From Pseudomonadota bacterium (GTDB lineage: Bacteria > Verrucomicrobiota > Verrucomicrobiia > Limisphaerales > SXTU01): 64,000 bases of DNA. The position numbers and the translations under genes were made by a program. The stretch covers positions 1 to 64,000 of the forward strand of contig RFSE01000007.1 in assembly GCA_009924135.1 (NCBI GenBank), written 5' to 3'. The notes beneath the pieces were generated by a model. The model ran no database searches. It was not told where the DNA came from and saw nothing but the letters and a program-made list of their open reading frames with translations. Shown here piece by piece: positions 1 through 64,000 of the stretch; position 1 is the first letter of the stretch, and each line of letters opens with the position of its first letter.

Positions 1-880
1 TGTCTCCTAAAATCAGCGCAATCGCCGCCATCATCAGCACTGCGCCCGCCAGCCGCCAGCGCAGCACGCTTGCGGGCAGGTGTTGTTCGCGGTTGCTGAA
101 CCAATGGCCGATGGCCCACACCGCCACCACGCTCCACAAACCGCGCGAACTGTAGATCACGTTCGCCGTCGCCGCCCCGCCGAACTGCGCCACCGTGCAG
201 ACAAAGGCCACCGATTGCAGCCCGATGACCACGCATCCACCCGCCAGCCATGGCCAGGCCGCGCGTGGAATGGCGAGCAACGGGGCGTGGAACAAGGGAA
301 TAAACACCACGCTGAAAACGGCCACGAATCCGAGCATCACCGGCAGGAACCGCCCAAGCCCCCACGTCGGCGACCACTTTTGCACGAGCACATCGAACAG
401 CGCGAACATCGCCGCCGAAGAGCCTGCATACAGGATCGTCAAACCCACGTTCCGGTGCGCCGTGCCATCGGTGCGATTGAGAAGCGCGATGGCCAGCGAA
501 CTGAGCCCGGCGGCGATCCACAGTTTCACGGAGACGCCCGACGTGAGCAGCAACGTCGTGAAGATCGTTACAAGGATGATCTTCAACCCCATGACCGGTG
601 TGGCCACCGAGACGTCACCCTGCTGGATCGCGAGGAAGTTGAGCAACTGTCCGAGCAGGTAAAACACCGCCACCAGCGCTGGTTGCCAGAGCAGGTTGGC
701 GTGGAAAGTGCCACCCAGGGGCAGCAGCAGCGCGAAGAGGGCGGCGGACACGAAGTTCGAGACGAAGGCCGTGCGCCAGACGCCCACGCCCAGTTCCGCC
801 GACCGCTTCGCCAGCAGCGCCCCCACGACATAAATCATCGCCGCCAGCAGCGGGAGGGCTATGGGCAGCACGTTGTTCAT
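1..880 (-). CDS. DMT-superfamily (EamA-like) permease, 3' end cut by window edge
   Basis: A frame runs from ATG at 880 to the left edge with no stop, giving at least 293 residues. The translation begins MNNVLPIALPLLAAMIYVVG and contains about ten hydrophobic helices in two halves, as in drug/metabolite transporters of the EamA type. These inner-membrane carriers export or import small metabolites; the substrate cannot be told from sequence. The last visible residues are still a hydrophobic helix (VLMMAAIALILGD), so only a few residues are probably missing. The GC-rich opposite-strand frame in this interval is rich in His, Arg and Gln and is a shadow. No clear Shine-Dalgarno sequence precedes the ATG. 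The upstream gap is filled with palindromic repeats, so the promoter is not obvious. Confidence 0.8.
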   Translation of the reverse strand, partial: MNNVLPIALPLLAAMIYVVGALLAKRSAELGVGVWRTAFVSNFVSAALFALLLPLGGTFHANLLWQPALVAVFYLLGQLLNFLAIQQGDVSVATPVMGLKIILVTIFTTLLLTSGVSVKLWIAAGLSSLAIALLNRTDGTAHRNVGLTILYAGSSAAMFALFDVLVQKWSPTWGLGRFLPVMLGFVAVFSVVFIPLFHAPLLAIPRAAWPWLAGGCVVIGLQSVAFVCTVAQFGGAATANVIYSSRGLWSVVAVWAIGHWFSNREQHLPASVLRWRLAGAVLMMAAIALILGD

Positions 881-986
881 CGGGAGAGATTAGCAGGCAG
901 GGTGAGGATTCGCCCAACGAGAAATTCGCACCCTAGATCGCTGTTTCGATTTCGTGGACAAAGCTACAGGAGCGCCCGCCCGCTGC

Positions 987-1022
987 TCCCTCTCCCCTCA
1001 ACGGGGAGAGGGCCGGGGTGGA
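987..1022. repeat. CCCTCTCCCC hairpin repeat
   Basis: CCCTCTCCCC, a TCAA loop and CGGGGAGAGGG form a hairpin followed by CCGGGGTG. The same unit with another loop occurs as a pair at 38062-38197. Repeats of this look occur in many bacterial genomes (from memory). It lies 107 bases upstream of the DMT permease start. Confidence 0.7.
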
Positions 1023-1110
1023 AATTCTCGGAAGAGCAGTTCGCGCCTTGAACCCTTGAATCGCCTAGCGCAGGAGCGCGGACCCCCACGTTCGCAGTCG
1101 CCGGGCCAGG

Positions 1111-1212
1111 TACCGCAGGCGTCTCCGCCTGCGAGTTACCGGGGCGTCCCGCCCCGAGTTCGTGCGCATGGCGAGACGCCGGGCGAACTCGCAGGCGAGG
1201 ACGCCTGTAGTA
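1111..1212. repeat. Composite palindromic repeat with three hairpins
   Basis: Three short hairpins lie in a row: CGCAGGCG-TCTC-CGCCTGCG (1114-1133), GGGGCG-TCC-CGCCCC (1141-1155) and GCAGGCG-AGGA-CGCCTG (1191-1207). The outer two belong to the same family as 1727-1756. The middle one belongs to the GGCG-TCC-CGCC family seen at 1590, 1666, 6684 and 6762. There is no coding potential. Confidence 0.7.
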
Positions 1213-1260
1213 GAACATAGGCGACCTGCTGCGGACGTGGGCGTCCGGCTCCTGCGGCGG

Positions 1261-1343
1261 TAGGGCGCGGTGTCCTCACCGCGACGCCGTGGTCTGGTGG
1301 CGTCCGGGTGGCTGGCGGCGCGCTGAGGACAGACGCGCCCTAC
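1261..1343. repeat. Inverted repeat pair (TAGGGCGCG family)
   Basis: The left arm 1261-1288 (TAGGGCGCGGTGTCCTCACC and following) and right arm 1315-1342 are imperfect reverse complements of about 28 bases, with a 26-base spacer. It is part of the repeat field between the DMT permease and the PVC cytochrome gene. No gene is seen. Confidence 0.6.
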
Positions 1344-1464
1344 CTGTCCCGTTTCATGGGGAGGGAGAGCGGCTCCGAAGTCTTATCGATTCCATTCGCC
1401 GCAACGATTCCAGTAGCTGGCACTAGAAGTTTCGCGCGACAAGTGGTCTCTCCCGTTCGTGTGG

Positions 1465-1535
1465 CGGAGCGCCGGTCTCCGACCCGGCGCGAACCAGTCT
1501 GAGCCTGAACGCGCCGGATCGGAGATCGGCGCTCC
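1465..1535. repeat. Inverted repeat pair (GGAGCGCCGG family)
   Basis: The arm at 1465-1490 is an imperfect reverse complement of the arm at 1511-1535. The right arm, GCGCCGGATCGGAGATCGGC plus GCTCC, recurs without change at 7893-7917, so it is a dispersed repeat. Confidence 0.7.
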
Positions 1536-1560
1536 GTACACCACCGCAGACGTCCACTCA

Positions 1561-1717
1561 CCTCGGGTGCCACCCCGTCTCGCGGGTCGTTTCCGGCGTC
1601 CCGCCGGAAACTCGGACGTCCGGAAATCCAAAGTGTGCGTATCTCATCGCCCTCCGCCCGTCAGCGGATTCGGCGGGACGCCGAATCCGACCCGCAGGAC
1701 GCGGGTGCCACCCGAGG
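1561..1717. repeat. GGTGCCACCC composite repeat, copy 1
   Basis: The outer ends GGGTGCCACCCCGTCTCGCG (from about 1565) and its near reverse complement (ending near 1713) enclose two inner hairpins: TTTCCGGCG-TCC-CGCCGGAAA (1590-1610) and GGATTCGGCG-GGA-CGCCGAATCC (1666-1688). The same plan recurs at 6654-6810 with different but still fully paired stems. The rest of 1344-1841 shows no gene. Confidence 0.75.
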
Positions 1718-1726
1718 CTTACCGTG

Positions 1727-1756
1727 TGTACCGCAGGCGAGGACGCCTGCGGTACA
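1727..1756. repeat. Perfect 13-bp hairpin TGTACCGCAGGCG
   Basis: TGTACCGCAGGCG (1727-1739), an AGGA loop and CGCCTGCGGTACA (1744-1756) pair perfectly. It lies about 85 bases beyond the stop of the minus-strand PVC cytochrome gene. It has no T tract, so it is not a typical intrinsic terminator; it is a member of the GCAGGCG repeat family. Confidence 0.7.
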
Positions 1757-1841
1757 CTATGGGGAGGGAGAGAACTTACTTCGTTCTGAGTCGCGTTGAT
1801 CACGGGCAACGCAGCTTGTCTCAGATCACTGCATACGCAGT

Positions 1842-4800
1842 TCAGGGCAGGGCCACCTGCGACTTGTGCATGAGGTAGGCGAGGAGGTTGCGCTGTTGCT
1901 CCGGGGTCATGGATTCGAGCAGGCCCTCAGGCATGAGCGAGAGGGCGGATTCCTGGAGACTAGTCACGTCGCTGCGTTGGACGGTGATCGTCTCGGTCAT
2001 GGTTTTGAGCGTGAGCGTGCGCTCGGTGCGGGCGGCGACGAGGGCGTTGATGGTGCGGCCGTCCTTGAGGTTGGCGACGGTCATGCGGAAGTCCGCGCTC
2101 ACCACGGCGCTCGGGTCGGCGATGTTGTCGAGCAGGTAGTCGAGGTTGTCGCGTCCCGCGCCGGTCAGGTCCGGCCCGACTTCGCCGCCCTGGCCGTAGA
2201 GCCGGTGGCACGCGGCGCACGCGAGGTTGAACACCGCGCGGCCCGCACCCTTGTCCGCCTTGGCGAATACTTCCGGCGTGAGCTGGGCCTTGAGCTTGGC
2301 GATCAATGCCTTTTTGTCCGCCGCCGCCTCGCGCAGTTCGCCCCAGGCCTTGGTCAACTGTGCGTTCAGCGCCGGGTCGTTGAAACTGCGAATCTGCCGT
2401 GCGTGGAAGGCCGTTACGTCTGCGCGCGGGAACTTGCCGGCCCCCAGCTCGGCCAGCAGCGCCCGGGCGAAGACCGGCCGCGAAACGAGCGTGTCCATGA
2501 CGGCGGCCCGCTCGCTCGGGTGAAAGCTGCGGTAGCTCTTCGCGAGCTTCTCGCCGATGGCGGGATCGTCGAACTGGGCGAGGCCGCGCACGGCGACGGA
2601 GTTCAGGAAACGCACTCCGAGCAACTGTTCGCAGATCGCGCGCAGGTCCGGCGGACGGCTCTCGATGAGCGTCTGCAACGCGGCCATGCGGGCGTTCATG
2701 TCGCCGTCCTTTGCGAGGGCGACGCGCTTCACCTCGTCCAGCGCGCGGCCATCGCCGAAGACGACGCTAAGGTCACGCACGCGGTCGCGGAGGGTGGTGT
2801 CGGTGCTGGTGCCGAGCTTCGTAGCCAACGCGTCCCACGCGGCAGGCTTGGTGGCCTTGCGCCAGCCGGCGAGGCCGTCGGTCAGGCCGGCGAGGATGTC
2901 GGATTGGAACGCTGCGCTTTTCGTGGCGGTGATTTGAAGCAAGATGTTCACGGGTGTGGGCTGTTTCTCTAGGTCCTCCACGAGACGGCGGGCGATGAGA
3001 CGGCGGGTAAGCGGGAGCTCGCAGACACTGGCGACCCGGAAGAGTTCGTTGGGGGTCTCGTTCGCGATGGGAATCAGGCCATACCAGATCAGCGCGGGCA
3101 GGTTGTGGTCACCGGCATCCTCCGGGTGCGCAACGAGCGCGGCAGCGAGTTCCGGTCGTTGCGCGACCGGCAAACGCTGGAGGGTGGAGGCGAGCGCGAG
3201 TCGCACGAAAGCGGAGCGGTCTTCGCGGGCTAGGCGGTGCAATTCCAACCGTGTGGCCTCCGACCTGAGGAAGCTCTGATCGACAATTTCACTTCGAACG
3301 CCGAGGGGCGTGCGGTAATGGCGCATCTCGGCCCCCGGTACGAACGGACGCTGGCTCATGGGCGTGTCGAGCGTGCCCGCATCGGCCAGCAGGCGCACGG
3401 CCCAGGCGCGGAGGTGCTCGTCCGCGTGACGCAGTTGCGCGAGCAGGAATGCTTCGTCGGCTCCGCCCAACGCGTGGAGCGACCACATCGCACGGAGTTG
3501 ATGAACCGGATCTTTCGCCGTGGCGAAGAGAGCGCGCAGCTCTTTCATGGCGACGGCAGACTCGGCGAGATTTGCGGCGCGGTCGAGCAGTTGCAGCCGC
3601 GCTTGCCGCACGAACCACTCGTTCGTGTGCGCCTGCATCCGCACGAGTTCGGGCACACTGAGTTTGGTGAGGTCCGTGATTGCGGGACGTTTCGGCTCGC
3701 CATACGTGATCTTGTAAATGCGCCCGCTCGTGCGGTGGACGCCGGTGCTGTCGTGGCATTCACCGGTGTCGCTCCAGTCGGCCACATAGACGCCGCCGTC
3801 AGGGCCGTAGGTGAGTTCCATGCCGCGAAACCACTTGTCCGTGACGGTGAAGAAGTCCGGCCCGTGATGCCCCACGTAACCGGAACCCTTGCGTTCGAGG
3901 ATTTCCTGGTTAGCACGCCGCCCGTGCATGTTGATCGTGAAGAGCCGGCCACGATACTCGGCAGGCCAGTTGTCGCCTTGATAGATCATCATGCCGATGT
4001 GCGCGTGCCCGCCACCGAAGGCATCGGCCGCGCCGTCGCGGGACTTGGTCCAGTCACTCGCGGTGTCGAAGTGCCAGTGGTCCGCGTGCTGATCGATCAA
4101 CGCGTAGGTGCGTGGGTTCGGATCAATCGTGTGCGGGCGGACGTAGTGCGCGCCGGTGATGCCGTGCCACAGATGGCCGTTGACCGTGTTGATGAAAAAC
4201 AGTTCGCCGTGGTCGTCCCAGTCGTGGCCCCACGGGTTCGTCGTGCCACTGCTCAAGGCCTCGAAGACCTTCCGCGTGGGGTGATAGCGCCACATCGTGC
4301 CGCGCAGCGGAATGCGCGCGTCCTTCGGCGAGCCGGGCAGGCCAATCTCACCGGGAGCCGACGCACCGCAGCGGCCGTAGAGCCAGCCATCGGGGCCGAA
4401 GCGCAGGCCGTTGGCGTAATTGTGATAGTTCTCCGCCGGTGGGGTGAAGCCATCCAGCACGACCTCCGTGGGTCCGGTGGGTTTGTCGCCGCCATTGGCG
4501 CACGGCATGAAGAGCAACTGCGGCGGGCACATCAGCCACACGCCGCCGCGTCCGATCTCGACGCTCGTGAGCATTTGCACCTCGTCCGTGAACACCTTGC
4601 GCGAAGTGAACTGCCCGTCGCCCTTCGCGTCCTCGAGGATCAGCACCCGGTCGCGCAGACGCAGGTCAAACTTCGTCGCGCGCTCGGCGTAGGTGTAGTT
4701 CTCTGCGACCCACAGCCGTCCGCGGGCATCCCATGCGAGTGCGATGGAGTTTTGCACGTCCGGCTCGGCGGCGAAGACCGTGGCCTTGAAGCCGGGCGGG

Positions 4801-4952
4801 AGCTTCATTTCGGCGACGACCCGGGCGGGCGGCATCGGTGCCGAATTCGTATCCGGCTCGGTGTTGTAGGGGACTGGAAATTCCGCCCGTGCCGGGACGG
4901 CGAGGAGCGGCAGGAGCGCAGCGCACGCCAGCGAAAGAAACGCGCAATTCAT
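1842..4952 (-). CDS. PVC-type membrane-bound dehydrogenase with C-terminal heme-binding domain
   Basis: This is a 1036-residue exported protein. The ATG at 4952 is preferred over one 12 codons upstream because it gives a clean signal peptide, MNCAFLSLACAALLPLLAVP, cleaved near ARA. After it comes a beta-propeller of the membrane-bound dehydrogenase type (LPPGFKATVFAAEPDVQNS, LRFGPDGWLYGRCG, NPWGHDWDDHGELFF). An alpha-helical HEAT-like region follows at roughly residues 440-880. A PVC-type cytochrome domain ends the protein, with heme motif CAACH at about 912-916 and a typical AYLMHKSQ end. Such proteins are known from Verrucomicrobia and Planctomycetes and are thought to oxidise carbohydrate-derived substrates in the periplasm; the substrate is unknown. 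The gene stands alone, divergent from the SRAP gene across a repeat-rich gap. Confidence 0.88.
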   Translation of the reverse strand: MNCAFLSLACAALLPLLAVPARAEFPVPYNTEPDTNSAPMPPARVVAEMKLPPGFKATVFAAEPDVQNSIALAWDARGRLWVAENYTYAERATKFDLRLRDRVLILEDAKGDGQFTSRKVFTDEVQMLTSVEIGRGGVWLMCPPQLLFMPCANGGDKPTGPTEVVLDGFTPPAENYHNYANGLRFGPDGWLYGRCGASAPGEIGLPGSPKDARIPLRGTMWRYHPTRKVFEALSSGTTNPWGHDWDDHGELFFINTVNGHLWHGITGAHYVRPHTIDPNPRTYALIDQHADHWHFDTASDWTKSRDGAADAFGGGHAHIGMMIYQGDNWPAEYRGRLFTINMHGRRANQEILERKGSGYVGHHGPDFFTVTDKWFRGMELTYGPDGGVYVADWSDTGECHDSTGVHRTSGRIYKITYGEPKRPAITDLTKLSVPELVRMQAHTNEWFVRQARLQLLDRAANLAESAVAMKELRALFATAKDPVHQLRAMWSLHALGGADEAFLLAQLRHADEHLRAWAVRLLADAGTLDTPMSQRPFVPGAEMRHYRTPLGVRSEIVDQSFLRSEATRLELHRLAREDRSAFVRLALASTLQRLPVAQRPELAAALVAHPEDAGDHNLPALIWYGLIPIANETPNELFRVASVCELPLTRRLIARRLVEDLEKQPTPVNILLQITATKSAAFQSDILAGLTDGLAGWRKATKPAAWDALATKLGTSTDTTLRDRVRDLSVVFGDGRALDEVKRVALAKDGDMNARMAALQTLIESRPPDLRAICEQLLGVRFLNSVAVRGLAQFDDPAIGEKLAKSYRSFHPSERAAVMDTLVSRPVFARALLAELGAGKFPRADVTAFHARQIRSFNDPALNAQLTKAWGELREAAADKKALIAKLKAQLTPEVFAKADKGAGRAVFNLACAACHRLYGQGGEVGPDLTGAGRDNLDYLLDNIADPSAVVSADFRMTVANLKDGRTINALVAARTERTLTLKTMTETITVQRSDVTSLQESALSLMPEGLLESMTPEQQRNLLAYLMHKSQVALP

Positions 4953-5014
4953 GGCGCGATTCTGCGGAAGTCCGGCCCGCCTCCGCAATGGGCAAAAGTG
5001 ATCGGCGGCACCGC

Positions 5015-5044
5015 CGTAGCGCGGACAGCCTTGCCCGCGTTACG
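5015..5044. repeat. GCGCGGACAGCCTTGCCCGCG palindromic repeat
   Basis: CGTAGCGCGG-ACAGCCTTGC-CCGCGTTACG is an imperfect palindrome. Related units (GCGCGGGCAGCCTTGCCCGC) occur at 7801-7824 and, inverted, at 7849-7873, in both cases just outside coding regions. Confidence 0.65.
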
Positions 5045-5070
5045 AATAGGGAGGCATCCGACCGCGATGG

Positions 5071-5262
5071 GCGTATCTTGACACTGCCCCGAGGAGCGAA
5101 AACTTCCGGAGCGCGGCTGTGTCGCGGAGACCAGCCGCAGCGGCTGCGCCTGGCAGGTGGCGTTGTGGCGTTTCGTCCCCGTCCGGCATTCTGCTGATGC
5201 TGCGGCTGATCCCGCGCCGAGCGGGACACAGCCGCGCTCCGGGGGCAGTGCCAAGATACGCA
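5071..5262. repeat. Long imperfect inverted repeat between two divergent genes
   Basis: The left arm starting GCGTATCTTGACACTGCCCC (5071) and continuing CCGGAGCGCGGCTGTGTC (near 5106-5123) is matched in reverse complement by the arm ending at 5262. The left arm carries about 15 extra bases between the two blocks. Both arms reach inward to CAGCCGCAGC-type sequence. It fills the region between the divergent starts at 4952 and 5327, where promoters for both genes should lie. Confidence 0.65.
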
Positions 5263-5326
5263 CGTCCGTGATTTGTCCGTGCGGAAATTCTCGACAAGCG
5301 GAGGGGTGATGGATTTGGTCTGGGGC

Positions 5327-5872
5327 ATGTGCGCGCGGTACACCTACAATAAAGAAGAGGCGATGCTTCGCCTGCGCAGGAAGCTTGAGGCATACGGGTT
5401 GTTGCCCAAGGCCGACATCCGGCCCACCGACCTCGGTCCGGTGGTCATCCCGGAGTTCGAGGGGGCGGCCGTGCGCGAACTGCGGTGGGGCTGGACGGTG
5501 CCGTGGCAAAAGCAACCGCTGATCAACGCGAAGAGCGAGACCCTCACCACCCTTCCGACCTTCCGCCCGCATCTCAACCAGCGCTGTCTCCTCCTCGCAG
5601 ATGGCTTCTACGAAGGCGGCGCGCGCTTTTATCAACCAGGCGAACCAGCTTTCTGCCTCGCGGGATTGTGGCGTGAAGAAGCTGGCGGCAAGCGTTACAC
5701 CATGCTGACCACTTCACCCAACCCGACGGTGGCCAGATTTCATACCCGGATGCCCTTCATCCTGAAGCCCGAGCAGTATGACGAGTGGCTGGACGGGGAC
5801 TGGCAGCGGGTGCTGGACGAGCCGGATCACTCGCCGTTGGAGCTGTTTCAGAAGCAGCCGGAATTGTTTTGA
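5327..5872 (+). CDS. SRAP-domain protein (abasic-site processing, YedK/HMCES family)
   Basis: This 181-residue protein starts MCARYTYNKEEAMLRLRRKL. SRAP proteins use Cys2, exposed after Met removal, to form a covalent link with abasic sites in single-stranded DNA. The ATG at 5327 is chosen because it puts Cys at position 2. An upstream in-frame ATG at 5309 has a better GGAGG (5300-5304) but would bury the Cys. Other family residues are present: Asn in INAKSET, Glu in DGFYEGG and His in FHTRMP. The length is slightly short for the family. It stands alone, divergent from the PVC cytochrome gene, and probably acts in DNA damage tolerance in the cytoplasm. Confidence 0.9.
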   Translation: MCARYTYNKEEAMLRLRRKLEAYGLLPKADIRPTDLGPVVIPEFEGAAVRELRWGWTVPWQKQPLINAKSETLTTLPTFRPHLNQRCLLLADGFYEGGARFYQPGEPAFCLAGLWREEAGGKRYTMLTTSPNPTVARFHTRMPFILKPEQYDEWLDGDWQRVLDEPDHSPLELFQKQPELF

Positions 5873-5910
5873 TCGCGTCTGGGGCAGGGTGAGTTGGCCG
5901 GGCGTACCCG

Positions 5911-6450
5911 CTAACTATTCGCCGGGGTTTCCACGACGGACTTCAGTGTGGCCAGGCCCTTTTCGAAGTCGCCGCCCACCATCTTGTCGCAGTTCACAAA
6001 CAGGCCGAAGATTTTGGACATGAGGTTGTTTTTCCCCGTCATGGTCCAGGTGACGACCGTTTGCGGGCCGTTGGCCGCGAAGGTGAACTCGGCGGTGTTG
6101 GTCGCCTTGAAAGGGCGGAAGAATTCCAGGCGGATGCGGACCAGTTCGCCGGGGCGGCTCTCGGTGATGGTCATGCTGCCGGCCCCGACCTTGTTGTTGC
6201 CGTCCCAACTGAAGTTCGCACCGACCCCCGCAGATGCCCCGCCAAAGTTATTTTTGCACGCGGGGTCGAGCTTCGCCCAGGGCGACCACGCCTCCCATCG
6301 GTGAAAGTCGTTGATGTGCGCAAAGACGGTTGCGGGTGATGCGGCGAGGGTTGCGTTGCGGGAAACTCGGAAGTCGTCGGGCCGCGTGGCCGCGACGATG
6401 AGGAGCACGATGACGAGGGCGGCGAGGACGAGCAGAATGGTCGGCAACAT
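5911..6450 (-). CDS. SRPBCC-family protein with N-terminal membrane anchor
   Basis: A 179-residue protein. Residues 1-22 are a hydrophobic anchor (MLPTILLVLAALVIVLLIVA). The rest is an SRPBCC/polyketide-cyclase-like helix-grip fold, shown by ASPATVFAHINDFHRWEAWS near the start and FVNCDKMVGGDFEKGLATLK at the C terminus. Such proteins bind hydrophobic ligands in a deep cavity; the ligand is unknown. It is convergent with the SRAP gene, with 38 bases between the stops. A 530-base repeat-bearing gap lies upstream. Confidence 0.8.
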   Translation of the reverse strand: MLPTILLVLAALVIVLLIVAATRPDDFRVSRNATLAASPATVFAHINDFHRWEAWSPWAKLDPACKNNFGGASAGVGANFSWDGNNKVGAGSMTITESRPGELVRIRLEFFRPFKATNTAEFTFAANGPQTVVTWTMTGKNNLMSKIFGLFVNCDKMVGGDFEKGLATLKSVVETPANS

Positions 6451-6982
6451 GGCGGGCGTATTTCGCCAGCCGGAGGATTGGGGTCAAGGCGCATTTTTGA
6501 GGAAGCCTCGTGCGATAGCATGAAGGAGCGCCGAGCATTGCTCGGCCAGAGCAAACGAACTCCAGTAAAGCCGAGCGATGCGCGGTGTTCCGGGCTGGGC
6601 GCATCCAGGTTTCTTGCAGCCTGAGGCTGGCCAGAACCCAACGCGTGCGTTGGCCTCGGGTGGCACCCGCGTCTCGAGGGTAGTTTTCGGCGTCCCGCCG
6701 AAAACTTCGGACGGACGTGCATCACATGGTAACCGTATGCACCAGGACTCCGCGCGTCAGCGGTTCGGGCGGGACGCCCGAACCGACCCGCGAGACGCGG
6801 GTGCCACCCCAAAGCCCAGCGTGCCCGCCAAGGTTGGGTTATCGGACGCCGGATCCCAGTGGCTTCGCCATGTCGGCAAAGTGCTTCATCCGGCAGTTGC
6901 AAGAAACCGGGATACCTCGTCCGGGCGCTGGGGCCGGACTGCCGCCTTGCCTTTCCCGGCGGCCACGGCGGATAATCCAGCC
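6451..6982. other. Non-coding gap with repeats and the esterase promoter region
   Basis: No gene is supported here. A short hairpin GCCGAGC-ATT-GCTCGGC lies at 6530-6546 and a composite repeat at 6654-6810. A frame that extends the esterase N-terminally across this gap crosses the repeats, has repeat-derived composition and precedes a good signal peptide, so I do not count it as coding. Confidence 0.6.
6654..6810. repeat. GGTGCCACCC composite repeat, copy 2
   Basis: It has the same plan as 1561-1717: outer CCTCGGGTGGCACCCGCGTC (from 6654), inner hairpins TTTTCGGCG-TCC-CGCCGAAAA (6684-6704) and GGTTCGGGCG-GGA-CGCCCGAACC (6762-6784), then outer GAGACGCGGGTGCCACCC. Stem bases differ from copy 1 on both sides of each hairpin so that pairing is kept. 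Confidence 0.75.
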
Positions 6983-7792
6983 ATGCGCTTATTCTTGGCC
7001 CTGCTCCTGCTGGCTTCCACCGCCGTTGCCGAACTGAAAAAGGACATCGAGTTCGCCAAGGTCGGCGACTTGAGCCTGACGCTGGATGCGAACGTGCCGG
7101 AGGGCCCGGGGCCGTTTCCGACCGTGATCTGCGTTCACGGCGGCGGTTTCATGCGCGGGGACAAGACCAGTTACATCAAGCCGCTGTTCGAGCCGCTCAC
7201 CCAGGCGGGCTTCACCTGGTTCACCATCAATTACCGGCTCGCGCCTGCGCATCGCTGGCCCGCCTGTGCGGAGGACGTGGAGCGCGCCATCCGCTGGGTG
7301 AAGGCCAATGCGGCGCAATACAAGGCCGATCCCAAACGCATCGCGCTGGTGGGCGAATCGGCGGGCGGACATCTCGTTTCGTACGTGGGCGTGCGTGGGG
7401 AAGGGGACACACGGGTCGCGGCGGTGGTACCGTTCTACGCGCCGCACGATCTGGAGTTGCAGGTGAAGAGCCGCAACGCGCTCGGACCTTCCATGACCGC
7501 CTTGTTCGGTTTGACCGAGTTGAACGACAACGCGTGGAAGACCCTGCGGGCCGCGTCGCCGACGACTTACCTGCGTGCGGGGCTGCCGCCGTTTCTCCAA
7601 CTGCACGGTACAACCGATGTGCAGGTGCCTTACGAGCAGTCGGTGAAGTTCCAGGACCGGATGAAGTCACTGGGCAACTCCTGCGAGTTGATCACCATCC
7701 CCGAGGGCGTTCATGGCATGGGTGGCTGGGACAAGGCGCATCCGGAGTACAAGACGCAGGTCGTGGAGTGGTTGAAGAAGACGCTGAAGTGA
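6983..7792 (+). CDS. Secreted alpha/beta hydrolase (BD-FAE/esterase-lipase type)
   Basis: A 269-residue protein. ATG 6983 is chosen because it yields a signal peptide, MRLFLALLLLASTAVAELKK. Family marks are the oxyanion motif HGGGF (about residue 54), the nucleophile in GESAGG (Ser126), an acid in HGTTDVQVP (Asp212) and His244 in GVHGMGG. This is the hormone-sensitive-lipase/carboxylesterase layout; related proteins in this phylum are often annotated as acetyl-xylan or feruloyl esterases. The signal peptide puts it in the periplasm or outside. It is followed by palindromic repeats rather than by a co-transcribed gene. Confidence 0.88.
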   Translation: MRLFLALLLLASTAVAELKKDIEFAKVGDLSLTLDANVPEGPGPFPTVICVHGGGFMRGDKTSYIKPLFEPLTQAGFTWFTINYRLAPAHRWPACAEDVERAIRWVKANAAQYKADPKRIALVGESAGGHLVSYVGVRGEGDTRVAAVVPFYAPHDLELQVKSRNALGPSMTALFGLTELNDNAWKTLRAASPTTYLRAGLPPFLQLHGTTDVQVPYEQSVKFQDRMKSLGNSCELITIPEGVHGMGGWDKAHPEYKTQVVEWLKKTLK

Positions 7793-7799
7793 GGGGCGC

Positions 7800-7917
7800 C
7801 TAGCGCGGGCAGCCTTGCCCGCGTGATAATCGCTGGCGGGATCGTTCGCGCGGGCAGGGCTGCCCGCGCCACGCACGGAAGCCCCGTTCAACGCGCCGGA
7901 TCGGAGATCGGCGCTCC
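7800..7917. repeat. Cluster of dispersed palindromic repeats
   Basis: It contains TAGCGCGGGCAGCCTTGCCC (from about 7801), its inverted partner CGCGGGCAGGGCTGCCCGCG (near 7851), and a third unit at 7893-7917 identical to 1511-1535. It sits between the esterase stop and the start of the PQQ gene. Confidence 0.7.
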
Positions 7918-7971
7918 GGGTACGATTCGACATTGCGAATTTCAGGTCAGCACCTATCGTCCCTCCCCGCC

Positions 7972-9065
7972 ATGACAAAACGCACTTTTGCTTTAACTCT
8001 GACCACCACCCTGGCGGCGGCAACGCTCGCCCACGCCGCCGACTGGCCGCAATATCGCGGCCCGAACCTGGATGGTTCGACCACCGAGGCCATCTCCACC
8101 AAATGGCCCGCCGGCGGGCCCAAGGCGCTCTGGAAGACGCCCACGCCGGATGGCTTCAGTTCCTTTGCGGTGAGCGGGAGCCAGGCCTTCACGCTCGTCA
8201 CCTGAGCTGTTTCGATGCCAAGACCGGCAAGGTCGCCTGGCAGAAGGACCTGATGAAGGACTTCGCGGGCCGGAACATCAGCTGGCAGAACGCCGCCTCG
8301 CCGTTGATCGAAGGCAACCTGGTTTACGTCGCCGGTGGCGGCGCGGGCCAATCCATTATTGCGTTCAACAAGCAGACCGGGGCAGTGGCTTGGAAGGCCC
8401 ATGATGAAACCATCACGCACTCGACGCCCGTCGCGGCGACCATTCACGGCGTGCGCCAGGTGATCTTCTTCTGCAAGAGCGGCCTCGTCTCCGTGGACGC
8501 GAAGGATGGCAAGCTGCTTTGGAAGCGTCCGTTCAAGTTCGCCGTTTCCACGGCCATGACGCCCATCGTGGCGGGTGACCTCGTCTTCTGTTCGGCCGGT
8601 TACGGCGTGGGTGGCGGCGCGGCGCGGATCTCCAAGGACGGTGCCGGTTTCAAAGCGGAGGAGATTTGGTTCGTTCCCGGCCATGCCGGTCCCGACGCCG
8701 TGGCGAACCACTGGAGCACCCCGGTTTACAAGGATGGTCATCTCTACGGCATGTTCCAGTTCAAGGAATACGGCTCCGGCCCGTTAAAGTGCGTCGAACT
8801 GGCCACCGGCAAGGTAAAGTGGACCCACGCCGGCTTTGGCCCGGGCAATGCCATCCTCGTGGGCAGCAATGTGCTCGCGCTCTCGGATGCGGGTGAAATC
8901 GTCGTGGTGGAAGCCACCCCGGCCGGTTACAAGGAAGTCAGCCGCGCCAAGGCCGTCGCCGGCAAGTGCTGGTCCACGCCCGTCGTGAGCAACGGCCGTA
9001 TTTACGTCCGCAGCACCAAGGAAGGCGCCTGCCTCGACGTGTCAGCCAAAACCGCGCAGCGCTAA
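7972..9065 (+). pseudogene. Exported PQQ-like beta-propeller protein, broken by a frameshift/deletion
   Basis: The first part, from ATG 7972, has a signal peptide (MTKRTFALTLTTTLAAATLA) and a typical opening DWPQYRGPNLDGSTTEAIST. It reaches a TGA at 8203 after FTLVT. The rest of the propeller continues in another frame from about 8205 (LSCFDAKTGKVAWQKDL) to the stop at 9065, with the repeated blades DAKDGKLLWKRP and ELATGKVKWTHAG. At the break the expected blade-end residues (usually about ten between VT and the CxxFDAxTGK strand) are missing, so a short deletion not divisible by three fits better than a one-base error. Both halves are otherwise clean, so the lesion is recent or an assembly fault. 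Intact homologues are periplasmic PQQ-propeller proteins of unknown substrate. Confidence 0.8.
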
Positions 9066-9083
9066 TCGCAGTTCTCTCTCGCA

Positions 9084-9119
9084 GGCGGGCTGGCCTTTAT
9101 GGCCGGCCCGCCTTTTTTT
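9084..9119 (+). terminator. Rho-independent terminator after the PQQ gene
   Basis: GGCGGGCTGGCC, a short TTTAT loop and GGCCGGCCCGCC, followed by seven T. It lies 19 bases after the stop at 9065 and is one of the few classical intrinsic terminators in the window. Confidence 0.85.
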
Positions 9120-9125
9120 GTTCCC

Positions 9126-9200
9126 ACTCCTACTCCTACTCCTACTCCTACTCAATTTGAGTAAGAGTAGGAGGATGAGTAGGAGGATGAGCAGGAGGAT
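9126..9200. repeat. Tandem ACTCCT array facing an inverted GAGTAGGAGGAT array
   Basis: Four ACTCCT units (9126-9149) are followed by the small palindrome ACTCAATTTGAGT (9150-9162) and three near-copies of GAGTAGGAGGAT (9165-9200). The two arrays are imperfect reverse complements, making a long palindrome centred near 9156. It lies between the terminator and the sigma-factor gene. Confidence 0.75.
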
Positions 9201-9285
9201 AATTTCCCGCTTCATCGGGTTGGGCGTAACCGGCTAGGCTGTGGGGCGTCACCAGTCCTGTGCTGGTATCTGGTCCAGTTGATTT

Positions 9286-9879
9286 ATGGGTGAGCAGCCC
9301 GGCTTGGATGTCGCGGTGTGCCTGGCGCGCGTGCGCGAGCGTGATGAGGACGCCGCCCGCGCGCTGGTGGAGCATCTCTACCCCTTGGTCATCAAGATCG
9401 TCCGGGCGCACCTGCCGCGCCGGCTCGATGAAGAGGACCTGGCGCAGGAGGTTTTCATGAAGATGTTTGCCAACGTCGCGCAATACCGGGGCGAAGTGCC
9501 GTTCGAGCACTGGGTCTCGCGCGTGGCCGTGAGCACTTGTCTCGACCGGTTGCGTGCGCAGAAGCGGCGGCCCGAGTGGCGGTGGGCGGACTTGTCCGAG
9601 AAAGAGGCCGAGACCCTGGATGCGATCCTGCATTCCGGGCACGAACCGCAGCCCGCGCACACGGCGGAAGCGGGTGAACTGGTGGGCAAGTTGATGCAGA
9701 ATCTCAGCGTGGAGGATCAGTTGGTCATTCGTCTGCTGGATTTGGAAGAACGCCCGGTGGCAGAGATTGCCGCCCAGACGGGCTGGAGTCAGACCTTGGT
9801 AAAAGTCCGGGCCTTTCGCGCCCGGCGGAAACTGCGCAAGCAGCTTGAACAACTTGAGAAAGCAAGACGCCATGATTGA
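9286..9879 (+). CDS. ECF-type RNA polymerase sigma factor
   Basis: A 197-residue protein with region 2 (LVIKIVRAHLPRRLDEEDLA then QEVFMKMFANVAQYRG) and region 4 (LSVEDQLVIRLLDLEERPVA followed by EIAAQTGWSQTLVKVRAFRA). It lacks regions 1 and 3, as in extracytoplasmic-function sigma factors. It heads a five-gene run with stop/start overlaps. The next two genes have the topology of an anti-sigma factor and a periplasmic metal sensor, so its activity is probably held at the membrane until a periplasmic signal appears. The start ATG at 9286 follows GGTCCAGTTGATTT with no strong Shine-Dalgarno. Confidence 0.9.
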   Translation: MGEQPGLDVAVCLARVRERDEDAARALVEHLYPLVIKIVRAHLPRRLDEEDLAQEVFMKMFANVAQYRGEVPFEHWVSRVAVSTCLDRLRAQKRRPEWRWADLSEKEAETLDAILHSGHEPQPAHTAEAGELVGKLMQNLSVEDQLVIRLLDLEERPVAEIAAQTGWSQTLVKVRAFRARRKLRKQLEQLEKARRHD

Positions 9880-10174
9880 ACCGCAAGACTACTGGCAGAA
9901 ACTCGCCCGCCTCGCGCGCCAGGCTCCCCAACCACCGGAGGCCACCGCTCCGTTCGGTTTCGCCGCCCGCGTCGTTACGCGGTGGGCCAAGGGCGAGACG
10001 ACGGCCCCGTCCACGTGGGATGTGTTGGAGGTCTTTTCCCGTCGCGGCCTCGTGGTTGCGGGCGCGTTGATGGTTGCCGTGGTGGTCCTGACCTACGACG
10101 TCGTGGCCACCCCGGGCTGGACGCAGCAATACACCGTGGCCGACGCGACCGTCGATCCCCTCTTCGAGCAATGA
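9872..10174 (+). CDS. Small single-pass membrane protein, candidate anti-sigma factor (CnrY-like layout)
   Basis: 100 residues from ATG 9872, overlapping the sigma-factor stop by eight bases. Residues 1-65 are hydrophilic and helix-prone (MIEPQDYWQKLARLARQAPQ). A transmembrane helix follows (GLVVAGALMVAVVVLTYDVV) and then a short tail of about 20 residues. CnrY of Cupriavidus, the anti-sigma for CnrH, has the same size and orientation. There is no detectable sequence match I can name, so the role is inferred from position and topology. The stop overlaps the next ATG (ATGA). Confidence 0.65.
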   Translation: MIEPQDYWQKLARLARQAPQPPEATAPFGFAARVVTRWAKGETTAPSTWDVLEVFSRRGLVVAGALMVAVVVLTYDVVATPGWTQQYTVADATVDPLFEQ

Positions 10175-10659
10175 GCTGGCTCAAACATTGGAAGGTAATC
10201 CTCGCCTTGGTGGCGCTGTTTCTGCTCGGCGCGGCGACCGGCACCGCCATCACGCTCAAGGTGGTGAAGCGCATCATCGATACCCGCACGAACCCGGAGC
10301 GGATGTCGCAGACCATGCTGCGGGAGTATCAACGCCGCTTGAAGCTCACGCCCGAGCAGGTGGAGCGCATCAGCCCCATTCTCCAGCGCACCGGGAGCGA
10401 GATGTGGAATCTGCGCACCGAAATGTCCGGCCGCACGCTCCAAGTCATCCGGCTGGCCCATGACGAGATTGCCGGCGAACTCACGCCGGAGCAGCGCGAG
10501 GAGTTCGCCCGGGTGAACAAGGAGATGCGCGAACGTTACCGCCCGCCGGGACCGAAAGGCCCCTTCCAGAAAGGGCCGCCACCGAAAGGTACCGGTCAGC
10601 CCACTCCGCCACCGGCCCCGCCGACCGAACCGAAAAGTCTGAAGGAGGGCGAGAAGTGA
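10171..10659 (+). CDS. CpxP/Spy-like periplasmic heavy-metal sensor (CnrX-like layout)
   Basis: 162 residues from ATG 10171 (overlap ATGA). The N-terminal anchor is WKVILALVALFLLGAATGTA. The periplasmic part is a helical hairpin with two LTPEQ motifs (RRLKLTPEQVERISPILQRT and GELTPEQREEFARVNKEM), the signature of the CpxP/Spy/metal-resistance fold. The C terminus is a Pro/Lys-rich tail (RPPGPKGPFQKGPPPKGTGQ). Met residues are more common than His in the hairpin, which would suit Cu(I) better than Co or Ni, but this is a guess. Placed after a sigma factor and a likely anti-sigma factor, it probably senses the periplasmic signal. Confidence 0.8.
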   Translation: MSWLKHWKVILALVALFLLGAATGTAITLKVVKRIIDTRTNPERMSQTMLREYQRRLKLTPEQVERISPILQRTGSEMWNLRTEMSGRTLQVIRLAHDEIAGELTPEQREEFARVNKEMRERYRPPGPKGPFQKGPPPKGTGQPTPPPAPPTEPKSLKEGEK

Positions 10660-11234
10660 GCCGCCACGCTTTGGCCTGCCTGATTGCAGGGGTTTTCGCC
10701 GCCCGCGTGATGGCGGGGTCGCCAACAGTCGTTGACATCGCCGGCAAGCTGCACGACCCGCTCAAGCCCGACGGGCGCAAAGCGACAGTCGTCGTTTTCA
10801 CGCTGCCCGACTGCCCAATCGCCAACGCCTTCGCGCCGGAGATCAACCGCCTTGTCGCTGACTATTCGGCCAAGGGCGTCGGTTTCTTCCTCGCGCATGT
10901 GGACCGTGAGCTTTCAGCGGCGGACGCCCAAAAACATGCGACGGAGTTCAGTTTTCGTTGCCCGGTCCTGTTGGATTCGCAGCACACGCTGGTGAAAGCC
11001 CTGGGCGCGACCAAAACGCCGCAGGCCTTCCTCCTCGGCCCGGACGGCAAGACCCTCTATCGCGGGCGCATCAACAATCTTTTTGCCGATTACGGCCAGC
11101 GCCGCCAGACCGTCACGCAGCATGATTTGCGCAACGCCCTCGACGCCGTACTCGGGGGTAAACTGGTCGCCCAACCCGTCACTGAGACCATCGGCTGCCA
11201 TATCCAAACCGCTTCAGAAACCAAGTCACCATGA
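10656..11234 (+). CDS. Exported redoxin/thioredoxin-fold protein
   Basis: 192 residues from GTG 10656, overlapping the previous stop (GTGA). A signal peptide (MSRHALACLIAGVFAARVMA) precedes a thioredoxin-like fold with VVVFTLPDCPIANAFAPEIN near residues 45-64. It has one Cys in DCPIAN instead of CXXC, as in redoxins often found beside cytochrome/copper-monooxygenase genes in this phylum. KTPQAFLLGPDGKTLYRG is the cis-Pro strand region. It probably acts in periplasmic peroxide or thiol chemistry. Its stop overlaps the next start. Confidence 0.82.
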   Translation: MSRHALACLIAGVFAARVMAGSPTVVDIAGKLHDPLKPDGRKATVVVFTLPDCPIANAFAPEINRLVADYSAKGVGFFLAHVDRELSAADAQKHATEFSFRCPVLLDSQHTLVKALGATKTPQAFLLGPDGKTLYRGRINNLFADYGQRRQTVTQHDLRNALDAVLGGKLVAQPVTETIGCHIQTASETKSP

Positions 11235-12607
11235 AATCCCGGCTCGTACTCGGAATGGCCGCCGCCGCCCTGCTGGCGGCCTTCGTCGCCCCGCGCGCGA
11301 AATCCAGCCCCAAACTCGAAACTCCCGGCCCGAAGCCCATCGCATACACGCCCCGCGCCGCGAATACGCTGACTTTCAACAAGGATATTGCACCCATTGT
11401 CTTCAACAACTGCACCGTGTGCCATCGCACCGGTGAGGTCGCGCCGTTCGCGCTCACGAGCTACGCGGAGACGGCCAAGCGCGCCAAGACCATCGCCAAT
11501 GTCGTTGGGAAACGCGTCATGCCGCCGTGGAAGGCCGAGCCAGGTCCGGCCTATTTGGACGAATGCCGCCTGAGCGACGACCAGATCGGCCTCATCAAGC
11601 AATGGGCTGCCGAAGGTGTGAAGGAAGGTAACCCGGCTGACTTGCCTGCGATGCCGAAGTTCCCCGAGGGCTGGCGCAATGGCGAGCCCGACCTCGTCTT
11701 GGAAATGCCTGAGGCCTTCACCGTTCCCGCCGAGGGCCGCGATATTTACCAGCACTTCGTCATTCCGACTGGCTTCACCGAGGAGCGCTGGGTTTCCGCC
11801 GTGGAAGTGCATCCCGGCAACCGGCGCGTAGTGCATCACGTCCTCGTCCATCTGGACGTCTCCGGCAAGGCCCGCGAACTGGACGCCCAGGACCCTGGCC
11901 CCGGCTATCGCAAGCGCGGTCAGGGCTTCGTTTCTGCGGGGCTCATCGGCCTCTGGGCACCCGGCAATGTGGCCCGCCGCCTGCCTGATGGCATCGGCAT
12001 GCCTGTGCCCAAGAACGCGGACGTGGTGCTGGAGATCCATTACAATCTGCGCGGCAAGCCCGAGGCCGACCGCACGAAGATCGGCCTCTACTTCGCCAAG
12101 GGGCCGGTGGACAAACGCATGCGTCGTTCCGAGGTGGCCAGCCGCATCAACATCCCGGCCGGTGACGACAACTACACCACCACCGCCTCGATTCCTGTGC
12201 CCGCCGCTGTCACCCTTCACGCGGTGCTGCCTCACATGCACTTGCTGGGCCGTGACATCAAAGTGTCCGCCACGCTGCCTGATGGTCAAGAGCTTCCCCT
12301 CGTCCACATCCCTGATTGGGATTTTAGCTGGCAAAACAGTTACGTATTCCGCGAACCCATCCGGTTACCCCGCGGCTCGAAGGTCACGCTCGCGGCCCGC
12401 TACGACAACTCGGCCGCCAACCCGCGCAACCCGCATTCGCCTCCACAGCCCGTCCGCTGGGGCGAACAGACCACCGACGAGATGTGCCTCGCCTACCTGA
12501 ATTTCACCCTCGATGCCGAGAGCATCACGCAAGGACGGAGCATCCCGACGGTGCGGGAAACCCTCAGCAACGCCGGCGAGGCGCGGAAGAAGAAGCAAGC
12601 CCAGTGA
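11231..12607 (+). CDS. c-type cytochrome fused to copper type II monooxygenase-like domains
   Basis: 458 residues from ATG 11231 with an N-terminal signal or anchor (LVLGMAAAALLAAFVAPRA). Residues 45-140 hold a mono-heme region with CTVCH (NKDIAPIVFNNCTVCHRTGE). The rest resembles the two-domain fold of peptidylglycine/dopamine monooxygenases: VVHHVLVHLD gives candidate CuA histidines, and VLPHMHLLGRD with the later DEMC gives candidate CuB ligands. It would act in the periplasm as an oxidase; the substrate is unknown. It is last in the sigma-factor operon, with no terminator seen. Confidence 0.85.
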   Translation: MKSRLVLGMAAAALLAAFVAPRAKSSPKLETPGPKPIAYTPRAANTLTFNKDIAPIVFNNCTVCHRTGEVAPFALTSYAETAKRAKTIANVVGKRVMPPWKAEPGPAYLDECRLSDDQIGLIKQWAAEGVKEGNPADLPAMPKFPEGWRNGEPDLVLEMPEAFTVPAEGRDIYQHFVIPTGFTEERWVSAVEVHPGNRRVVHHVLVHLDVSGKARELDAQDPGPGYRKRGQGFVSAGLIGLWAPGNVARRLPDGIGMPVPKNADVVLEIHYNLRGKPEADRTKIGLYFAKGPVDKRMRRSEVASRINIPAGDDNYTTTASIPVPAAVTLHAVLPHMHLLGRDIKVSATLPDGQELPLVHIPDWDFSWQNSYVFREPIRLPRGSKVTLAARYDNSAANPRNPHSPPQPVRWGEQTTDEMCLAYLNFTLDAESITQGRSIPTVRETLSNAGEARKKKQAQ

Positions 12608-12689
12608 CGTTGGTGGAGCTTGCGCCTGTGCCGGCAGCTTACGGTCGCCAGGTGGCTTGGCAATGGGCTACCTTCGATACTGCGGTTCA

Positions 12690-12721
12690 AGCACGGATGG
12701 ACGCGGATGGACGCGGATGGA
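12690..12721. repeat. Short tandem repeat ACGCGGATGG
   Basis: About three copies of a GGATGGACGC 10-mer lie in the convergent gap between the copper-protein gene and the HEAT-repeat gene. Confidence 0.6.
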
Positions 12722-12733
12722 CAGGCCCAATTC

Positions 12734-13546
12734 CTACTTGGGAAACCGGGTGCCCCCGTCTCCCATGATCGCGGGATAGATCTCCCGTAGGGCGAATGCG
12801 GCCGTCAGCTTGACGGCTTCCTCGTCGTTGTTGAGCGTCCGACGCAGGGCGGGTACGGCCCCGCTGGCCTTACCGTGAAACTGACCGAGGGAACGCGCGG
12901 CAATTTTACGAACTTCCACATTCGTGTCCGCCAGCCGGTCCACCAGCGCGGGGACGGACTGGCCGGGCTCGGTCGCGAGGCTGCCCAAGGCACGCGTGGC
13001 GAAGTATCGCAGGTCGTCATCCTCGTCGTTCAAAACGCCGACCAGCGCCGGGACGGCCAGTCGTCCATCCGTCCGCAACCGTCCCAGCGCCCGGGCTGAA
13101 CTAGTCCGGATGAAAGTAGTCTGGCTGGCGAGTCCGTTGGTGAGGATGGGCACGGCGGCCGGACCGATGGCCGCAAGCGAGCGGGCCGCCGGGAGGGAAG
13201 TCCGCTCGATTTCCAAGAGCTTCATCAACGAGGGCAGGGCGGGGCGGCCTACGTCACCAAGTGCTTCGAAGCCAAGGATGGCTCGCGCCTGATCATCGGG
13301 ATTGCTGGATTCGAGGCGGGCGAGCAAGGCCGGCACAATGCTCGCACCCATCCGGTGCACGGTTGCTTCGGCGGTGGTGTGCCGATAGGACTCGGTCGAT
13401 TCCAAATCGTGCAGCCAGGCGCTCAAGGGCCGCGTCGAAACGGCCGGCTCCCGGTGTGTGAAGACAAAAAGAATCAGGGCGACGAAAATAACGCCCAAGG
13501 TGATGAAGTAGTCCCGTTCGGAATGATCTTCGTCTGGTGTTTTCAT
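12734..13546 (-). CDS. Membrane-anchored HEAT-repeat protein
   Basis: 270 residues. A transmembrane helix lies at about residues 13-30 (FITLGVIFVALILFVFTHRE). It is followed by six to seven HEAT-like repeats with the recurring pattern VPALxxxLxDxxxxVRxxAARSLG, for example ALPSLMKLLEIERTSLPAAR and VPALVDRLADTNVEVRKIAA. Such alpha-solenoids are protein-protein scaffolds and give no enzymatic role. It faces away from the response regulator gene; the 121-base gap should hold both promoters. Confidence 0.82.
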   Translation of the reverse strand: MKTPDEDHSERDYFITLGVIFVALILFVFTHREPAVSTRPLSAWLHDLESTESYRHTTAEATVHRMGASIVPALLARLESSNPDDQARAILGFEALGDVGRPALPSLMKLLEIERTSLPAARSLAAIGPAAVPILTNGLASQTTFIRTSSARALGRLRTDGRLAVPALVGVLNDEDDDLRYFATRALGSLATEPGQSVPALVDRLADTNVEVRKIAARSLGQFHGKASGAVPALRRTLNNDEEAVKLTAAFALREIYPAIMGDGGTRFPK

Positions 13547-13667
13547 AGTATGACCAATACGCTCGGTCCGTCACCTAACACAAGTGCCCCAGCCCTTCCT
13601 GAACGGATTTTAATGTTGTGTTCGGAAGCCCTTAATCTGAGCGCCCGATACTGTCGTCCAAGATCAA

Positions 13668-14345
13668 ATGCGCTTATTGCTCGCAGAGGATGACCGGAAG
13701 GTCGCGGACTTCGTGTCGCGCGGCCTCCGCGCGGAGCGTTTCGCCGTGGATCTGGCCTATGATGGCCAGAGTGCGTGCGACTTCGCCATGAGCTACAGCT
13801 ACGATGTCATCATCTTGGATTTGATGCTGCCCGTCCTGAGCGGGACCGAGGTGCTCAAGCGCATCCGCCGGCAGTTGCCCGAGGTGCCGGTGCTGGTGCT
13901 GACGGCGAAGGACGACACCGCCACGAAGGTGGAGAATTTCGAGGCCGGCGCGGATGACTATCTGACGAAGCCATTTGCCTTCGCTGAGCTGGCGGTGCGC
14001 GTGAAGGCCCTGCTGCGTCGTGGTCCGGTGGTGCGCAGCAGTGTGCTGCGGGTGGCGGACCTGGAACTGGACCGCCTTTCCCAGCAGGTGCGTCGTGCGG
14101 GGACGCGCATCGATTTGACGGGCAAGGAATATGCCTTGCTGGAGTACCTCATGTCCCATACTGGGCGCGTGTTGTCGCGCACCATGATCATCGAGCATGT
14201 CTGGGACGAGAGCTTCGAAGGGCTGACCAACATCGTGGATGTTTATGTGCGCCACCTGCGCGCCAAGGTGGACGATCCGTTTCCGGTCAAACTCATCCGC
14301 ACGGTACGCGGCGTGGGCTACAGCCTTGGGGAGGCGACGGCGTGA
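13668..14345 (+). CDS. OmpR-family response regulator
   Basis: 225 residues. The receiver domain starts MRLLLAEDDRKVADFVSRGL, with phosphoacceptor Asp51 in IILDLMLP, Thr in VLTAKD and Lys in DYLTKPF. The C-terminal OmpR-type winged helix includes IDLTGKEYALLEYLMSHTGR and a VDVYVRHLRAKVD recognition region. It overlaps the sensor kinase start and is followed by an efflux operon on the same strand, so it most likely controls that operon. Confidence 0.95.
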   Translation: MRLLLAEDDRKVADFVSRGLRAERFAVDLAYDGQSACDFAMSYSYDVIILDLMLPVLSGTEVLKRIRRQLPEVPVLVLTAKDDTATKVENFEAGADDYLTKPFAFAELAVRVKALLRRGPVVRSSVLRVADLELDRLSQQVRRAGTRIDLTGKEYALLEYLMSHTGRVLSRTMIIEHVWDESFEGLTNIVDVYVRHLRAKVDDPFPVKLIRTVRGVGYSLGEATA

Positions 14346-15820
14346 ACCCGCGTTCCATCAGTTTCCAACTTACCGCCTGGTACGCGGCGGTCATCACGGT
14401 GGTGTTCGTGCTGCTCGGCGGCTTCATGTATCTGGGAGTGAAGCATCATCTCGTAAAAAACCTCCGTGAAACCCAGACGAAACGGGCTGGGGTCATCGCC
14501 GAGACGCTGGTTGCCCGCGTCGCCCAGCTCGGCGAGGAACATGTGATTATGGAAGTGCACGAGGGCTACGCGCCCGAGTTGAACAACCGCTTCATCCGCC
14601 TGACCCGCCCGGACCGTAGCGTGCTCTTTGTCTCGGGAGTGCCAGTAGAGCTTACCTTTAACCCCGCCTTGGTGCCCGCTCTGGGACGTCCGGTGAAGGG
14701 CCGGACCACCCGCGTCGAGCGTCTGGAGGACGAACAGGAACTCCTCATTGCCACCGTACCCGTGCCAGCGGCCGGTGGTACCTGGCTGGTGGAGGTGGGG
14801 GCTTCACTCGCGCCCGTACAGGCGCTGTTGCGTGATTTTTTAGTTAGCCTGCTCGTGGCATTGCCGGTGGTGTTGCTGGTGTCGGCGGGCGGCGGGTTCT
14901 TCCTCTCTCGCCGCGCCTTTCGCCCGGTCGAGCGCATCGTCCGGAGCGCCGAGCAACTGACCTTGCATAATTTGGGCGGACGCCTGCCTGTGCCGCAGAC
15001 CGGCGATGAACTGGAGCGTCTGTCCCTCGCGCTCAATCAGATGATCACGCGGCTGGATGGAGCATTCCAACACAACCGCCGGTTCCTCGCGGATGCCTCG
15101 CACGAGCTGCGCACCCCGCTCACCGTCATGCGCGGCGAATTGGAGACGCTGTCGCAGCAGGCCGATGGCGAGCCGGAATTGCAGGACCGCATTGGCAGCG
15201 TGCTGGAGGAGGTTGAGCGCCTCGCGAAGATTGTCGAGGGGCTGTTCGCGCTCTCGCGGCTGGATGCCGGCGAAGCGCAGTCTGAGTGGAAGCAGGTGGA
15301 TCTGGCCCGGCTCGCGGCGACGACCGCCGAACAGATGAGCCTGCTGGCGGAGGACAAGGGCATCACGATCAAATGCGAGTCCCCCGGTGAAGTGATGGTC
15401 CAAGGGGACAGCGGCCGGCTCAAGCAGGTCATCGTCAACCTGCTGGATAATGCGATCAAATATACCCCGCCGGGTGGCTGCGTCACCGTGTGTACTGGTG
15501 CCCGTGATGGCACGGCGGCGCTCGATGTGGCAGACACCGGCGTGGGCATCCCGGCCGCTGCCATTCCCCGCGTCTTCGATCGTTTCTTCCGCGTGGACAA
15601 GGCGCGTTCGCGTGCCGAGGGCGGGGCGGGTATCGGCCTCTCGATTGTGAAAGCCATCATGACCGCGCACGGGGGCAATGTCTCCGTCGAGAGCGAGGAG
15701 CATCAGGGGACGCGGTTTCACATCCGGCTGCCGCAATATACTCCCGTGGCGGGCCACATTGAGGAGCCAGCTCCCGGGCTGCTTCCCACTGCAGACGCCC
15801 TGAAATCCCGACGCCATTGA
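14342..15820 (+). CDS. Membrane sensor histidine kinase
   Basis: 492 residues from GTG 14342 (GTGA overlap with the regulator stop). TM1 lies near residues 12-33 (VITVVFVLLGGFMYLGV). A periplasmic sensor domain of about 125 residues follows, then TM2 (SLLVALPVVLLVSAGGGFFL), HAMP, HisKA with DASHELRTPLTVMRGELE (His254) and HATPase_c with NLLDNAIKYTPPGG, DTGVGIP and GGAGIGLSIVKAI. The domain order matches CusS/heavy-metal sensor kinases. It shares the run with the RND efflux genes, so the ligand may be a metal or drug. Confidence 0.95.
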   Translation: MNPRSISFQLTAWYAAVITVVFVLLGGFMYLGVKHHLVKNLRETQTKRAGVIAETLVARVAQLGEEHVIMEVHEGYAPELNNRFIRLTRPDRSVLFVSGVPVELTFNPALVPALGRPVKGRTTRVERLEDEQELLIATVPVPAAGGTWLVEVGASLAPVQALLRDFLVSLLVALPVVLLVSAGGGFFLSRRAFRPVERIVRSAEQLTLHNLGGRLPVPQTGDELERLSLALNQMITRLDGAFQHNRRFLADASHELRTPLTVMRGELETLSQQADGEPELQDRIGSVLEEVERLAKIVEGLFALSRLDAGEAQSEWKQVDLARLAATTAEQMSLLAEDKGITIKCESPGEVMVQGDSGRLKQVIVNLLDNAIKYTPPGGCVTVCTGARDGTAALDVADTGVGIPAAAIPRVFDRFFRVDKARSRAEGGAGIGLSIVKAIMTAHGGNVSVESEEHQGTRFHIRLPQYTPVAGHIEEPAPGLLPTADALKSRRH

Positions 15821-15828
15821 ATCCGCCC

Positions 15829-17184
15829 ATGAATACCGACACGCCAGTCCCAGCAGCCCCCTCTGCGTCAGCGGGGACTTCGCGACGCGGGAGCGTCTGG
15901 GTCGTCGCCGTTCTCATTATCGTTGGCTGTGGGGTCGCGTGGTGGTTCCGATCGCAGGGCCGGAAGACGGAGGTGAAGGCCGGGCCTGAACGGTTGACCA
16001 CCGTGGCGGTAGTAAAGGTCACGCGGGAAGATTTGGCCCACGAAGTCACCATGGACGCCGAGTTCCGGCCCTATCAGGACATTGATTTGTTTGCGAAGGT
16101 CGCCGGTTTCGTCGAGAGCATCAACGTGGACGTGGGCGACCAGGTGAAGGTTGGCCAACTGCTGGCGACGCTCGAAATCCCCGAACTCAAGGAAGAACTC
16201 GAACACGCCGTGGCGGTGCAGCGCCGGACCGTCGGCGAGGTGCATCGCGGTGAAGAAGAAGCCCGGAGGACCGAGCTGGAAGTGGCGAAGGCCGATGCGG
16301 GCATCAAACGTGCCGAAGCCGCCTACGCCGAGACCAAGATGACCTACGACCGGCTCGCGGCGGTCAGCAAGGCTCAGCCGGGCCTTGTGGCACAGCAGGA
16401 ACTTGATGTGGCACAGGCCCGGGAACGCACGGCCTCCGCGCAGGTGGATGAGGCCCGGGCCGCACAGGCGGCTGCCAAGGCTTCGGTCGCCGCCGCCAAG
16501 GCGGGCATCCTGGCCCTGCAGGACGCGGTCAAGGTGGCCGAGGCGGACCTCCATAAACTCCAGGCCAAACAGGGTTATGCCAAGATCACCTCGCCGTTCA
16601 CCGGCATCGTCACCCGGCGCTATGCTGATACCGGCGACCTGGTCCGTGGTGGCACCGCTCCCAGTTCACCGGCCATGGCCTTGGTGCGCCTGGCGCAAAA
16701 CGAGCGCCTGCGCTTGGTGCTCCCGGTGTCGGTCACCTTCGTCTCCCGCATCACGAACGGTTTTCCCGTGGAGGTGCATGTCGAAGCGTTGAACCGGACC
16801 TTCCCGGGAAACATTTCCCGCTTCACCCGGGAAGTGCTGGCTTCCACCCGTACCATGGAAGCGGAGGTCAACGTGGTGAACAAGAACCTGGACCTGACCC
16901 CGGGCATGTATGCCACCGCCCGTCTCCTGTTGGACCGCCGCAACCAAACCCTGGTTGTTCCGGTCGAGGCGGTCGCCCGGCAGAAAACAGCAACCGTGCT
17001 GGTGGTGAACCGGCAAAACCAGATTGAAGAGCGCACGGTCAAGATCGGCCTCGAAACCGCCACGAAACTGGAGATTTTGACCGGGCTTAAGCAGGGCGAT
17101 TTGGTGGCTGTGGGGGCGCGCGGCTTGGTAAAGCCCGGTCAAAAAGTGCAGGCCAGAGAAATGGACCAGGGAGGGGAAAAATGA
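15829..17184 (+). CDS. RND efflux periplasmic adaptor (MFP/HlyD family)
   Basis: 451 residues from ATG 15829. A TTG overlapping the kinase stop is the alternative start. The N-terminal anchor is VWVVAVLIIVGCGVAWWFRS. The biotinyl-lipoyl-like half-motif VAGFVESINVDVGDQVKVGQ is followed by a long Ala/Glu-rich coiled-coil hairpin (about residues 110-235). Then come the second lipoyl half with ITSPFTGIVTRRYADTGDLV and beta-barrel and membrane-proximal domains. It links the inner-membrane pump to the outer-membrane channel. Its stop overlaps the RraA-like gene. Confidence 0.93.
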   Translation: MNTDTPVPAAPSASAGTSRRGSVWVVAVLIIVGCGVAWWFRSQGRKTEVKAGPERLTTVAVVKVTREDLAHEVTMDAEFRPYQDIDLFAKVAGFVESINVDVGDQVKVGQLLATLEIPELKEELEHAVAVQRRTVGEVHRGEEEARRTELEVAKADAGIKRAEAAYAETKMTYDRLAAVSKAQPGLVAQQELDVAQARERTASAQVDEARAAQAAAKASVAAAKAGILALQDAVKVAEADLHKLQAKQGYAKITSPFTGIVTRRYADTGDLVRGGTAPSSPAMALVRLAQNERLRLVLPVSVTFVSRITNGFPVEVHVEALNRTFPGNISRFTREVLASTRTMEAEVNVVNKNLDLTPGMYATARLLLDRRNQTLVVPVEAVARQKTATVLVVNRQNQIEERTVKIGLETATKLEILTGLKQGDLVAVGARGLVKPGQKVQAREMDQGGEK

Positions 17185-17876
17185 AAAGCGAGCCGCTTTC
17201 ACCGGAACAATTGACAGCCCTGCGCCGGCTGGACACCTGCCTGGTGGCCAACGCCATTGAGTTCTTCTCCGTGCGCCTGCGCAACGAGGGCTTTGCCAAC
17301 AGTTCAATTCGTTGCCTCTTTCCCCAGTTGCCCCCAATGGTTGGATACGCGGTCACGGTCAAGACCCGCTGTTCCTCGCCGTCCGCCGATGGTCATGGTT
17401 ATTTGGAGCGCACCGACTGGTGGAATCATGTGCTGGCCGTGCCCGCCCCACGGGTGGTGGTCATACAGGATGCTGATCGGGCGGCCGGCACGGGGTCGTT
17501 CGTGGGCGAGGTGCATGCGAGCATTCTACAGGCGCTCGGCTGTGTGGGCGTGGTGACCAACGGCACGGTGCGCGACGTGGGGGCCGTCGAAGCCATGGGC
17601 TTTCAGCTTTTTGCCAGCGGACTGGCCGTTTCCCACGCCTTTACGCACATCGTCGAAATCGGCGGGACGGTTGAAGTCGGCGGGCTGACCGTGCGACCGG
17701 GGGAATTGCTGCACGGCGACCGGCATGGTGTGTTGACGGTGCCGAATTCAATTGCGGCCCAAGTCCCCACGGCGGCGGCGCTCATCGCGGCCCGCGAGCG
17801 GAAACTGATCGCCTTATGCCGCAGTAATGAGTTTTCACTGGAAAAACTCAGGACCCTGCTGGCGGAGCGTTCCTGA
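17181..17876 (+). CDS. RraA-family protein (aldolase/demethylmenaquinone methyltransferase-like fold)
   Basis: 231 residues from ATG 17181 (ATGA overlap). It shows the RraA-type core: GEVHASILQALGCVGVVTNG, then TVRDVGAVEAMGFQLFASGL with the Arg-Asp pair used for metal and oxyacid binding in HMG/oxaloacetate aldolases, and a late GDRHGVLTVP. The family covers RNase E regulators and class II pyruvate aldolases; in Verrucomicrobia the aldolase activity is more likely than RNase control. It lies between the adaptor and the pump in a translationally coupled efflux operon, which is unusual. Nothing in the sequence shows a membrane association. Confidence 0.88.
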   Translation: MKSEPLSPEQLTALRRLDTCLVANAIEFFSVRLRNEGFANSSIRCLFPQLPPMVGYAVTVKTRCSSPSADGHGYLERTDWWNHVLAVPAPRVVVIQDADRAAGTGSFVGEVHASILQALGCVGVVTNGTVRDVGAVEAMGFQLFASGLAVSHAFTHIVEIGGTVEVGGLTVRPGELLHGDRHGVLTVPNSIAAQVPTAAALIAARERKLIALCRSNEFSLEKLRTLLAERS

Positions 17877-17885
17877 ATCACGACC

Positions 17886-20800
17886 ATGTCACGCTTTGCC
17901 CTCCGATTTCCTTACTTCATCATCGTGATCTGTCTGGTCACGTGCGTCGTAGGGGTCACGAGCCTGGTGCGGATGCCGGTGGATTTGTTTCCGGCCATCA
18001 ATATTCCGGTCGTTGTGGTGGCCACGTTCTACTCCGGCATGCCTCCCGAGGAGATCGAGACCTCCATCACTTCGCGCTTTGAACGGTTTTTCACCCTGGC
18101 CAGCGGCATTGATCATGTCGAGTCGCGTTCGCTACCCAGCGTGAGCTTGATCAAAATTTATTTTCAGCCCGGGGTGAATCCCGACGCGGCGATTGCCAAT
18201 ATAGCCAACCTCGCGATGGCCAACATGCGCCGCATGCCGCCTGGCACACTGCCGCCGGTGGTGCTCAAGTTTGACGCCTCCAGCCTGCCGGTATGCCTCG
18301 TCACCCTCAAAGGCGAAGGGCTGGATGAAACCCAGTTGCGCGACATCGCCTACTACAGCGTGCGCAGCCAGATCGCCCGGGTGCCCAGCACCTCCGTGCC
18401 GCAGCCCTTTGGCGGCAAGGTGCGGCAGATCATGGTCTATGTGGACCCGCTGAAACTGGAGGCCCACCAGCTCAGCGTGATGGATGTGGTGCGCGGCGTG
18501 AACGACTCGAATCTCATCCTCCCCTCGGGCGACGTCCGTATCGGCCCGCTGGATTACAACCTCTACGCGAACAATCAGCTCCGCGGGATGGACGATGTGA
18601 ACCGCATCCCGTTGAAATCCGTCGGTGGCGCGTCCGTGCTCGTCGGCGACATCGGTACGGCCAAGGACGGGTCGGCCATCCAATACAACATCGTGCGGGT
18701 GGATGGCCAACGGTCGGTCTATGTGCCGGTGCTCAAGCAGGGCGGCGACTCCAGCACCATTTCAATCGTGGACGGCGTGAAGGAGGTCATCAAGGACCTG
18801 GTGGACATACCCCAGCAACTGGCCACGCGCGTCGTGTTTGACCAGTCCGTGTTCGTCAAAACCGCCATTGAGAACCTCCTGCATGAAGGAGTCATCGGCC
18901 TCGTGCTGACGGGACTGATGATCCTCATCTTCCTGGGCAGCGCGCGGGCCACTTTTGGGGTGTTTCTTTGCGTTCCGCTGTCGGTTTTGGCCGCGTTCAT
19001 TGCGCTGACGCTGGGTGGAGGAACGGTTAACGTCATGATTCTCGGCGGGTTTGCGCTGGCCGTTTCCCGGCTGATCGACAACTCGGTCGTCGTGCTCGAA
19101 AACATCTTTCGGCATATCGAACACGGTGAAGCGCCCGAGATCGCCGCCGAAAAGGGCGGCCGCGAAGTGGCGCTCCCGGTGCTCGCCGATACGCTTTCGA
19201 CCATCGTGGTCTTTTTTCCCGTGGTGTTCCTTTACGGGGTGAGCCGCTATCTGTTCACCGCGTTGGCGTTGGCCGTGGCGCTGGCCATGCTGGCCTCTTA
19301 TTTTGTCGCGATGACGGTCATGCCGCTGTTCTGTGCCAAGTTCATCCGCCGGCGCGTGGCCGCGCATGAACTTGGATTCGAAGGGGCCAAGCCCGAAGAT
19401 CACCAGGGCTTTAACGGATGGTTTAACCGGCGCTTCGAGCAGATGCTTGATCTGTACGAGCACCTCCTCAGCAAAACCCTGGTGCGCCCGCTGGTCACGG
19501 TACTGGTGATTCTGGGTGGGTTCCTGGTTAGCCTCAGTTTGTTTCCACAACTCGGGGTCGCCTATTTTCCGCGCACCGACCCCGGCCAGTTCGTGGTCAA
19601 CCTCAAGGCTCCGACTGGCACCCACATTGATGGGACCGAAAAAGCCGTCGAACACGTCGAGCGCATCATTCGTGAAGTCGTTGCGCCGGAGGACCTGCGC
19701 ATGGTCGTGGCGAACATCGGCATCACGACGGACTTTTCCGCCCTGTACACGCCGAATGCCGGTCCGCACACCGCGTTCGTGCAGGTCAGCTTGAATGAAC
19801 ATCACCGGGTGGACAGTTATGAGTACATGCGCCGCGTCCGCGAGCGGCTGCGCCGGGAGATGCCACACGTCAGCGCGTATTTTCAATCGGGCGGTCTGGT
19901 GGACGCGGTGTTGAACCTCGGTCTGCCCGCGCCGATTGACATCCAGGTGAGTGGTTCAAATCTCGAAGCCGCCTACGCAACGGCGGCGGAAATCGCCCGG
20001 AAGGCCCGCGCGCTGCCCGGCATTAGCGACGTACTGATTCCGCAGGACATGGATTACCCGTCCCTGGCGCTGGAGGTGGACCGGGTGCGTGCCAGCGATC
20101 TGGGTCTTACCCAGAAGGAAGTCGTGGGCAACGTCATCACGGCCATCAGTTCCGACCAGATGATTGCCCCGAGTTTCTGGGTGGACCCCAAGACCGGGGT
20201 GGACTACTTGCTCACCGTTCAATATCCCGAGGAGTATGTGAAAACCATGGAAGATTTGCGGGCCATCCCGCTGCGCGCGGCGGGCCGCACCAATTCAACG
20301 CGGCTGGATGCCGTCAGCCGGGTCAGCCACATCCATTCCCCTACGGAGGTGGATCATTACCAACTACGCCGGGTGGTGGATGTGTTCGTCTCGCCCGAGG
20401 GGGAAGACTTGGGTCACAGCCTCCAGGCGGTGCGCAAGATCATCGCGGAGACGAAGGCTCCCGAAGGCGTGCGCATCACCGTGCGCGGCGTCGTGGAGGG
20501 TATGGAGGCTTCGTTCCGCAGTTTCGGGCTGGGGCTGCTGTTGTCCGTCCTGTTGGTCTATCTCATCCTGGTCGCCCAGTTCCGCTCGTTCCTGGACCCG
20601 CTGCTCATTCTGCTCGCAGTGCCCACCGGGCTGACCGGCGCGCTCATCACCTTCCACCTGACCGGTACGACGCTGAACATCATGTCGCTCATGGGCATCG
20701 TGATGATGGTGGGCATCGTGGTGTCGAACAGCATTCTCATCGTCGAGTTCACGCACCGGTTGATCGAGGATGGCAAGACCTTGCGGGAAGCCGTATCGCT

Positions 20801-21056
20801 CGCGTGCCGGGTGCGGCTGCGGCCCGTGTTGATGACCTCGCTGGCCACGCTGATCGGCCTGCTGCCCATGGCGTTGAAACTGGGCGTGGGCACCGAGGCT
20901 TACGCCCCGCTCGCACTGGCCATCATCGGTGGCCTGGGGGTCTCCGTGGTGCTGACCGTGTTTATCGTGCCGGCGGCGTTCTTGCTCGTGCACCGGGGAA
21001 GGCATTCCCACGATCAAAGTTCTGCCACCGCAACAGTGTCCGGCGCTTCAACGTGA
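17886..21056 (+). CDS. RND-family inner-membrane efflux pump (AcrB-like)
   Basis: 1056 residues. It has the RND plan: TM1 (FPYFIIVICLVTCVVGVTSL), a large porter loop, TM2-6, a second porter loop and TM7-12. In TM4 the usual Asp-Asp pair of drug pumps reads SRLIDNSVVVLENIF, so only one acidic residue is kept. The C-terminal half has LMGIVMMVGIVVSNSILIVE. It would use the proton gradient to export substrate through the adaptor and the TolC-like protein next door. The start follows the RraA stop by nine bases, and the stop overlaps the TolC-like start. Confidence 0.95.
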   Translation: MSRFALRFPYFIIVICLVTCVVGVTSLVRMPVDLFPAINIPVVVVATFYSGMPPEEIETSITSRFERFFTLASGIDHVESRSLPSVSLIKIYFQPGVNPDAAIANIANLAMANMRRMPPGTLPPVVLKFDASSLPVCLVTLKGEGLDETQLRDIAYYSVRSQIARVPSTSVPQPFGGKVRQIMVYVDPLKLEAHQLSVMDVVRGVNDSNLILPSGDVRIGPLDYNLYANNQLRGMDDVNRIPLKSVGGASVLVGDIGTAKDGSAIQYNIVRVDGQRSVYVPVLKQGGDSSTISIVDGVKEVIKDLVDIPQQLATRVVFDQSVFVKTAIENLLHEGVIGLVLTGLMILIFLGSARATFGVFLCVPLSVLAAFIALTLGGGTVNVMILGGFALAVSRLIDNSVVVLENIFRHIEHGEAPEIAAEKGGREVALPVLADTLSTIVVFFPVVFLYGVSRYLFTALALAVALAMLASYFVAMTVMPLFCAKFIRRRVAAHELGFEGAKPEDHQGFNGWFNRRFEQMLDLYEHLLSKTLVRPLVTVLVILGGFLVSLSLFPQLGVAYFPRTDPGQFVVNLKAPTGTHIDGTEKAVEHVERIIREVVAPEDLRMVVANIGITTDFSALYTPNAGPHTAFVQVSLNEHHRVDSYEYMRRVRERLRREMPHVSAYFQSGGLVDAVLNLGLPAPIDIQVSGSNLEAAYATAAEIARKARALPGISDVLIPQDMDYPSLALEVDRVRASDLGLTQKEVVGNVITAISSDQMIAPSFWVDPKTGVDYLLTVQYPEEYVKTMEDLRAIPLRAAGRTNSTRLDAVSRVSHIHSPTEVDHYQLRRVVDVFVSPEGEDLGHSLQAVRKIIAETKAPEGVRITVRGVVEGMEASFRSFGLGLLLSVLLVYLILVAQFRSFLDPLLILLAVPTGLTGALITFHLTGTTLNIMSLMGIVMMVGIVVSNSILIVEFTHRLIEDGKTLREAVSLACRVRLRPVLMTSLATLIGLLPMALKLGVGTEAYAPLALAIIGGLGVSVVLTVFIVPAAFLLVHRGRHSHDQSSATATVSGAST

Positions 21057-22423
21057 TGACTTACTTCCCTCGCTTGAATACAGTTACCCTTGGCTTGTTG
21101 ATGGGGCGGAGCCACGGATCATTTCGGTCCGTTCTGCGGGGGGGGCCGTTGCTGGTGTCAGTAATGGCTCTTTTTGTTGGACTTTCAGAGCTGGTTGCGT
21201 CCGAGCACCTCACCCTCACGGAGGCCCGCAATGCCGCGATCAAGGCGCATCCGCGGCTGACTGCCGCTGAGTTTAAGGCCTTGGCGGCGAAACAGGCCAT
21301 CGTGCAGGCCCGCGCGGGATTTTTGCCCACGCTCGGCGCCAGCGGGGTTGCCGTGGGATCGGCGGACCCCGCTTCCACCCACCTGTCGGCCGCCGGCCTG
21401 CTGAGCACCAGCACCGTGCAGGAACGAGCCGGACTCGGCCTTAATGTCAGCCAGTTGCTGACCGATTTTGGGCGGACGGCGAACCAGGTCGAGAGCGTCC
21501 GCCAGAAGTCCCGCGCGGAGGACGCGAACGTGGAGGCCACGCGCAACTTGCTGCTCCTGCAGGTCAGCTCGGTCTACTACCTGGCCCTGCAATCGCAGAA
21601 CGTTCGGAGCGTCGCGCGGCAGACGGTCACCACGCGCGAAGTCGTGCTGCAACAGGTCAGCGCGCTGGCGAGCAACCAGTTGAAATCGGAACTCGACGTG
21701 AGTTTCGCGCGCGTGAGTGTCGAGGAGGCCCGCCTGCTGCTGGCCCAGGCCGACAATGACTTGGAATCCGCCTTCACGGCTTTGAGCGCCTTGCTGGGTG
21801 AGCGGGAGCCGCGTCGCTACGAACTGGCCGATGAGTCCCTGCCCGGCGAACTGGCCACGGATGCCGCGCCCTTGGTTGCGGACGCGCTGCGGCTGCGGCC
21901 GGAGTTGGTCCGGCTCCGGGCGGAAGCCGAGGCTGCGGCGAGTCAGGCGCGGGCGGACCGGGCGGTGAACTACCCGACCGTCAGCGCCCTGGGCTCCGTG
22001 GGCTTGCTGCCGTTTCGGGACTCCCGGTTGGAACACAGCTATGCAGCCGCCGGATTGGTCGTGAACCTGCCATTGTACTCCGGCGGGCGTGATGTCGCCC
22101 GGCAGAAGGAATCGGAACTCAAGGCCCAGTCGGTGAGCGAGACGCTGCGCGACGAGGAGAACAATGTCGTCCGCGATGTTCGTCTGGCGTTGCTGCGGGC
22201 CCAGTATGCGCAGGAACGTCTCGGGTTGACCGCCAAACTCCTGACGCATGCCCGCACGGCGCATGACCTGGCGGCCGCGCGTTACAAACTTGGAGCCAGC
22301 AGCATCACGGAGTTTAGCCAGGCGCAGTTGAATCTCATCACCGCCCAGATCGCCGAGGCCACGGCGAAGTACGATTATCTGCTGCAACGTGCGGTGCTCG
22401 ATTACCAGCGTGGGATCCGGTGA
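21056..22423 (+). CDS. TolC-like outer-membrane efflux protein
   Basis: 455 residues from ATG 21056, overlapping the pump stop by one base. A signal-like hydrophobic stretch lies near residues 28-48 (GPLLVSVMALFVGLSELVAS), so one of the internal ATGs could be the real start. Two OEP repeats of coiled-coil helices follow (LTLTEARNAAIKAHPRLTAA; SSITEFSQAQLNLITAQIAE). It is the outer-membrane channel of the efflux complex and the last gene of the operon. Confidence 0.93.
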   Translation: MTYFPRLNTVTLGLLMGRSHGSFRSVLRGGPLLVSVMALFVGLSELVASEHLTLTEARNAAIKAHPRLTAAEFKALAAKQAIVQARAGFLPTLGASGVAVGSADPASTHLSAAGLLSTSTVQERAGLGLNVSQLLTDFGRTANQVESVRQKSRAEDANVEATRNLLLLQVSSVYYLALQSQNVRSVARQTVTTREVVLQQVSALASNQLKSELDVSFARVSVEEARLLLAQADNDLESAFTALSALLGEREPRRYELADESLPGELATDAAPLVADALRLRPELVRLRAEAEAAASQARADRAVNYPTVSALGSVGLLPFRDSRLEHSYAAAGLVVNLPLYSGGRDVARQKESELKAQSVSETLRDEENNVVRDVRLALLRAQYAQERLGLTAKLLTHARTAHDLAAARYKLGASSITEFSQAQLNLITAQIAEATAKYDYLLQRAVLDYQRGIR

Positions 22424-22492
22424 GCGACCGGTGCGTGGGCCACGCCGCGCACCACTCCGTCAGAACGGTTGCGCTGAATCCATCCCGCCTGC

Positions 22493-23251
22493 CTACTCGC
22501 CGGGATACGCGGCGATGGCGGGACCCACGCCCGGCTCGCGAAAGAATTTTGGGGTCAAATCGTCCTGGCGGAGGCGTTCTGCATGGCCATCCACGAACAT
22601 GGCTTGAAACCCGTTATTGTGACGGAGCGGGTAATGAGTCGCAGCAGCGGCGTTGTTGAACGGATACCACATGGTGCGTGGCGGAGTGGCGGTGGTGGAG
22701 TCCGCACAGCCGGGGCTGCGCTGGTGGTCCCACACGGCCATGCGTTGGGAAGGCTGGGTGATGAAGGCTTCCGGCTGTCCTACCGGGCCGCCGGTGCAGT
22801 AGTTCATCCCGTAACCGCATTGCCACTGGGTGTCCGTCGGGCATTTGAAGATGTTCGTGGCCGCCAAATAGGGGTAAAGGAGGCCCGGTTTGTAGCCTGC
22901 GCCAGGTGTTCCATTGGGAATCTGGGTCGGGTCGTAGGGGGCCCACCAAATTTCATTCGGACCGGTTGGAGGTGGGCTGCCGGGAGCAGCCCCCGAGGGA
23001 ACGGGCGCGGCCAGGCCAAAGGGGTCGGCCGGGGTGTCGGGGCAGGAGCGTTGCGGGCAGTACCGGTCGCTGTTGTCGCTCCGGTAGAGGATGTAGCCCA
23101 CGCCGATTTGCTTGAGGTTGTTCAGGCATTTGGTCTGGTTGGCCTTGGCCTTGGCCTTGGCCAGCGCGGGCAGGAGCATCCCGGCGAGGATGGCGATGAT
23201 CGCAATGACGACCAGCAGTTCAATCAAGGTGAAGGCGGCGCGTTTTCGCAT
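22493..23251 (-). CDS. Prepilin-type protein with H-X9-DG C-terminal motif
   Basis: 252 residues. The leader and first helix are [20 protein letters not shown], with cleavage expected after the Ala before Phe and a conserved Glu5. The C terminus carries the H-X9-DG motif ([19 protein letters not shown]) common in the large prepilin-like families of Planctomycetes and Verrucomicrobia. Several Cys pairs ([16 protein letters not shown]) suggest disulfides. It would be processed by a prepilin peptidase encoded elsewhere. The function is unknown. It stands alone, with a perfect 29-bp inverted repeat upstream. Confidence 0.88.
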
Positions 23252-23366
23252 GGTGGCCGATCGACGGCCGGGGAATGAAAGCGGGGCCGTTATCTTTTGT
23301 CAAATATAACGGAAGGTGAACGCCCCGCTGCCAAAGAAGCTCAGCTCTGGCACCCTCATTTCCCCG

Positions 23367-23439
23367 TTCTCTGCGCCTGTCCCGCCTCTGCGGTGTCGCC
23401 TTCTGAAATGCACCGCAGAGGCGGGACAGGCGCAGAGAA
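23367..23439. repeat. Perfect 29-bp inverted repeat with 15-base loop
   Basis: The arms 23367-23395 and 23411-23439 (beginning TTCTCTGCGCCTGTCCCGCC and ending GCGGGACAGGCGCAGAGAA) are exact reverse complements over 29 bases. It follows the ModE-like gene stop by 17 bases (minus strand) and precedes the prepilin start by 115 bases. There is no T tract on either side, so termination is possible but not of classical form. Confidence 0.8.
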
Positions 23440-23456
23440 TTACGGAGCAAACCAGT

Positions 23457-23825
23457 TCAGCTGCGCAGGTGTTTCCGCAGTTCGTCCCAGGACTTTTCGG
23501 TCGCCTTAAGCGACTCCGCCTCCATCTGGTAGTACAGTTCCAGCACCCGCCGGCCGGTGGGGGTCAACTGCGCGCCGCCCCGCGTCGCGCCGCCGCGCTG
23601 GCGGTCCAGGATCGGCTCGGTGAAGCACGCCTCCATCTGTTTGACCAGCGTCCACGCCCGCATGTACGACATTTCCATCCGCTTGGCCGCCTCGGCGATG
23701 CTGCCGGTCTCGGCGATGGCCGCGAGCAACTCCACCTTGCCCGGTCCCAAGGCGATGTTTTCGCCCACAATCACGCGCAGGCGGGGCTTTAGGACGGGCG
23801 GGTTTTTAGGTTTTTGGCGTTTCAT
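23457..23825 (-). CDS. ModE-like winged-helix transcriptional regulator (DNA-binding domain only)
   Basis: 122 residues. The helix-turn-helix is VELLAAIAETGSIAEAAKRM followed by EMSYMRAWTLVKQMEACFTE, close to the N-terminal LysR-like domain of ModE, and a wing region LDRQRGGATRGGAQLTPTGR. There are no molybdate-binding MOP domains, so it is either a single-domain regulator or responds through another protein. It is divergent from the porin gene, 362 bases away; no molybdate transport genes are in the window. Confidence 0.85.
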   Translation of the reverse strand: MKRQKPKNPPVLKPRLRVIVGENIALGPGKVELLAAIAETGSIAEAAKRMEMSYMRAWTLVKQMEACFTEPILDRQRGGATRGGAQLTPTGRRVLELYYQMEAESLKATEKSWDELRKHLRS

Positions 23826-24106
23826 TCGGTGTCGTGCGATGCCGCAGGATTGGACCCGCTCCGCCGGTCGTCAAGCCGCCGGTGGACGCGCCCGGCGTGC
23901 GCTGCAACGAAGTGGTTACGAATGTCCCGGAAACGTTGGGCTTTGGGTTACGACGCGCAATTGACGTGGCGCATTGTATAATCCCGTTGTTTCAGTCATC
24001 GCCGTTTAAGCCGGTATGTTGGGAATAGTTGAAAAAGCCGGCAGCAGGCTGGCTGTTTCCGTTTCCGTCCGGTTGGTGGCGGATAAAATCAGCCATTGTT
24101 AGACAA

Positions 24107-24144
24107 CCGTAACATTTACGCCCTTTGTCCGTAACATGACAAAG
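24107..24144 (+). promoter_or_regulatory. Candidate Pho box upstream of the porin gene
   Basis: CCGTAACAT occurs at 24107-24115 and again at 24129-24137, exactly 22 bases apart, i.e. two 11-base PhoB repeat units. The second copy is flanked by an inverted pair CTTTGTC (24123-24129) and GACAAAG (24138-24144). It lies 44-81 bases before the start of a porin that precedes pstS. The core resembles Pho half-sites (TGTCAT/TGTAACA types) but not exactly. Elsewhere in 23826-24187 I see no gene. Confidence 0.5.
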
Positions 24145-24187
24145 GCAGATTGGTTCCGTCAAAAGTGACCGATTCATCAACCATACA

Positions 24188-25609
24188 ATGAAGCATACGA
24201 CCAAATTCGCCCTCGCCGCCGCCTCCGCGCTGGCCGCGACCGCCGCCGTGTCCGGAACGGCCCAAGCTCAAACCGCCGACTCGCTCATCGACAAGCTCGT
24301 TGAGAAGGGCGTCCTGACCTCCAAGGAAGGCCAGGCCCTCCGTGAGGAATCTGACAAGGACTTTAACCGTGCCTATCAGGCCAAGACGGGCATGCCCGAC
24401 TGGGTCACGAGCATGAAGTTCAACGGCGACTTCCGGGGCCGCTTCGAGCAGCACCAGATCGACAACACCCTGGGCAGCGACCGTAACCGCTGGCGCTATC
24501 GGCTCCGCGTTGGTGCCACGGCGAACATGCTGGAGGATTTTGAAGTCGGTTTCCGCTTGGCTACCGGTGATCCGTCCGGGGCTTTTGGTGGCAAGGCCAT
24601 CACTGCCAACACGACGATGGGGGACGGTTCCTCGCGCAAGTTCCTGTGGGTGGACACCGCCTACGCGAAGTGGAACCCCGTGCACAACGCGGACTGGAAC
24701 GCGAGCCTGACCTTCGGCAAGATGGACAATACGCTCCAAGTCTCGCCGATGGTGGTGGATGGTGATTACCAGCCTGAGGGCGCAGCTCTGCAGCTCGCTT
24801 ATCAAGTCAATGATGCGAACGCGCTCAAGTTCAACGGCGTGTTCTGGGTGCTGGATGAATTCAACACCTCGGCCACCGCGAATCCCTCCCCCAACCGCGA
24901 TCCGTACCTGTACGGTGCCCAGTTGATTTACGACACGAAGTGGTCCTCCAAGGTGGACACCTCGCTGTCCGCGACTTGGTTGAGCATTCAGAACAAGAAC
25001 AACCTGTCCATCGCGGCCGCGCCGGATGACAACGTGGGTAACTTGCGCACCGACGCGCCGGGTGCGGCGGCCGGCTCCTTCGGCGGTGGGCCGGCCTACG
25101 GCTTCAACGCGGCCATCCTGGGCAGCTCGCTCACCTACAAGCTGGACAGTTTCCCGATGTATGACGGGGCGTTCCCGATCAAGTTCAGCGGCGAGTGGAT
25201 GCACAACATGGCGGCCGCCACGCAGAATGAGGCGTGGAACGCAGGCATCACGCTTGGCAAGGCGGGCCACAAAGGGCTCTGGGAAATCAACTACAAGTAT
25301 GAGTTCCTGCGCAGTGACGCTTGGTACGAAGAGATGGTTGACGACGACTTCGGCGCCGTTTACTCCGGTTCGGTGGCGGCTGGTTCTTCGAACCTGTCGC
25401 GCGGTGTGACGGGCGTCGGTGTGGCGCAGGCCGCCTTCAAGGGTGGCACCAATGCCAAGGGCCACGTGATCAAGGCGGTGTACAACATCACCGACTCGCT
25501 CCAGGCCATCGGCACGTTCTACGTGACCGAGCAGATCACCCCGCTGGGTGGCACGGTCGGCCCCACCACGGCCGGTCACTTCATCTTTGACCTGATGTGG
25601 AAGTTTTAG
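24188..25609 (+). CDS. Outer-membrane porin, probably phosphate-regulon linked
   Basis: 473 residues with signal peptide MKHTTKFALAAASALAATAA, cleaved near AQA. A short helical region (LIDKLVEKGVLTSKEGQALR) of the kind found in putative porins precedes beta-strand-rich sequence with alternating aromatic residues. It ends FIFDLMWKF with the C-terminal Phe used by the BAM machinery. It lies directly upstream of pstS on the same strand behind a candidate Pho box, so it may admit phosphate as OprP does. The gap to pstS holds a 14-bp hairpin. Confidence 0.88.
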   Translation: MKHTTKFALAAASALAATAAVSGTAQAQTADSLIDKLVEKGVLTSKEGQALREESDKDFNRAYQAKTGMPDWVTSMKFNGDFRGRFEQHQIDNTLGSDRNRWRYRLRVGATANMLEDFEVGFRLATGDPSGAFGGKAITANTTMGDGSSRKFLWVDTAYAKWNPVHNADWNASLTFGKMDNTLQVSPMVVDGDYQPEGAALQLAYQVNDANALKFNGVFWVLDEFNTSATANPSPNRDPYLYGAQLIYDTKWSSKVDTSLSATWLSIQNKNNLSIAAAPDDNVGNLRTDAPGAAAGSFGGGPAYGFNAAILGSSLTYKLDSFPMYDGAFPIKFSGEWMHNMAAATQNEAWNAGITLGKAGHKGLWEINYKYEFLRSDAWYEEMVDDDFGAVYSGSVAAGSSNLSRGVTGVGVAQAAFKGGTNAKGHVIKAVYNITDSLQAIGTFYVTEQITPLGGTVGPTTAGHFIFDLMWKF

Positions 25610-25627
25610 TTCGTAGTGTTGTCCTCC

Positions 25628-25663
25628 GGCAGGGCCGGCGGCGTGCATTCCGCCGGCCCTGCC
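25628..25663 (+). terminator. Strong hairpin between porin and pstS
   Basis: GGCAGGGCCGGCGG, a loop of eight and CCGCCGGCCCTGCC form a perfect 14-bp stem 18 bases after the porin stop, followed by only a weak AAACTTT. It is likely a partial terminator or an mRNA-stabilising structure. Confidence 0.6.
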
Positions 25664-25693
25664 AAACTTTAAATCCTTAAATTGAAACCTGAT

Positions 25694-26539
25694 ATGAAAT
25701 CCCTGAAATCCCTCACCCTCATTGCGGCGGCCCTCGTGCTCGCCGGCTCCGCCCAGGCGGCGAACATCACCGTCAAAGGCTCCGACACCCTGGTCGTCCT
25801 CGCCCAGAAGTGGGCCGAGACCTACATGGGCAAGAACGCCGAAACGAAGATCCAGGTCACCGGCGGTGGCACTGGCACCGGCTTCGCTGCGTTGCAGAAC
25901 AAGTCCACCGACCTCTGCAATGCCTCGCGCAAGATCAAGCCCGCCGAGCAGATCAACTGCGTCAAGGTGTTTGGCAAGCGCCCCACCGAGTACAAGGTGT
26001 GCCTCGACGGCCTGTCCGTGTATGTAAGCGCCGAAAATCCGGTGAAGGAACTGACGGTCGCCCAAGTGGCCGACATCTTCAACGGCAAGACGAAGAACTG
26101 GAAAGAAGTCGGCGGGGTGGACGCTCCGATCACTGTTTACAGCCGCGAGAACAGCTCGGGCACCTACGAGTTCTTCAAGGAACACGTCCTGCAGGGCAAG
26201 GACTTCGCGGCCAGCGCGCAGACCATGCCGGGCACGGCGGCGGTGTTGCAGGCCGTGGCCAAGGATAAGAACGGCGTCGGTTACGGCGGGGCCGCCTACG
26301 GCGCGGGTGCGAAAGCCCTCGCGATCAAGAAGGACGACGCTTCGCCGGCGATCGAACCCACCGAGGACAACGTCGTCAAAGGCGTCTATCCCATCTGGCG
26401 TTACCTGTACGTCTATGTGAACCCGGCGCTCGACAAGGGCGACATCGCCAAATACCTCACCTGGATTCGGGGTGATGAAGGCCAGAAGGTCGTGAAGGAC
26501 GTGGGCTATTTCCCGCTGCCCAAGAACTTGCGGGAGTAA
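25694..26539 (+). CDS. pstS: Phosphate ABC transporter substrate-binding protein PstS
   Basis: 281 residues from ATG 25694. Signal peptide SLKSLTLIAAALVLAGSAQA. The mature part has ITVKGSDTLVVLAQKWAETY, TGGGTGTGFAALQNKSTDLC and SRENSSGTYEFFKE, the classic phosphate-binding segments. It binds phosphate in the periplasm and delivers it to PstCA. An intrinsic-terminator-like hairpin after it (26577-26619) probably makes it more abundant than the rest of the operon. Confidence 0.95.
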   Translation: MKSLKSLTLIAAALVLAGSAQAANITVKGSDTLVVLAQKWAETYMGKNAETKIQVTGGGTGTGFAALQNKSTDLCNASRKIKPAEQINCVKVFGKRPTEYKVCLDGLSVYVSAENPVKELTVAQVADIFNGKTKNWKEVGGVDAPITVYSRENSSGTYEFFKEHVLQGKDFAASAQTMPGTAAVLQAVAKDKNGVGYGGAAYGAGAKALAIKKDDASPAIEPTEDNVVKGVYPIWRYLYVYVNPALDKGDIAKYLTWIRGDEGQKVVKDVGYFPLPKNLRE

Positions 26540-26576
26540 ATTTGGTTCCTGATTGTTAGTTCCTGCGACCATCAGT

Positions 26577-26619
26577 GGGGCGGGCGAAAGATAGTGCATG
26601 TCCTTCGCTCGCCCCTTTT
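26577..26619 (+). terminator. Terminator-like hairpin between pstS and pstC
   Basis: GGGGCGGGCGAA pairs with TTCGCTCGCCCC (one G-T pair), followed by TTTT. It lies 37 bases after the pstS stop. It may act as a partial terminator that lowers pstCAB relative to pstS. Confidence 0.7.
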
Positions 26620-26692
26620 GGTTTTAAAGTCTCCGGATTGTTTCCTCCTCGTAACTAGCCACCAGGGCTTGGTTCCCCTACGCTCTGCACCC

Positions 26693-27877
26693 GTGACGAA
26701 CGCACCGCATACTGCCAAGCGCACCGTGGGCTGGATGGGCATCCACCGCGGGCACAAGGCCCGGCCGGCCGAGTGGCTGGCGGAGAAGCTCATCTTCCTC
26801 GTCTCGCTCACCGCGATCCTGATGGTGTTCCTCATCTTCGTGTTCGTCGCCCGCGAAGCTTTGCCGCTGGTGTTCGGCCAGATGAACAGCGCGGCCGCAC
26901 GCCCGGTGATTCCCGCGAAGGAAATGGGCAAACTGAAGCCCGATGAACTGCGTGACTACCTGGCCTTGACCCCGGAGGAATTCAAGCGACTGGACAAGGA
27001 AGCGCTCACCGCCCTGATGGAGGTACGCGAAGAAGAGGGGAAGGAAGCGCCCAAGGACAAGGACGCCACGGTCAACACCACGGAATGGAAGTATCTTTTT
27101 GCCCCGCATGAATGGTCCGACAGCCGGCCCGAAGATCGTTACGTGTGGCAGCCCATCGGGCGCATCCACAAATACAACCTCTGGCCGCTCATCATCGGCA
27201 GCCTCAAGACCACGATCGTCGCCTTGCTCTTCAGCGTACCGCTCGCCCTGGCGGCGGCCATTTACGTTTCGCAGCTCTGCCGGCCTTCCTTGAAGGAATG
27301 GCTCAAGCCCGCGATTGAATTGCTTTCCGGTGTGCCGTCCGTAGTGCTTGGGTTCTTTGGCTTGATGGTCATGGCGACGTTCCTTCAGGGGGTCTTGGGA
27401 TACCAGTCGCGCTTGAACGCCTTTGTTGCCGGCATCGCGCTGGGCTTGGCGGTGATTCCGGTGGTGTTTTCCATCGCGGAGGACGCCTTGACCAGCGTGC
27501 CCCGCAGTTACACGCAGGCGGCTCTGGCGCTGGGGGCGTCCAAATGGCAGGCCGCCTGGCAGATTGTCCTGCCCGCGGCTGCGCCGGGCGTGTTCGCAGC
27601 CGTGGTGCTGGGTTTTGGCCGCGCCATCGGCGAGACGATGGTTGTACTGATGGCCAGCGGCAACGCGAGCATCATGTCCTTCAGCCTCTTTGACTCGACC
27701 CGTTCGATTACAGCGACCATTGCGGCAGAACTGGCCGAAGCCGTCTTCGGCGGACACCATTACCGGATGCTCTTCCTGATCGGGGCAATGCTCTTCATCG
27801 TGACCTTCCTCACCAATCTGGCGGGCGATCTCATCATGCACCGGTTGAAAGGCCGTCTGGAGGGGAAGGCGAAATGA
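26693..27877 (+). CDS. pstC: Phosphate ABC transporter permease PstC, with long TM1-TM2 insertion
   Basis: 394 residues from GTG 26693; ATG 26735 and an upstream ATG at 26594 are alternatives and no start has a good Shine-Dalgarno. TM1 is LIFLVSLTAILMVFLIFVFV. It is followed by about 110 hydrophilic residues rich in Lys and Glu (LTPEEFKRLDKEALTALMEV) before the next helix, far more than in E. coli PstC. The permease core includes SGVPSVVLGFFGLMVMATFL and the EAA-like loop ALALGASKWQAAWQIVLPAA. It forms the channel with PstA. The stop overlaps the pstA start. Confidence 0.92.
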   Translation: MTNAPHTAKRTVGWMGIHRGHKARPAEWLAEKLIFLVSLTAILMVFLIFVFVAREALPLVFGQMNSAAARPVIPAKEMGKLKPDELRDYLALTPEEFKRLDKEALTALMEVREEEGKEAPKDKDATVNTTEWKYLFAPHEWSDSRPEDRYVWQPIGRIHKYNLWPLIIGSLKTTIVALLFSVPLALAAAIYVSQLCRPSLKEWLKPAIELLSGVPSVVLGFFGLMVMATFLQGVLGYQSRLNAFVAGIALGLAVIPVVFSIAEDALTSVPRSYTQAALALGASKWQAAWQIVLPAAAPGVFAAVVLGFGRAIGETMVVLMASGNASIMSFSLFDSTRSITATIAAELAEAVFGGHHYRMLFLIGAMLFIVTFLTNLAGDLIMHRLKGRLEGKAK

Positions 27878-28824
27878 GCACCACCACTGTCAAAGCCAGC
27901 CGGCTCGACTTCCGCTCACGCGGCTTCGATTTCGTCTCGTTCGCGTTTACCAGCCTCACCGGGCTGGCCACGCTGTTCATTCTGGGCGTCCTCGCCATCA
28001 TCATCGCGAACGTGGTATGGCATGGCTGGAGCACGTTCTCCTGGCGCTTCCTCACGGGCAGTGCTGATCAGGACATGTTCGATGTGAACAAGGCCGGCGT
28101 CTTGCCGATGGTCATCGGGACTGCGCTGCGGGTGCTGGTGATGACCGTATTCGTCGTGCCGGTTGGCGTCATCACGGCGGTGTATCTCACGGAATACGCG
28201 CAATCGACCGCGCTCACCACGCGGATCATCCGGGGCGCAGTGAACAACCTTGCCGGCGTGCCTTCCATCGTATTTGGCCTGTTCGGTCTCGGTTTCTTCA
28301 TCAGCTTCATCGGTCGTGGGATCGACGGCGGGGCCCCGGAACCGCACTGGGGCAAGCCGGCGATTCTCTGGGCGTCGCTGACGCTTTCGGTGATGACCTT
28401 GCCGCTGGTCATTGTCGCCACCGAGGAATCGTTGCGGGCGATCACACCTGGTTTGCGGGAGGCGAGCCTGGCGTTGGGTGCGACCAAGCTGGAAACGATC
28501 ATCAAGATTGTGGTGCCGGAGGCGTTGCCCGGTATTCTCACTGGTGGCATTCTGGCGGTGGGCCGGGCGGGTGGCGAGGTGGCTCCGATCCTGTTCACCG
28601 GGGCGGCTTATTACATGCGGGATCTGCCGCACTCGCTGACCGACCAGTTCATGGACCTGGGCTACCATGTCTTCATCCTCAGCACGCAGTCGCCCGACAT
28701 TGAGAAGACCCGGCCCATCCTGTTTGCCACCGTGCTGGCCCTTCTGCTCTTGACGTTGTCCCTGAACCTGGTTGCCGTCATCGTGCGCGCCCGTGTGCGC
28801 AAGAAGATGCGTGCCGGACATTGA
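27874..28824 (+). CDS. pstA: Phosphate ABC transporter permease PstA
   Basis: 316 residues from ATG 27874 (ATGA overlap with pstC). Six predicted helices. The core has AGVPSIVFGLFGLGFFISFI and the EAA loop REASLALGATKLETIIKIVV, with GRAGGEVAPILFTGAAYY near the end. It pairs with PstC. pstB begins three bases after the stop. Confidence 0.95.
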   Translation: MSTTTVKASRLDFRSRGFDFVSFAFTSLTGLATLFILGVLAIIIANVVWHGWSTFSWRFLTGSADQDMFDVNKAGVLPMVIGTALRVLVMTVFVVPVGVITAVYLTEYAQSTALTTRIIRGAVNNLAGVPSIVFGLFGLGFFISFIGRGIDGGAPEPHWGKPAILWASLTLSVMTLPLVIVATEESLRAITPGLREASLALGATKLETIIKIVVPEALPGILTGGILAVGRAGGEVAPILFTGAAYYMRDLPHSLTDQFMDLGYHVFILSTQSPDIEKTRPILFATVLALLLLTLSLNLVAVIVRARVRKKMRAGH

Positions 28825-28827
28825 TCT

Positions 28828-29643
28828 ATGGCTGCCATTTCTTCCTCCCAAGTCACGTTGAACACCGTCAAGCCCACCGTGGGCGCGGGTGAGCCGCTCA
28901 TCACGAGCGAGCAGGTCAACCTGTATTACGGCACTTCGCACGCGCTCAAGGGCATCTCCGTGACGCTCGGCGAGCGGCACGTCACGGCCTTCATCGGCCC
29001 GTCCGGCTGCGGGAAGTCCACCTTCCTCCGCTGCTTCAACCGGATGAACGACCTCATCGACTCGGTCCGCATCACCGGCTCGATCAAAATCGGCGGGCAG
29101 GACATTTACAGCAAGGATGTGGATGTCATCGAGCTGCGCAAGCGCATCGGGATGGTGTTCCAAAAATCCAACCCGTTTCCGAAATCCATTTACGAGAACA
29201 TCGCCTACGGCCTGAAGCTGCACGGGATGAAGGCGAAGTCCGACCTTGACTCGACCGTCGAGCAAAGCCTGCGGGGTGCGGCGCTTTGGGAAGAAGTCAA
29301 GGACCGGCTGCACACCAGCGCCATGGGCCTTTCCGGCGGCCAGCAGCAACGGCTCTGCATTGCCCGGGCCATTGCCATCAAACCGGAGATTCTCCTCATG
29401 GATGAGCCGGCCAGCGCCTTGGACCCCATTGCGACGGCCAAGATCGAGGAGCTGATTCTCGAATTGAAGAAGGACTTCACCATCGTCATTGTCACGCACA
29501 ACATGCAACAGGCCGCGCGCATCTCGGACTACACGGCGTTCTTCTACCTGGGAGAACTGGTCGAATTCGACACCACGGCGAAGATCTTCACCAACCCGTC
29601 GAAGCGCCAGACGGAGGACTATGTGACCGGAAGATTTGGATGA
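28828..29643 (+). CDS. pstB: Phosphate ABC transporter ATPase PstB
   Basis: 271 residues. Walker [11 protein letters not shown]-loop [20 protein letters not shown], signature [17 protein letters not shown], Walker [14 protein letters not shown] and H-loop [20 protein letters not shown]. The [14 protein letters not shown] opening is typical of PstB. It powers PstSCA. The N-terminal 20 residues ([20 protein letters not shown]) are a family-variable extension. Confidence 0.96.
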
Positions 29644-29651
29644 AACCGGAA

Positions 29652-29755
29652 CAGTATTCAGTGTTCAGTAATCAGTATTCAGTGTTCAGTGGCCTGAACA
29701 CCGAGGCTGACCGCGTATCGAACTGAACACTGCTTACTGAACACTGCTTACTGAA
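29652..29755. repeat. Direct and inverted CAGTGTTCAGT repeats between pstB and phoU
   Basis: CAGTATTCAGTGTTCAGT occurs at 29652-29669 and 29673-29690 (21-base period). ACTGAACACTG follows at 29722-29732 and 29736-29746 (14-base period), with a further ACTGAATA at 29750-29757. The two groups are inverted and can fold into a long hairpin just before the phoU start. Confidence 0.8.
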
Positions 29756-29756
29756 T

Positions 29757-30419
29757 ATGCTCCCCCACGACCACGAATTCGCCCGTCTCAAGGAGAAGCT
29801 CCTTACCATGTCGAGCTTGGCCGCCAGCTCGCTTCAAAACGCCATCAAGGCGCTGGTCGAGCGTAATGACGATCTTGCCCGGCAGGTGGAGCAGGCTGAT
29901 GACCAGCTGGATGCGCTGGAAATCGAACTGGATGAACTCGCCATCGTGCTACTCTCGCGCGGCCCGATCGCCAGCGATCTGCGGATGATTGCCGTGGCCA
30001 TGAAGATCACCCACGATTTGGAGCGGGTCGGCGACGAGGCCACCGCCATCGCCCGCAGCGCGGTGGAGTTGAACAAGGAGCCGCAACTCAAACCCTACGT
30101 GGACATCCCCCGGATGGCGACCATGGCGCTGGAGATGTTGAACGACGGGCTGGAATCCTTTGTGAGCCGCGACACCATCCGTGCCCGCGCCGTGCTTCCG
30201 CGTGACCGGGATGTGGATGCCATGAACAAGCAACTGCAACGGGAACTGGTCACGTACATGCTGGAAAATCCGGCGACGATCACCCGGTGCCTGCATCTCA
30301 TGCAGTTTTCCAAGCGCATCGAGCGCATCGCGGACCACGCGACTAACATCGCCGAGGAGGTCGTGTACCTCTACGAGGGACGCGACATCCGCCACACCGG
30401 CAAGGACCCTCAGGCGTAA
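29757..30419 (+). CDS. phoU: Phosphate transport regulator PhoU
   Basis: 220 residues. Two PhoU three-helix repeats carry metal-binding motifs: ERVGDEATAIARSAVEL in the first and KRIERIADHATNIAEEVVYL in the second. It normally restrains the PhoR kinase and tunes Pst transport. It is last in the phosphate operon, separated from pstB by a repeat block, and convergent with the UspA gene, six bases away. Confidence 0.95.
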   Translation: MLPHDHEFARLKEKLLTMSSLAASSLQNAIKALVERNDDLARQVEQADDQLDALEIELDELAIVLLSRGPIASDLRMIAVAMKITHDLERVGDEATAIARSAVELNKEPQLKPYVDIPRMATMALEMLNDGLESFVSRDTIRARAVLPRDRDVDAMNKQLQRELVTYMLENPATITRCLHLMQFSKRIERIADHATNIAEEVVYLYEGRDIRHTGKDPQA

Positions 30420-30425
30420 GCCTGC

Positions 30426-30974
30426 TCAGGCGAACTCGTGCTCGTGGGCCCGGACCGTCAGGACAGGGCAGGGGGCCAGCCGGACGACCCGTTCCGCCGT
30501 GCTGCCCAATAGGAGATGCTTCAACCCGGTGTGCCCATGCGTGGCGATGACGATGAGGTCCACGTTGAGTTCCGCCGAGGCGGTGGTGATTTCCGAGAAC
30601 GGCTGCCCGAGGCGGGTGATCGCTTCGGAAGCAATGCTGGCGGGCACGCGTTTCTGGGCGAATTCAGCCAGGGCGCTGCGGGCGAGCTTGAGGCGATCCT
30701 GGTTGGCCTGCTCCATCGCCGGGGGAATGATCACGCTTTCGGGGTAATGCACCGGCTCGACCACGTGGACCAGCACCAGCGAGGCCCCGAACTGTTCGGC
30801 GAAACGCACCGCGTACCGGAGTGCTTTGACGGAGAATTCCGAGAAGTCCACCGGCACGAGGATCTTCTTGAGCTGCAGGTAGGACGGGACCAAATCGATG
30901 ACCGGGGCGGCGGAGTTGTCCGGCGTCGGCGGAGTCGATGGTTTGGCTTTCTTGGTGGCGGGTTTCTTTTTCAT
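30426..30974 (-). CDS. Universal stress protein (UspA family)
   Basis: 182 residues. A Lys/Pro/Thr-rich N-terminal tail of about 30 residues precedes a Usp domain, KKILVPVDFSEFSVKALRYA, with the ATP-binding motif GHTGLKHLLLGSTAERVVRL ending APCPVLTVR. The G-2X-G-9X-G(S/T) pattern is intact, so ATP binding is likely. The partner process is unknown. Confidence 0.92.
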   Translation of the reverse strand: MKKKPATKKAKPSTPPTPDNSAAPVIDLVPSYLQLKKILVPVDFSEFSVKALRYAVRFAEQFGASLVLVHVVEPVHYPESVIIPPAMEQANQDRLKLARSALAEFAQKRVPASIASEAITRLGQPFSEITTASAELNVDLIVIATHGHTGLKHLLLGSTAERVVRLAPCPVLTVRAHEHEFA

Positions 30975-31074
30975 AAGCTCGTGATGGGTTATGGCGGCTG
31001 TCAGACCATGGTGGTTGCCCGCTTGGCGGGCTGCTCGGTAATTGTCCGAAGGATGCCCTGCCTTGCGGCCGAGG

Positions 31075-31653
31075 TCAACTCAACCAGTGTTTCAACCGGC
31101 TTGCCACTGTGGGCCGCCACCAGACGGCCAGAGAGCTGCGCCGGTAATCTCCCAGAGGCACTTCCCCGGCTGCCATCAAGGTGGCCAGGCGCTTCACGTC
31201 GTGGGGCAGGAGACGGATCACCAGCCGCTGGTTATGCCACTCGGCGGCCAGCCGGCCCGCTTCATAACGGGCGAGGCTCAAGGCCCAGGCGGGTTCGAGT
31301 CCCTTCTCGGCCGCTTGCGCCTCGAGGTGTTTGACGAAAGCGATGGCATCCTCGCTGGGCCGTTGCCCGGCGGCCGGTGGATTGACGGCGTAATTGCGGA
31401 AGGAATCGGCGAAGCGCTGGCCCAGGGCCTTGCGCGTGAGCGGCAGCCGCAGGGCGACCTGCGCGAGCCGGCGAGTGCGCAGCAGCCGGGCAAACTGGCG
31501 CATTTGCTCGTGGTGCAGCGTGCTCAAGGTTTCCGCCGCGACTGTAAGCCCTTCTGTGGCCGCCACGCGGGCCGGGTCCGCGAAGAACTTTTCGCGGAAC
31601 TCGCGGTCGGTCGCCAGCCGGGCGACGAGCTTTTGCTGGAGCGCTAGTTCCAT
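31075..31653 (-). CDS. Uncharacterised partner of DUF692/MNIO enzyme
   Basis: 192 residues, starting ten bases before the MNIO gene stop. The first 45 residues (FREKFFADPARVAATEGLTV) resemble the short leader-like domain seen in Nif11/nitrile-hydratase-type peptides. The rest is helical and basic (FARLLRTRRLAQVALRLPLT, DSFRNYAVNPPAAGQRPSED) and ends RLKHWLS. It recalls the unstudied protein next to DUF692 genes in some actinobacteria (SCO6045-like, from memory) more than DUF2063/BufC. It may guide a substrate to the MNIO enzyme or be the substrate itself; neither is shown. Confidence 0.7.
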   Translation of the reverse strand: MELALQQKLVARLATDREFREKFFADPARVAATEGLTVAAETLSTLHHEQMRQFARLLRTRRLAQVALRLPLTRKALGQRFADSFRNYAVNPPAAGQRPSEDAIAFVKHLEAQAAEKGLEPAWALSLARYEAGRLAAEWHNQRLVIRLLPHDVKRLATLMAAGEVPLGDYRRSSLAVWWRPTVASRLKHWLS

Positions 31654-32525
31654 CGCTTGTACAGCCGGCCAAGAGCGCGGGCGCGTTCAACTTCCCAAAG
31701 CATTTCGGGGAGCGGCGGCAAATTGTCGTCGCGTTCCAGGCAGATGCAGCGCACCGGAGCCCGGCTGACGGCCAGGTCGAGCAGTTGCCAGATGCTTTCC
31801 GGCACGGACTGGGTGCGGCTGTCAACCAGGCGGCCCTTGGACTCGTGCGCACCGGAGAAATGCACCTGCACCACGCGTTCAAGCGGGAGCTGTTCGATGA
31901 ACTCCGCCGGGCTGGCCCCATGGTTGGTGCTGTTGGCGTGGATGTTGGTCACATCCAGCAGCAACCCGCAGCCGCTGTGATGCAGCACCTGGGCGATGAA
32001 GGCCGGTTCGGTCATCTCCGCCCCCGGCCAGATCAAGGGGGAACACACATTCTCCAAGATCAACGGCGTGGCGATGGCACGCCGGGCCGTGATGATGTTC
32101 CGGGCCATGGTTTCCACCGCTTCCTTCGTGAACGGCAGCGGCGAGGGATGGCCGAGGTTGATGCCGCCCGCGCGGGTGTAGCCGATGTGCTCGCTCCACC
32201 ACGGTGCGGCGATGCGTTTGAGCAGCAGGTAAATCTTCTCCAAATGGCGCTCCTCCAGCCCCTCCGCGCTGCCCAGTGAGAGGGTCGTGAAGTGCGGGAT
32301 GACGGTGAAATGCTCCATGAGCAGGGCCAGCTCATCGAGTTTCTCCGGCGGGGCATCCAAATAAAAATCGCCGATGATCTCGATGAAATCCACCTCGGAC
32401 TGCCGCTGTAACAACTCGTCCCGGAACGGCCGGCGATAGCTCAACCCCGCGCCCAGGCGGGGCAGGTTGGCGAGCAGGTTGGTGATTTCGGTCTTGCGGC
32501 CCACGCAGTGGTTAACAGGATTCAC
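31644..32525 (-). CDS. DUF692 / MNIO-family multinuclear non-heme iron enzyme
   Basis: 293 residues from GTG 32525. It has the TIM-barrel motifs that bind the iron cluster: VDFIEIIGDFYLD, VIPHFTTLSLGSA, WWSEHIGYTRAGG, LILENVCSPLIWP, GLLLDVTNIHANSTNHG, VVQVHFSGAHE and CICLERDDNLPPL. MNIO enzymes such as MbnB and BufB modify Cys or other residues in ribosomal peptides. The gene overlaps a helical partner gene. No short Cys-rich precursor lies upstream: only about 100 bases separate it from the ROK-like gene. Confidence 0.92.
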   Translation of the reverse strand: MNPVNHCVGRKTEITNLLANLPRLGAGLSYRRPFRDELLQRQSEVDFIEIIGDFYLDAPPEKLDELALLMEHFTVIPHFTTLSLGSAEGLEERHLEKIYLLLKRIAAPWWSEHIGYTRAGGINLGHPSPLPFTKEAVETMARNIITARRAIATPLILENVCSPLIWPGAEMTEPAFIAQVLHHSGCGLLLDVTNIHANSTNHGASPAEFIEQLPLERVVQVHFSGAHESKGRLVDSRTQSVPESIWQLLDLAVSRAPVRCICLERDDNLPPLPEMLWEVERARALGRLYKRWN

Positions 32526-32628
32526 CGGCTGCGTCAGCCGATGTCAGGACTTGTTGATGGGGGCGACTCACGGACCGAATCCTTGCCGTCCCCACGGTTC
32601 AAGCCAAGGAAAACTTGCTCCGTCAACG

Positions 32629-34038
32629 TTATCGCAGCCGTGGGAGGCTGGCAGCTGCGACGGCCTGGCCGTGGCGTTTGTCCTGTTCGTCGGGGACATG
32701 GAACTGGATCTGGGTGGCCAGTTCGGGGAACTCGGCGTGCAGTACGGCCTTGGCCCCGGCAATGATGATGTCGCCACCCGCCCCGCTGGTCACGCGACCC
32801 AGGATCAGCAGATGGTGGAAGTCGTAGAAATCTGCATAGTGCGCCAAGGCGTAGCCCAGATAAGTCCCGAGGGTCTCGTAGATCTTTTGGGCACGCGGAT
32901 CGCCGCCCTTCATCAGCGACTGCACGAGTTTGAGTCTTTCGGGCAACGGTAATCCCGCTTCCGCCTCGATGCCCGCGACGGGCAGGAGCCGGCCCACTGC
33001 CTGCTGGGAGAAATACTGTGCGCCGACGCCGTAGTCGCCGCTCCATTCGTCGCACGCAGCGGCGGGGTTGTAATCCACCGGGGCGAAAGCCAGTTCACTG
33101 AGCCAGGTGGTGATGTTGCCATTGGGCGTGACGTACCCAGCGGCCTGGCTGGTGCCCATGGCGATGCCGAGCACCCCGTTCACCCCGAGCGACATGGAGC
33201 CGGCCAGCGCGGTGACTTCGCCGTCGTTGGCGACATCGAACGGGATGCCACCCCAGGCCTTCTGCACTTCCAGGAAGAGGTCTTTCACGCGCGCGTTAAA
33301 GAGGTCTGGCGCGACACCGCGAAAGAGGGAAGCCACTTTCACGCGGTTGTTCACGTAAACGCCAGCCGAGCTGCCGCCGATCGCATCCACGCGCGGGAGA
33401 TGCGCGGCGGCCTTGCGGAGCGAGTCCATGATGCCATCGAAGTGGTACTGCGGATCGGGATGAAAGTAGGGGTCCCAGACCGTTTCCTCGCTGAAAACCA
33501 CCTTGCCGTCCTGCACGGCGGCCACCTTGCGGTCGCTGCCCCCGAGGTCGAAGCCGATGCGGCAGCCATCCAGATGCCGGCCCAGCGCCTGCACGTTGGC
33601 ATGTTCGCGCGGGAGACTGGCGGCGTCACAGGCGACGACGGCGATGGGGTGGTCGTAGACTCGTTCGCCGATGAGGTTCGAGTCGAACCGGCCCGTGGCG
33701 GTGTCGCGAAAGTGGGCCTGCAACTGGGTGGCCAGTTCGGGCTGGCCGGTGAAGTGGAACCGCCAGCCGCCGCGCTGCCAGAGGAGGAACTTCGCGAGCC
33801 GTTCGAGGTGGCTGAAGTTTGCGGCGGCGAGGGCGTGGCTGGCGGGTGCGAGTTCCGTGTGGAAGTGGAAGACGGAGCCATCGGTTTGCTCCAACGCGAG
33901 CGTGACGGGCACGGCGTGGCCGGTGGCGCGTACGGCCTCACGGAACGCCCGCGTGGCGAGCGCCGCCGGGCGGAAGGCGGGATCGAGGACTGGAGTGACG
34001 CGCGGAGCGGGCAGCGGGAGGCCGCGATTGATGTTCAT
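32629..34038 (-). CDS. ROK-family sugar kinase-like protein with N-terminal extension
   Basis: 469 residues. The ROK/ASKHA core starts about residue 160 with CRIGFDLGGSDRKVAAVQDG (phosphate 1). It has AIGGSSAGVYVNNR and FDVANDGEVTALAGSMSLGV with the catalytic Asp, and YADFYDFHHLLILGRVTSGA for the adenosine region. The CXCGXXGCXE zinc motif of classical ROK proteins is absent. About 155 residues precede the core, an unusual extension. It presumably phosphorylates a sugar or acts as a sugar-responsive protein. Its first eight residues (MNINRGLP) match those of the M23 protein upstream. Confidence 0.85.
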   Translation of the reverse strand: MNINRGLPLPAPRVTPVLDPAFRPAALATRAFREAVRATGHAVPVTLALEQTDGSVFHFHTELAPASHALAAANFSHLERLAKFLLWQRGGWRFHFTGQPELATQLQAHFRDTATGRFDSNLIGERVYDHPIAVVACDAASLPREHANVQALGRHLDGCRIGFDLGGSDRKVAAVQDGKVVFSEETVWDPYFHPDPQYHFDGIMDSLRKAAAHLPRVDAIGGSSAGVYVNNRVKVASLFRGVAPDLFNARVKDLFLEVQKAWGGIPFDVANDGEVTALAGSMSLGVNGVLGIAMGTSQAAGYVTPNGNITTWLSELAFAPVDYNPAAACDEWSGDYGVGAQYFSQQAVGRLLPVAGIEAEAGLPLPERLKLVQSLMKGGDPRAQKIYETLGTYLGYALAHYADFYDFHHLLILGRVTSGAGGDIIIAGAKAVLHAEFPELATQIQFHVPDEQDKRHGQAVAAASLPRLR

Positions 34039-34068
34039 GCGCGTTTTTAGCCGCGCGGGCCGGCGAAC

Positions 34069-34923
34069 TCAAGGCACGGAATTCAACCGTCCCTTCACGG
34101 GAATCATGGCCGCACCCCCGGGACCGCGAAACCTGATCGGCACGGCCACGCGACTGCTCCCGTCGATGGCTCGCTGGGTGGCAAAATGCAGGTGGGGACC
34201 GGACGAATAGCCGGTGTTCCCGGATAAGCCGATGGCATCGCCTTCTGCGACCCGCTGGCCAAGTTTGACCATCACGCCATCACGCTTGAGGTGCACGTAG
34301 AGGCCGATGGTTCCGTCGGAATGTTGAATCTTAATGTAGTTGGCCTTGTTCCGGTAAACGGCTTCGTCGGCACCACCTTCGTTGGAATCTGATTTGATGG
34401 CGATGACGACTCCGGCGCGGGCGGCGCAGACGGTCGAGCCTTCGGGCATGTCCCAATCCACGGCAAATTCCGATTCCGGGTGGTGGTGGCTGAAAGTGCC
34501 GTGAAAGGTCTGGACTACCCGACGCGGCTGGCCCGCCGGGAATGGAAAACGATAGAGGAACTCGGGATCGGGCTTTGCTTCGAAGCGTCCGTAGTTCCAT
34601 TTCCAGTTGTAACCATAACTCCACGGCCGGGTCGGGTCGCTGCGTTGCAGGGTGACCAAAGGCACCCGCTGATCCGGCGGGACGTTGAATGTTTTGGGCA
34701 ACAACACGCTGGCAGTCAGGTTGGTGAGGGTGGCTTGCAGGGTCACGGTCAGGTCGCCCGCAGTTGGGTTTTCCACCACCAGCACGGCACCGGTGGACAA
34801 CTTGTCCACCACCAGTTGGGGCTCGGCGGCGGGTAGATGCGCTGCCAGACCGAGCCACCAAATAGCGAGCACCCTCAGCCAGCATCGGCCGGCAAACCGG
34901 GGCAGACCACGATTGATGTTCAT
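34069..34923 (-). CDS. Secreted M23-family (LytM-like) metallopeptidase
   Basis: 284 residues from ATG 34923, starting MNINRGLPRFAGRCWLRVLA with a signal peptide ending near HLPAAEPQ. The N-terminal half is a beta domain. The C-terminal M23 core has HHHPESEFAVDWDMPEGSTV (zinc His/Asp), YIKIQHSDGTIGLYVHLKRD and SSGPHLHFATQ (HXH). It should cleave peptidoglycan cross-links or another peptide in the periplasm. It is 30 bases upstream of the ROK-like gene on the same strand and shares the MNINRGLP start with it. Confidence 0.9.
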   Translation of the reverse strand: MNINRGLPRFAGRCWLRVLAIWWLGLAAHLPAAEPQLVVDKLSTGAVLVVENPTAGDLTVTLQATLTNLTASVLLPKTFNVPPDQRVPLVTLQRSDPTRPWSYGYNWKWNYGRFEAKPDPEFLYRFPFPAGQPRRVVQTFHGTFSHHHPESEFAVDWDMPEGSTVCAARAGVVIAIKSDSNEGGADEAVYRNKANYIKIQHSDGTIGLYVHLKRDGVMVKLGQRVAEGDAIGLSGNTGYSSGPHLHFATQRAIDGSSRVAVPIRFRGPGGAAMIPVKGRLNSVP

Positions 34924-35090
34924 ACGCGGTGGTTGTAACGGCGGCAATCGTGGGGTTCAAGGCCCGTGCGACAGAACATGGATTGTCATGAAGTAGCCAA
35001 TAAAGGGAGACTGTCGGCCAAGTCGGGGCGAGCCGGGCAGAAGGCTGAAGAGCAGGCTGACTCTGCCGGTCAAACTCCCGGCCGAAGTAT

Positions 35091-36128
35091 ATGCAAACCA
35101 ATCCGAACCGCGCCGCGTGGGATGTTTCCGAGGATGAATTTCCGCGTCTGGGCACGCCAGCGGACAAGCTCCGCTTCATGTTGCGGTATGCGGTGCTCGC
35201 ACCCTCGAATCGTAATTCCCAGCCGTGGCGGTTCAAGGTGCATGGCCGTACCGTGGAACTCTACGCGGATCGCACCCGCTCGTTGCGGGTTACTGATCCG
35301 TTGGACCGTCAGTTGCTCATCAGTTGCGGTTGTGCGCTCTTTCACTTGCGGCTGGCCATGTGGCATTTCGGCTACCTCGACGGCACGGTGCTCCTGCCCG
35401 ACCCGGATGACCACGATCTGCTCGCCCGGGTGACCTTGGGCGAGGAGGATTCGGCGACGGCCCAACAGGAAGCATTGTTTGATGCGATTGTGAAGCGCCG
35501 CACCAACCGGCAGCTTTTTCTCGATGATCCCCTGCCGGAGGAGCTGAAGCCAGAGTTGGTGAAGGCGGCGGCCCGGGAGCAGGCCTGGCTGCATTTCGTG
35601 GATGACCGCACGCAACGCAATGCCATCGCCGACCTCATTGCCGAAGGTGACCGGCTGCAATGGGCCGACAAGCGGTTCCGGTTGGAACTGGCCTCGTGGC
35701 TGCATCCGAATGACGGCACGGCGCCCGATGGCATTCCCAATTCGGCGCAGAATTCCGGCGACCTGCTCTCCGTCGCCGGGCCGATGGTGATCCGCACGTT
35801 CGACCTCGGGGAAGGCCAGGCGGCCAAGGATCGTGACATTGCCGCCTACTCCCCTGGACTCGTGGTGCTGGGGACGGATACGGATGAGCCGTGGGCCTGG
35901 TTGGCGACCGGGCAGGCGTTGGCGCGCGTCCTGTTACGCGCGCGGGTGGATGGGGTCTCGGCCTCTTATTTAGACCAGCCCATCGAAGTGATGTCGCTGC
36001 GTCCGAAGGTTACGGAACTCATCGGGCATGGCGGCCATGCGCACATCATCCTGCGGCTGGGCATCGGCCCGAATTTGAATCCAACACCGCGCCGGTCGGC
36101 AGAAACGGTGCTGATTCCGGCACCGTGA
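35091..36128 (+). CDS. Nitroreductase-like (Acg-type) FMN oxidoreductase
   Basis: 345 residues. FMN-binding residues are expected in RYAVLAPSNRNSQPWRFKV (Arg/Asn/Ser/Gln), and the second subdomain has FDAIVKRRTNRQLFLDDPLP. The protein belongs to the two-lobed, Acg/TM1586-like group of nitroreductases. The C terminus shows YLDQPIEVMSLRPKVTELIG. The electron acceptor is unknown. It faces away from the M23 gene and converges on carbonic anhydrase, six bases away. Confidence 0.85.
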   Translation: MQTNPNRAAWDVSEDEFPRLGTPADKLRFMLRYAVLAPSNRNSQPWRFKVHGRTVELYADRTRSLRVTDPLDRQLLISCGCALFHLRLAMWHFGYLDGTVLLPDPDDHDLLARVTLGEEDSATAQQEALFDAIVKRRTNRQLFLDDPLPEELKPELVKAAAREQAWLHFVDDRTQRNAIADLIAEGDRLQWADKRFRLELASWLHPNDGTAPDGIPNSAQNSGDLLSVAGPMVIRTFDLGEGQAAKDRDIAAYSPGLVVLGTDTDEPWAWLATGQALARVLLRARVDGVSASYLDQPIEVMSLRPKVTELIGHGGHAHIILRLGIGPNLNPTPRRSAETVLIPAP

Positions 36129-36134
36129 ACCAGC

Positions 36135-36776
36135 TCAGGCGGTTGGACGGGCAAGCGGGTCGAACTGTTTTGACTCCGGGTTGAAGGCGAAGAGTTCGGC
36201 CGTCGCAATATTGAAGAACCAGCCGTGCAGGTGGAGTGAGCCATCGGAGAGCCGTGCCTGCACGGCGGGGTACGCTTTAAGATTCTCAATGGCGAAGAGC
36301 ACGTTTTCTTCGGCGGCGGCGTTGGCCCTTGCCTGGCGGTCAGTCAAGTGTTGATAGCCCAGATGAATGACGTCGCGGACGGGCGCGGCCACATGCAGCC
36401 AGGCTTCGAGGTGAGGCATGGCGGCGCGGTTGGGGATGCCTTCCAGCAAGGCGTGCATGGCCCCGCATTGCGAGTGACCGCAGACGACGATGTCGCTGAC
36501 GTTCAGCGTCGAGACCGCGAACTCGATGGCGGCGGCCGTGGAGTTCGTCTCGCCGGTGACGTTCGCCGGCGGGACGATGTTGCCGACGTTCTTCACCACG
36601 AAGAGATCGCCGGGCTGGCTTTGCGTGATGAGCTCGGCGAGCACGCGGGAGTCCGAGCAGGTGATGAACAGGGTATGGGGGTTCTGGCCTTCCCGGGAAA
36701 GCCGCTGAAACAGCGCCCGGTAGGCGCCGAACTCGTCCGAGCGGAAGCGATGAACGCCATCAATGAGCCGTTGCAT
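36135..36776 (-). CDS. Beta-class carbonic anhydrase
   Basis: 213 residues from ATG 36776 (MQRLIDGVHRFRSDEFGAYR). Zinc ligands are Cys40, His101 and Cys104 with Asp42 and Arg44 (CSDSR; VVCGHSQCGAM). VKNVGNIVPP is the conserved substrate-pocket region. It interconverts CO2 and bicarbonate in the cytoplasm. An N-terminally longer reading exists but crosses the region upstream of the divergent phosphatidyltransferase gene. Confidence 0.94.
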   Translation of the reverse strand: MQRLIDGVHRFRSDEFGAYRALFQRLSREGQNPHTLFITCSDSRVLAELITQSQPGDLFVVKNVGNIVPPANVTGETNSTAAAIEFAVSTLNVSDIVVCGHSQCGAMHALLEGIPNRAAMPHLEAWLHVAAPVRDVIHLGYQHLTDRQARANAAAEENVLFAIENLKAYPAVQARLSDGSLHLHGWFFNIATAELFAFNPESKQFDPLARPTA

Positions 36777-36876
36777 GATGGCGTGGATGTTGACGACAGC
36801 CCCCGGTGCCCGCCAAGGAAAACCTTGCACACCGTTGACGCAGGCCGTTCCCGGGCGCAAATTCCCACTCGAAGTT

Positions 36877-37479
36877 GTGACCACAGCCAACAAAGTCACG
36901 GTGGGACGGATCCTGCTCGTGCCCTTCTTCGTCGTCCAGGTGCTCTATTACGAGCGCACCGGCGAGGAATGGCACCGGCTGGCGGCCTTGCTCACCTTTG
37001 CGCTGGCGACGCTTACGGATGCGGTGGACGGCTACATTGCCCGGCGCTACAACCAATACACCGAGCTAGGCGCGTTGCTCGACCCGGTGGCGGACAAAAT
37101 CCTGCTGGTGTCCGCGCTGGTGCTGCTTACCTTCGACAAGGGGCCGCATCTGCCCAATCTGCCGCTCTGGCTGGCTGGCACGGTCATTGGCCGGGACATG
37201 GTGCAGGCCATCGGCCTGGCCGTGACCCATTACACCGTGGGCAAGGTGCCCATCCGGCCGCGCCTCGTTGGCAAGGCAGCCACGCTCCTCTTGATGGTTA
37301 CCATCATCTGGGCGTTGCTCAAATGGGACGGGGCATGGCTTCATTACCTGGCGGTTGCGGCGGCGGTTTGCACGGGTATTTCCGGGGTGCTATACGTGCT
37401 CGACGGGATGAAGTTGCTCGGCACCAGTCCTGACAGCACCCCAAAAACTGTAGTTCCAACCGACACCTCGAAACACTGA
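36877..37479 (+). CDS. CDP-alcohol phosphatidyltransferase (PgsA-like)
   Basis: 200 residues from GTG 36877 (VTTANKVTVGRILLVPFFVV, initiator read as Met). The active-site motif D(A)XDGX2ARX8GX3DX3D is intact in TDAVDGYIARRYNQYTELGA followed by LLDPVADKIL. Five or six helices place it in the inner membrane. The likely product is phosphatidylglycerol phosphate. It lies three bases before the peroxiredoxin gene. Confidence 0.9.
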   Translation: MTTANKVTVGRILLVPFFVVQVLYYERTGEEWHRLAALLTFALATLTDAVDGYIARRYNQYTELGALLDPVADKILLVSALVLLTFDKGPHLPNLPLWLAGTVIGRDMVQAIGLAVTHYTVGKVPIRPRLVGKAATLLLMVTIIWALLKWDGAWLHYLAVAAAVCTGISGVLYVLDGMKLLGTSPDSTPKTVVPTDTSKH

Positions 37480-37482
37480 TCC

Positions 37483-37953
37483 ATGGCACTCGAACTGAAA
37501 CTCAAGGAAGGCGACCTGGCCCCGGCTTTCACCGTGGCGACCAACGGGGGCAAGACGGTCTCGCTCGCCGATTACAAGGGGCACTCCGTCATCCTCTACT
37601 TCTATCCCAAGGACGACACGCCGGGCTGCACGAAGGAAGCCTGCGCCTTCCGCGACGTGTACGCGGAGTTCACGAAGAAGGGCGCGATCGTGCTCGGGGT
37701 CAGTGCGGATTCGGTGAAGGCGCATGACAAGTTCTGGTTGAAATTCAAGCTGCCGTTCACCTTGTTGGCGGACGAGGAGAAGCGCATCGTGGAGGCCTAT
37801 GGCGTGTGGGGCGAGAAGAGCTTCATGGGGCGGCGCTATCAGGGCATCCATCGCGTCACGTTCCTCATTGGCGGCGATGGCCGCATCCAAAAGATCTGGC
37901 CCAAGGTGAAGCCCGAGGAGCACGCGGCCGAAGTGCTCGCAGCGTTGGGGTAA
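37483..37953 (+). CDS. Bcp-type peroxiredoxin
   Basis: 156 residues. The peroxidatic motif is DDTPGCTKEACAFRD, with Cys49 and resolving Cys54. VILYFYPKDD and FLIGGDGRIQKIWPKVKPEE are family segments. It reduces hydroperoxides in the cytoplasm using thioredoxin. It sits directly after the phosphatidyltransferase on the same strand. Confidence 0.95.
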   Translation: MALELKLKEGDLAPAFTVATNGGKTVSLADYKGHSVILYFYPKDDTPGCTKEACAFRDVYAEFTKKGAIVLGVSADSVKAHDKFWLKFKLPFTLLADEEKRIVEAYGVWGEKSFMGRRYQGIHRVTFLIGGDGRIQKIWPKVKPEEHAAEVLAALG

Positions 37954-38061
37954 AGGGTGCGTAAAGGTCTTTTGGCAGGAGAGACGCGGGGGGAGCAGGA
38001 AGGACTGATACCAATGACTGGAATACTCTGGTCGAATCTCCGATTTGAACCTTCGAACGTT

Positions 38062-38197
38062 TTCTCCCTCACCCCGGCCCTCTCCCGCTGGGAGAGGGAG
38101 AATCTTCGGCTGTCATCAACCAAGCGCTGCCTTTAGCCAACCAGGCCGGGCTTGGGGGCTCCCTCTCCCAGCGGGAGAGGGCCGGGGTGAGGGAGAA
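38062..38197. repeat. Perfect 39-bp inverted repeat (CCCTCTCCC family)
   Basis: The arms 38062-38100 and 38159-38197 (beginning TTCTCCCTCACCCCGGCCCT) are exact reverse complements with a 58-base spacer. Each arm also holds a small hairpin CCCTCTCCC-GCT-GGGAGAGGG. It lies in the gap 37954-38382 between the peroxiredoxin and the ABC exporter, both of which end into the gap. I see nothing else in the gap. Confidence 0.85.
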
Positions 38198-38382
38198 CGG
38201 CTACGCGAGTCACAGCTTGCTCGCATCTTACCAAACTATTCCCGCAGTTGGTATGAGGCGGGCGGATTGGGGGCAGGGGAATTTTTCAGGCACAATTACT
38301 CTGCCCCCAATTCCTCTGTCAAACTTCTGGGCGCGACGCCTTTCTCAAAACAATCAAAACAGATCGTTTCGGACCAAGTGCA

Positions 38383-40278
38383 TCAAACAGCGGCCAGCTT
38401 CTCGAAACTCTCCTCGATGAAGGTGGTGTTCTGGATGCGTGCGAGTTTCGCGTAGAGGCCGTCGGTGGCGAGGAGTTCGTCGTGCGTGCCGCGTTCGACG
38501 ATCTCGCCCTGGCGCAGGACCAGGATCTGGTCGGCCTTGCGGATCGTGCTCAGGCGGTGCGCGATCACGAAGCTGGTGCGGCCGGCCATGAGCCGTTCCA
38601 ACGCTTCCTGGATCAGCTTCTCCGTTTGGGTGTCCACGCTTGCGGTCGCTTCGTCGAGAATGAGGATCGGGGCGTTCTTCAGCAGCGCCCGGGCGATGCT
38701 CACGCGTTGCTTCTCACCCACGCTCAACTTCACGCCGCGTTCGCCCACCCGCGAGTCGTAGCCCTCCGGCAGGCGCATGATGAACTCATGGCAGTTGGCG
38801 GCCTTCGCGGCGGCGTGGAGGTCGGCCTCATTCGCGTCCAGCCGGCCATACAGAATGTTTTCGCGGATGGTGCCGTTGAAGAGAAAAGCCTCCTGAGCCA
38901 CGACGCTGATCTGCTGGCGCAGCGTCTCCAACGGCACGCTTTGGATGTCCACACCGTCGATGAACACCCGGCCCGAAGTGGCCTGGTAGAAGGCAGGGAG
39001 CAGGTTCACCAGCGTGGACTTGCCCGCCCCGGTGGGACCGACCAGCGCCGTCATCTGCCCGGGCCGGGCGTGCAGGGAAATATTTTTGAGGACCACGCGC
39101 TCGGGGCCGTAGTGGAAGCCGACGCTCTCGTAACGAACCTCGCCGCGCATCCGAGCCGAAGGAGACGACGTGAGGAGTCTCTGACTAGATTCCGCACTCC
39201 GCATTCCGCCTTCCGCATTTGAAGTGAGACTCCTTACGTCGTCTCCTACGCGGTGGTTTTCCTCCGTCGCATCCATGATGTCGAAGACGCGCTCGCTGGC
39301 GGCGCGGGCGGACTGAAGCATCTGGTTCAGTCCATGCAAGCGGCTGATCGGCTCGTAGAAGAGCCCGAGGTACAGGAGGAACTGCACCAGTTCGCCGACG
39401 GTCATCTTGTTGGCCAGCACCTGCGAGCCGCCAAACCACAGCACCAGTCCGATCCCGAGCGACGAGGCGAACGCCATCGCCGGCGAGTAAATGGCCCACG
39501 CGCGCATCACCGTGAGAGTGCCTTGCCGCAGGTCTTCGGCGCGGGCACCGAACCGTTCGTCTTCATGGCGCTCCCGGCCGAAGGACTTGATCTGGCGGAT
39601 GCCCTGAAGGTTGTCCATGAGGAGTGCGTTCATGGCACTCGAGGCCTGACGCTGCGCCCGGTAACGCTTGTGGGCGGTGAGGGTGTACCAGAGCGCGCCA
39701 CCGATCAGGAGGGGCAGGGGAACCAGCGCGACGCCGGCCAGCAGCGGGTTCGTCCAGAAGAGAATCGTCAGCACCCCGACGATGCTGAGGATGGCCACGG
39801 CCCCTTGCTCGGTGCCGTCAATGAGCAGCCGCTCCATGGCGTTCACGTCCTCGATCACGCGGGTCATGAGGTCGCCGGATGCACGCTGGTCGAACCAACC
39901 GACGGGCAGGCGTTGGAGGCGGGCGTAAACGTCGCGGCGGAGATCGAGGATGACCTTCTGCTCCAGCTCGTTGTTGAGCCGGATGCGCAGGCTGGTGAAC
40001 AACTCCCGCAGGAAGAATGCCCCGATGAGCAGGGCCATGACCGGCGCGAGGCTGTCGGCGTGCTTCTTGGAGATGACCTCGTCGATGACGTGCTGGGTGA
40101 GCTTCGGGTAGGTGAAGGCGGCGGCCAGCGAGAGGAGGGCGAAGCCGATGGTCCCGGCGGCCATCAGCTTGTACGGCAGCAGATAAACACCAACGCGGCG
40201 CACCACCTCGCCGGTCGAGCGGGGCTGCGATTTGAAGCTGGGGTCGGTGTGGGCACCGAAACCGGGATGGGCACTCAT
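38383..40278 (-). CDS. MsbA-type ABC exporter with repeat-derived linker
   Basis: 631 residues. An exporter TMD (about 1-320, with GWFDQRASGDLMTRVIEDVN) precedes the ATPase: Walker A LVGPTGAGKSTLVNLL, Q-loop VVAQEAFLFNGTIRENILYG, signature LSVGEKQRVSIARALLKN, Walker B ILILDEATASVDTQTEK and H-loop FVIAHRLSTIRKAD. Between the domains, after MDATEENHR, about 30 residues (DDVRSLTSNAEGGMRSAESS and following) do not fit the family and are encoded by an 86-base inverted-repeat element at 39161-39246. The frame is preserved. The cargo is likely a lipid or lipopeptide. It is followed by the 39-bp inverted repeat. Confidence 0.93.
   Translation of the reverse strand: MSAHPGFGAHTDPSFKSQPRSTGEVVRRVGVYLLPYKLMAAGTIGFALLSLAAAFTYPKLTQHVIDEVISKKHADSLAPVMALLIGAFFLRELFTSLRIRLNNELEQKVILDLRRDVYARLQRLPVGWFDQRASGDLMTRVIEDVNAMERLLIDGTEQGAVAILSIVGVLTILFWTNPLLAGVALVPLPLLIGGALWYTLTAHKRYRAQRQASSAMNALLMDNLQGIRQIKSFGRERHEDERFGARAEDLRQGTLTVMRAWAIYSPAMAFASSLGIGLVLWFGGSQVLANKMTVGELVQFLLYLGLFYEPISRLHGLNQMLQSARAASERVFDIMDATEENHRVGDDVRSLTSNAEGGMRSAESSQRLLTSSPSARMRGEVRYESVGFHYGPERVVLKNISLHARPGQMTALVGPTGAGKSTLVNLLPAFYQATSGRVFIDGVDIQSVPLETLRQQISVVAQEAFLFNGTIRENILYGRLDANEADLHAAAKAANCHEFIMRLPEGYDSRVGERGVKLSVGEKQRVSIARALLKNAPILILDEATASVDTQTEKLIQEALERLMAGRTSFVIAHRLSTIRKADQILVLRQGEIVERGTHDELLATDGLYAKLARIQNTTFIEESFEKLAAV
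39161..39246. repeat. Inverted-repeat element inside the ABC exporter gene
   Basis: GGAGACGACGTGAGGAGTCT(C) at 39161-39181 pairs with 39226-39246 at 20 of 21 positions. The 44-base loop holds TCCGCACTCCGCATTCCGCC-type tandem sequence. The structure looks like intergenic repeats, but it is read in frame in the linker before the ATPase domain. Confidence 0.8.
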
Positions 40279-40520
40279 TTCAAGTCAGACGGAGATTGAA
40301 GACTGGAAAGGCGGTCGGGCGAAGCTTAAAGTTGTGCCTGCGAACCGGGCGAATCAGGCGCGGCACAAGTTCAATTCTGGATTCGTGACGATTTGCGAGA
40401 TTCGCGGGCCAACTCCCCGCCTACAGTAAAAACCCGGTTTGACCAAACCCGATTTTCGCCGTAAATACATTGTCGTGACACCGCAATGTCAATGGACATA
40501 CAGAACAAACCGGATGGTTT
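40279..40520. other. Non-coding gap, divergent promoters of ABC exporter and toxin-antitoxin pair
   Basis: No gene is seen. A small inverted pair TGACA (40476-40480) and TGTCA (40487-40491) lies 30-45 bases before the toxin start and could be an autoregulatory operator; this is weak. Confidence 0.35.
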
Positions 40521-40814
40521 ATGGACTTTGATTGGAATAATCCTTCGTTTGTACCGGCGGGCGAGCTGACGCAGCAGGACGTGGAAGAGTCCTTTGAGGA
40601 TGCGTTTGTTGTGCGCCTGCTGCCGGACTCGGCGCGGTTCGCCGGGCAGTCCCGGTATTTCAATTTGGGCCGCTCAGCGCGGGGCGTGGGCGTGTTCAGC
40701 TTGTACCGGACGAATGGCAAGCAAGTGCGGGTGATTTTTGCCCGTGAGTTCCTGCAGGAAGAGCAGTTCTTCTACAAGCGGCGCGTGACGCAGATGCTGG
40801 ATCAGAAAGACTGA
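40521..40814 (+). CDS. BrnT-like toxin (divergent)
   Basis: 97 residues. The C-terminal half fits Brn[21 protein letters not shown], then [20 protein letters not shown] and [11 protein letters not shown], the RNase-fold core with a terminal Arg/Tyr/Lys region. The N terminus ([20 protein letters not shown]) departs from the usual WDEAKAXXNXXKHGV. It precedes a CopG-like gene by two bases, the BrnT-BrnA order. It would cleave RNA when free of its antitoxin. Confidence 0.7.
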
Positions 40815-40816
40815 GC

Positions 40817-41101
40817 ATGACAGCGATTTCCAACTGGGAAGCGGTGCCGGACTTCGAGAGCGAAGAAGCCGAGGCGGACTACTGGCGCGAGCACCGCCTC
40901 GACCTGCGGTTGATGGACGCGGCGATGGTGGCGGGCGCGGAGTCCACCGAGTCGGTCACGGTGACGCTGCGGATGGACCCGCGGATGCTCTCGCGCATCA
41001 AGCGCCTCGCGCGGTCGCGGTATCTGAACTACCAGAGCATGGTGAAGCAATGGTTGAGCGAACGGATGGAACAAGAACTACGGGACAAGGCATCGAAATG
41101 A
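40817..41101 (+). CDS. CopG/BrnA-like antitoxin
   Basis: 94 residues. An acidic N terminus ([20 protein letters not shown]) could wrap the toxin. It is followed by a ribbon-helix-helix motif, [20 protein letters not shown], then [23 protein letters not shown] antitoxins bind their own promoter. The stop overlaps the first ATG of the broken prepilin gene (ATGA). Confidence 0.75.
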
Positions 41102-41527
41102 AAACGACGACGAATCAAACATCAACCGGGGCGCGGGACACGGGGGCGTTCTCCCTGATCGAGCTCCTGATGGTCATCTCCATCCCCCGCCATGATGAGC
41201 AGCGTCTTTCCGGTGCCGGCACCGGGGCAGCCGGGCTTCGTAAATGCCGCGCCCAACACGGCCACCAAGCCCCGCTACGTATTGCCCCTGCAGGTGGGCA
41301 CGAGCAAGACGGCGGACATCGCCATGATCGATTTCACGGGCACGGGACCGATGATGTTTTTACGGGTCCCGGCGGATCACCCACTCGCCAACACGACGGT
41401 GCCCATCAACACCTGGCGTTACCGCGCCTACCCCGCCGCCGGGCACAACCCGAAGAGTTACGACCTCTGGGCGGAGATCAAACAGAGCGGCGGCGGCACC
41501 AACATCATCGGCAACTGGACGAAATAA
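41098..41527 (+). pseudogene. Broken prepilin gene (leader and C-terminal fragment in different frames)
   Basis: ATG 41098 begins a normal prepilin leader, [20 protein letters not shown] followed by IELLMVISI, but after about 41185 the frame turns to His/Arg-rich noise. From 41192 another frame carries protein-like sequence ([40 protein letters not shown]) to a stop at 41527. The helix after ISI is missing. A deletion that joined the leader to the C-terminal part out of frame explains both observations. An assembly error is possible. A fused reading through to the next prepilin is unlikely. Confidence 0.65.
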
Positions 41528-41541
41528 TTTTTTATCAGACA

Positions 41542-42318
41542 ATGAAATCCCATCCTCATCCACCACGTTCCAACCGTCAGGGCATGACCCTGATTGAACT
41601 GTTGGTCGTCATCAGCATCATCGGCGTGCTCGCCGGCTTGATCATGCCCGCCTTGTCCAAGGCCAAGCAGCGGGCGCGCGAGTTGCAGGCCCGGAAGGAC
41701 ATGTCGGACATCAAGGGGGCCATCAGCACCTATCAGCAGGATAACAACCGCCTGCCGGCCTCCATCACCGCGACCACGGCGGCCAACGACTTCACTTATG
41801 GCACCAGCAGCTCGGCTGCGAGCCCCGCTTTTACTGGCTATGGGACCAACATCATCAACAGCACGGCGGCGACTTACCAGGCCAACAATTCTGAACTGAT
41901 GGTCATTCTCACGGCGGGGGCCACCAACGGCATGACTTTGACCATCGAAGCCAGCGTGATGAACAACGGGCGCAACCCTCGCAGGACGGGCTATTACAAC
42001 CCCAAGCTTTCGCCCAGCGCCGGCGCGAAAGCGGGGCCGGGCATGGGCACGGACGGGGTCATGCGCGATCCGTGGAGCAATCCGTACATCATCGCGCTGG
42101 ACTTGAACTACGACGGCTGGGTCTCCAACTCCGTCTATAACGCGGTGGCGATGAACACCGGCACCACCACCATGGTGCCGCAGGGTGCGCCCGGCACGAG
42201 CACTTACGCCGTCAAGGATTCGGTGATGATTTTTTCCTTCGGCCAGGACGGATTCTTCGACAAGACCCTCCCCTCTGATGCATCGCCCAACCGGGATAAC
42301 ATCCTAAGCTGGAAGTAA
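41542..42318 (+). CDS. Prepilin-type protein, GspG-like (major pseudopilin position)
   Basis: 258 residues from ATG 41542. The leader is [20 protein letters not shown], with cleavage after Gly and Glu5 kept, then a hydrophobic helix [20 protein letters not shown]. Like GspG it has the C-terminal region [20 protein letters not shown] and an ending with [17 protein letters not shown], which recalls calcium-binding loops of major pseudopilins. It is the first intact gene of a G-H-I-J-K ordered run. Confidence 0.85.
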
Positions 42319-42322
42319 GCCT

Positions 42323-43312
42323 ATGAACTGCCCCGGTCAACCCATCTGTTCATCTGATCAGCCGACCTCGTTTGTCCCGGACGCGGGCCGGGGCGGCGGG
42401 CGCAGTCGGGGTGCCTTCACCTTGATCGAGATGCTGGTGGTGCTGGGCATCATTGGCATGCTGGCGGCGATGACCCTGCCGTCCATCAACAACTCGCGGA
42501 AGGGCAACATCTCCGAGAGCGTGACGCGGCAGTTGATGGATGACCTGGCCAACGCGCGGCTCAAGGCCATGAGCCTGCGCACCAAGGTGTATGTGGTGTT
42601 CGCGCCGGACCTGAACTGGTTTGGGGCGCTGAATGCCAACCAGACTGCCATGCTGACGACCAATCTCGCCGCCAACACGATCGCGGGCGGTCAGTTGACC
42701 ACCTACGCCCTCTTTTCCCCCCGGGTCGTGGGCGAGCAACCCGGGCAGAACACCCCCCGGTATTTGAGTGACTGGCGTTCCCTGCCCAGCGGATCGTTCA
42801 TCCCGGCTTCGCTGTTCCGCGAGCCCGGCGTGTTTCATAATGTGGCGGGCAGTCCGCAAGCTGCGTTCATTCCTGCCGATGATTCCCAGGGCGCGCTGGC
42901 CATGAACCTGCCCTTCATTGGGTTTGATGAGCAGGGCCGGCTCTTCGGGCGGAACACCAACATCGCCATCAGCATCATCGAGGGCAGCATCATGCACCCC
43001 CAGGATGCCACCGGGCAGACCAACCAGGTGGTCAATACGGACGAGGTGGAGACTTCTCCGCCCGTCAATTCAGGCCAGATCGTAGGCGGCATCGAATATC
43101 TGGTGGCGGGGCAGCTTTCACCCGTCGGGGTGCGGCCGCGCATCCGTTACAACGGCATCAATTACTCGGCGGGTCAGACCTTCGTGGGGATAAATGGCAT
43201 TCCGGCCTACACGATACTGGCCGGCCCCCGCCCCCGCGTGGTGCAGCATTATGGCGTGCGGATCGACTGGATCACCGGCCGGGCCAAGGCCATCAAACCC
43301 GAACTGCCGTGA
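42323..43312 (+). CDS. Prepilin-type protein, GspH-like
   Basis: 329 residues. A longer leader (about 31 residues, rich in Gly/Arg) ends GRSRGAFTLIEMLVVLGIIG; cleavage is expected before Phe. The body (NISESVTRQLMDDLANARLK) resembles GspH/FimT pseudopilins, with a beta-rich C-terminal part. It starts five bases after the G-like stop. The stop overlaps the I-like start. Confidence 0.8.
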   Translation: MNCPGQPICSSDQPTSFVPDAGRGGGRSRGAFTLIEMLVVLGIIGMLAAMTLPSINNSRKGNISESVTRQLMDDLANARLKAMSLRTKVYVVFAPDLNWFGALNANQTAMLTTNLAANTIAGGQLTTYALFSPRVVGEQPGQNTPRYLSDWRSLPSGSFIPASLFREPGVFHNVAGSPQAAFIPADDSQGALAMNLPFIGFDEQGRLFGRNTNIAISIIEGSIMHPQDATGQTNQVVNTDEVETSPPVNSGQIVGGIEYLVAGQLSPVGVRPRIRYNGINYSAGQTFVGINGIPAYTILAGPRPRVVQHYGVRIDWITGRAKAIKPELP

Positions 43313-44205
43313 ACCTCTCCCACCTGCAACGACTTGGCCGTGATCATACGGCGGATTTCTCCCTCTCCTTTTGCGGAGCAAGGGGTGAGTGGGTGGATGA
43401 AGGCAAAAGGCAAAAGGCAAAAGGCAAAAGGGGGACAGACCTCGGCCGGCACTTTTTCCTTTTTCCTTTTTCCTTTTTCCTTGCCTCCCCCCTCTTCCGG
43501 CTTGCGGACACCGGCTCCCCTCGTTCTGCGAAGGGAGCCGGGCGCGCCCGTCTCGAACAGGCCTTCACCATGGTGGAAGTCGCCCTGAGCCTGGCGATTG
43601 TGGCCTTTGCACTGGTGGCCATCATTGGCGTGATGCCGGTGGGCTTGAACGTACGGAAGGAAAACCGCGAGGACACCATCATCTCGCAGGATGCGTCCGC
43701 GTTGATCGAAGCCATCCGGACCGGCTCCGGCACCTCCAACTTGAACACGTTGTCCGCCGCGCTGGTGCAGTTGACCGGGCCGGCCACGCCGTTCTCCGGG
43801 ACCAACGCCAGTTCCGCCGACATTGTCAGCCGGCTGTGCATTCCGCGCTGGGATACGACCAGTGCCACGGGCTTGGTCCGGGCCTATTTTCATGCCATGA
43901 GCGGAAACCTGGGGGATGTTTCCGGGACCAACACCTCCGCCGTGGCGTTCGGCTATGTCGTGACCTCCGAGGTGACGAATTACACGGGCGTGCCGGGCAA
44001 TGCGGCGCTCAACCGGTACCTCACCAACAATCTTTACGAGGTGAAGCTGACCTTCCAGTGGCCGGTTTATGAGCCGCCGCCCGGGCAGTTCCCCGCCAAT
44101 TTTGGCAACGGCAAATTGGTGATGCGCACGCTGATCAGCGGGGAACTGGTGACCAATGGCAACGGGGGATATTTCTTCCAGGGAGCAAACTACTACGGCC
44201 AATGA
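43309..44205 (+). CDS. Prepilin-type protein, GspI/PilV-like, with repeat-containing leader
   Basis: 298 residues from GTG 43309 (GTGA overlap); GTG 43393 is the only other plausible start. The prepilin helix AFTMVEVALSLAIVAFALVA begins near residue 85, giving an exceptionally long leader. That leader is partly encoded by four GGCAAAA units and four TTTTTCC units, read as KRQKAKGKRG and FFLFPFSFFLASPLF. The mature part is Thr/Asn/Ser-rich (FSGTNASSADIVSRLCIPRW) and resembles minor pseudopilins. A change in repeat number would shift the frame before the pilin. Confidence 0.78.
   Translation: MNLSHLQRLGRDHTADFSLSFCGARGEWVDEGKRQKAKGKRGTDLGRHFFLFPFSFFLASPLFRLADTGSPRSAKGAGRARLEQAFTMVEVALSLAIVAFALVAIIGVMPVGLNVRKENREDTIISQDASALIEAIRTGSGTSNLNTLSAALVQLTGPATPFSGTNASSADIVSRLCIPRWDTTSATGLVRAYFHAMSGNLGDVSGTNTSAVAFGYVVTSEVTNYTGVPGNAALNRYLTNNLYEVKLTFQWPVYEPPPGQFPANFGNGKLVMRTLISGELVTNGNGGYFFQGANYYGQ
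43402..43480. repeat. Two 7-base tandem repeats inside the GspI-like leader
   Basis: GGCAAAA occurs four times at 43402-43429 and TTTTTCC four times at 43453-43480. The two arrays are roughly inverted. Seven is not a multiple of three, so copy-number slippage changes the reading frame of the downstream pilin. Confidence 0.85.
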
Positions 44206-45377
44206 AAACCAAGATCAAGCATCCACAATGGCCGGTCCGGGGCGTCACCATCCTGGAGCTGATGGTGGCCGTGAGCCTGATTTCATTCATCATTCTCGCG
44301 CTCTACCAGATGTTTGACCGCACGCAGGGGCTCATGCGCGGGGCGGTGCGCGAGGCGGACAAGTTCGAGAACGGGCGGGCGGCCATGGACATCCTGCGCC
44401 GGGATTTGTCCCAGATGGGTTACGTGAAGACGCTCTTCGATTCAGGTGCGGGCGCGGTCACGAACTGGCCGGCGGTCGTGTTGCCGCCTACGCCTTACAA
44501 CGCGGGGACCTATTACCCTGCGGGCAGCGTGGTGTTTTCGGGCGTCAATGCGTATTTCGCGGTCAGGGGGACGCAGGGCAGCGCGCCTTCGCCGGTGAGC
44601 AGCTCCCCGTGGGCCTTGGCGGCACCCAATTTCCGCATCAGCGAGTTCGCCCAGGTGGCCAGTCCGCTCGTGCTGCTGAGTTCCGGCGGCAATCCGTTGC
44701 TGACCAACACCCTGCACGATGTGTTTTTCATGTACTTCGATCCGCTGATCCGCACCACCGTCACACCCAGTGGTTCAATCATGGCGGGCTCCAGCTACGT
44801 GGCCAGCAACACCCTCACGTATGCTGCGCTGGCCCGGCAGCCAGGGGATCCTTTTTTTGGACGGACGGGCATTGCCACCTATACGGGTGGGGCCAACCGG
44901 GCGGTGCTGGTCGAGGGTGGCTGGCGGGCTGTGGGCTATCGCGTAGCCTCTTCCACGAACGCATCCATTCTGCTCGGGTCGGCTGGCCCGGGACCGCAGG
45001 TCGGCACACTGTACCGGTATGAGCTGGGCACGCTGGACAACGATGCGCGTCGGATGTGGCTGGGCTTCACCAATTTCGCGGGAACCAATTTCCCGGCAGT
45101 GACCAGTGTCTTTCAGCGGGTGGCGGAGAACGTGGTGCATTTCCGCTGTCAGGCCGTGACCGGCAACGGCAGCCCCTTCGAACTGACGCCCGGGACGGGC
45201 AGCCTCCTGATGCTCGGCACAAACGTTCCCTCTTTGGTGCAGGTGGAGCTGGGCATCATTGATGCCAAGGTGGCCGGCCAGGTGTCAGCCATCGGCACCA
45301 CCAATTATTTCGTCCAGCAGGGGGATTCCGTGCAGATCTTCCGCCAGCAAATCGCCATCCGCCTCGGCCAGCAATGA
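44202..45377 (+). CDS. Prepilin-type protein, GspJ/PilW-like
   Basis: 391 residues from ATG 44202 (overlap ATGA). Leader MKTKIKHPQWPVRGVTILEL, cleavage after Gly with Glu5 kept, then MVAVSLISFIILALYQMFDR. The segment DKFENGRAAMDILRRDLSQM is the helix typical of GspJ/PilW. The rest is a beta-rich domain with many Thr/Asn. The stop overlaps the K-like start. Confidence 0.82.
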   Translation: MKTKIKHPQWPVRGVTILELMVAVSLISFIILALYQMFDRTQGLMRGAVREADKFENGRAAMDILRRDLSQMGYVKTLFDSGAGAVTNWPAVVLPPTPYNAGTYYPAGSVVFSGVNAYFAVRGTQGSAPSPVSSSPWALAAPNFRISEFAQVASPLVLLSSGGNPLLTNTLHDVFFMYFDPLIRTTVTPSGSIMAGSSYVASNTLTYAALARQPGDPFFGRTGIATYTGGANRAVLVEGGWRAVGYRVASSTNASILLGSAGPGPQVGTLYRYELGTLDNDARRMWLGFTNFAGTNFPAVTSVFQRVAENVVHFRCQAVTGNGSPFELTPGTGSLLMLGTNVPSLVQVELGIIDAKVAGQVSAIGTTNYFVQQGDSVQIFRQQIAIRLGQQ

Positions 45378-48300
45378 ACCTTTGCCCTTCCAGCTCTCCG
45401 GTATCGTGGTCCAGCCGCCGCAGCGGCGGTGTGGCCCTGGTCGCCACGCTGATCATGCTCTCGCTGGTCACCTTCATGGTGGTCGCCTTCCTCGGCGTGG
45501 CCCGCCGGGAGCGCCGGCAGATGGAGACGGTTGGCAACATGGATGTCTCGCGCGCGGCCACGCAGGCGGCACAGTCGCGGGCCATGGCGGAAGTCCTTGC
45601 CCGCCTGCTCGCCACGGGTGACAAATACAATTACGGGGTGATGGTCTCGACGAGCTTCCAAAGTTTCAATTTCACCAACAACGGGGTGGTGAATCCCTAC
45701 AACGTCAACCACACGAACGCCGTGGCCGTGGGTGGGTGGCTGCAAAATCTGGCGAGCCTGCAATTCGATCCGCGGCTGCCGGTCTTCTCGCCTTACTACG
45801 CCAACGTCACCCCTTACGATCCGCTCCAGAGCGAGGCTGTCCAGGGCCGCTGGTACCTTGATTTCAATCGCAGCGGCATGTTCGATTCGACCGACCGCTA
45901 TCAGGCGGGTGACCCGCACTGGATTGGCATGCTGGAGTTTCCGGATGCCCCGCACAGCGCAAACAACCGGGGCATCGGCCGCTACGCCTATCTGGTCACC
46001 CCCGCCGGCAAGGCGCTGGACGCGAACTGGATTCATAATCAAGCCAAGCTGCCGGGAGCTTCGTTTGCCACGGAAGGATACTACCGCAATCTTGGGCTGG
46101 GACCGCAGGAAATGAACCTCGCTGCGCTGCTGGCGGAATTGAACCCGTACTGGGGCTGGTTCGACCCGGCGGGCAACCAGGCCTATGACCCCAACCCGGG
46201 CAATCAGAGCCTGTTCATTCCCAACAGCCGTGATCCCTTTCGGGACGCGCTCAACCTGCTGTTGTACCGGAACAACGGGGGATACAACAATCAGGCGACT
46301 TTAAATGCCATGTTCGGGGCAGGACCGGCGGCCAATTTGCTGGCATCCCAGTTTGACGTGCTGGGCAACGGCCCGTTGATGATCTCCACGAACCTCACTG
46401 TTAACGCCGATGTGAACAACTTCTGGGCCGGTGGCAGCAACAGTTCGACCCTGCCGCAGCGTTATTTCGACGTGAACGAACTGTTCATCCAGAACCCCGC
46501 CCGGTCCTATTCGACCACGTTCACCACGAACCTGCTGTACCTTTCCACGACCAACGAGGCGGTGTCCACTCCGGTGGGCGAACGCAACCGGCGCACCCTA
46601 TACACGCTGCTGTCCACCTTGGGCACGGAGTCGTGGCCGGTGAACGGGAAGCTGAACTTGAACTGGTCCAACTCGGTGTTCAACGGGTACGGCACCAACA
46701 TTCAGATCGGCTCCTCGGGCGGCGAACTGGGAAACTTTGCCAGTTGGGAACCGAACTACTTCTTCTACTACGCGGCCGAGCTGATGCTCCGGGCCAGCAT
46801 CACCCCGAGTGTTTTCATCAACCAAAACTGGACCGGGTTTGGCGGCGCGGCCACGAACGTGCTGTTTACCAACTACTACATCGCGGGTGATAACCTGGCC
46901 CTCGCCGGCACGAATTACCTCCCCACGCCCCTGTTCCTGAGCACCAACAGTTCGCCGACGCTGAGCATCACCAACATCCCGCTCCATCCGGTCAGCTACT
47001 ACACGCCGGAAGTGCACCGGATACTGCAACTGGCGGCCAACATTTACGACGCCGCAGGCCCGCCCGAGTGGATTGCCAAAGCTTATGCGGGCGGCGACCG
47101 TGTCCAGCGCGGCGGCGTCGCCTACGTGTCGCTGGTCAACGGTAACGTCACCGTGCCGCCCTCGGCCTCATGGCAGACCATCACCGGTCCGTTCCTGCCC
47201 ACGCTCTTCCGGCCGATGTTCGGGTTTAACACCAACGGCTGGCCCACCAACGACCTGGTCTATATCATGGGCTACACCACCAACCAGACGGACCCCACGT
47301 TGCTGGGCCTGCGGATCTTTGACCTGACGGACCCGGATGGCCGGATGGCGATGTACACGAACGCCGGTGCGGTTGTCGCCGCGAATGGGGTTGGCACGCA
47401 TCAGACCTGCCTCATGGCCGGTACACCGGTGATCGTCGGGGCCCGGCGCGGCTATCCCAATTTCAACGAGTTTGGGATCCAGACCATTTTCTCCGACACG
47501 CGCCGGCTTGAGTTTGTGAAGACCAATGCGACCAACTTCGGGCCCAATGCGATCGTCATGACAAACCAGTCGCAGATCATCGGCCTGACGAACATCTTCG
47601 GATTTGAGGTGTGGAATTCCTATTACACCACGTTTCCCCGAGCCCTCACCCTGGTGGCGACCAATGTTTCCCATGTCGTTCTGACCAACGAATTTGGCCC
47701 GGTTTACACCAACATCAGCACCAACGGCTTCCAAAGCGTCATCCCCGCCAACACGTGGCCGGGCACCTCCAACGGGATCTCGAGCTTCAAGGGATTTTTC
47801 TTCACGAAGATCCCGCAATTGTCCACGAATGTGGCCCAGGGTTACGGCTACGCGACCAACTTTCCGCCGCTGCCGGGCTACACCAACGGCGGCTTCATTC
47901 CCGCCAGTTTAAGTCCCGGCGGCATCCCAAGTTATTTCAGCCGGTCCAACGGGTTTCCGGAGATGAAGCTGGGCCTTACCATCACCAATACCATTACCTA
48001 CGCGCTCTTCGAGCCGGGGCCTGCAAGCCGGGTGGTGGATTTCGTGACGCTGACCAACCTGGTCACGGGGGTGAACCTGACGACCGCGTTGATCACCACC
48101 AACAGCGCGGACCCGAACGCCGACCCCGGGGTGCGGTTCTGGCAGACGAACCGCGTGGGCGGTCCCTCGGTGTTCAATCCGACCATTGGCATCACCAACC
48201 AGATCGCGATGTGTCTGGACACCAATGTGAATGCCAACACCACGAATTACTGGCGTCAGCTTGCGATGAGCCGGAATACCGACATCGCCAGGGAGGTGGA

Positions 48301-50071
48301 CAAATTCCGGCGCTTTTTGGGCCTGCCCACCGTTTTTCCGGTCAACCAGCTTCCGGCCCCGGGTTCCTCCTATCAGGCCCCATTCACCCCCACGCGGGTG
48401 ATCACCTTCAACACTTCCTGGGAGGTCAACGACCCGCTGGTGCACCACACCACGCGCGATTTGACGGACCCCTTCCGCACCTCGCTCGGGGATCAGATTT
48501 CAGTCCTGCCGCTGCCCATCAACTATCCGATCCCGCCGCCGGGCACCCTGTATCGCAAGGATGTGGGGTTTGTCGGAAACAGGTTGGCCACGACCCCGTT
48601 CGGCGGGACCAACCGCAACTACATGCCCTGGGGGCGGGGGCTGGCCACGATTGGTACCACGCTGGGCAATTACACGAACGCCAGCGGTGCCATCACCAAC
48701 TTCTACCTGGTGGCGCCGCCGGCCTACGACCAGCGGCTCAAGGACGCCGGCATCTACGGTTCCGACGCGTGGGACTTTCCGCAGCGCAAGTTCGCCAACC
48801 TGGGCTGGCTCGGGCGGGTTCACCGGGGCACCCCCTGGCAGACGGTTTATCTCAAGTCGGACATCCCCAACCCGACGAACTGGTTCTACTGGGCGCGCAG
48901 CGCGACCACCAATCCCACCAACGACTGGCGGCTGATGGATGTGTTCTCCGCCGCCATCAACGCCGACGCCACGCGCAGCCTGCTCTCCGTGAACCAGACC
49001 AACAGCATCGCCTGGGCGGCGGCCCTGGGGGGCGAACTGGTGTTGTCCAACAACGGCGTCTTCATCGTGCCGATGACAATCTCGCCCCAGACGCCCCAGC
49101 TGACCAGCATCGTGGGCGGCCTGACCAACGGCATCATCAATACCAAGCAGCGGATTCCCCTGTGGCAACCGGTGACCAGTTACAGTCCGGGGGATGTGGT
49201 GAGCTACTTCAACGGACCCTACGGTTTCTTGAACTATTACATCGCCGTCAACGGCACGAACCAGAACCAGAATCCCTACATGCAGGTGACGGTTTCGAAC
49301 CAGCTCACTTATTGGGCGAACATTTACCCGTGGAGAGCGACGACCAATTACGCGGCCGGGGATGTGGTGGCGCATTATGGTGTGTCCTATTACTCGCTCT
49401 TCGCCGGCAACTTGAACCTCCCGCCGGATGCGAATCCGGGGGCGTGGGAACCTTACCAGTATCGGTCGTTCACCCGGATGGGACAGGTGCTGGGCACGCC
49501 GGAGTTGAGCGTGCAGTCGCCCTATTTGAATGGCAGCCAGGTTTGGCAGTTGGCCACGCCCTACGCCACCGGGGCCCGGGTCTATTGGCAGGGCTGGTAT
49601 TATCAAGCAATGCGCCCGGCACCGGCCAACCAACCGCCCAATCCATTGGCTGATTTTACTAATCCGCGTACGCTAAACACACCTGCTGGTACTTGGTGGC
49701 CGGTGGAAACGCCGGTGCTGGCGCGGCAGGTGCCCGACGCGCTGAACGATGTCTTCATTGAACGCATTCCGCAGCAGACGCTGGGCCTGCTCCAGTTGGA
49801 GACCAGTCCGCGGTTTAAGATTTATTCCTATGGCCAGGCGCTGAAACCGGCGGACCGGGGCATTTACGTGGGCGGGGCGCCCTATCAGGGCATGGTGACG
49901 AACTACCAGATCACGGGTGAAGCCGCCACGCTCACCGTGGTGCGGGTGGAGGGACTGCCGGAACCGGGTTTCCTGCCGCGTCCGCTGCCGGTGGTGCTGC
50001 CGCCCCAGACCCCGCCCGTGCAGCCGCGCGTGGTGGTGGAAAGTTTCAAACAATCGCCCGCGTCGTTATAG
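45374..50071 (+). CDS. Giant GspK/PilX-like prepilin protein with CBM-like modules
   Basis: 1565 residues, about five times the usual GspK length. The N terminus SGGVALVATLIMLSLVTFMV has the GspK/PilX form without Glu5. GspK caps the tip of the pseudopilus with I and J, and the G-H-I-J-K order fits. The body is Asn/Thr-rich and beta-prone. Four stretches resemble CBM5/12 (chitin-binding type): about 566-601 (WIAKAYAGGDRVQRGGVAYV), 1264-1300 (WQPVTSYSPGDVVSYFNGPY), 1320-1357 (WRATTNYAAGDVVAHYGVSY) and 1391-1440 (WQLATPYATGARVYWQGWYY). The family looks like Verru_Chthon cassette protein A (from memory). It could be a tip adhesin for polysaccharide; that is inference. Confidence 0.8.
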   Translation: MNLCPSSSPVSWSSRRSGGVALVATLIMLSLVTFMVVAFLGVARRERRQMETVGNMDVSRAATQAAQSRAMAEVLARLLATGDKYNYGVMVSTSFQSFNFTNNGVVNPYNVNHTNAVAVGGWLQNLASLQFDPRLPVFSPYYANVTPYDPLQSEAVQGRWYLDFNRSGMFDSTDRYQAGDPHWIGMLEFPDAPHSANNRGIGRYAYLVTPAGKALDANWIHNQAKLPGASFATEGYYRNLGLGPQEMNLAALLAELNPYWGWFDPAGNQAYDPNPGNQSLFIPNSRDPFRDALNLLLYRNNGGYNNQATLNAMFGAGPAANLLASQFDVLGNGPLMISTNLTVNADVNNFWAGGSNSSTLPQRYFDVNELFIQNPARSYSTTFTTNLLYLSTTNEAVSTPVGERNRRTLYTLLSTLGTESWPVNGKLNLNWSNSVFNGYGTNIQIGSSGGELGNFASWEPNYFFYYAAELMLRASITPSVFINQNWTGFGGAATNVLFTNYYIAGDNLALAGTNYLPTPLFLSTNSSPTLSITNIPLHPVSYYTPEVHRILQLAANIYDAAGPPEWIAKAYAGGDRVQRGGVAYVSLVNGNVTVPPSASWQTITGPFLPTLFRPMFGFNTNGWPTNDLVYIMGYTTNQTDPTLLGLRIFDLTDPDGRMAMYTNAGAVVAANGVGTHQTCLMAGTPVIVGARRGYPNFNEFGIQTIFSDTRRLEFVKTNATNFGPNAIVMTNQSQIIGLTNIFGFEVWNSYYTTFPRALTLVATNVSHVVLTNEFGPVYTNISTNGFQSVIPANTWPGTSNGISSFKGFFFTKIPQLSTNVAQGYGYATNFPPLPGYTNGGFIPASLSPGGIPSYFSRSNGFPEMKLGLTITNTITYALFEPGPASRVVDFVTLTNLVTGVNLTTALITTNSADPNADPGVRFWQTNRVGGPSVFNPTIGITNQIAMCLDTNVNANTTNYWRQLAMSRNTDIAREVDKFRRFLGLPTVFPVNQLPAPGSSYQAPFTPTRVITFNTSWEVNDPLVHHTTRDLTDPFRTSLGDQISVLPLPINYPIPPPGTLYRKDVGFVGNRLATTPFGGTNRNYMPWGRGLATIGTTLGNYTNASGAITNFYLVAPPAYDQRLKDAGIYGSDAWDFPQRKFANLGWLGRVHRGTPWQTVYLKSDIPNPTNWFYWARSATTNPTNDWRLMDVFSAAINADATRSLLSVNQTNSIAWAAALGGELVLSNNGVFIVPMTISPQTPQLTSIVGGLTNGIINTKQRIPLWQPVTSYSPGDVVSYFNGPYGFLNYYIAVNGTNQNQNPYMQVTVSNQLTYWANIYPWRATTNYAAGDVVAHYGVSYYSLFAGNLNLPPDANPGAWEPYQYRSFTRMGQVLGTPELSVQSPYLNGSQVWQLATPYATGARVYWQGWYYQAMRPAPANQPPNPLADFTNPRTLNTPAGTWWPVETPVLARQVPDALNDVFIERIPQQTLGLLQLETSPRFKIYSYGQALKPADRGIYVGGAPYQGMVTNYQITGEAATLTVVRVEGLPEPGFLPRPLPVVLPPQTPPVQPRVVVESFKQSPASL

Positions 50072-50084
50072 CACGGAGCTGACC

Positions 50085-50228
50085 ATGAAAGCCCTTGCTC
50101 ATCCGTCCGTGCCGCCCGGTTCCCTTTTGCCAACGGCGGCGGGGGGGGCGGGTTTCAGCAATCGACTGTATTGTGGAACCGGCTTCGCAGGCGGTAAGTT
50201 GATGACGCTGTCGCACTATTTTCTATGA
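50085..50228 (+). CDS. Possible 47-residue small protein before the subtilase-like gene
   Basis: ATG 50085 has GGAG six bases upstream (50075-50078) and its stop TGA overlaps the next gene's ATG (ATGA). The translation starts MKALAHPSVPPGSLLPTAAG and ends GKLMTLSHYFL. It has no recognised domain and no signal peptide. It could serve only to couple translation of the giant gene, or may not be coding. Confidence 0.35.
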   Translation: MKALAHPSVPPGSLLPTAAGGAGFSNRLYCGTGFAGGKLMTLSHYFL

Positions 50229-53200
50229 AAAGCCGCAATTGGTTTTTAGTTGGACTGCTGCTCTTGCTGGCGGCCGCGCTCGTCATGCGCCAGGGCGAAC
50301 ATCAGCGGCAGCGCGCAGCGCAACAGCCGGGCCCGTCGGCGACCACCCAGCCGGGCATGTGGGAGCGGTTTACCAGCCTGCCGGCCGCGCTGCTGGGGCG
50401 CAAGCCGGCCAGTGCCAAGCCGGCCCCGGCCACCGGGGTTCTGTTTCCAGCCAAAGTCACCTCGCTCAGTGATGACAAGGATTTCCCTTTCCGCGTCCGC
50501 AATACGAAGCTGCCGGACGAGGCGTTGTTTCGCAGCGAATCCGCCGTGTTGCTCCGCAACGCATTGATCGAGACCCGCGAACCGGTGCGGTTGAACATTC
50601 CCGCCCACCTCCGGGCGGAAGGGGAGCCGGGCAGCTATCTCGTCCAGGCGCGCGGGCCGATTGACCGGCGCTTTCGCGAAGTGTTGCGCGGGGCCGGCGT
50701 GGAAATCGTCAGCTACGTGCCCAACAACGCCTACCTGATACGGGCCAATGCCAGCCTGGCGCAGCAGTTGCGCGTTTCGCCTTATGTGCGGAGCGTGCTG
50801 CCCTTCGAACCTTATTACAAACTGGACATGCAGTTGCTGCCGCTGGCGGTGCGCCGTGACGCCCTGCCGGAGGGCGGCTGGCTGAATCTCGTGGTGTTTC
50901 CCGGCCAGCAGGAGCAGGCCAAGGCGGACCTCCGGGCACTCGGGGCCGTGGTGAAGTCGGAGCAGCCCTTTCCCTTCGGCCATGTCGTCACCATCGCTCC
51001 GCCGACGGACAGCCTGGTGGCGCTGGCCCAAATGACCGCCGTGCAGAACATCGAGGCCTACCAGTCTCCGCTCTTCATGAACGATCTCTCCCGCGCGCGG
51101 CTGGATGTCTCCGTGGGCATTGATGCGACCACCACCAATGCCAACTGGCTTAATTTGACGGGCCTCGGCGTGATCGTGGGCCTGCCTGGCTCGGGGGTGG
51201 ATTTGGGCCATCCGGAACTGGCCGGCCAGACCTACTTGAACGCGAACAGCCCGGCCATTGATGTCAGCGGCCATGAGACTTTCACCGCCGGGGCCATGGT
51301 GGCGCTGGGACTAAGCTCGCCGTCCCCCGTTTACGGTTCGCTTCCCGGTGCCAGCCAACGGGGCATCGCCCCGGGGGCCAAGGTCTATCCGCTGTCCTTG
51401 TATGACGTTTCATACACGAACTATGGAAATTACTGGATCGCCACCAACATGGCCACGGCGACGAACATTCACATCGTCAACGGCAGCTTTGGTTACGCCA
51501 GCTTCGGGTACACGATCAACTCGGCCCTCTTTGACCAGTGGACCCGCGATTCGGACCCGGCTCGCACCAATGACCAGCCGATGACCTACGTCTTCGCCGT
51601 GGGCAACAAAGGAGGGGCCAACTCCGGTGGCACCGGCGGACGCTCGGATACCATCAATTCGCCCGGCAACGCCAAGAACGTCATCTCCGTCGGTGCCTTG
51701 GAGCAGTTCCGCCTCGTGGCCAACTCGATCTATAAGGCTTCGGCGACCAATGACCCGATTGCCGTCGCCCACACGGACAGCGACAACCAGGTCGCGGACT
51801 TTTCGGGCCGGGGCAATGTCGGGGTCGGCATCGAAGGGCCGTCCGGGCGCTTCAAGCCTGACGTTGTCGCCCCGGGTGGCTACGTGCTCTCCCTGCGGTC
51901 CTCCACCTTTGCGGCGACGAACGTCACCGAAACCGACGATACGCTGGGCGCATCCTCCCCGGGTACATACTGGCGCTACGATTCCGGCACCAGCTTTGCG
52001 GCGGCCAAGGTGTCCGGTGTGCTGGCGTTGATGGAGGAGTTCTTCAACACGAATTACGGCATGACCAACGGCCTGAACCCGTCGTTGAACAAGGCGTTGC
52101 TCATCAACCGCGCCGGGTCGGCCGGGCTGGCCTACGATTTCGCCGTGAACAACACGGTCACGCATCAGGGCTGGGGCATTCCCTCCCTGAGCAACACGGT
52201 GCCGGCATTGACGGGAATTTCGTTCCTCACCACCAATGTCGCTTCGGCCAGCAACAACATCATCATCGTGGACGAGAGCGCCTTTGCGACCAACCACCTG
52301 ACCACGGGCGAGTCGCACGCTTACGATATCACCTTGCCGGCCACCTTCAGCAGCACCAACACGCTGAAAATCACCCTCACCTGGACTGACCCGCCCGGCA
52401 ATCCGTTGTCCTCCACGAAGCTCGTGAACGATCTGGACCTGGTGGTGAGCAACGCCTTTCTCGCGGTCACCAACATTTATGAAGGCAACAACTTTGCGGC
52501 GGGCAGCCTCACCAGCCAGACGACGCCCGAGGGCAGCACGAGTCAAAGGGACTCCGTCAACAACGTGGAGAACGTTTACATCACCGGCATTACGAATCTC
52601 CTCACCCCCTACCGGGTTTATGTGATCGGGCACAAGGTGAACGTCAATGCCGTCACCGCGAACACCAACGACGTCGTGCAGGACTACACGCTGGTGATCT
52701 CCACGGACGACAACCTGCCGGCTCATGGCATCACGGTCGCCGCCGTTACCGTACCAAGTTTTGGGACCTACACGAACCGCTTGGTGGGCGCGATCACCAA
52801 CGGCGTTCCGTATCTCGAGGAGCGCATTGGCGCGAACTCGCCATTTGCCTACGTCGGCACGACGCCCAATACGAATGGCTCGACCAACCAGTGGAATTTC
52901 TACGTGTTCACGAACCAGAATAACGCGCCCACCGCGACCAACACGGTCACGAACATTGTCGGCGGCGTCACGAATATCGTTACCAATGTCGTGACTCTGC
53001 CGCTCACCAATGGCGGGCCGTACGTGACCTTCGCCACCTTCCTGCCGCCGAATCTGGCCAAGGCGCGCAACAAGGATGCGGACATTGATTTGTACGTCAC
53101 GCGGAACTCCCTGGTCTATGGGGGCAGCGGTGCCAGCGGGCTGACCAATCTGGACCCGGCGGTGATTTCCGACCCCAACACGCTGCGCTCCACCAACCGC

Positions 53201-56200
53201 GGCGGCTACGAGCTGATTTCCCTTTCGAACTCCGCGCTTGGTGAGATTTTCTACATCGGGGTGAAATCGGAAGACCAGCAGGGCGGCGCCTATGGCTTCT
53301 TTGCGTCCGCCTCACAATTTCCCTATTCCACCAACGGCACGAGCGGGGCACCAGTCATCACGTTGTTCCCGGCGCCCATCGACATTCCGGACGGCTCGCC
53401 GGAGCTGCCGGGCGGGGTGACACTCTACGGCATCTCCACGACCAACATGATCATCCAGAGCGTGGACGCCATCCTCCAGTTCACGCATGAAAACCTGGGT
53501 GATTTGGTGGGCACGCTCACCCACAACGGTGTCAGCGTCACGCTTAACAATCATGCCATCTCGCCAGGGGCGACCTTCCCCGGCACAGGTGGCGGGTTGC
53601 AGACCAACATCCTGACCTACAACGCCTACACCAACCCTCCGGACGGCCCCGGGGACGTGACGGATTTTCTGGGCATGGATTCGGTGGGCGTCTGGATCCT
53701 GGAGGTCTATGATAATTCGCCATTCCTCACCGGACGGGTGGATGATGCCACGCTTTTCATCCGGCCCTTCACCAATGCCCTGCGTACCAACGGCAATCAG
53801 TTCACCCGCACCATCACGCTGAATCCCGGCCAGTCGATTGTGGACTTCATTGATGTTCCGGCCTATGCCACGAATCTGGATGTGGATATCGTCGGCGGCC
53901 TGCCGACTCCGCCGACCGCGCCGGGGCAGGGGGTGGATCTGTTTGCCGGCTATCTGTTTGTGCCCGCCCAGTCCAACTTCACCCTGGCAGCACTGGACTT
54001 GGATTCTTCGTCCCCGCATCCGACCATGTCAATTTCCCCCACGGCCAGCCCGCCGTTGCTGCCCGGCCGGTGGAATTTCCGCTACGTGAACAACACCGCC
54101 GGCATCCTGTCCTTGGACCTCGTTTACACGCTGGGTTTCAATCTGGCGGTGTCGGATACGAAGTTCTACTTCACCAATTCCTTGGTGTCGCTGCTGGACA
54201 ATTACACGACCAACCTGTTCATCAGCGTGCCGGACGACCGCGTCGTCGCCGGGGTGGAGGTGGGCTTGGCGATCCTGCATCCGCGCGTGGAAGACCTGGT
54301 CATCCATCTGGTCAGTCCTCGCGGCACGAGAGTGCTGCTCTTCGAGAACCGGGGCGGTACCAACGGCAATGTGGCAGCGTTGAACCCGTACACGTCGAAC
54401 CTCTTCGCCAATTTCACGGAGGACACGAACCACACTACGTCGGTGAGCAAGGACGGCACCGCCACCAACTTCCTGCACTATGATTACCTGCTCCCCATCA
54501 AGTTCGTGCCGCCACCCTACAGCGCGGTCATTTCGCCGCCCCGGCTGATGACGAACATGACCAACACGCTTTTCGGCTACGGGGACAGCGCCTTCACGGC
54601 GGTCAACGAGTCGCCGCGCGCCATGGCGCAGTCCGGCAACTTGCTGGTCATGGCCGGGGCCGTGGACCGCTATGGCACGAACGACGGGTTCATCGCCGCT
54701 TACCAGACGCCCATTCTCACCAACCAGACGACCTACTTCACCAACGTCTTTACCAACACGAGCGGGGTGCAGGTTTCCAATGTTTACGTTGTCAACCCCA
54801 CCAACTGGACGATGTCCAACTACTGGGCCGGGCCGTTCAGCGGCTATCGCGGCTCCAACCAGACGACCCCCACCCCGGACCAGACCTTCTTCAGTGGCGT
54901 GGCCGTCAATCCGATCGGGGTCTATGCCGTCGGTCAGACCCGCAACTATTTCCCGGGAACGGACATCACCTGGTCGGGTGACTCGAACCGGAATGTCTTC
55001 GACGTGGACTTGGGCTGCACGAATGGCCGGATCGAAATGATCCACCATGTGGGCATCCCGCGCGCCCGGGTGATCATCGAGTACGAGGGCCAGTATCTGC
55101 TCGACCAGACCTTTACCAACAATCCGGCGGGGAGCCTTAACGAATACATCAGCGGCCCCTTCAGCGGCAGTTCCCGGTTCATGCGGTTCATTGTCAACCC
55201 GCTCGGGACGAACAACGCGGTGAAGTGGACCAACGAGCTGTGGATTCAACGCTCCACCGGTGGGGGGCTCAGTTATTCCCTGTCCACCCTGGTCCCCAGC
55301 GGGGCCTTCCAGTTCACTACACCGCTTCCGTCGGTCATGCCGGCGGTTTCGCAGTTGAGCCAGCCACGGGGCGTCGCGCTTGATTCCACCGGCAACGTCT
55401 ATGTGGCCGATTCTGGGAATGACCAGATTGTGCGGTTCGACCAGCGGCTCACCATTTCTTCGGTGGGCACCAACGCCACCTACCTGCCGTTCAGCGCCAA
55501 CCTCGCCGGTTTGAGCCGGCCCAGTGGCGTGGCGGTGGACACGAACGGCAACATCTACGTGGCGGACACCGGCAACCATCAGATCAAGCTCTTCACGAAC
55601 AACAGCGGGACGCCGGTCACCGTCTGGGGCACCGGGACGGCGGGTACCTCAAATGGCGCGCCCGCCGCTGCCCAGTTCGATAGCCCCGAGGGCATCACCA
55701 TTGCACCGAACGGTACGATTTACGTGGCGGACACGGGGAATAACCTCATCCGGACGATTGACCCGACGAACCAGACCGTGGCCACCCTGCCGCTGCCTGC
55801 GGGGGTTGCCGGATACTCCGGGCCCCGGGCCGTACTCGCCCCGAACTTCGGCGCGACGTGGGTCAACGGCCAGGCCTATTCCAACTCCGTAAACCTCTGC
55901 GTTGCCGACACCGGCAACAATCAGGTGTATTGGTTGACCCTGAGCAACGGCACCTGGGTCGCCACGGTCATTGCCAATTACAACCAGCCTTCCGGGCTGG
56001 CCTATGATGGCAACCAGAACGTGTATGTGAGCGTGGCGGGCCACAACCGGATTAGGAATATCCACCTGGGGGACATCCTGGCCGGCGACCCGACCAGTGG
56101 ATTTTTGGCCGGCAATTTGGACGCTGATCAGGGTATCAATGGCCTGCTCAACGATCCTCGCGGCATTGCCGCCGACCGCTACGGCACCATTTTCGTAGCG

Positions 56201-59059
56201 GACCGGGGCAACGATGCCGTCCGGTTGCTTTCGCCTTACCAAAGCCAGATGCCCACCAATGCCTTCGTCACCGTCTTCCCGGTCGGCGGCGTCACGAACA
56301 CGCAGCCCATTGGCTCGGCTTCAGTCCTCACCACGCGCGGGATTACCAACTCCGTCTTTGGCCTCGAACTGGGCGGTACCCCGAACCGTGACTATCTCAG
56401 CGGGATTGTCACCAGTCCGGAGAACGGCACGAACTTCCTTTATGCCGTCGGCAACGCGCAGTTCAGTTCCAATACCGCCGCCGGCCTGGACCAGATCAAC
56501 CGGGTGTTTGTTTCCAAGCTTGCCACCAATGGCCAGCCAATATGGGTGCGGGCGTATCAGGAGGTGGCCATCATCCAGGCCCAGGTGGATCTGCTGGGGG
56601 CCATCACCAACTTGGCCGTGCTCTATGGCGGCTCCGGCTATACCGCTCCGCCGGTGGTCACGATTTTGGATCCTTTCAATCCCGTGGTGACCAACCAGGC
56701 CGTTTCGGTCACCGTTACGGTCGGTGGCGGCGCAGTGAATGGCATCACCGCGCCGGCCACACCTCTGACCGGTCCGTTCGTCTCGCCGCGCGTGTATGTG
56801 GAAGCTCCCGTCTCGCTGGATAATCCCGGCCACGCCATCGCGGTGGCCTACGGCACCAACGTCATCGTAGCCGGACTGACCAACTCCAGCGCGAGTCCGC
56901 TGACCACCAACAACTTCCCGTTCCTGCTGTCCCTGGAACCGACGAATGGTGCGACGCTGTGGACGGCGAATTCGCCGGTGAGCGGACATTTTAACGCGCT
57001 GGCGGTCTCCGCCTCGGGCATCATCGCGGTCGGCGCGCAATACACGGCGGGCAACACGTTCCAATCTACTTGCCTGATCGAGAAGTGGAGCCTCGGTGGT
57101 ACGCAGATGCTCACCACGAATTTCGACTTTGGGGTGGGCACCACGAGCGTGCTCAACGGGGTGGTCGTGGTGGATTCCATTGACCGCGCCTATGCGGTGG
57201 GCAGTGTTTACAGCGGCCAGATTGTGGACGCGTTTCTGATGGAGATCGACCTGACCACGCTGGCAATCGTGTCCACCGCGGTGAACAATCTCACCAACTT
57301 TTCGGGGCTGGCTTTGGGGGTGCAAAACTCGACGAACTTCGGCACCGCCATCACCACCGATGGCGTGGACATCTACGTCTCGGTGGAGGGACCCTGCCCG
57401 GGCAACCGGGTGGACCGGCAGGCCGGCATCTTCCGTTACCGCGCGAAAAACTACTACCTGCCGGAAGAGTCGCTGGACGCGTTTGTGGGCGAGCGGACCT
57501 GGGGAGTCGGACCGTTTGCCACCAACAGCTCGGGCACGCTGACCAACATCACGGTCACCAACAAACAGTGGTATCTGGAAATCGCCGACACGCGCATCGG
57601 TGGCACCAATGGCAACGCCCAGGTGTTGTCGTGGAACTTGAACTTCTCCTACGCGGCGAGCAACACGACCTCCCTGACTTTGCCGCCCAATACCAACGGC
57701 AATTTCCTGCTGCTGTCTTCCGGTCAGAGCTTTGTCGTCAATGTGCCCCCTTCGGCCACGCAGGCGACGAACTACATCAATGCCAGCGGACCGGTCAAAG
57801 TCACGTTCAACCCCGTTGGGGCCGCTGTGCAGGGAGCCGTCGGGAACATTGATGTGTTCGGCGGCACCGCTGGCACGTTCGTGCTCTCCAATTCGGCCGG
57901 GGTGGCGGCGTCACCCGGGCGCACGATCGCCAGTGTTTCCAATACCACCAGCAACTCGCCGGTGATCCCCAATACGGCGGGTCCGGTGCCGCGCCTGCGT
58001 CCGGGTGGGCAGTACTACCTGTTTGTGCAGCCGATGGACGGGTCGAACCCCGTCAATCTCTCCATGCGCGTGGACTTCAACCAGCCGGCCCAGACCATTG
58101 CCACGCTGGCGAACGGACAGCCGATGGCGGACTCCATGCCCCGCACGACGGCCTTGAATTACTACCAGTTTGACGTGCCGGCCAACTCGGCGTACGCGTC
58201 GTTTGAGGTGCTGAATCCCAGCGGGAATGTCAACCTGTACCTGGCGCGCTCCAATGCGGTGTCGGCCTTGCCGTCCACGACGGTCTATGACTACCGCAGC
58301 GCCAACCCGGGCACGGCGGCCGAACAAATCTTCCTCGTGACCAACACGGCTTCGCCTATGGCCCTTACGCCGGGCACCTGGTTCCTGGGCGTGGAAAACG
58401 CGGACCGGGTGCCGGTGACCTTCACGGTGCGGGCCACGGCGGGGAGCGGGCTGCCTTATGTGGTCACCACGGCGGCGAGCGGCCAGCCGTATGCGGCCGT
58501 CACGCCGCCGGGCAATGCCCCGCGCGCCCTGTTCCGCCTGCCGGTATCCACGCCGGTGAAATCGATTCTCTTCGAGGTGCGGGATCTCGATGGCGACGGC
58601 GATCTCGTCGTGCGCCGGGGCGCATATCCTCTGGCAACGACTTTCGATGCGGCGAACTTCCGTTCGGGGATGCTGGCGGAAGAAGTTGGGGTCCGTACCA
58701 ACGCCGGTCTGCCCAGCCTGGTCGGCGACTGGTATTTCGGGGTGCTAAACCGGGGGGACACGCACATCAGCTACCAGGTCATGTCCCGGCTGGCCTCCAA
58801 TGGCGTTTTGTTGGGCAGCAGTCCCATTCAGGCCAGGCCGCCCAGCTCCAGCATGCTGGTTGGCGGTCAGGGCTTTGGCTTCGATCTCGATGTGGTACCC
58901 GGTGAAAATTACCAGATTCAATACCTGACGAACCTAGCCTTCCCGAACTGGCAGGTGCTGACCAATATCACCGCCCCGCCGGATGGCATCATCAACTTCA
59001 TCCACTCCGGTGCGCTTTCGAACCGGAACCTCTACTACCGCATTCAAGTCGTCCCGTAG
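50225..59059 (+). CDS. Giant secreted subtilase-fold protein, probable pseudoprotease
   Basis: 2944 residues with N-terminal anchor NWFLVGLLLLLAAALVMRQG. After a pro-region (to about 280) comes an S8 domain of the KP-43 type, residues about 290-640. The canonical Asp reads GLPGSGVDLGHPEL (Gly322), the canonical His reads SGHETFTAGAM (Phe353), while Asn461 (AVGNKG) and Ser590 (DSGTSFAAAKVSG) are kept. A beta-barrel follows (LKITLTWTDPPGNPLSSTKL), then P-domain-like segments (about 1055-1180 and 1300-1410), NHL-type repeats (about 1710-2020, e.g. RPSGVAVDTNGNIYVADTGN), PPC-like domains (about 2630-2870) and a C-terminal domain ending NLYYRIQVVP. Two catalytic residues are missing, so proteolysis is unlikely. 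It is Thr/Asn-rich like the K-like pilin before it. Confidence 0.85.
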   Translation: MKSRNWFLVGLLLLLAAALVMRQGEHQRQRAAQQPGPSATTQPGMWERFTSLPAALLGRKPASAKPAPATGVLFPAKVTSLSDDKDFPFRVRNTKLPDEALFRSESAVLLRNALIETREPVRLNIPAHLRAEGEPGSYLVQARGPIDRRFREVLRGAGVEIVSYVPNNAYLIRANASLAQQLRVSPYVRSVLPFEPYYKLDMQLLPLAVRRDALPEGGWLNLVVFPGQQEQAKADLRALGAVVKSEQPFPFGHVVTIAPPTDSLVALAQMTAVQNIEAYQSPLFMNDLSRARLDVSVGIDATTTNANWLNLTGLGVIVGLPGSGVDLGHPELAGQTYLNANSPAIDVSGHETFTAGAMVALGLSSPSPVYGSLPGASQRGIAPGAKVYPLSLYDVSYTNYGNYWIATNMATATNIHIVNGSFGYASFGYTINSALFDQWTRDSDPARTNDQPMTYVFAVGNKGGANSGGTGGRSDTINSPGNAKNVISVGALEQFRLVANSIYKASATNDPIAVAHTDSDNQVADFSGRGNVGVGIEGPSGRFKPDVVAPGGYVLSLRSSTFAATNVTETDDTLGASSPGTYWRYDSGTSFAAAKVSGVLALMEEFFNTNYGMTNGLNPSLNKALLINRAGSAGLAYDFAVNNTVTHQGWGIPSLSNTVPALTGISFLTTNVASASNNIIIVDESAFATNHLTTGESHAYDITLPATFSSTNTLKITLTWTDPPGNPLSSTKLVNDLDLVVSNAFLAVTNIYEGNNFAAGSLTSQTTPEGSTSQRDSVNNVENVYITGITNLLTPYRVYVIGHKVNVNAVTANTNDVVQDYTLVISTDDNLPAHGITVAAVTVPSFGTYTNRLVGAITNGVPYLEERIGANSPFAYVGTTPNTNGSTNQWNFYVFTNQNNAPTATNTVTNIVGGVTNIVTNVVTLPLTNGGPYVTFATFLPPNLAKARNKDADIDLYVTRNSLVYGGSGASGLTNLDPAVISDPNTLRSTNRGGYELISLSNSALGEIFYIGVKSEDQQGGAYGFFASASQFPYSTNGTSGAPVITLFPAPIDIPDGSPELPGGVTLYGISTTNMIIQSVDAILQFTHENLGDLVGTLTHNGVSVTLNNHAISPGATFPGTGGGLQTNILTYNAYTNPPDGPGDVTDFLGMDSVGVWILEVYDNSPFLTGRVDDATLFIRPFTNALRTNGNQFTRTITLNPGQSIVDFIDVPAYATNLDVDIVGGLPTPPTAPGQGVDLFAGYLFVPAQSNFTLAALDLDSSSPHPTMSISPTASPPLLPGRWNFRYVNNTAGILSLDLVYTLGFNLAVSDTKFYFTNSLVSLLDNYTTNLFISVPDDRVVAGVEVGLAILHPRVEDLVIHLVSPRGTRVLLFENRGGTNGNVAALNPYTSNLFANFTEDTNHTTSVSKDGTATNFLHYDYLLPIKFVPPPYSAVISPPRLMTNMTNTLFGYGDSAFTAVNESPRAMAQSGNLLVMAGAVDRYGTNDGFIAAYQTPILTNQTTYFTNVFTNTSGVQVSNVYVVNPTNWTMSNYWAGPFSGYRGSNQTTPTPDQTFFSGVAVNPIGVYAVGQTRNYFPGTDITWSGDSNRNVFDVDLGCTNGRIEMIHHVGIPRARVIIEYEGQYLLDQTFTNNPAGSLNEYISGPFSGSSRFMRFIVNPLGTNNAVKWTNELWIQRSTGGGLSYSLSTLVPSGAFQFTTPLPSVMPAVSQLSQPRGVALDSTGNVYVADSGNDQIVRFDQRLTISSVGTNATYLPFSANLAGLSRPSGVAVDTNGNIYVADTGNHQIKLFTNNSGTPVTVWGTGTAGTSNGAPAAAQFDSPEGITIAPNGTIYVADTGNNLIRTIDPTNQTVATLPLPAGVAGYSGPRAVLAPNFGATWVNGQAYSNSVNLCVADTGNNQVYWLTLSNGTWVATVIANYNQPSGLAYDGNQNVYVSVAGHNRIRNIHLGDILAGDPTSGFLAGNLDADQGINGLLNDPRGIAADRYGTIFVADRGNDAVRLLSPYQSQMPTNAFVTVFPVGGVTNTQPIGSASVLTTRGITNSVFGLELGGTPNRDYLSGIVTSPENGTNFLYAVGNAQFSSNTAAGLDQINRVFVSKLATNGQPIWVRAYQEVAIIQAQVDLLGAITNLAVLYGGSGYTAPPVVTILDPFNPVVTNQAVSVTVTVGGGAVNGITAPATPLTGPFVSPRVYVEAPVSLDNPGHAIAVAYGTNVIVAGLTNSSASPLTTNNFPFLLSLEPTNGATLWTANSPVSGHFNALAVSASGIIAVGAQYTAGNTFQSTCLIEKWSLGGTQMLTTNFDFGVGTTSVLNGVVVVDSIDRAYAVGSVYSGQIVDAFLMEIDLTTLAIVSTAVNNLTNFSGLALGVQNSTNFGTAITTDGVDIYVSVEGPCPGNRVDRQAGIFRYRAKNYYLPEESLDAFVGERTWGVGPFATNSSGTLTNITVTNKQWYLEIADTRIGGTNGNAQVLSWNLNFSYAASNTTSLTLPPNTNGNFLLLSSGQSFVVNVPPSATQATNYINASGPVKVTFNPVGAAVQGAVGNIDVFGGTAGTFVLSNSAGVAASPGRTIASVSNTTSNSPVIPNTAGPVPRLRPGGQYYLFVQPMDGSNPVNLSMRVDFNQPAQTIATLANGQPMADSMPRTTALNYYQFDVPANSAYASFEVLNPSGNVNLYLARSNAVSALPSTTVYDYRSANPGTAAEQIFLVTNTASPMALTPGTWFLGVENADRVPVTFTVRATAGSGLPYVVTTAASGQPYAAVTPPGNAPRALFRLPVSTPVKSILFEVRDLDGDGDLVVRRGAYPLATTFDAANFRSGMLAEEVGVRTNAGLPSLVGDWYFGVLNRGDTHISYQVMSRLASNGVLLGSSPIQARPPSSSMLVGGQGFGFDLDVVPGENYQIQYLTNLAFPNWQVLTNITAPPDGIINFIHSGALSNRNLYYRIQVVP

Positions 59060-59104
59060 CCGCCTGATTCCAGGCTCGGCATCCGTCCCGGTTCGCGGCA
59101 GGCT

Positions 59105-60049
59105 GTGTCCGTGCAAATTCTGGTCATTGGTCTGAACCCCGCCGTGGATGTGGAATGGCGCGTCGCCTCCGTTCACTGGGACGAGAAGAACGTGGTGCTC
59201 GGCGAACGCCGCTGGGCGGGCGGCAAATCGGTCAACGTCGCGCGGTGGCTGCGGCACCTCGGGGCGGCGGTGAAACTGCTGATCCCGTTGGGCGGCCCCA
59301 CCGGAGCGGAACTGCGGCGGCAGATGCGGGAGGAAAAGGTGCCGCTGCGGGCGGTCCTCGTGGCCGAGCCAACCCGGGCCAACGTGATGGTCACGCAGGA
59401 ACAGGGGCCGCAGCTTCGTTTTAATCCGCGCGGACCCAAGCTCGCGGCGGCCGAATGGCGGGCTTTCTTCGCTGCGGCGGAGACGGAGATGCGCCGCAGT
59501 TCGCTCGTAATTCTTTCAGGCGCGTTGTGCCGGGATGCCCGACCGACGATTTACCGCGACCTCGTACGGCTTGCGCACCGGCTGCAAGTGCGCGTGGTGC
59601 TGGATTGTGACGGCCCGGCGTTCGCCGCAGGCGTGACCGCAAAACCCTTTCTGGTGAAGCCCAACACGTTTGAACTCGCGCAATGGGCCGGGCGTAACCT
59701 CGTTTCGGATGCGGAAATTGAAGCCGAGGCACGGGCTCTTTCCCGGGCTACGGGTGGCTGGGTGTTTGTGTCACGGGATGCGCAAGGCGGACTCCTGGTG
59801 AACGAGGCGGCCTCGCAAGGCTGGCGGGCTGTGGTGCCGTCAGTGCGGGCCCGTAACACCGTCGGGGCAGGGGATGCCCTGCTCGCTGGCGCGGCCTGCC
59901 AGATCGGGGCCGATGCGCTGCCCGAAGAGTGGTTGCGGCAGGGCTTGGCGACCGCCACGGCCGGCGTGCAGCAGTTGGCCGGGGAACTGGCTCCGCTGAA
60001 GGCGATTGCCGGGGTGCACCGGCTGATCCGGCCCGAGGCGGTCGGATAA
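59105..60049 (+). CDS. PfkB-family kinase (1-phosphofructokinase/tagatose-6-phosphate kinase type)
   Basis: 314 residues from GTG 59105; a second GTG at 59111 is equally possible. Substrate motif GLNPAVDVEWRVASVHWDEK, then RRWAGGKSVNVARWLRHLGA. The ATP and catalytic motif ARNTVGAGDALLAGAAC has the base Asp. The order and length match the LacC/FruK group that phosphorylates sugar phosphates. There is no phosphotransferase gene nearby, so the substrate is open. Confidence 0.88.
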   Translation: MSVQILVIGLNPAVDVEWRVASVHWDEKNVVLGERRWAGGKSVNVARWLRHLGAAVKLLIPLGGPTGAELRRQMREEKVPLRAVLVAEPTRANVMVTQEQGPQLRFNPRGPKLAAAEWRAFFAAAETEMRRSSLVILSGALCRDARPTIYRDLVRLAHRLQVRVVLDCDGPAFAAGVTAKPFLVKPNTFELAQWAGRNLVSDAEIEAEARALSRATGGWVFVSRDAQGGLLVNEAASQGWRAVVPSVRARNTVGAGDALLAGAACQIGADALPEEWLRQGLATATAGVQQLAGELAPLKAIAGVHRLIRPEAVG

Positions 60050-60083
60050 ACGCCTGCCAAATTCATTGCCCGGCGGCGGGCGG

Positions 60084-61265
60084 ATGGATAATTTCCCGCC
60101 GATGCAAACACCGCCTGCTTTCAAAGCGCCGGTCCGGCTCCTCATGGGACCGGGACCGAGCAACGTCGCCCCTGAAGTCCTCCAGGCCATGGGCCAGCCG
60201 CTGGTCGGCCATTTGGACCCGGTTTTCGTGAAGATGATGGAGGAACTCAAGGCCATGTTGCGGGCCGTTTTTCTCACCCAGAATGAAATGACCTTCCCGG
60301 TCAGCGGCACGGGCAGCGCGGGCATGGAATTTTGCTTCGTCAACCTGATCGAGCCCGGGGACGAGGTCATCGTCGGGGTGAACGGCGTGTTTGGCACACG
60401 CATGGTGGATGTGGCGGAGCGCTGTGGGGCGCGGGTCACGAAAGTTGAATCCACCTGGGGCAACATCATCACGCCGGAGCAGGTTGCCGCCGCGCTCAAG
60501 CTGGTCACGAAGCCCAAGCTGGTGGCGATCGTACACGCCGAGACGTCCACGGGCGCGCTGACGCCGGTGGAGGAGATTTCCAAGCTGGTGCATGACGCCG
60601 GAGCGTTGCTGCTGCTGGATACGGTCACCTCGCTGGGCGGCTGCCCCGTGCGGATCGATGAGTGGAATGTGGATGCCGTTTACAGCGGCACGCAGAAGTG
60701 CCTGAGCTGCCCGCCGGGCCTCGCCCCGGTTTCGCTCAATGCCCGGGCGCTGGCAGTGGCCCGTCAGCGTCGCACGAAGGTGCAGAGCTGGTATCTGGAT
60801 GTGAACCTGCTGGCGTCCTATTGGGGCCAGGAGCGCGTCTATCATCATACCGCCCCGATCACGATGAACTACGGACTCCACGCCGCGTTGCGGCTCGCCT
60901 TGGAAGAGGGGCTGGAAAACCGCTGGCGGCGGCATAAACAAAACCACCTCGCGCTCAAGTCCGCCCTGGCGGCCATCGGTCTCGAAATCGCCTCGCAGGA
61001 AGGGCATCAGCTCTGGCAGCTCAATGCGATCCGTGTCCCGCAGGGGGTGGATGAAGCCGAAGTGCGGAAACGGCTGCTCAATGAATTCAACCTCGAAGTG
61101 GGGGCGGGCCTCGGGCCGTTGAAAGGCAAGATCTGGCGCGTGGGCCTCATGGGCGAGACCTCGACGCGCGAGAACGTCCGGCTGTTCCTCTCGGCCTTCT
61201 GTCAGATGCTCAATGAATGCGGACGTAAGACAGATGCCAGGGCCGCGCTGGCGGCGCTGGAGTAG
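60084..61265 (+). CDS. Class V aminotransferase (alanine-glyoxylate/serine-pyruvate type)
   Basis: 393 residues from ATG 60084; ATG 60102 would also serve. LLMGPGPSNVAPEVLQAMGQ is the family opening, SGTGSAGMEFCFVNLIEPGD binds the PLP phosphate, LLLLDTVTSLGGCPVRIDEW has the PLP Asp, and YSGTQKCLSCPPGLAPVSLN carries the Schiff-base Lys. It transfers amino groups to glyoxylate or hydroxypyruvate, e.g. in photorespiration-like or serine pathways. It follows the kinase on the same strand by 34 bases. Confidence 0.93.
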   Translation: MDNFPPMQTPPAFKAPVRLLMGPGPSNVAPEVLQAMGQPLVGHLDPVFVKMMEELKAMLRAVFLTQNEMTFPVSGTGSAGMEFCFVNLIEPGDEVIVGVNGVFGTRMVDVAERCGARVTKVESTWGNIITPEQVAAALKLVTKPKLVAIVHAETSTGALTPVEEISKLVHDAGALLLLDTVTSLGGCPVRIDEWNVDAVYSGTQKCLSCPPGLAPVSLNARALAVARQRRTKVQSWYLDVNLLASYWGQERVYHHTAPITMNYGLHAALRLALEEGLENRWRRHKQNHLALKSALAAIGLEIASQEGHQLWQLNAIRVPQGVDEAEVRKRLLNEFNLEVGAGLGPLKGKIWRVGLMGETSTRENVRLFLSAFCQMLNECGRKTDARAALAALE

Positions 61266-61354
61266 TCCAGCGGCCTGATTATTTGCATTGAAGCCCGCCG
61301 TGCACCCTTCATTATCCGACTTGTTTCTGACGCCTGCTTTGCAAGCGTGAGCTT

Positions 61355-62302
61355 ATGACCAAGACTTCTTTGACGCGCACATTGCAGGACGTGGAGGCGG
61401 TACCCGCCGCCGTGACCCCGCCCGAACATCCGACGGAGACGTCGTTCATCAAGAAACCCAAGCTGGCCGCCGGCAAGTCACGCAAGCGCGACATCCCCGA
61501 GGGTCTGTGGACCAAGTGTCCCAAATGCGCCACCATGCTCTATGACAAGGAGCTGGATGCGAGTCTCAAGGTGTGCTCCAAGTGCGGCCACCACTTCGCC
61601 ATCGGCTCGCGGGAACGCATCAATGCGCTGGTTGAAACCTGTTCCTTCGAGGAGATGGACGCGGGCATGACGAGCGTGGACGTGCTCAAGTTCACCGGCG
61701 TGGCCACCTACACTTCCAAGCTGGATTCCTATCGCAAGAGCACTGGTTTGAAGGACGCGGTCATTACGGGCATTGGCATGATCGGCACGCAGCGTACCGC
61801 CCTGGGCGTCATGGATTTCAGCTTTCTGGGTGGCTCCATGGGATCCGTGGTCGGCGAGAAGCTCACCCGGCTGATCGAAGCGGGTACCGACAAGGGGCTG
61901 CCGGTCGTCATCATCTCCACCAGCGGCGGGGCGCGCATGTATGAAGGCATGTTCAGCCTCATGCAAATGGCCAAGACCAGTGCGGCGCTGGCCTATCATG
62001 CCCGCAACAAGCTGCCCTATATCAGCGTGCTCACCCATCCCACCACTGCCGGGGTGATGGCCAGCTACGCCAGTTTGGGCGACCTCATCATTGCGGAACC
62101 GGGGGCCATGATCGGGTTTGCCGGGCCACGCGTCATCAAGGACACGACGCAAGCCGAACTGCCGCCGGGATTCCAGACGGCCGAGTTCCTCCTCGATCAC
62201 GGTTTGATCGACGCCATCGTCCCGCGCATGGAACTCAAGTCCGCGCTGTGCGGGTATTTGGAAGCCATGATGGCGGGCACCCGCCGTCAGCAGGCGGCGT
62301 AG
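61355..62302 (+). CDS. accD: Acetyl-CoA carboxylase carboxyltransferase beta subunit AccD
   Basis: 315 residues. A C4 zinc ribbon (Cys55, Cys58, Cys74, Cys77: KCPKCATMLYDKE and VCSKCGHH) precedes the carboxyltransferase core MDFSFLGGSMGSVVGEKLTR, ISTSGGARMYEGMFSLMQMA and HPTTAGVMASYASLGDLIIA. With AccA it transfers the carboxyl group from biotin to acetyl-CoA in fatty acid synthesis. A 50-residue N-terminal extension rich in Thr/Lys is slightly longer than in E. coli. Confidence 0.97.
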   Translation: MTKTSLTRTLQDVEAVPAAVTPPEHPTETSFIKKPKLAAGKSRKRDIPEGLWTKCPKCATMLYDKELDASLKVCSKCGHHFAIGSRERINALVETCSFEEMDAGMTSVDVLKFTGVATYTSKLDSYRKSTGLKDAVITGIGMIGTQRTALGVMDFSFLGGSMGSVVGEKLTRLIEAGTDKGLPVVIISTSGGARMYEGMFSLMQMAKTSAALAYHARNKLPYISVLTHPTTAGVMASYASLGDLIIAEPGAMIGFAGPRVIKDTTQAELPPGFQTAEFLLDHGLIDAIVPRMELKSALCGYLEAMMAGTRRQQAA

Positions 62303-62303
62303 C

Positions 62304-63098
62304 CTACTTGGCCTTGGCCCGCTTTTTAGCCTCGAAGAATTCCTTGCGCAGGTCTCCCAACGCCACGGTGTAGCGGCCGTTGACGTTGTTGGCGTCGAGC
62401 AGTTCCATGAGCTGCTTGAACTTTTCTTCGATCTGGGGGCGGGCCGTGAAGTCCTCCGCGCGCAAGGCGGGAAAGCACATCTGGGTCAGCCGCGCGAAAC
62501 TCGTGTTCAAATTCTGCTCGTCGCGCAGCCGGTCATCCCGCACCCGGAGGAAGGCGACCGAGGCGGAGAGAAAATACTCGGCCGCCAGCGGCTGGTTCTT
62601 CGCGTTCGCCGCGCGGATGGCGTAGTCGAAATAAACCATGCCGAACAACGGGGCATAACGGCCCTCGATCAGGTCGGGCATGAGTTGGAAGCGGCGGATG
62701 ATGTCCTCGTTGAGCTGGACCAGCGTGTTGCTGGAGACGCCGCCGTTGGTGGACATCTGGCCGCGCAGTTGCTGGGCCAGTTCGGTGACCTTGCGGTCCA
62801 TCGCCTGCTCCCGTGCGTTCAGGTGCGAGTTGAGGGTTTTCTCCAGCTCCCGGTTGAAGGCGGCTTGACGGGCCTCGTTGCTTTTCTCCAGGGCCGTTTG
62901 GATCGCGGCCTTGTCCTGCTCGTAATTCTTGTGGCTGGCAAACCAGGCGAAGATCACCAGGATGGCCGCCATTCCAATGAGGAGGCCGGCATAGACCTTG
63001 ACCATGTCCAACAGCCGGCGCTCGTTTTCGTGGAGGGCCTGGACTTGGGCTTTAAGGGTTTCCAGCTCGGAGTTCAGGTTGCCGGGGTCGGCGTTCAT
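62304..63098 (-). CDS. Membrane protein with coiled coil, unknown function
   Basis: 264 residues from ATG 63098; a longer form from 63176 would overlap the upstream kinase stop by 23 bases. A coiled coil (LNSELETLKAQVQALHENER) precedes one transmembrane helix (VYAGLLIGMAAILVIFAWFA), then a second coiled coil (DKAAIQTALEKSNEARQAAF). The C-terminal half is helical, with RFQLMPDLIEGRYAPLFGMV. No domain is recognised. It follows the sensor kinase on the same strand, so the two may work together. Confidence 0.75.
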   Translation of the reverse strand: MNADPGNLNSELETLKAQVQALHENERRLLDMVKVYAGLLIGMAAILVIFAWFASHKNYEQDKAAIQTALEKSNEARQAAFNRELEKTLNSHLNAREQAMDRKVTELAQQLRGQMSTNGGVSSNTLVQLNEDIIRRFQLMPDLIEGRYAPLFGMVYFDYAIRAANAKNQPLAAEYFLSASVAFLRVRDDRLRDEQNLNTSFARLTQMCFPALRAEDFTARPQIEEKFKQLMELLDANNVNGRYTVALGDLRKEFFEAKKRAKAK

Positions 63099-63153
63099 GA
63101 TGCTGGCAACAGGATTGTCCGGGCGGCCGCGCTTGTCCAATTTCAATTCCCGG

Positions 63154-64000
63154 TCATTCCGCGATTTCCTCCGCATCGGTCCCTCCGGCGGGGAGCATGA
63201 TGCTCACCGTGCCGGGGGCGGAGTGCTGCACCTCCAGCCGGCCCCGATGCAACTCGACGATTTTCTGGGTCACGGTCAGGCCCAGGCCCAGGCCCACGGT
63301 CCGCTTGGAATAAAACGGTTCGGTGGCGTGGACGGCGCTTTCGTGGTCAAATCCGCCTCCGGCGTCCCGGACACTGATGCGCACCCAGCGCGAGCCGTCC
63401 GGGTGGGTTTCGATGGCGGAGGTGACCTGCAGCGCATTGAGCAGGACTTCGGCCAGCGCATGTTTCAGCCCGGCACGTTCGGCCATGAGCGTCAGCGGCT
63501 GCCCCCCGCTCTCGTATTGAAGGCGTGCCTCCGTGCGCGGACTTTCGGCGTGGGCCTCGGTGAACGCGTCCTCGATCAACTGGGCGATGGGCACCTTCTC
63601 CACGCGGCGCAGGCCGTCGCGGGAAAGATACTGCATCTGGCGGGCCAGCCGGGTGATGCGGCGGACGCTGTCCCCCATGATGCCGGTGACTTCCTGGCGG
63701 ACGACTGAATTATCCGCTTCGCCCGCGAGCAGTTGCTGGCTGGTGGACAGCGGCACGAGCGAGTTGCCGATTTCGTGCGCGAGCTGTTCCGCCATCTTGC
63801 GGACGAGGCGGAGGTTGGCGGCCTCGACTTCCATCCGCTGGGCCTGGTCAGCCTGGGTGACGTCAGTCAGCAGGAGCAGGACGGCTTCGGGTGTGGCCGC
63901 TCCCTGCCGTTGAAATGGTTTGATGGTCACGCGGAAGACCGCGTCGGCCGCTCCGGGGAGCCGGCATCGCGTGATGGCCGGGGTGCCGCCCGTTTGCAAG
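63154..64000 (-). CDS. Sensor histidine kinase, 5' part cut by window edge
   Basis: At least 281 residues are visible and the frame is open to the right edge. The start of the visible part looks like the end of a PAS domain (FRVTIKPFQRQGAATPEAVL, LLLTDVTQADQAQRMEVEAA). Then comes an H-box KMAEQLAHEIGNSLVPLSTS and HATPase_c with VLLNALQV, RDAGGGFDH, EPFYSKRTVGLGLGLTVTQK and a final GTVSIMLPA. The H-box form AHEIGNSL is of the NtrB-like group. No cognate regulator is visible; it may lie beyond the window. Confidence 0.88.
   Translation of the reverse strand, partial: LQTGGTPAITRCRLPGAADAVFRVTIKPFQRQGAATPEAVLLLLTDVTQADQAQRMEVEAANLRLVRKMAEQLAHEIGNSLVPLSTSQQLLAGEADNSVVRQEVTGIMGDSVRRITRLARQMQYLSRDGLRRVEKVPIAQLIEDAFTEAHAESPRTEARLQYESGGQPLTLMAERAGLKHALAEVLLNALQVTSAIETHPDGSRWVRISVRDAGGGFDHESAVHATEPFYSKRTVGLGLGLTVTQKIVELHRGRLEVQHSAPGTVSIMLPAGGTDAEEIAE

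Follow-up and report, generated by a model that had tools for sequence, protein, structure and literature searches.

A giant KP-43-type S8 protein with glycine at the catalytic aspartate and an acid beside the catalytic histidine

The giant subtilase-like protein encoded in the window (i.e., the whole 64,000-nucleotide stretch of contig RFSE01000007.1 that was analysed) carries Gly322 at the position of the catalytic aspartate, Asp32 in subtilisin numbering, and a new acid, Glu351, directly after the catalytic base, His350. The two changes go together: in all six genomes in which Asp322 was replaced, an acid was found at 351. From sequence comparisons, we consider it an even chance that this is a secreted, cassette-linked S8 protein of the KP-43 type, whose catalytic carboxylate has left the Asp32 strand and now lies on the residue that follows His350.

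The giant S8 protein and its active site

No stop codon interrupts the 2944-codon reading frame at 50225-59059, as an earlier note on this DNA had described, and full-length orthologues from the same genus contain 2894-3016 amino acids. The features of the gene, all on the forward strand, are:

50225-59059, forward: giant S8 protein, 2944 amino acids, with an N-terminal hydrophobic anchor or signal at about residues 5-22
50621-51082, forward: propeptide region, about residues 133-286, in which two segments resemble I9 by eye, with a conserved x/ND junction at its end
51167-52177, forward: Peptidase_S8 catalytic domain, residues 315-651 (PF00082, E=2.7e-32, 112.7 bits)
51188-51190, forward: Gly322 (GGC), aligned with the catalytic Asp32; 117 of 122 family domains have Asp here
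51272-51274, forward: His350, the catalytic base, retained; the same residue in all 122 family domains
51275-51277, forward: Glu351 (GAG), the new acid directly after the base; all Asp-bearing relatives have Gly
51281-51283, forward: Phe353, non-catalytic and variable, aligned with the second H of GHGTHVAG
51605-51607, forward: Asn461, the oxyanion-hole Asn, retained
51992-51994, forward: Ser590, the nucleophile, retained
54251-54373, forward: P_proprotein, residues 1343-1383, the best of two stretches (PF01483, E=3.8e-11)
55346-56404, forward: NHL beta-propeller region, about residues 1708-2060 (PF01436, E=3.9e-32)

These Pfam matches bear out the S8, NHL and P-domain-like regions of the earlier note, and its assignment to the KP-43 type agrees with the closest solved relatives, i.e., SubHal and KP-43 (1wmd, 5fax). 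The window protein shares with these S8 enzymes the fold, the positions of the His, Ser and oxyanion Asn, the x/ND mature start and a beta-barrel region that follows the catalytic domain. However, residues 32 and 65 are Asp and Gly in these enzymes but Gly and Glu in the window protein, which is also seven times longer and adds the NHL and P-domain-like modules. An AlphaFold2 model of the S8 domain, for which the input was the window sequence together with distant S8 sequences, had a mean pLDDT of 66 and a pTM of 0.77. Its best fold match in the PDB was KP-43 (1wmd, E=5e-20), and it placed a strand just before residue 322 and a helix starting at His350, as in subtilisins. By analogy with the mature start of KP-43 and SubHal, the x/ND junction, which was present in all members of the genus, may be a cleavage site; the sequence NDLSR at the junction was kept in both Asp- and Gly-bearing members. 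At the other end of the protein, a C-terminal module encoded at 58900-59056 (YQIQYLTNL..W...NRNLYYRIQVVP) was strongly conserved, and was also terminal in the orthologues from the genus.

Residues were matched by aligning the window protein with KP-43 and 79 orthologues. The window motif GHETFTAG aligns with GHGTHVAG of KP-43, of which the first H is catalytic and corresponds to His350. The earlier note had read Phe353 as the lost catalytic His, and had concluded that two of the three catalytic residues were lacking. However, the position of the second H was occupied by H, F, Y, L or A in relatives, including those with an intact Asp. Because His350 is kept and Phe353 merely occupies the variable second-H position, a single triad residue, rather than two, is replaced in the aligned sequence (Asp322→Gly). 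The note was right about Gly322 and about the retention of Ser590 and Asn461, both of which were aligned and present, and it had missed the change of Gly351 to Glu beside His350. Thus, the protein has the fold and profile of an S8 peptidase, the catalytic His (in the motif H-E-T, versus H-G-T), Ser590 in G-T-S, and Asn461, but on the first strand it has Gly322 instead of the catalytic Asp.

Coupled states at residues 322 and 351

Among 122 family domains, the residues at 322, 350 and 351 were Asp, His, Gly in 117, Gly, His, Glu in four and Gly, His, Asp in one, and no single-change intermediate, i.e., Asp with an acid or Gly with Gly, was seen. Gly322 occurred in the window and in three other genomes of the same genus (G077, G145 and G146), with residue 351 being Glu, Glu, Glu and Asp, respectively. 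It also occurred in two genomes of the sister family, f48, i.e., G111 (VNGSGID...GHETLVAG) and G086 (VNGTGVQ...GHETHVAG). The G086 domain, which ends at a contig end, is a further case of Gly, His, Glu outside the 122; G048, which belongs to the genus of G086, combines Asp with GHGTHVAG. The earlier note had suggested asking whether its proposed losses were shared by relatives: the loss of Asp was indeed shared by these five genomes, whereas the loss of His was absent throughout. The sequences come from MAGs; because the same change appeared in the independent assemblies G077, G145, G146, G111 and G086, a sequencing error is excluded.

The same pairing emerged when 320 genomes of the order and 388 of the phylum were scanned blindly for a degenerate DNA pattern encoding G-H-[D/E]-T-x-x-A-G, in which position 322 was left unspecified. 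S8 matches were limited to the window's genus and the two f48 genomes, and all of them had Gly322; as a point of reference, about 70 matches to the canonical pattern GHGT were found in 195 genomes of the phylum. At S8 positions that are otherwise invariant, only 322 and 351 separate the Gly/acid from the Asp/Gly members. The codons fit single steps, i.e., GAC→GGC at 322 (the Asp-bearing genus members have GAC or GAT) and GGC→GAC at 351 (as in G146), while GAG or GAA at 351 takes one further change beyond GAC.

Other candidates for a substitute acid were rejected. Asp326 and Asp346 were found in most Asp-bearing relatives too, and therefore do not track the loss of Asp322, and an acid of the sedolisin type at i+4 was rejected, with Thr354, Met or Val occupying that position. 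A pattern search of viral contigs gave one match, GHDTHVAG, which was not in an S8 protein. Viral contigs and plasmids contained remote S8 proteins only, and no relatives of the window protein were found in phages.

To follow the changes over the family, an S8 tree was built without columns 322 and 351. Family f48 and the family of the window's genus (f1) were sisters (99% SH-aLRT in one tree, 99/99 in another), and Gly/acid and Asp/Gly members were interleaved. A single clade of all Gly/acid sequences was rejected (p-AU 6e-93), a Gly/acid clade within the genus was disfavoured (p 0.013), and one within f48 was not rejected (p 0.055); therefore, at least two joint switches at 322 and 351 are required, via parallel gain or via gain and reversal. 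The independent switches are few: the best S8 tree had three, and two are possible. The tree of a neighbouring gene united the four Gly/acid members of the genus (96/97), so that the count within the genus is provisional. If the events at each site fell at random over about 90 branches, the chance of full coincidence would be about 2.5e-4 for two events per site or 8.5e-6 for three, rough figures given that branch lengths differ.

The earlier note had also held that the gene is under selection, and this was upheld by a Nei-Gojobori comparison of the window with G077, in which dN/dS values, rough with dS near 1, were about 0.09 for the S8 domain, 0.04 for the propeptide (the lowest in the protein) and 0.12-0.22 for most of the rest. 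At 101 family-conserved S8 positions, the window protein had 19 losses, G145 had 16 and G146 had 15, and the four Asp-bearing members of the genus had 15-17. General decay of the active site was thus unsupported, the loss of conserved positions being no more rapid than in the relatives with Asp.

In the S8 gene of G077, a deletion of 64 bp puts the propeptide out of frame (L040, 5421-5444); this copy either is misassembled or has recently become a pseudogene. This deletion would fit a scenario of early decay, in which selection on the S8 domain is relaxed and the changes at 322 and 351 are coincidental. We regard this as highly improbable, given the low dN/dS, the recurrent coupling of 322 with 351 and the full-length frames of about 2900-3000 amino acids in the window, G146 and G111.

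The upstream pseudopilin cassette

The S8 gene lies downstream of a block of genes for pseudopilin-like proteins, all on the forward strand:

41566-42318, forward: GspG-like pseudopilin (TIGR01710, E=1.7e-13, below cut-off; PF07963), with its true start probably inside the ORF at 41050-42318
42323-43312, forward: pseudopilin, Verru_Chthon D-like or GspH-like (TIGR02596, E=3e-8, below cut-off)
43309-44205, forward: pseudopilin, Verru_Chthon B-like or GspI-like (TIGR02598, E=6.5e-5, below cut-off)
44202-45377, forward: pseudopilin, Verru_Chthon C-like or GspJ-like (TIGR02599, E=3e-6; TIGR01711, E=5e-6; below cut-off)
45374-50071, forward: 1565-amino-acid protein with a pseudopilin-like N-terminus, Verru_Chthon A-like (TIGR02600, E=0.009, residues 19-72 only), and a CBM5/12 module (PF02839)

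Before the GspG-like gene, at 41050-41565, there is a second prepilin-type signal, after which the frame is interrupted and the rest of a pseudopilin-like protein is encoded in a different frame, apparently the remains of a pseudopilin gene that underwent a frameshift or a deletion.

The window genes match, in one block, the pseudopilin-like proteins of the Verru_Chthon cassette (TIGR02596, 02598, 02599 and 02600). Like that cassette, the block has adjacent prepilin-type genes and a large A-like protein, but proteins A-D do not reach the NCBIfam cut-offs, all of the matches falling far below them (E=3e-8 to 0.009), and the models of the described cassette do not contain a giant S8 gene. Judged by these profile matches, the cassette at 41566-50071 is an undescribed, divergent branch of the Verru_Chthon cassette.

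Of 146 genomes of the order, 130 contained the S8 family. Among the 55 loci of the order with sufficient upstream sequence, 54 had the gene for the 1565-residue A-like protein upstream of the S8 gene, and 53 had at least four of the five cassette genes, the A-like gene included, upstream in the same orientation. The association with a pseudopilin cluster proposed in the earlier note therefore extends across the order and, because the cassette precedes the S8 gene in 53 of 55 loci, the conserved system is a pseudopilus-linked giant S8 protein. The pseudopilus may secrete or display this protein. An orthologue of the S8 family, otherwise found in the window's order, was also present in a public MAG titled Proteobacteria (RFVF01, WB5_2B_004; L120 and L121), and that title is probably wrong.

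A relocated acid and its alternatives

If the carboxylate has been relocated, the replacement of Asp32 (residue 322) by Gly would be offset by an acid arising at position 65 in subtilisin numbering (residue 351), which is Asp in one species and Glu in the others. The side chain of Glu351 would enter or border the cavity vacated by Asp32 and so may reach His350 or the Asp site, where its negative charge would orient His350. With Ser590, His350 and Glu351, the window protein may still cleave peptide bonds, retaining at least a slow or specialised proteolysis, e.g., self-processing of the propeptide. In favour of relocation are the coupling, the blind scan, the recurrence, the retention of Ser, His, Asn and the propeptide junction, and purifying selection; against it, the new acid is at i+1, whereas that of sedolisins is at i+4, the acid of one species is the shorter Asp, and the independent switches are few.

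Three published observations bear on the geometry. Savinase has a closed zone made up of residues 31-34, 64-65 and 123-125, in which 3.2 A separates the CA of Gly65 from the O of Gly34 (PMC11593635); in serine-carboxyl peptidases the acid has "moved" and shares a segment with the base (PMC11593635); and in D32G subtilisin, waters occupy the vacated site and nitrite or azide restores activity, so that the enzyme is not irreversibly dead (PMC7935941). Because of these, the acid at 351 may, by analogy, replace the function of Asp32, be that catalytic or purely structural. The engineered D32G and D32A subtilisins (6UBE, 3BGO; PMC7935941) resemble the window protein in having lost Asp32 while keeping His and Ser, but they are rescued by nitrite or azide without a second-site acid at 65. 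This rescue, together with weak activation of D32G by formate and chloride (PMC7935941), raises the alternative of a conditional protease, in which formate, nitrite, chloride or a carboxylate of the substrate fills the anion pocket at Gly322 and Glu351 tunes it. We think this unlikely, since it leaves the constant acid at 351 unexplained and an acid there would repel anions.

The sedolisins (S53) provide a precedent within the same superfamily, their acid having left the Asp32 segment for the segment of the base (PMC11593635). However, they have a Glu base with an Asp at i+4 (EWDLD; PMC11593635), whereas the window protein has a His base (His350), its acid at i+1 and Thr354 at i+4, and it does not have the sedolisin arrangement. 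Elsewhere in the window's own genome (C30), an ORF on L005 that scores with Peptidase_S8 and contains GTSIAAPLWAAF looks sedolisin-like; its paralogue on L001 has a canonical Asp and HGT.

Loss of Asp32 lowers the activity of an ordinary subtilisin by orders of magnitude. With Asp32 essential as a rule, it is quite possible, although short of probable, that activity has been lost and that the S8 domain is a binding or scaffold module of a pseudopilin-linked surface protein, the acid at 351 restoring merely local charge or helix-capping for folding. Subtilisin-fold pseudoproteases with real functions exist, e.g., CspC of C. difficile (PMC6636752), and CspC and CspA resemble the window protein in keeping a subtilase fold under selection despite changes of catalytic residues. 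A side chain at 65 could also obstruct the site, because Gly65 normally packs against the O of Gly34 (PMC11593635), and the window protein departs from its relatives near the active site (NSW→GSF, V354T). However, in CspC both His and Ser have been replaced (T170 and G485) and Asp is retained (D105; PMC6636752), while the window protein retains both nucleophile and base and has only Asp replaced. Moreover, Ser, His, Asn and the propeptide junction were retained in every readable lineage, the replacement was an acid in all cases, the losses at conserved positions do not exceed those of Asp-bearing relatives, and the other motifs of G111 were canonical (NNSW, SAGNSG, ESGTSMAAPVVSG). The binding or scaffold role that the earlier note proposed next to the pseudopilin cluster is weakened by the acid that accompanies the loss of Asp and by the residues and junction that stay, although the association itself stands.

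Returning to relocation, we tentatively suggest from these sequences that the S8 triad switches naturally and repeatedly between a carboxylate on the Asp32 strand and Glu65 or Asp65 after the His, and that both forms may be working proteases. We found no description of a Ser-His-Glu65 or Ser-His-Asp65 triad geometry. Motif checks would label the Gly/acid proteins dead, which is a warning for annotation. Few residues in this very large protease family are as conserved as Asp32 of the Ser-His-Asp triad, and the paired, recurrent replacement of Asp32 beside close Asp-bearing relatives offers natural experiments on rewiring of the triad. The same set of proteins bears on how an acid migration like that of the sedolisins could begin.
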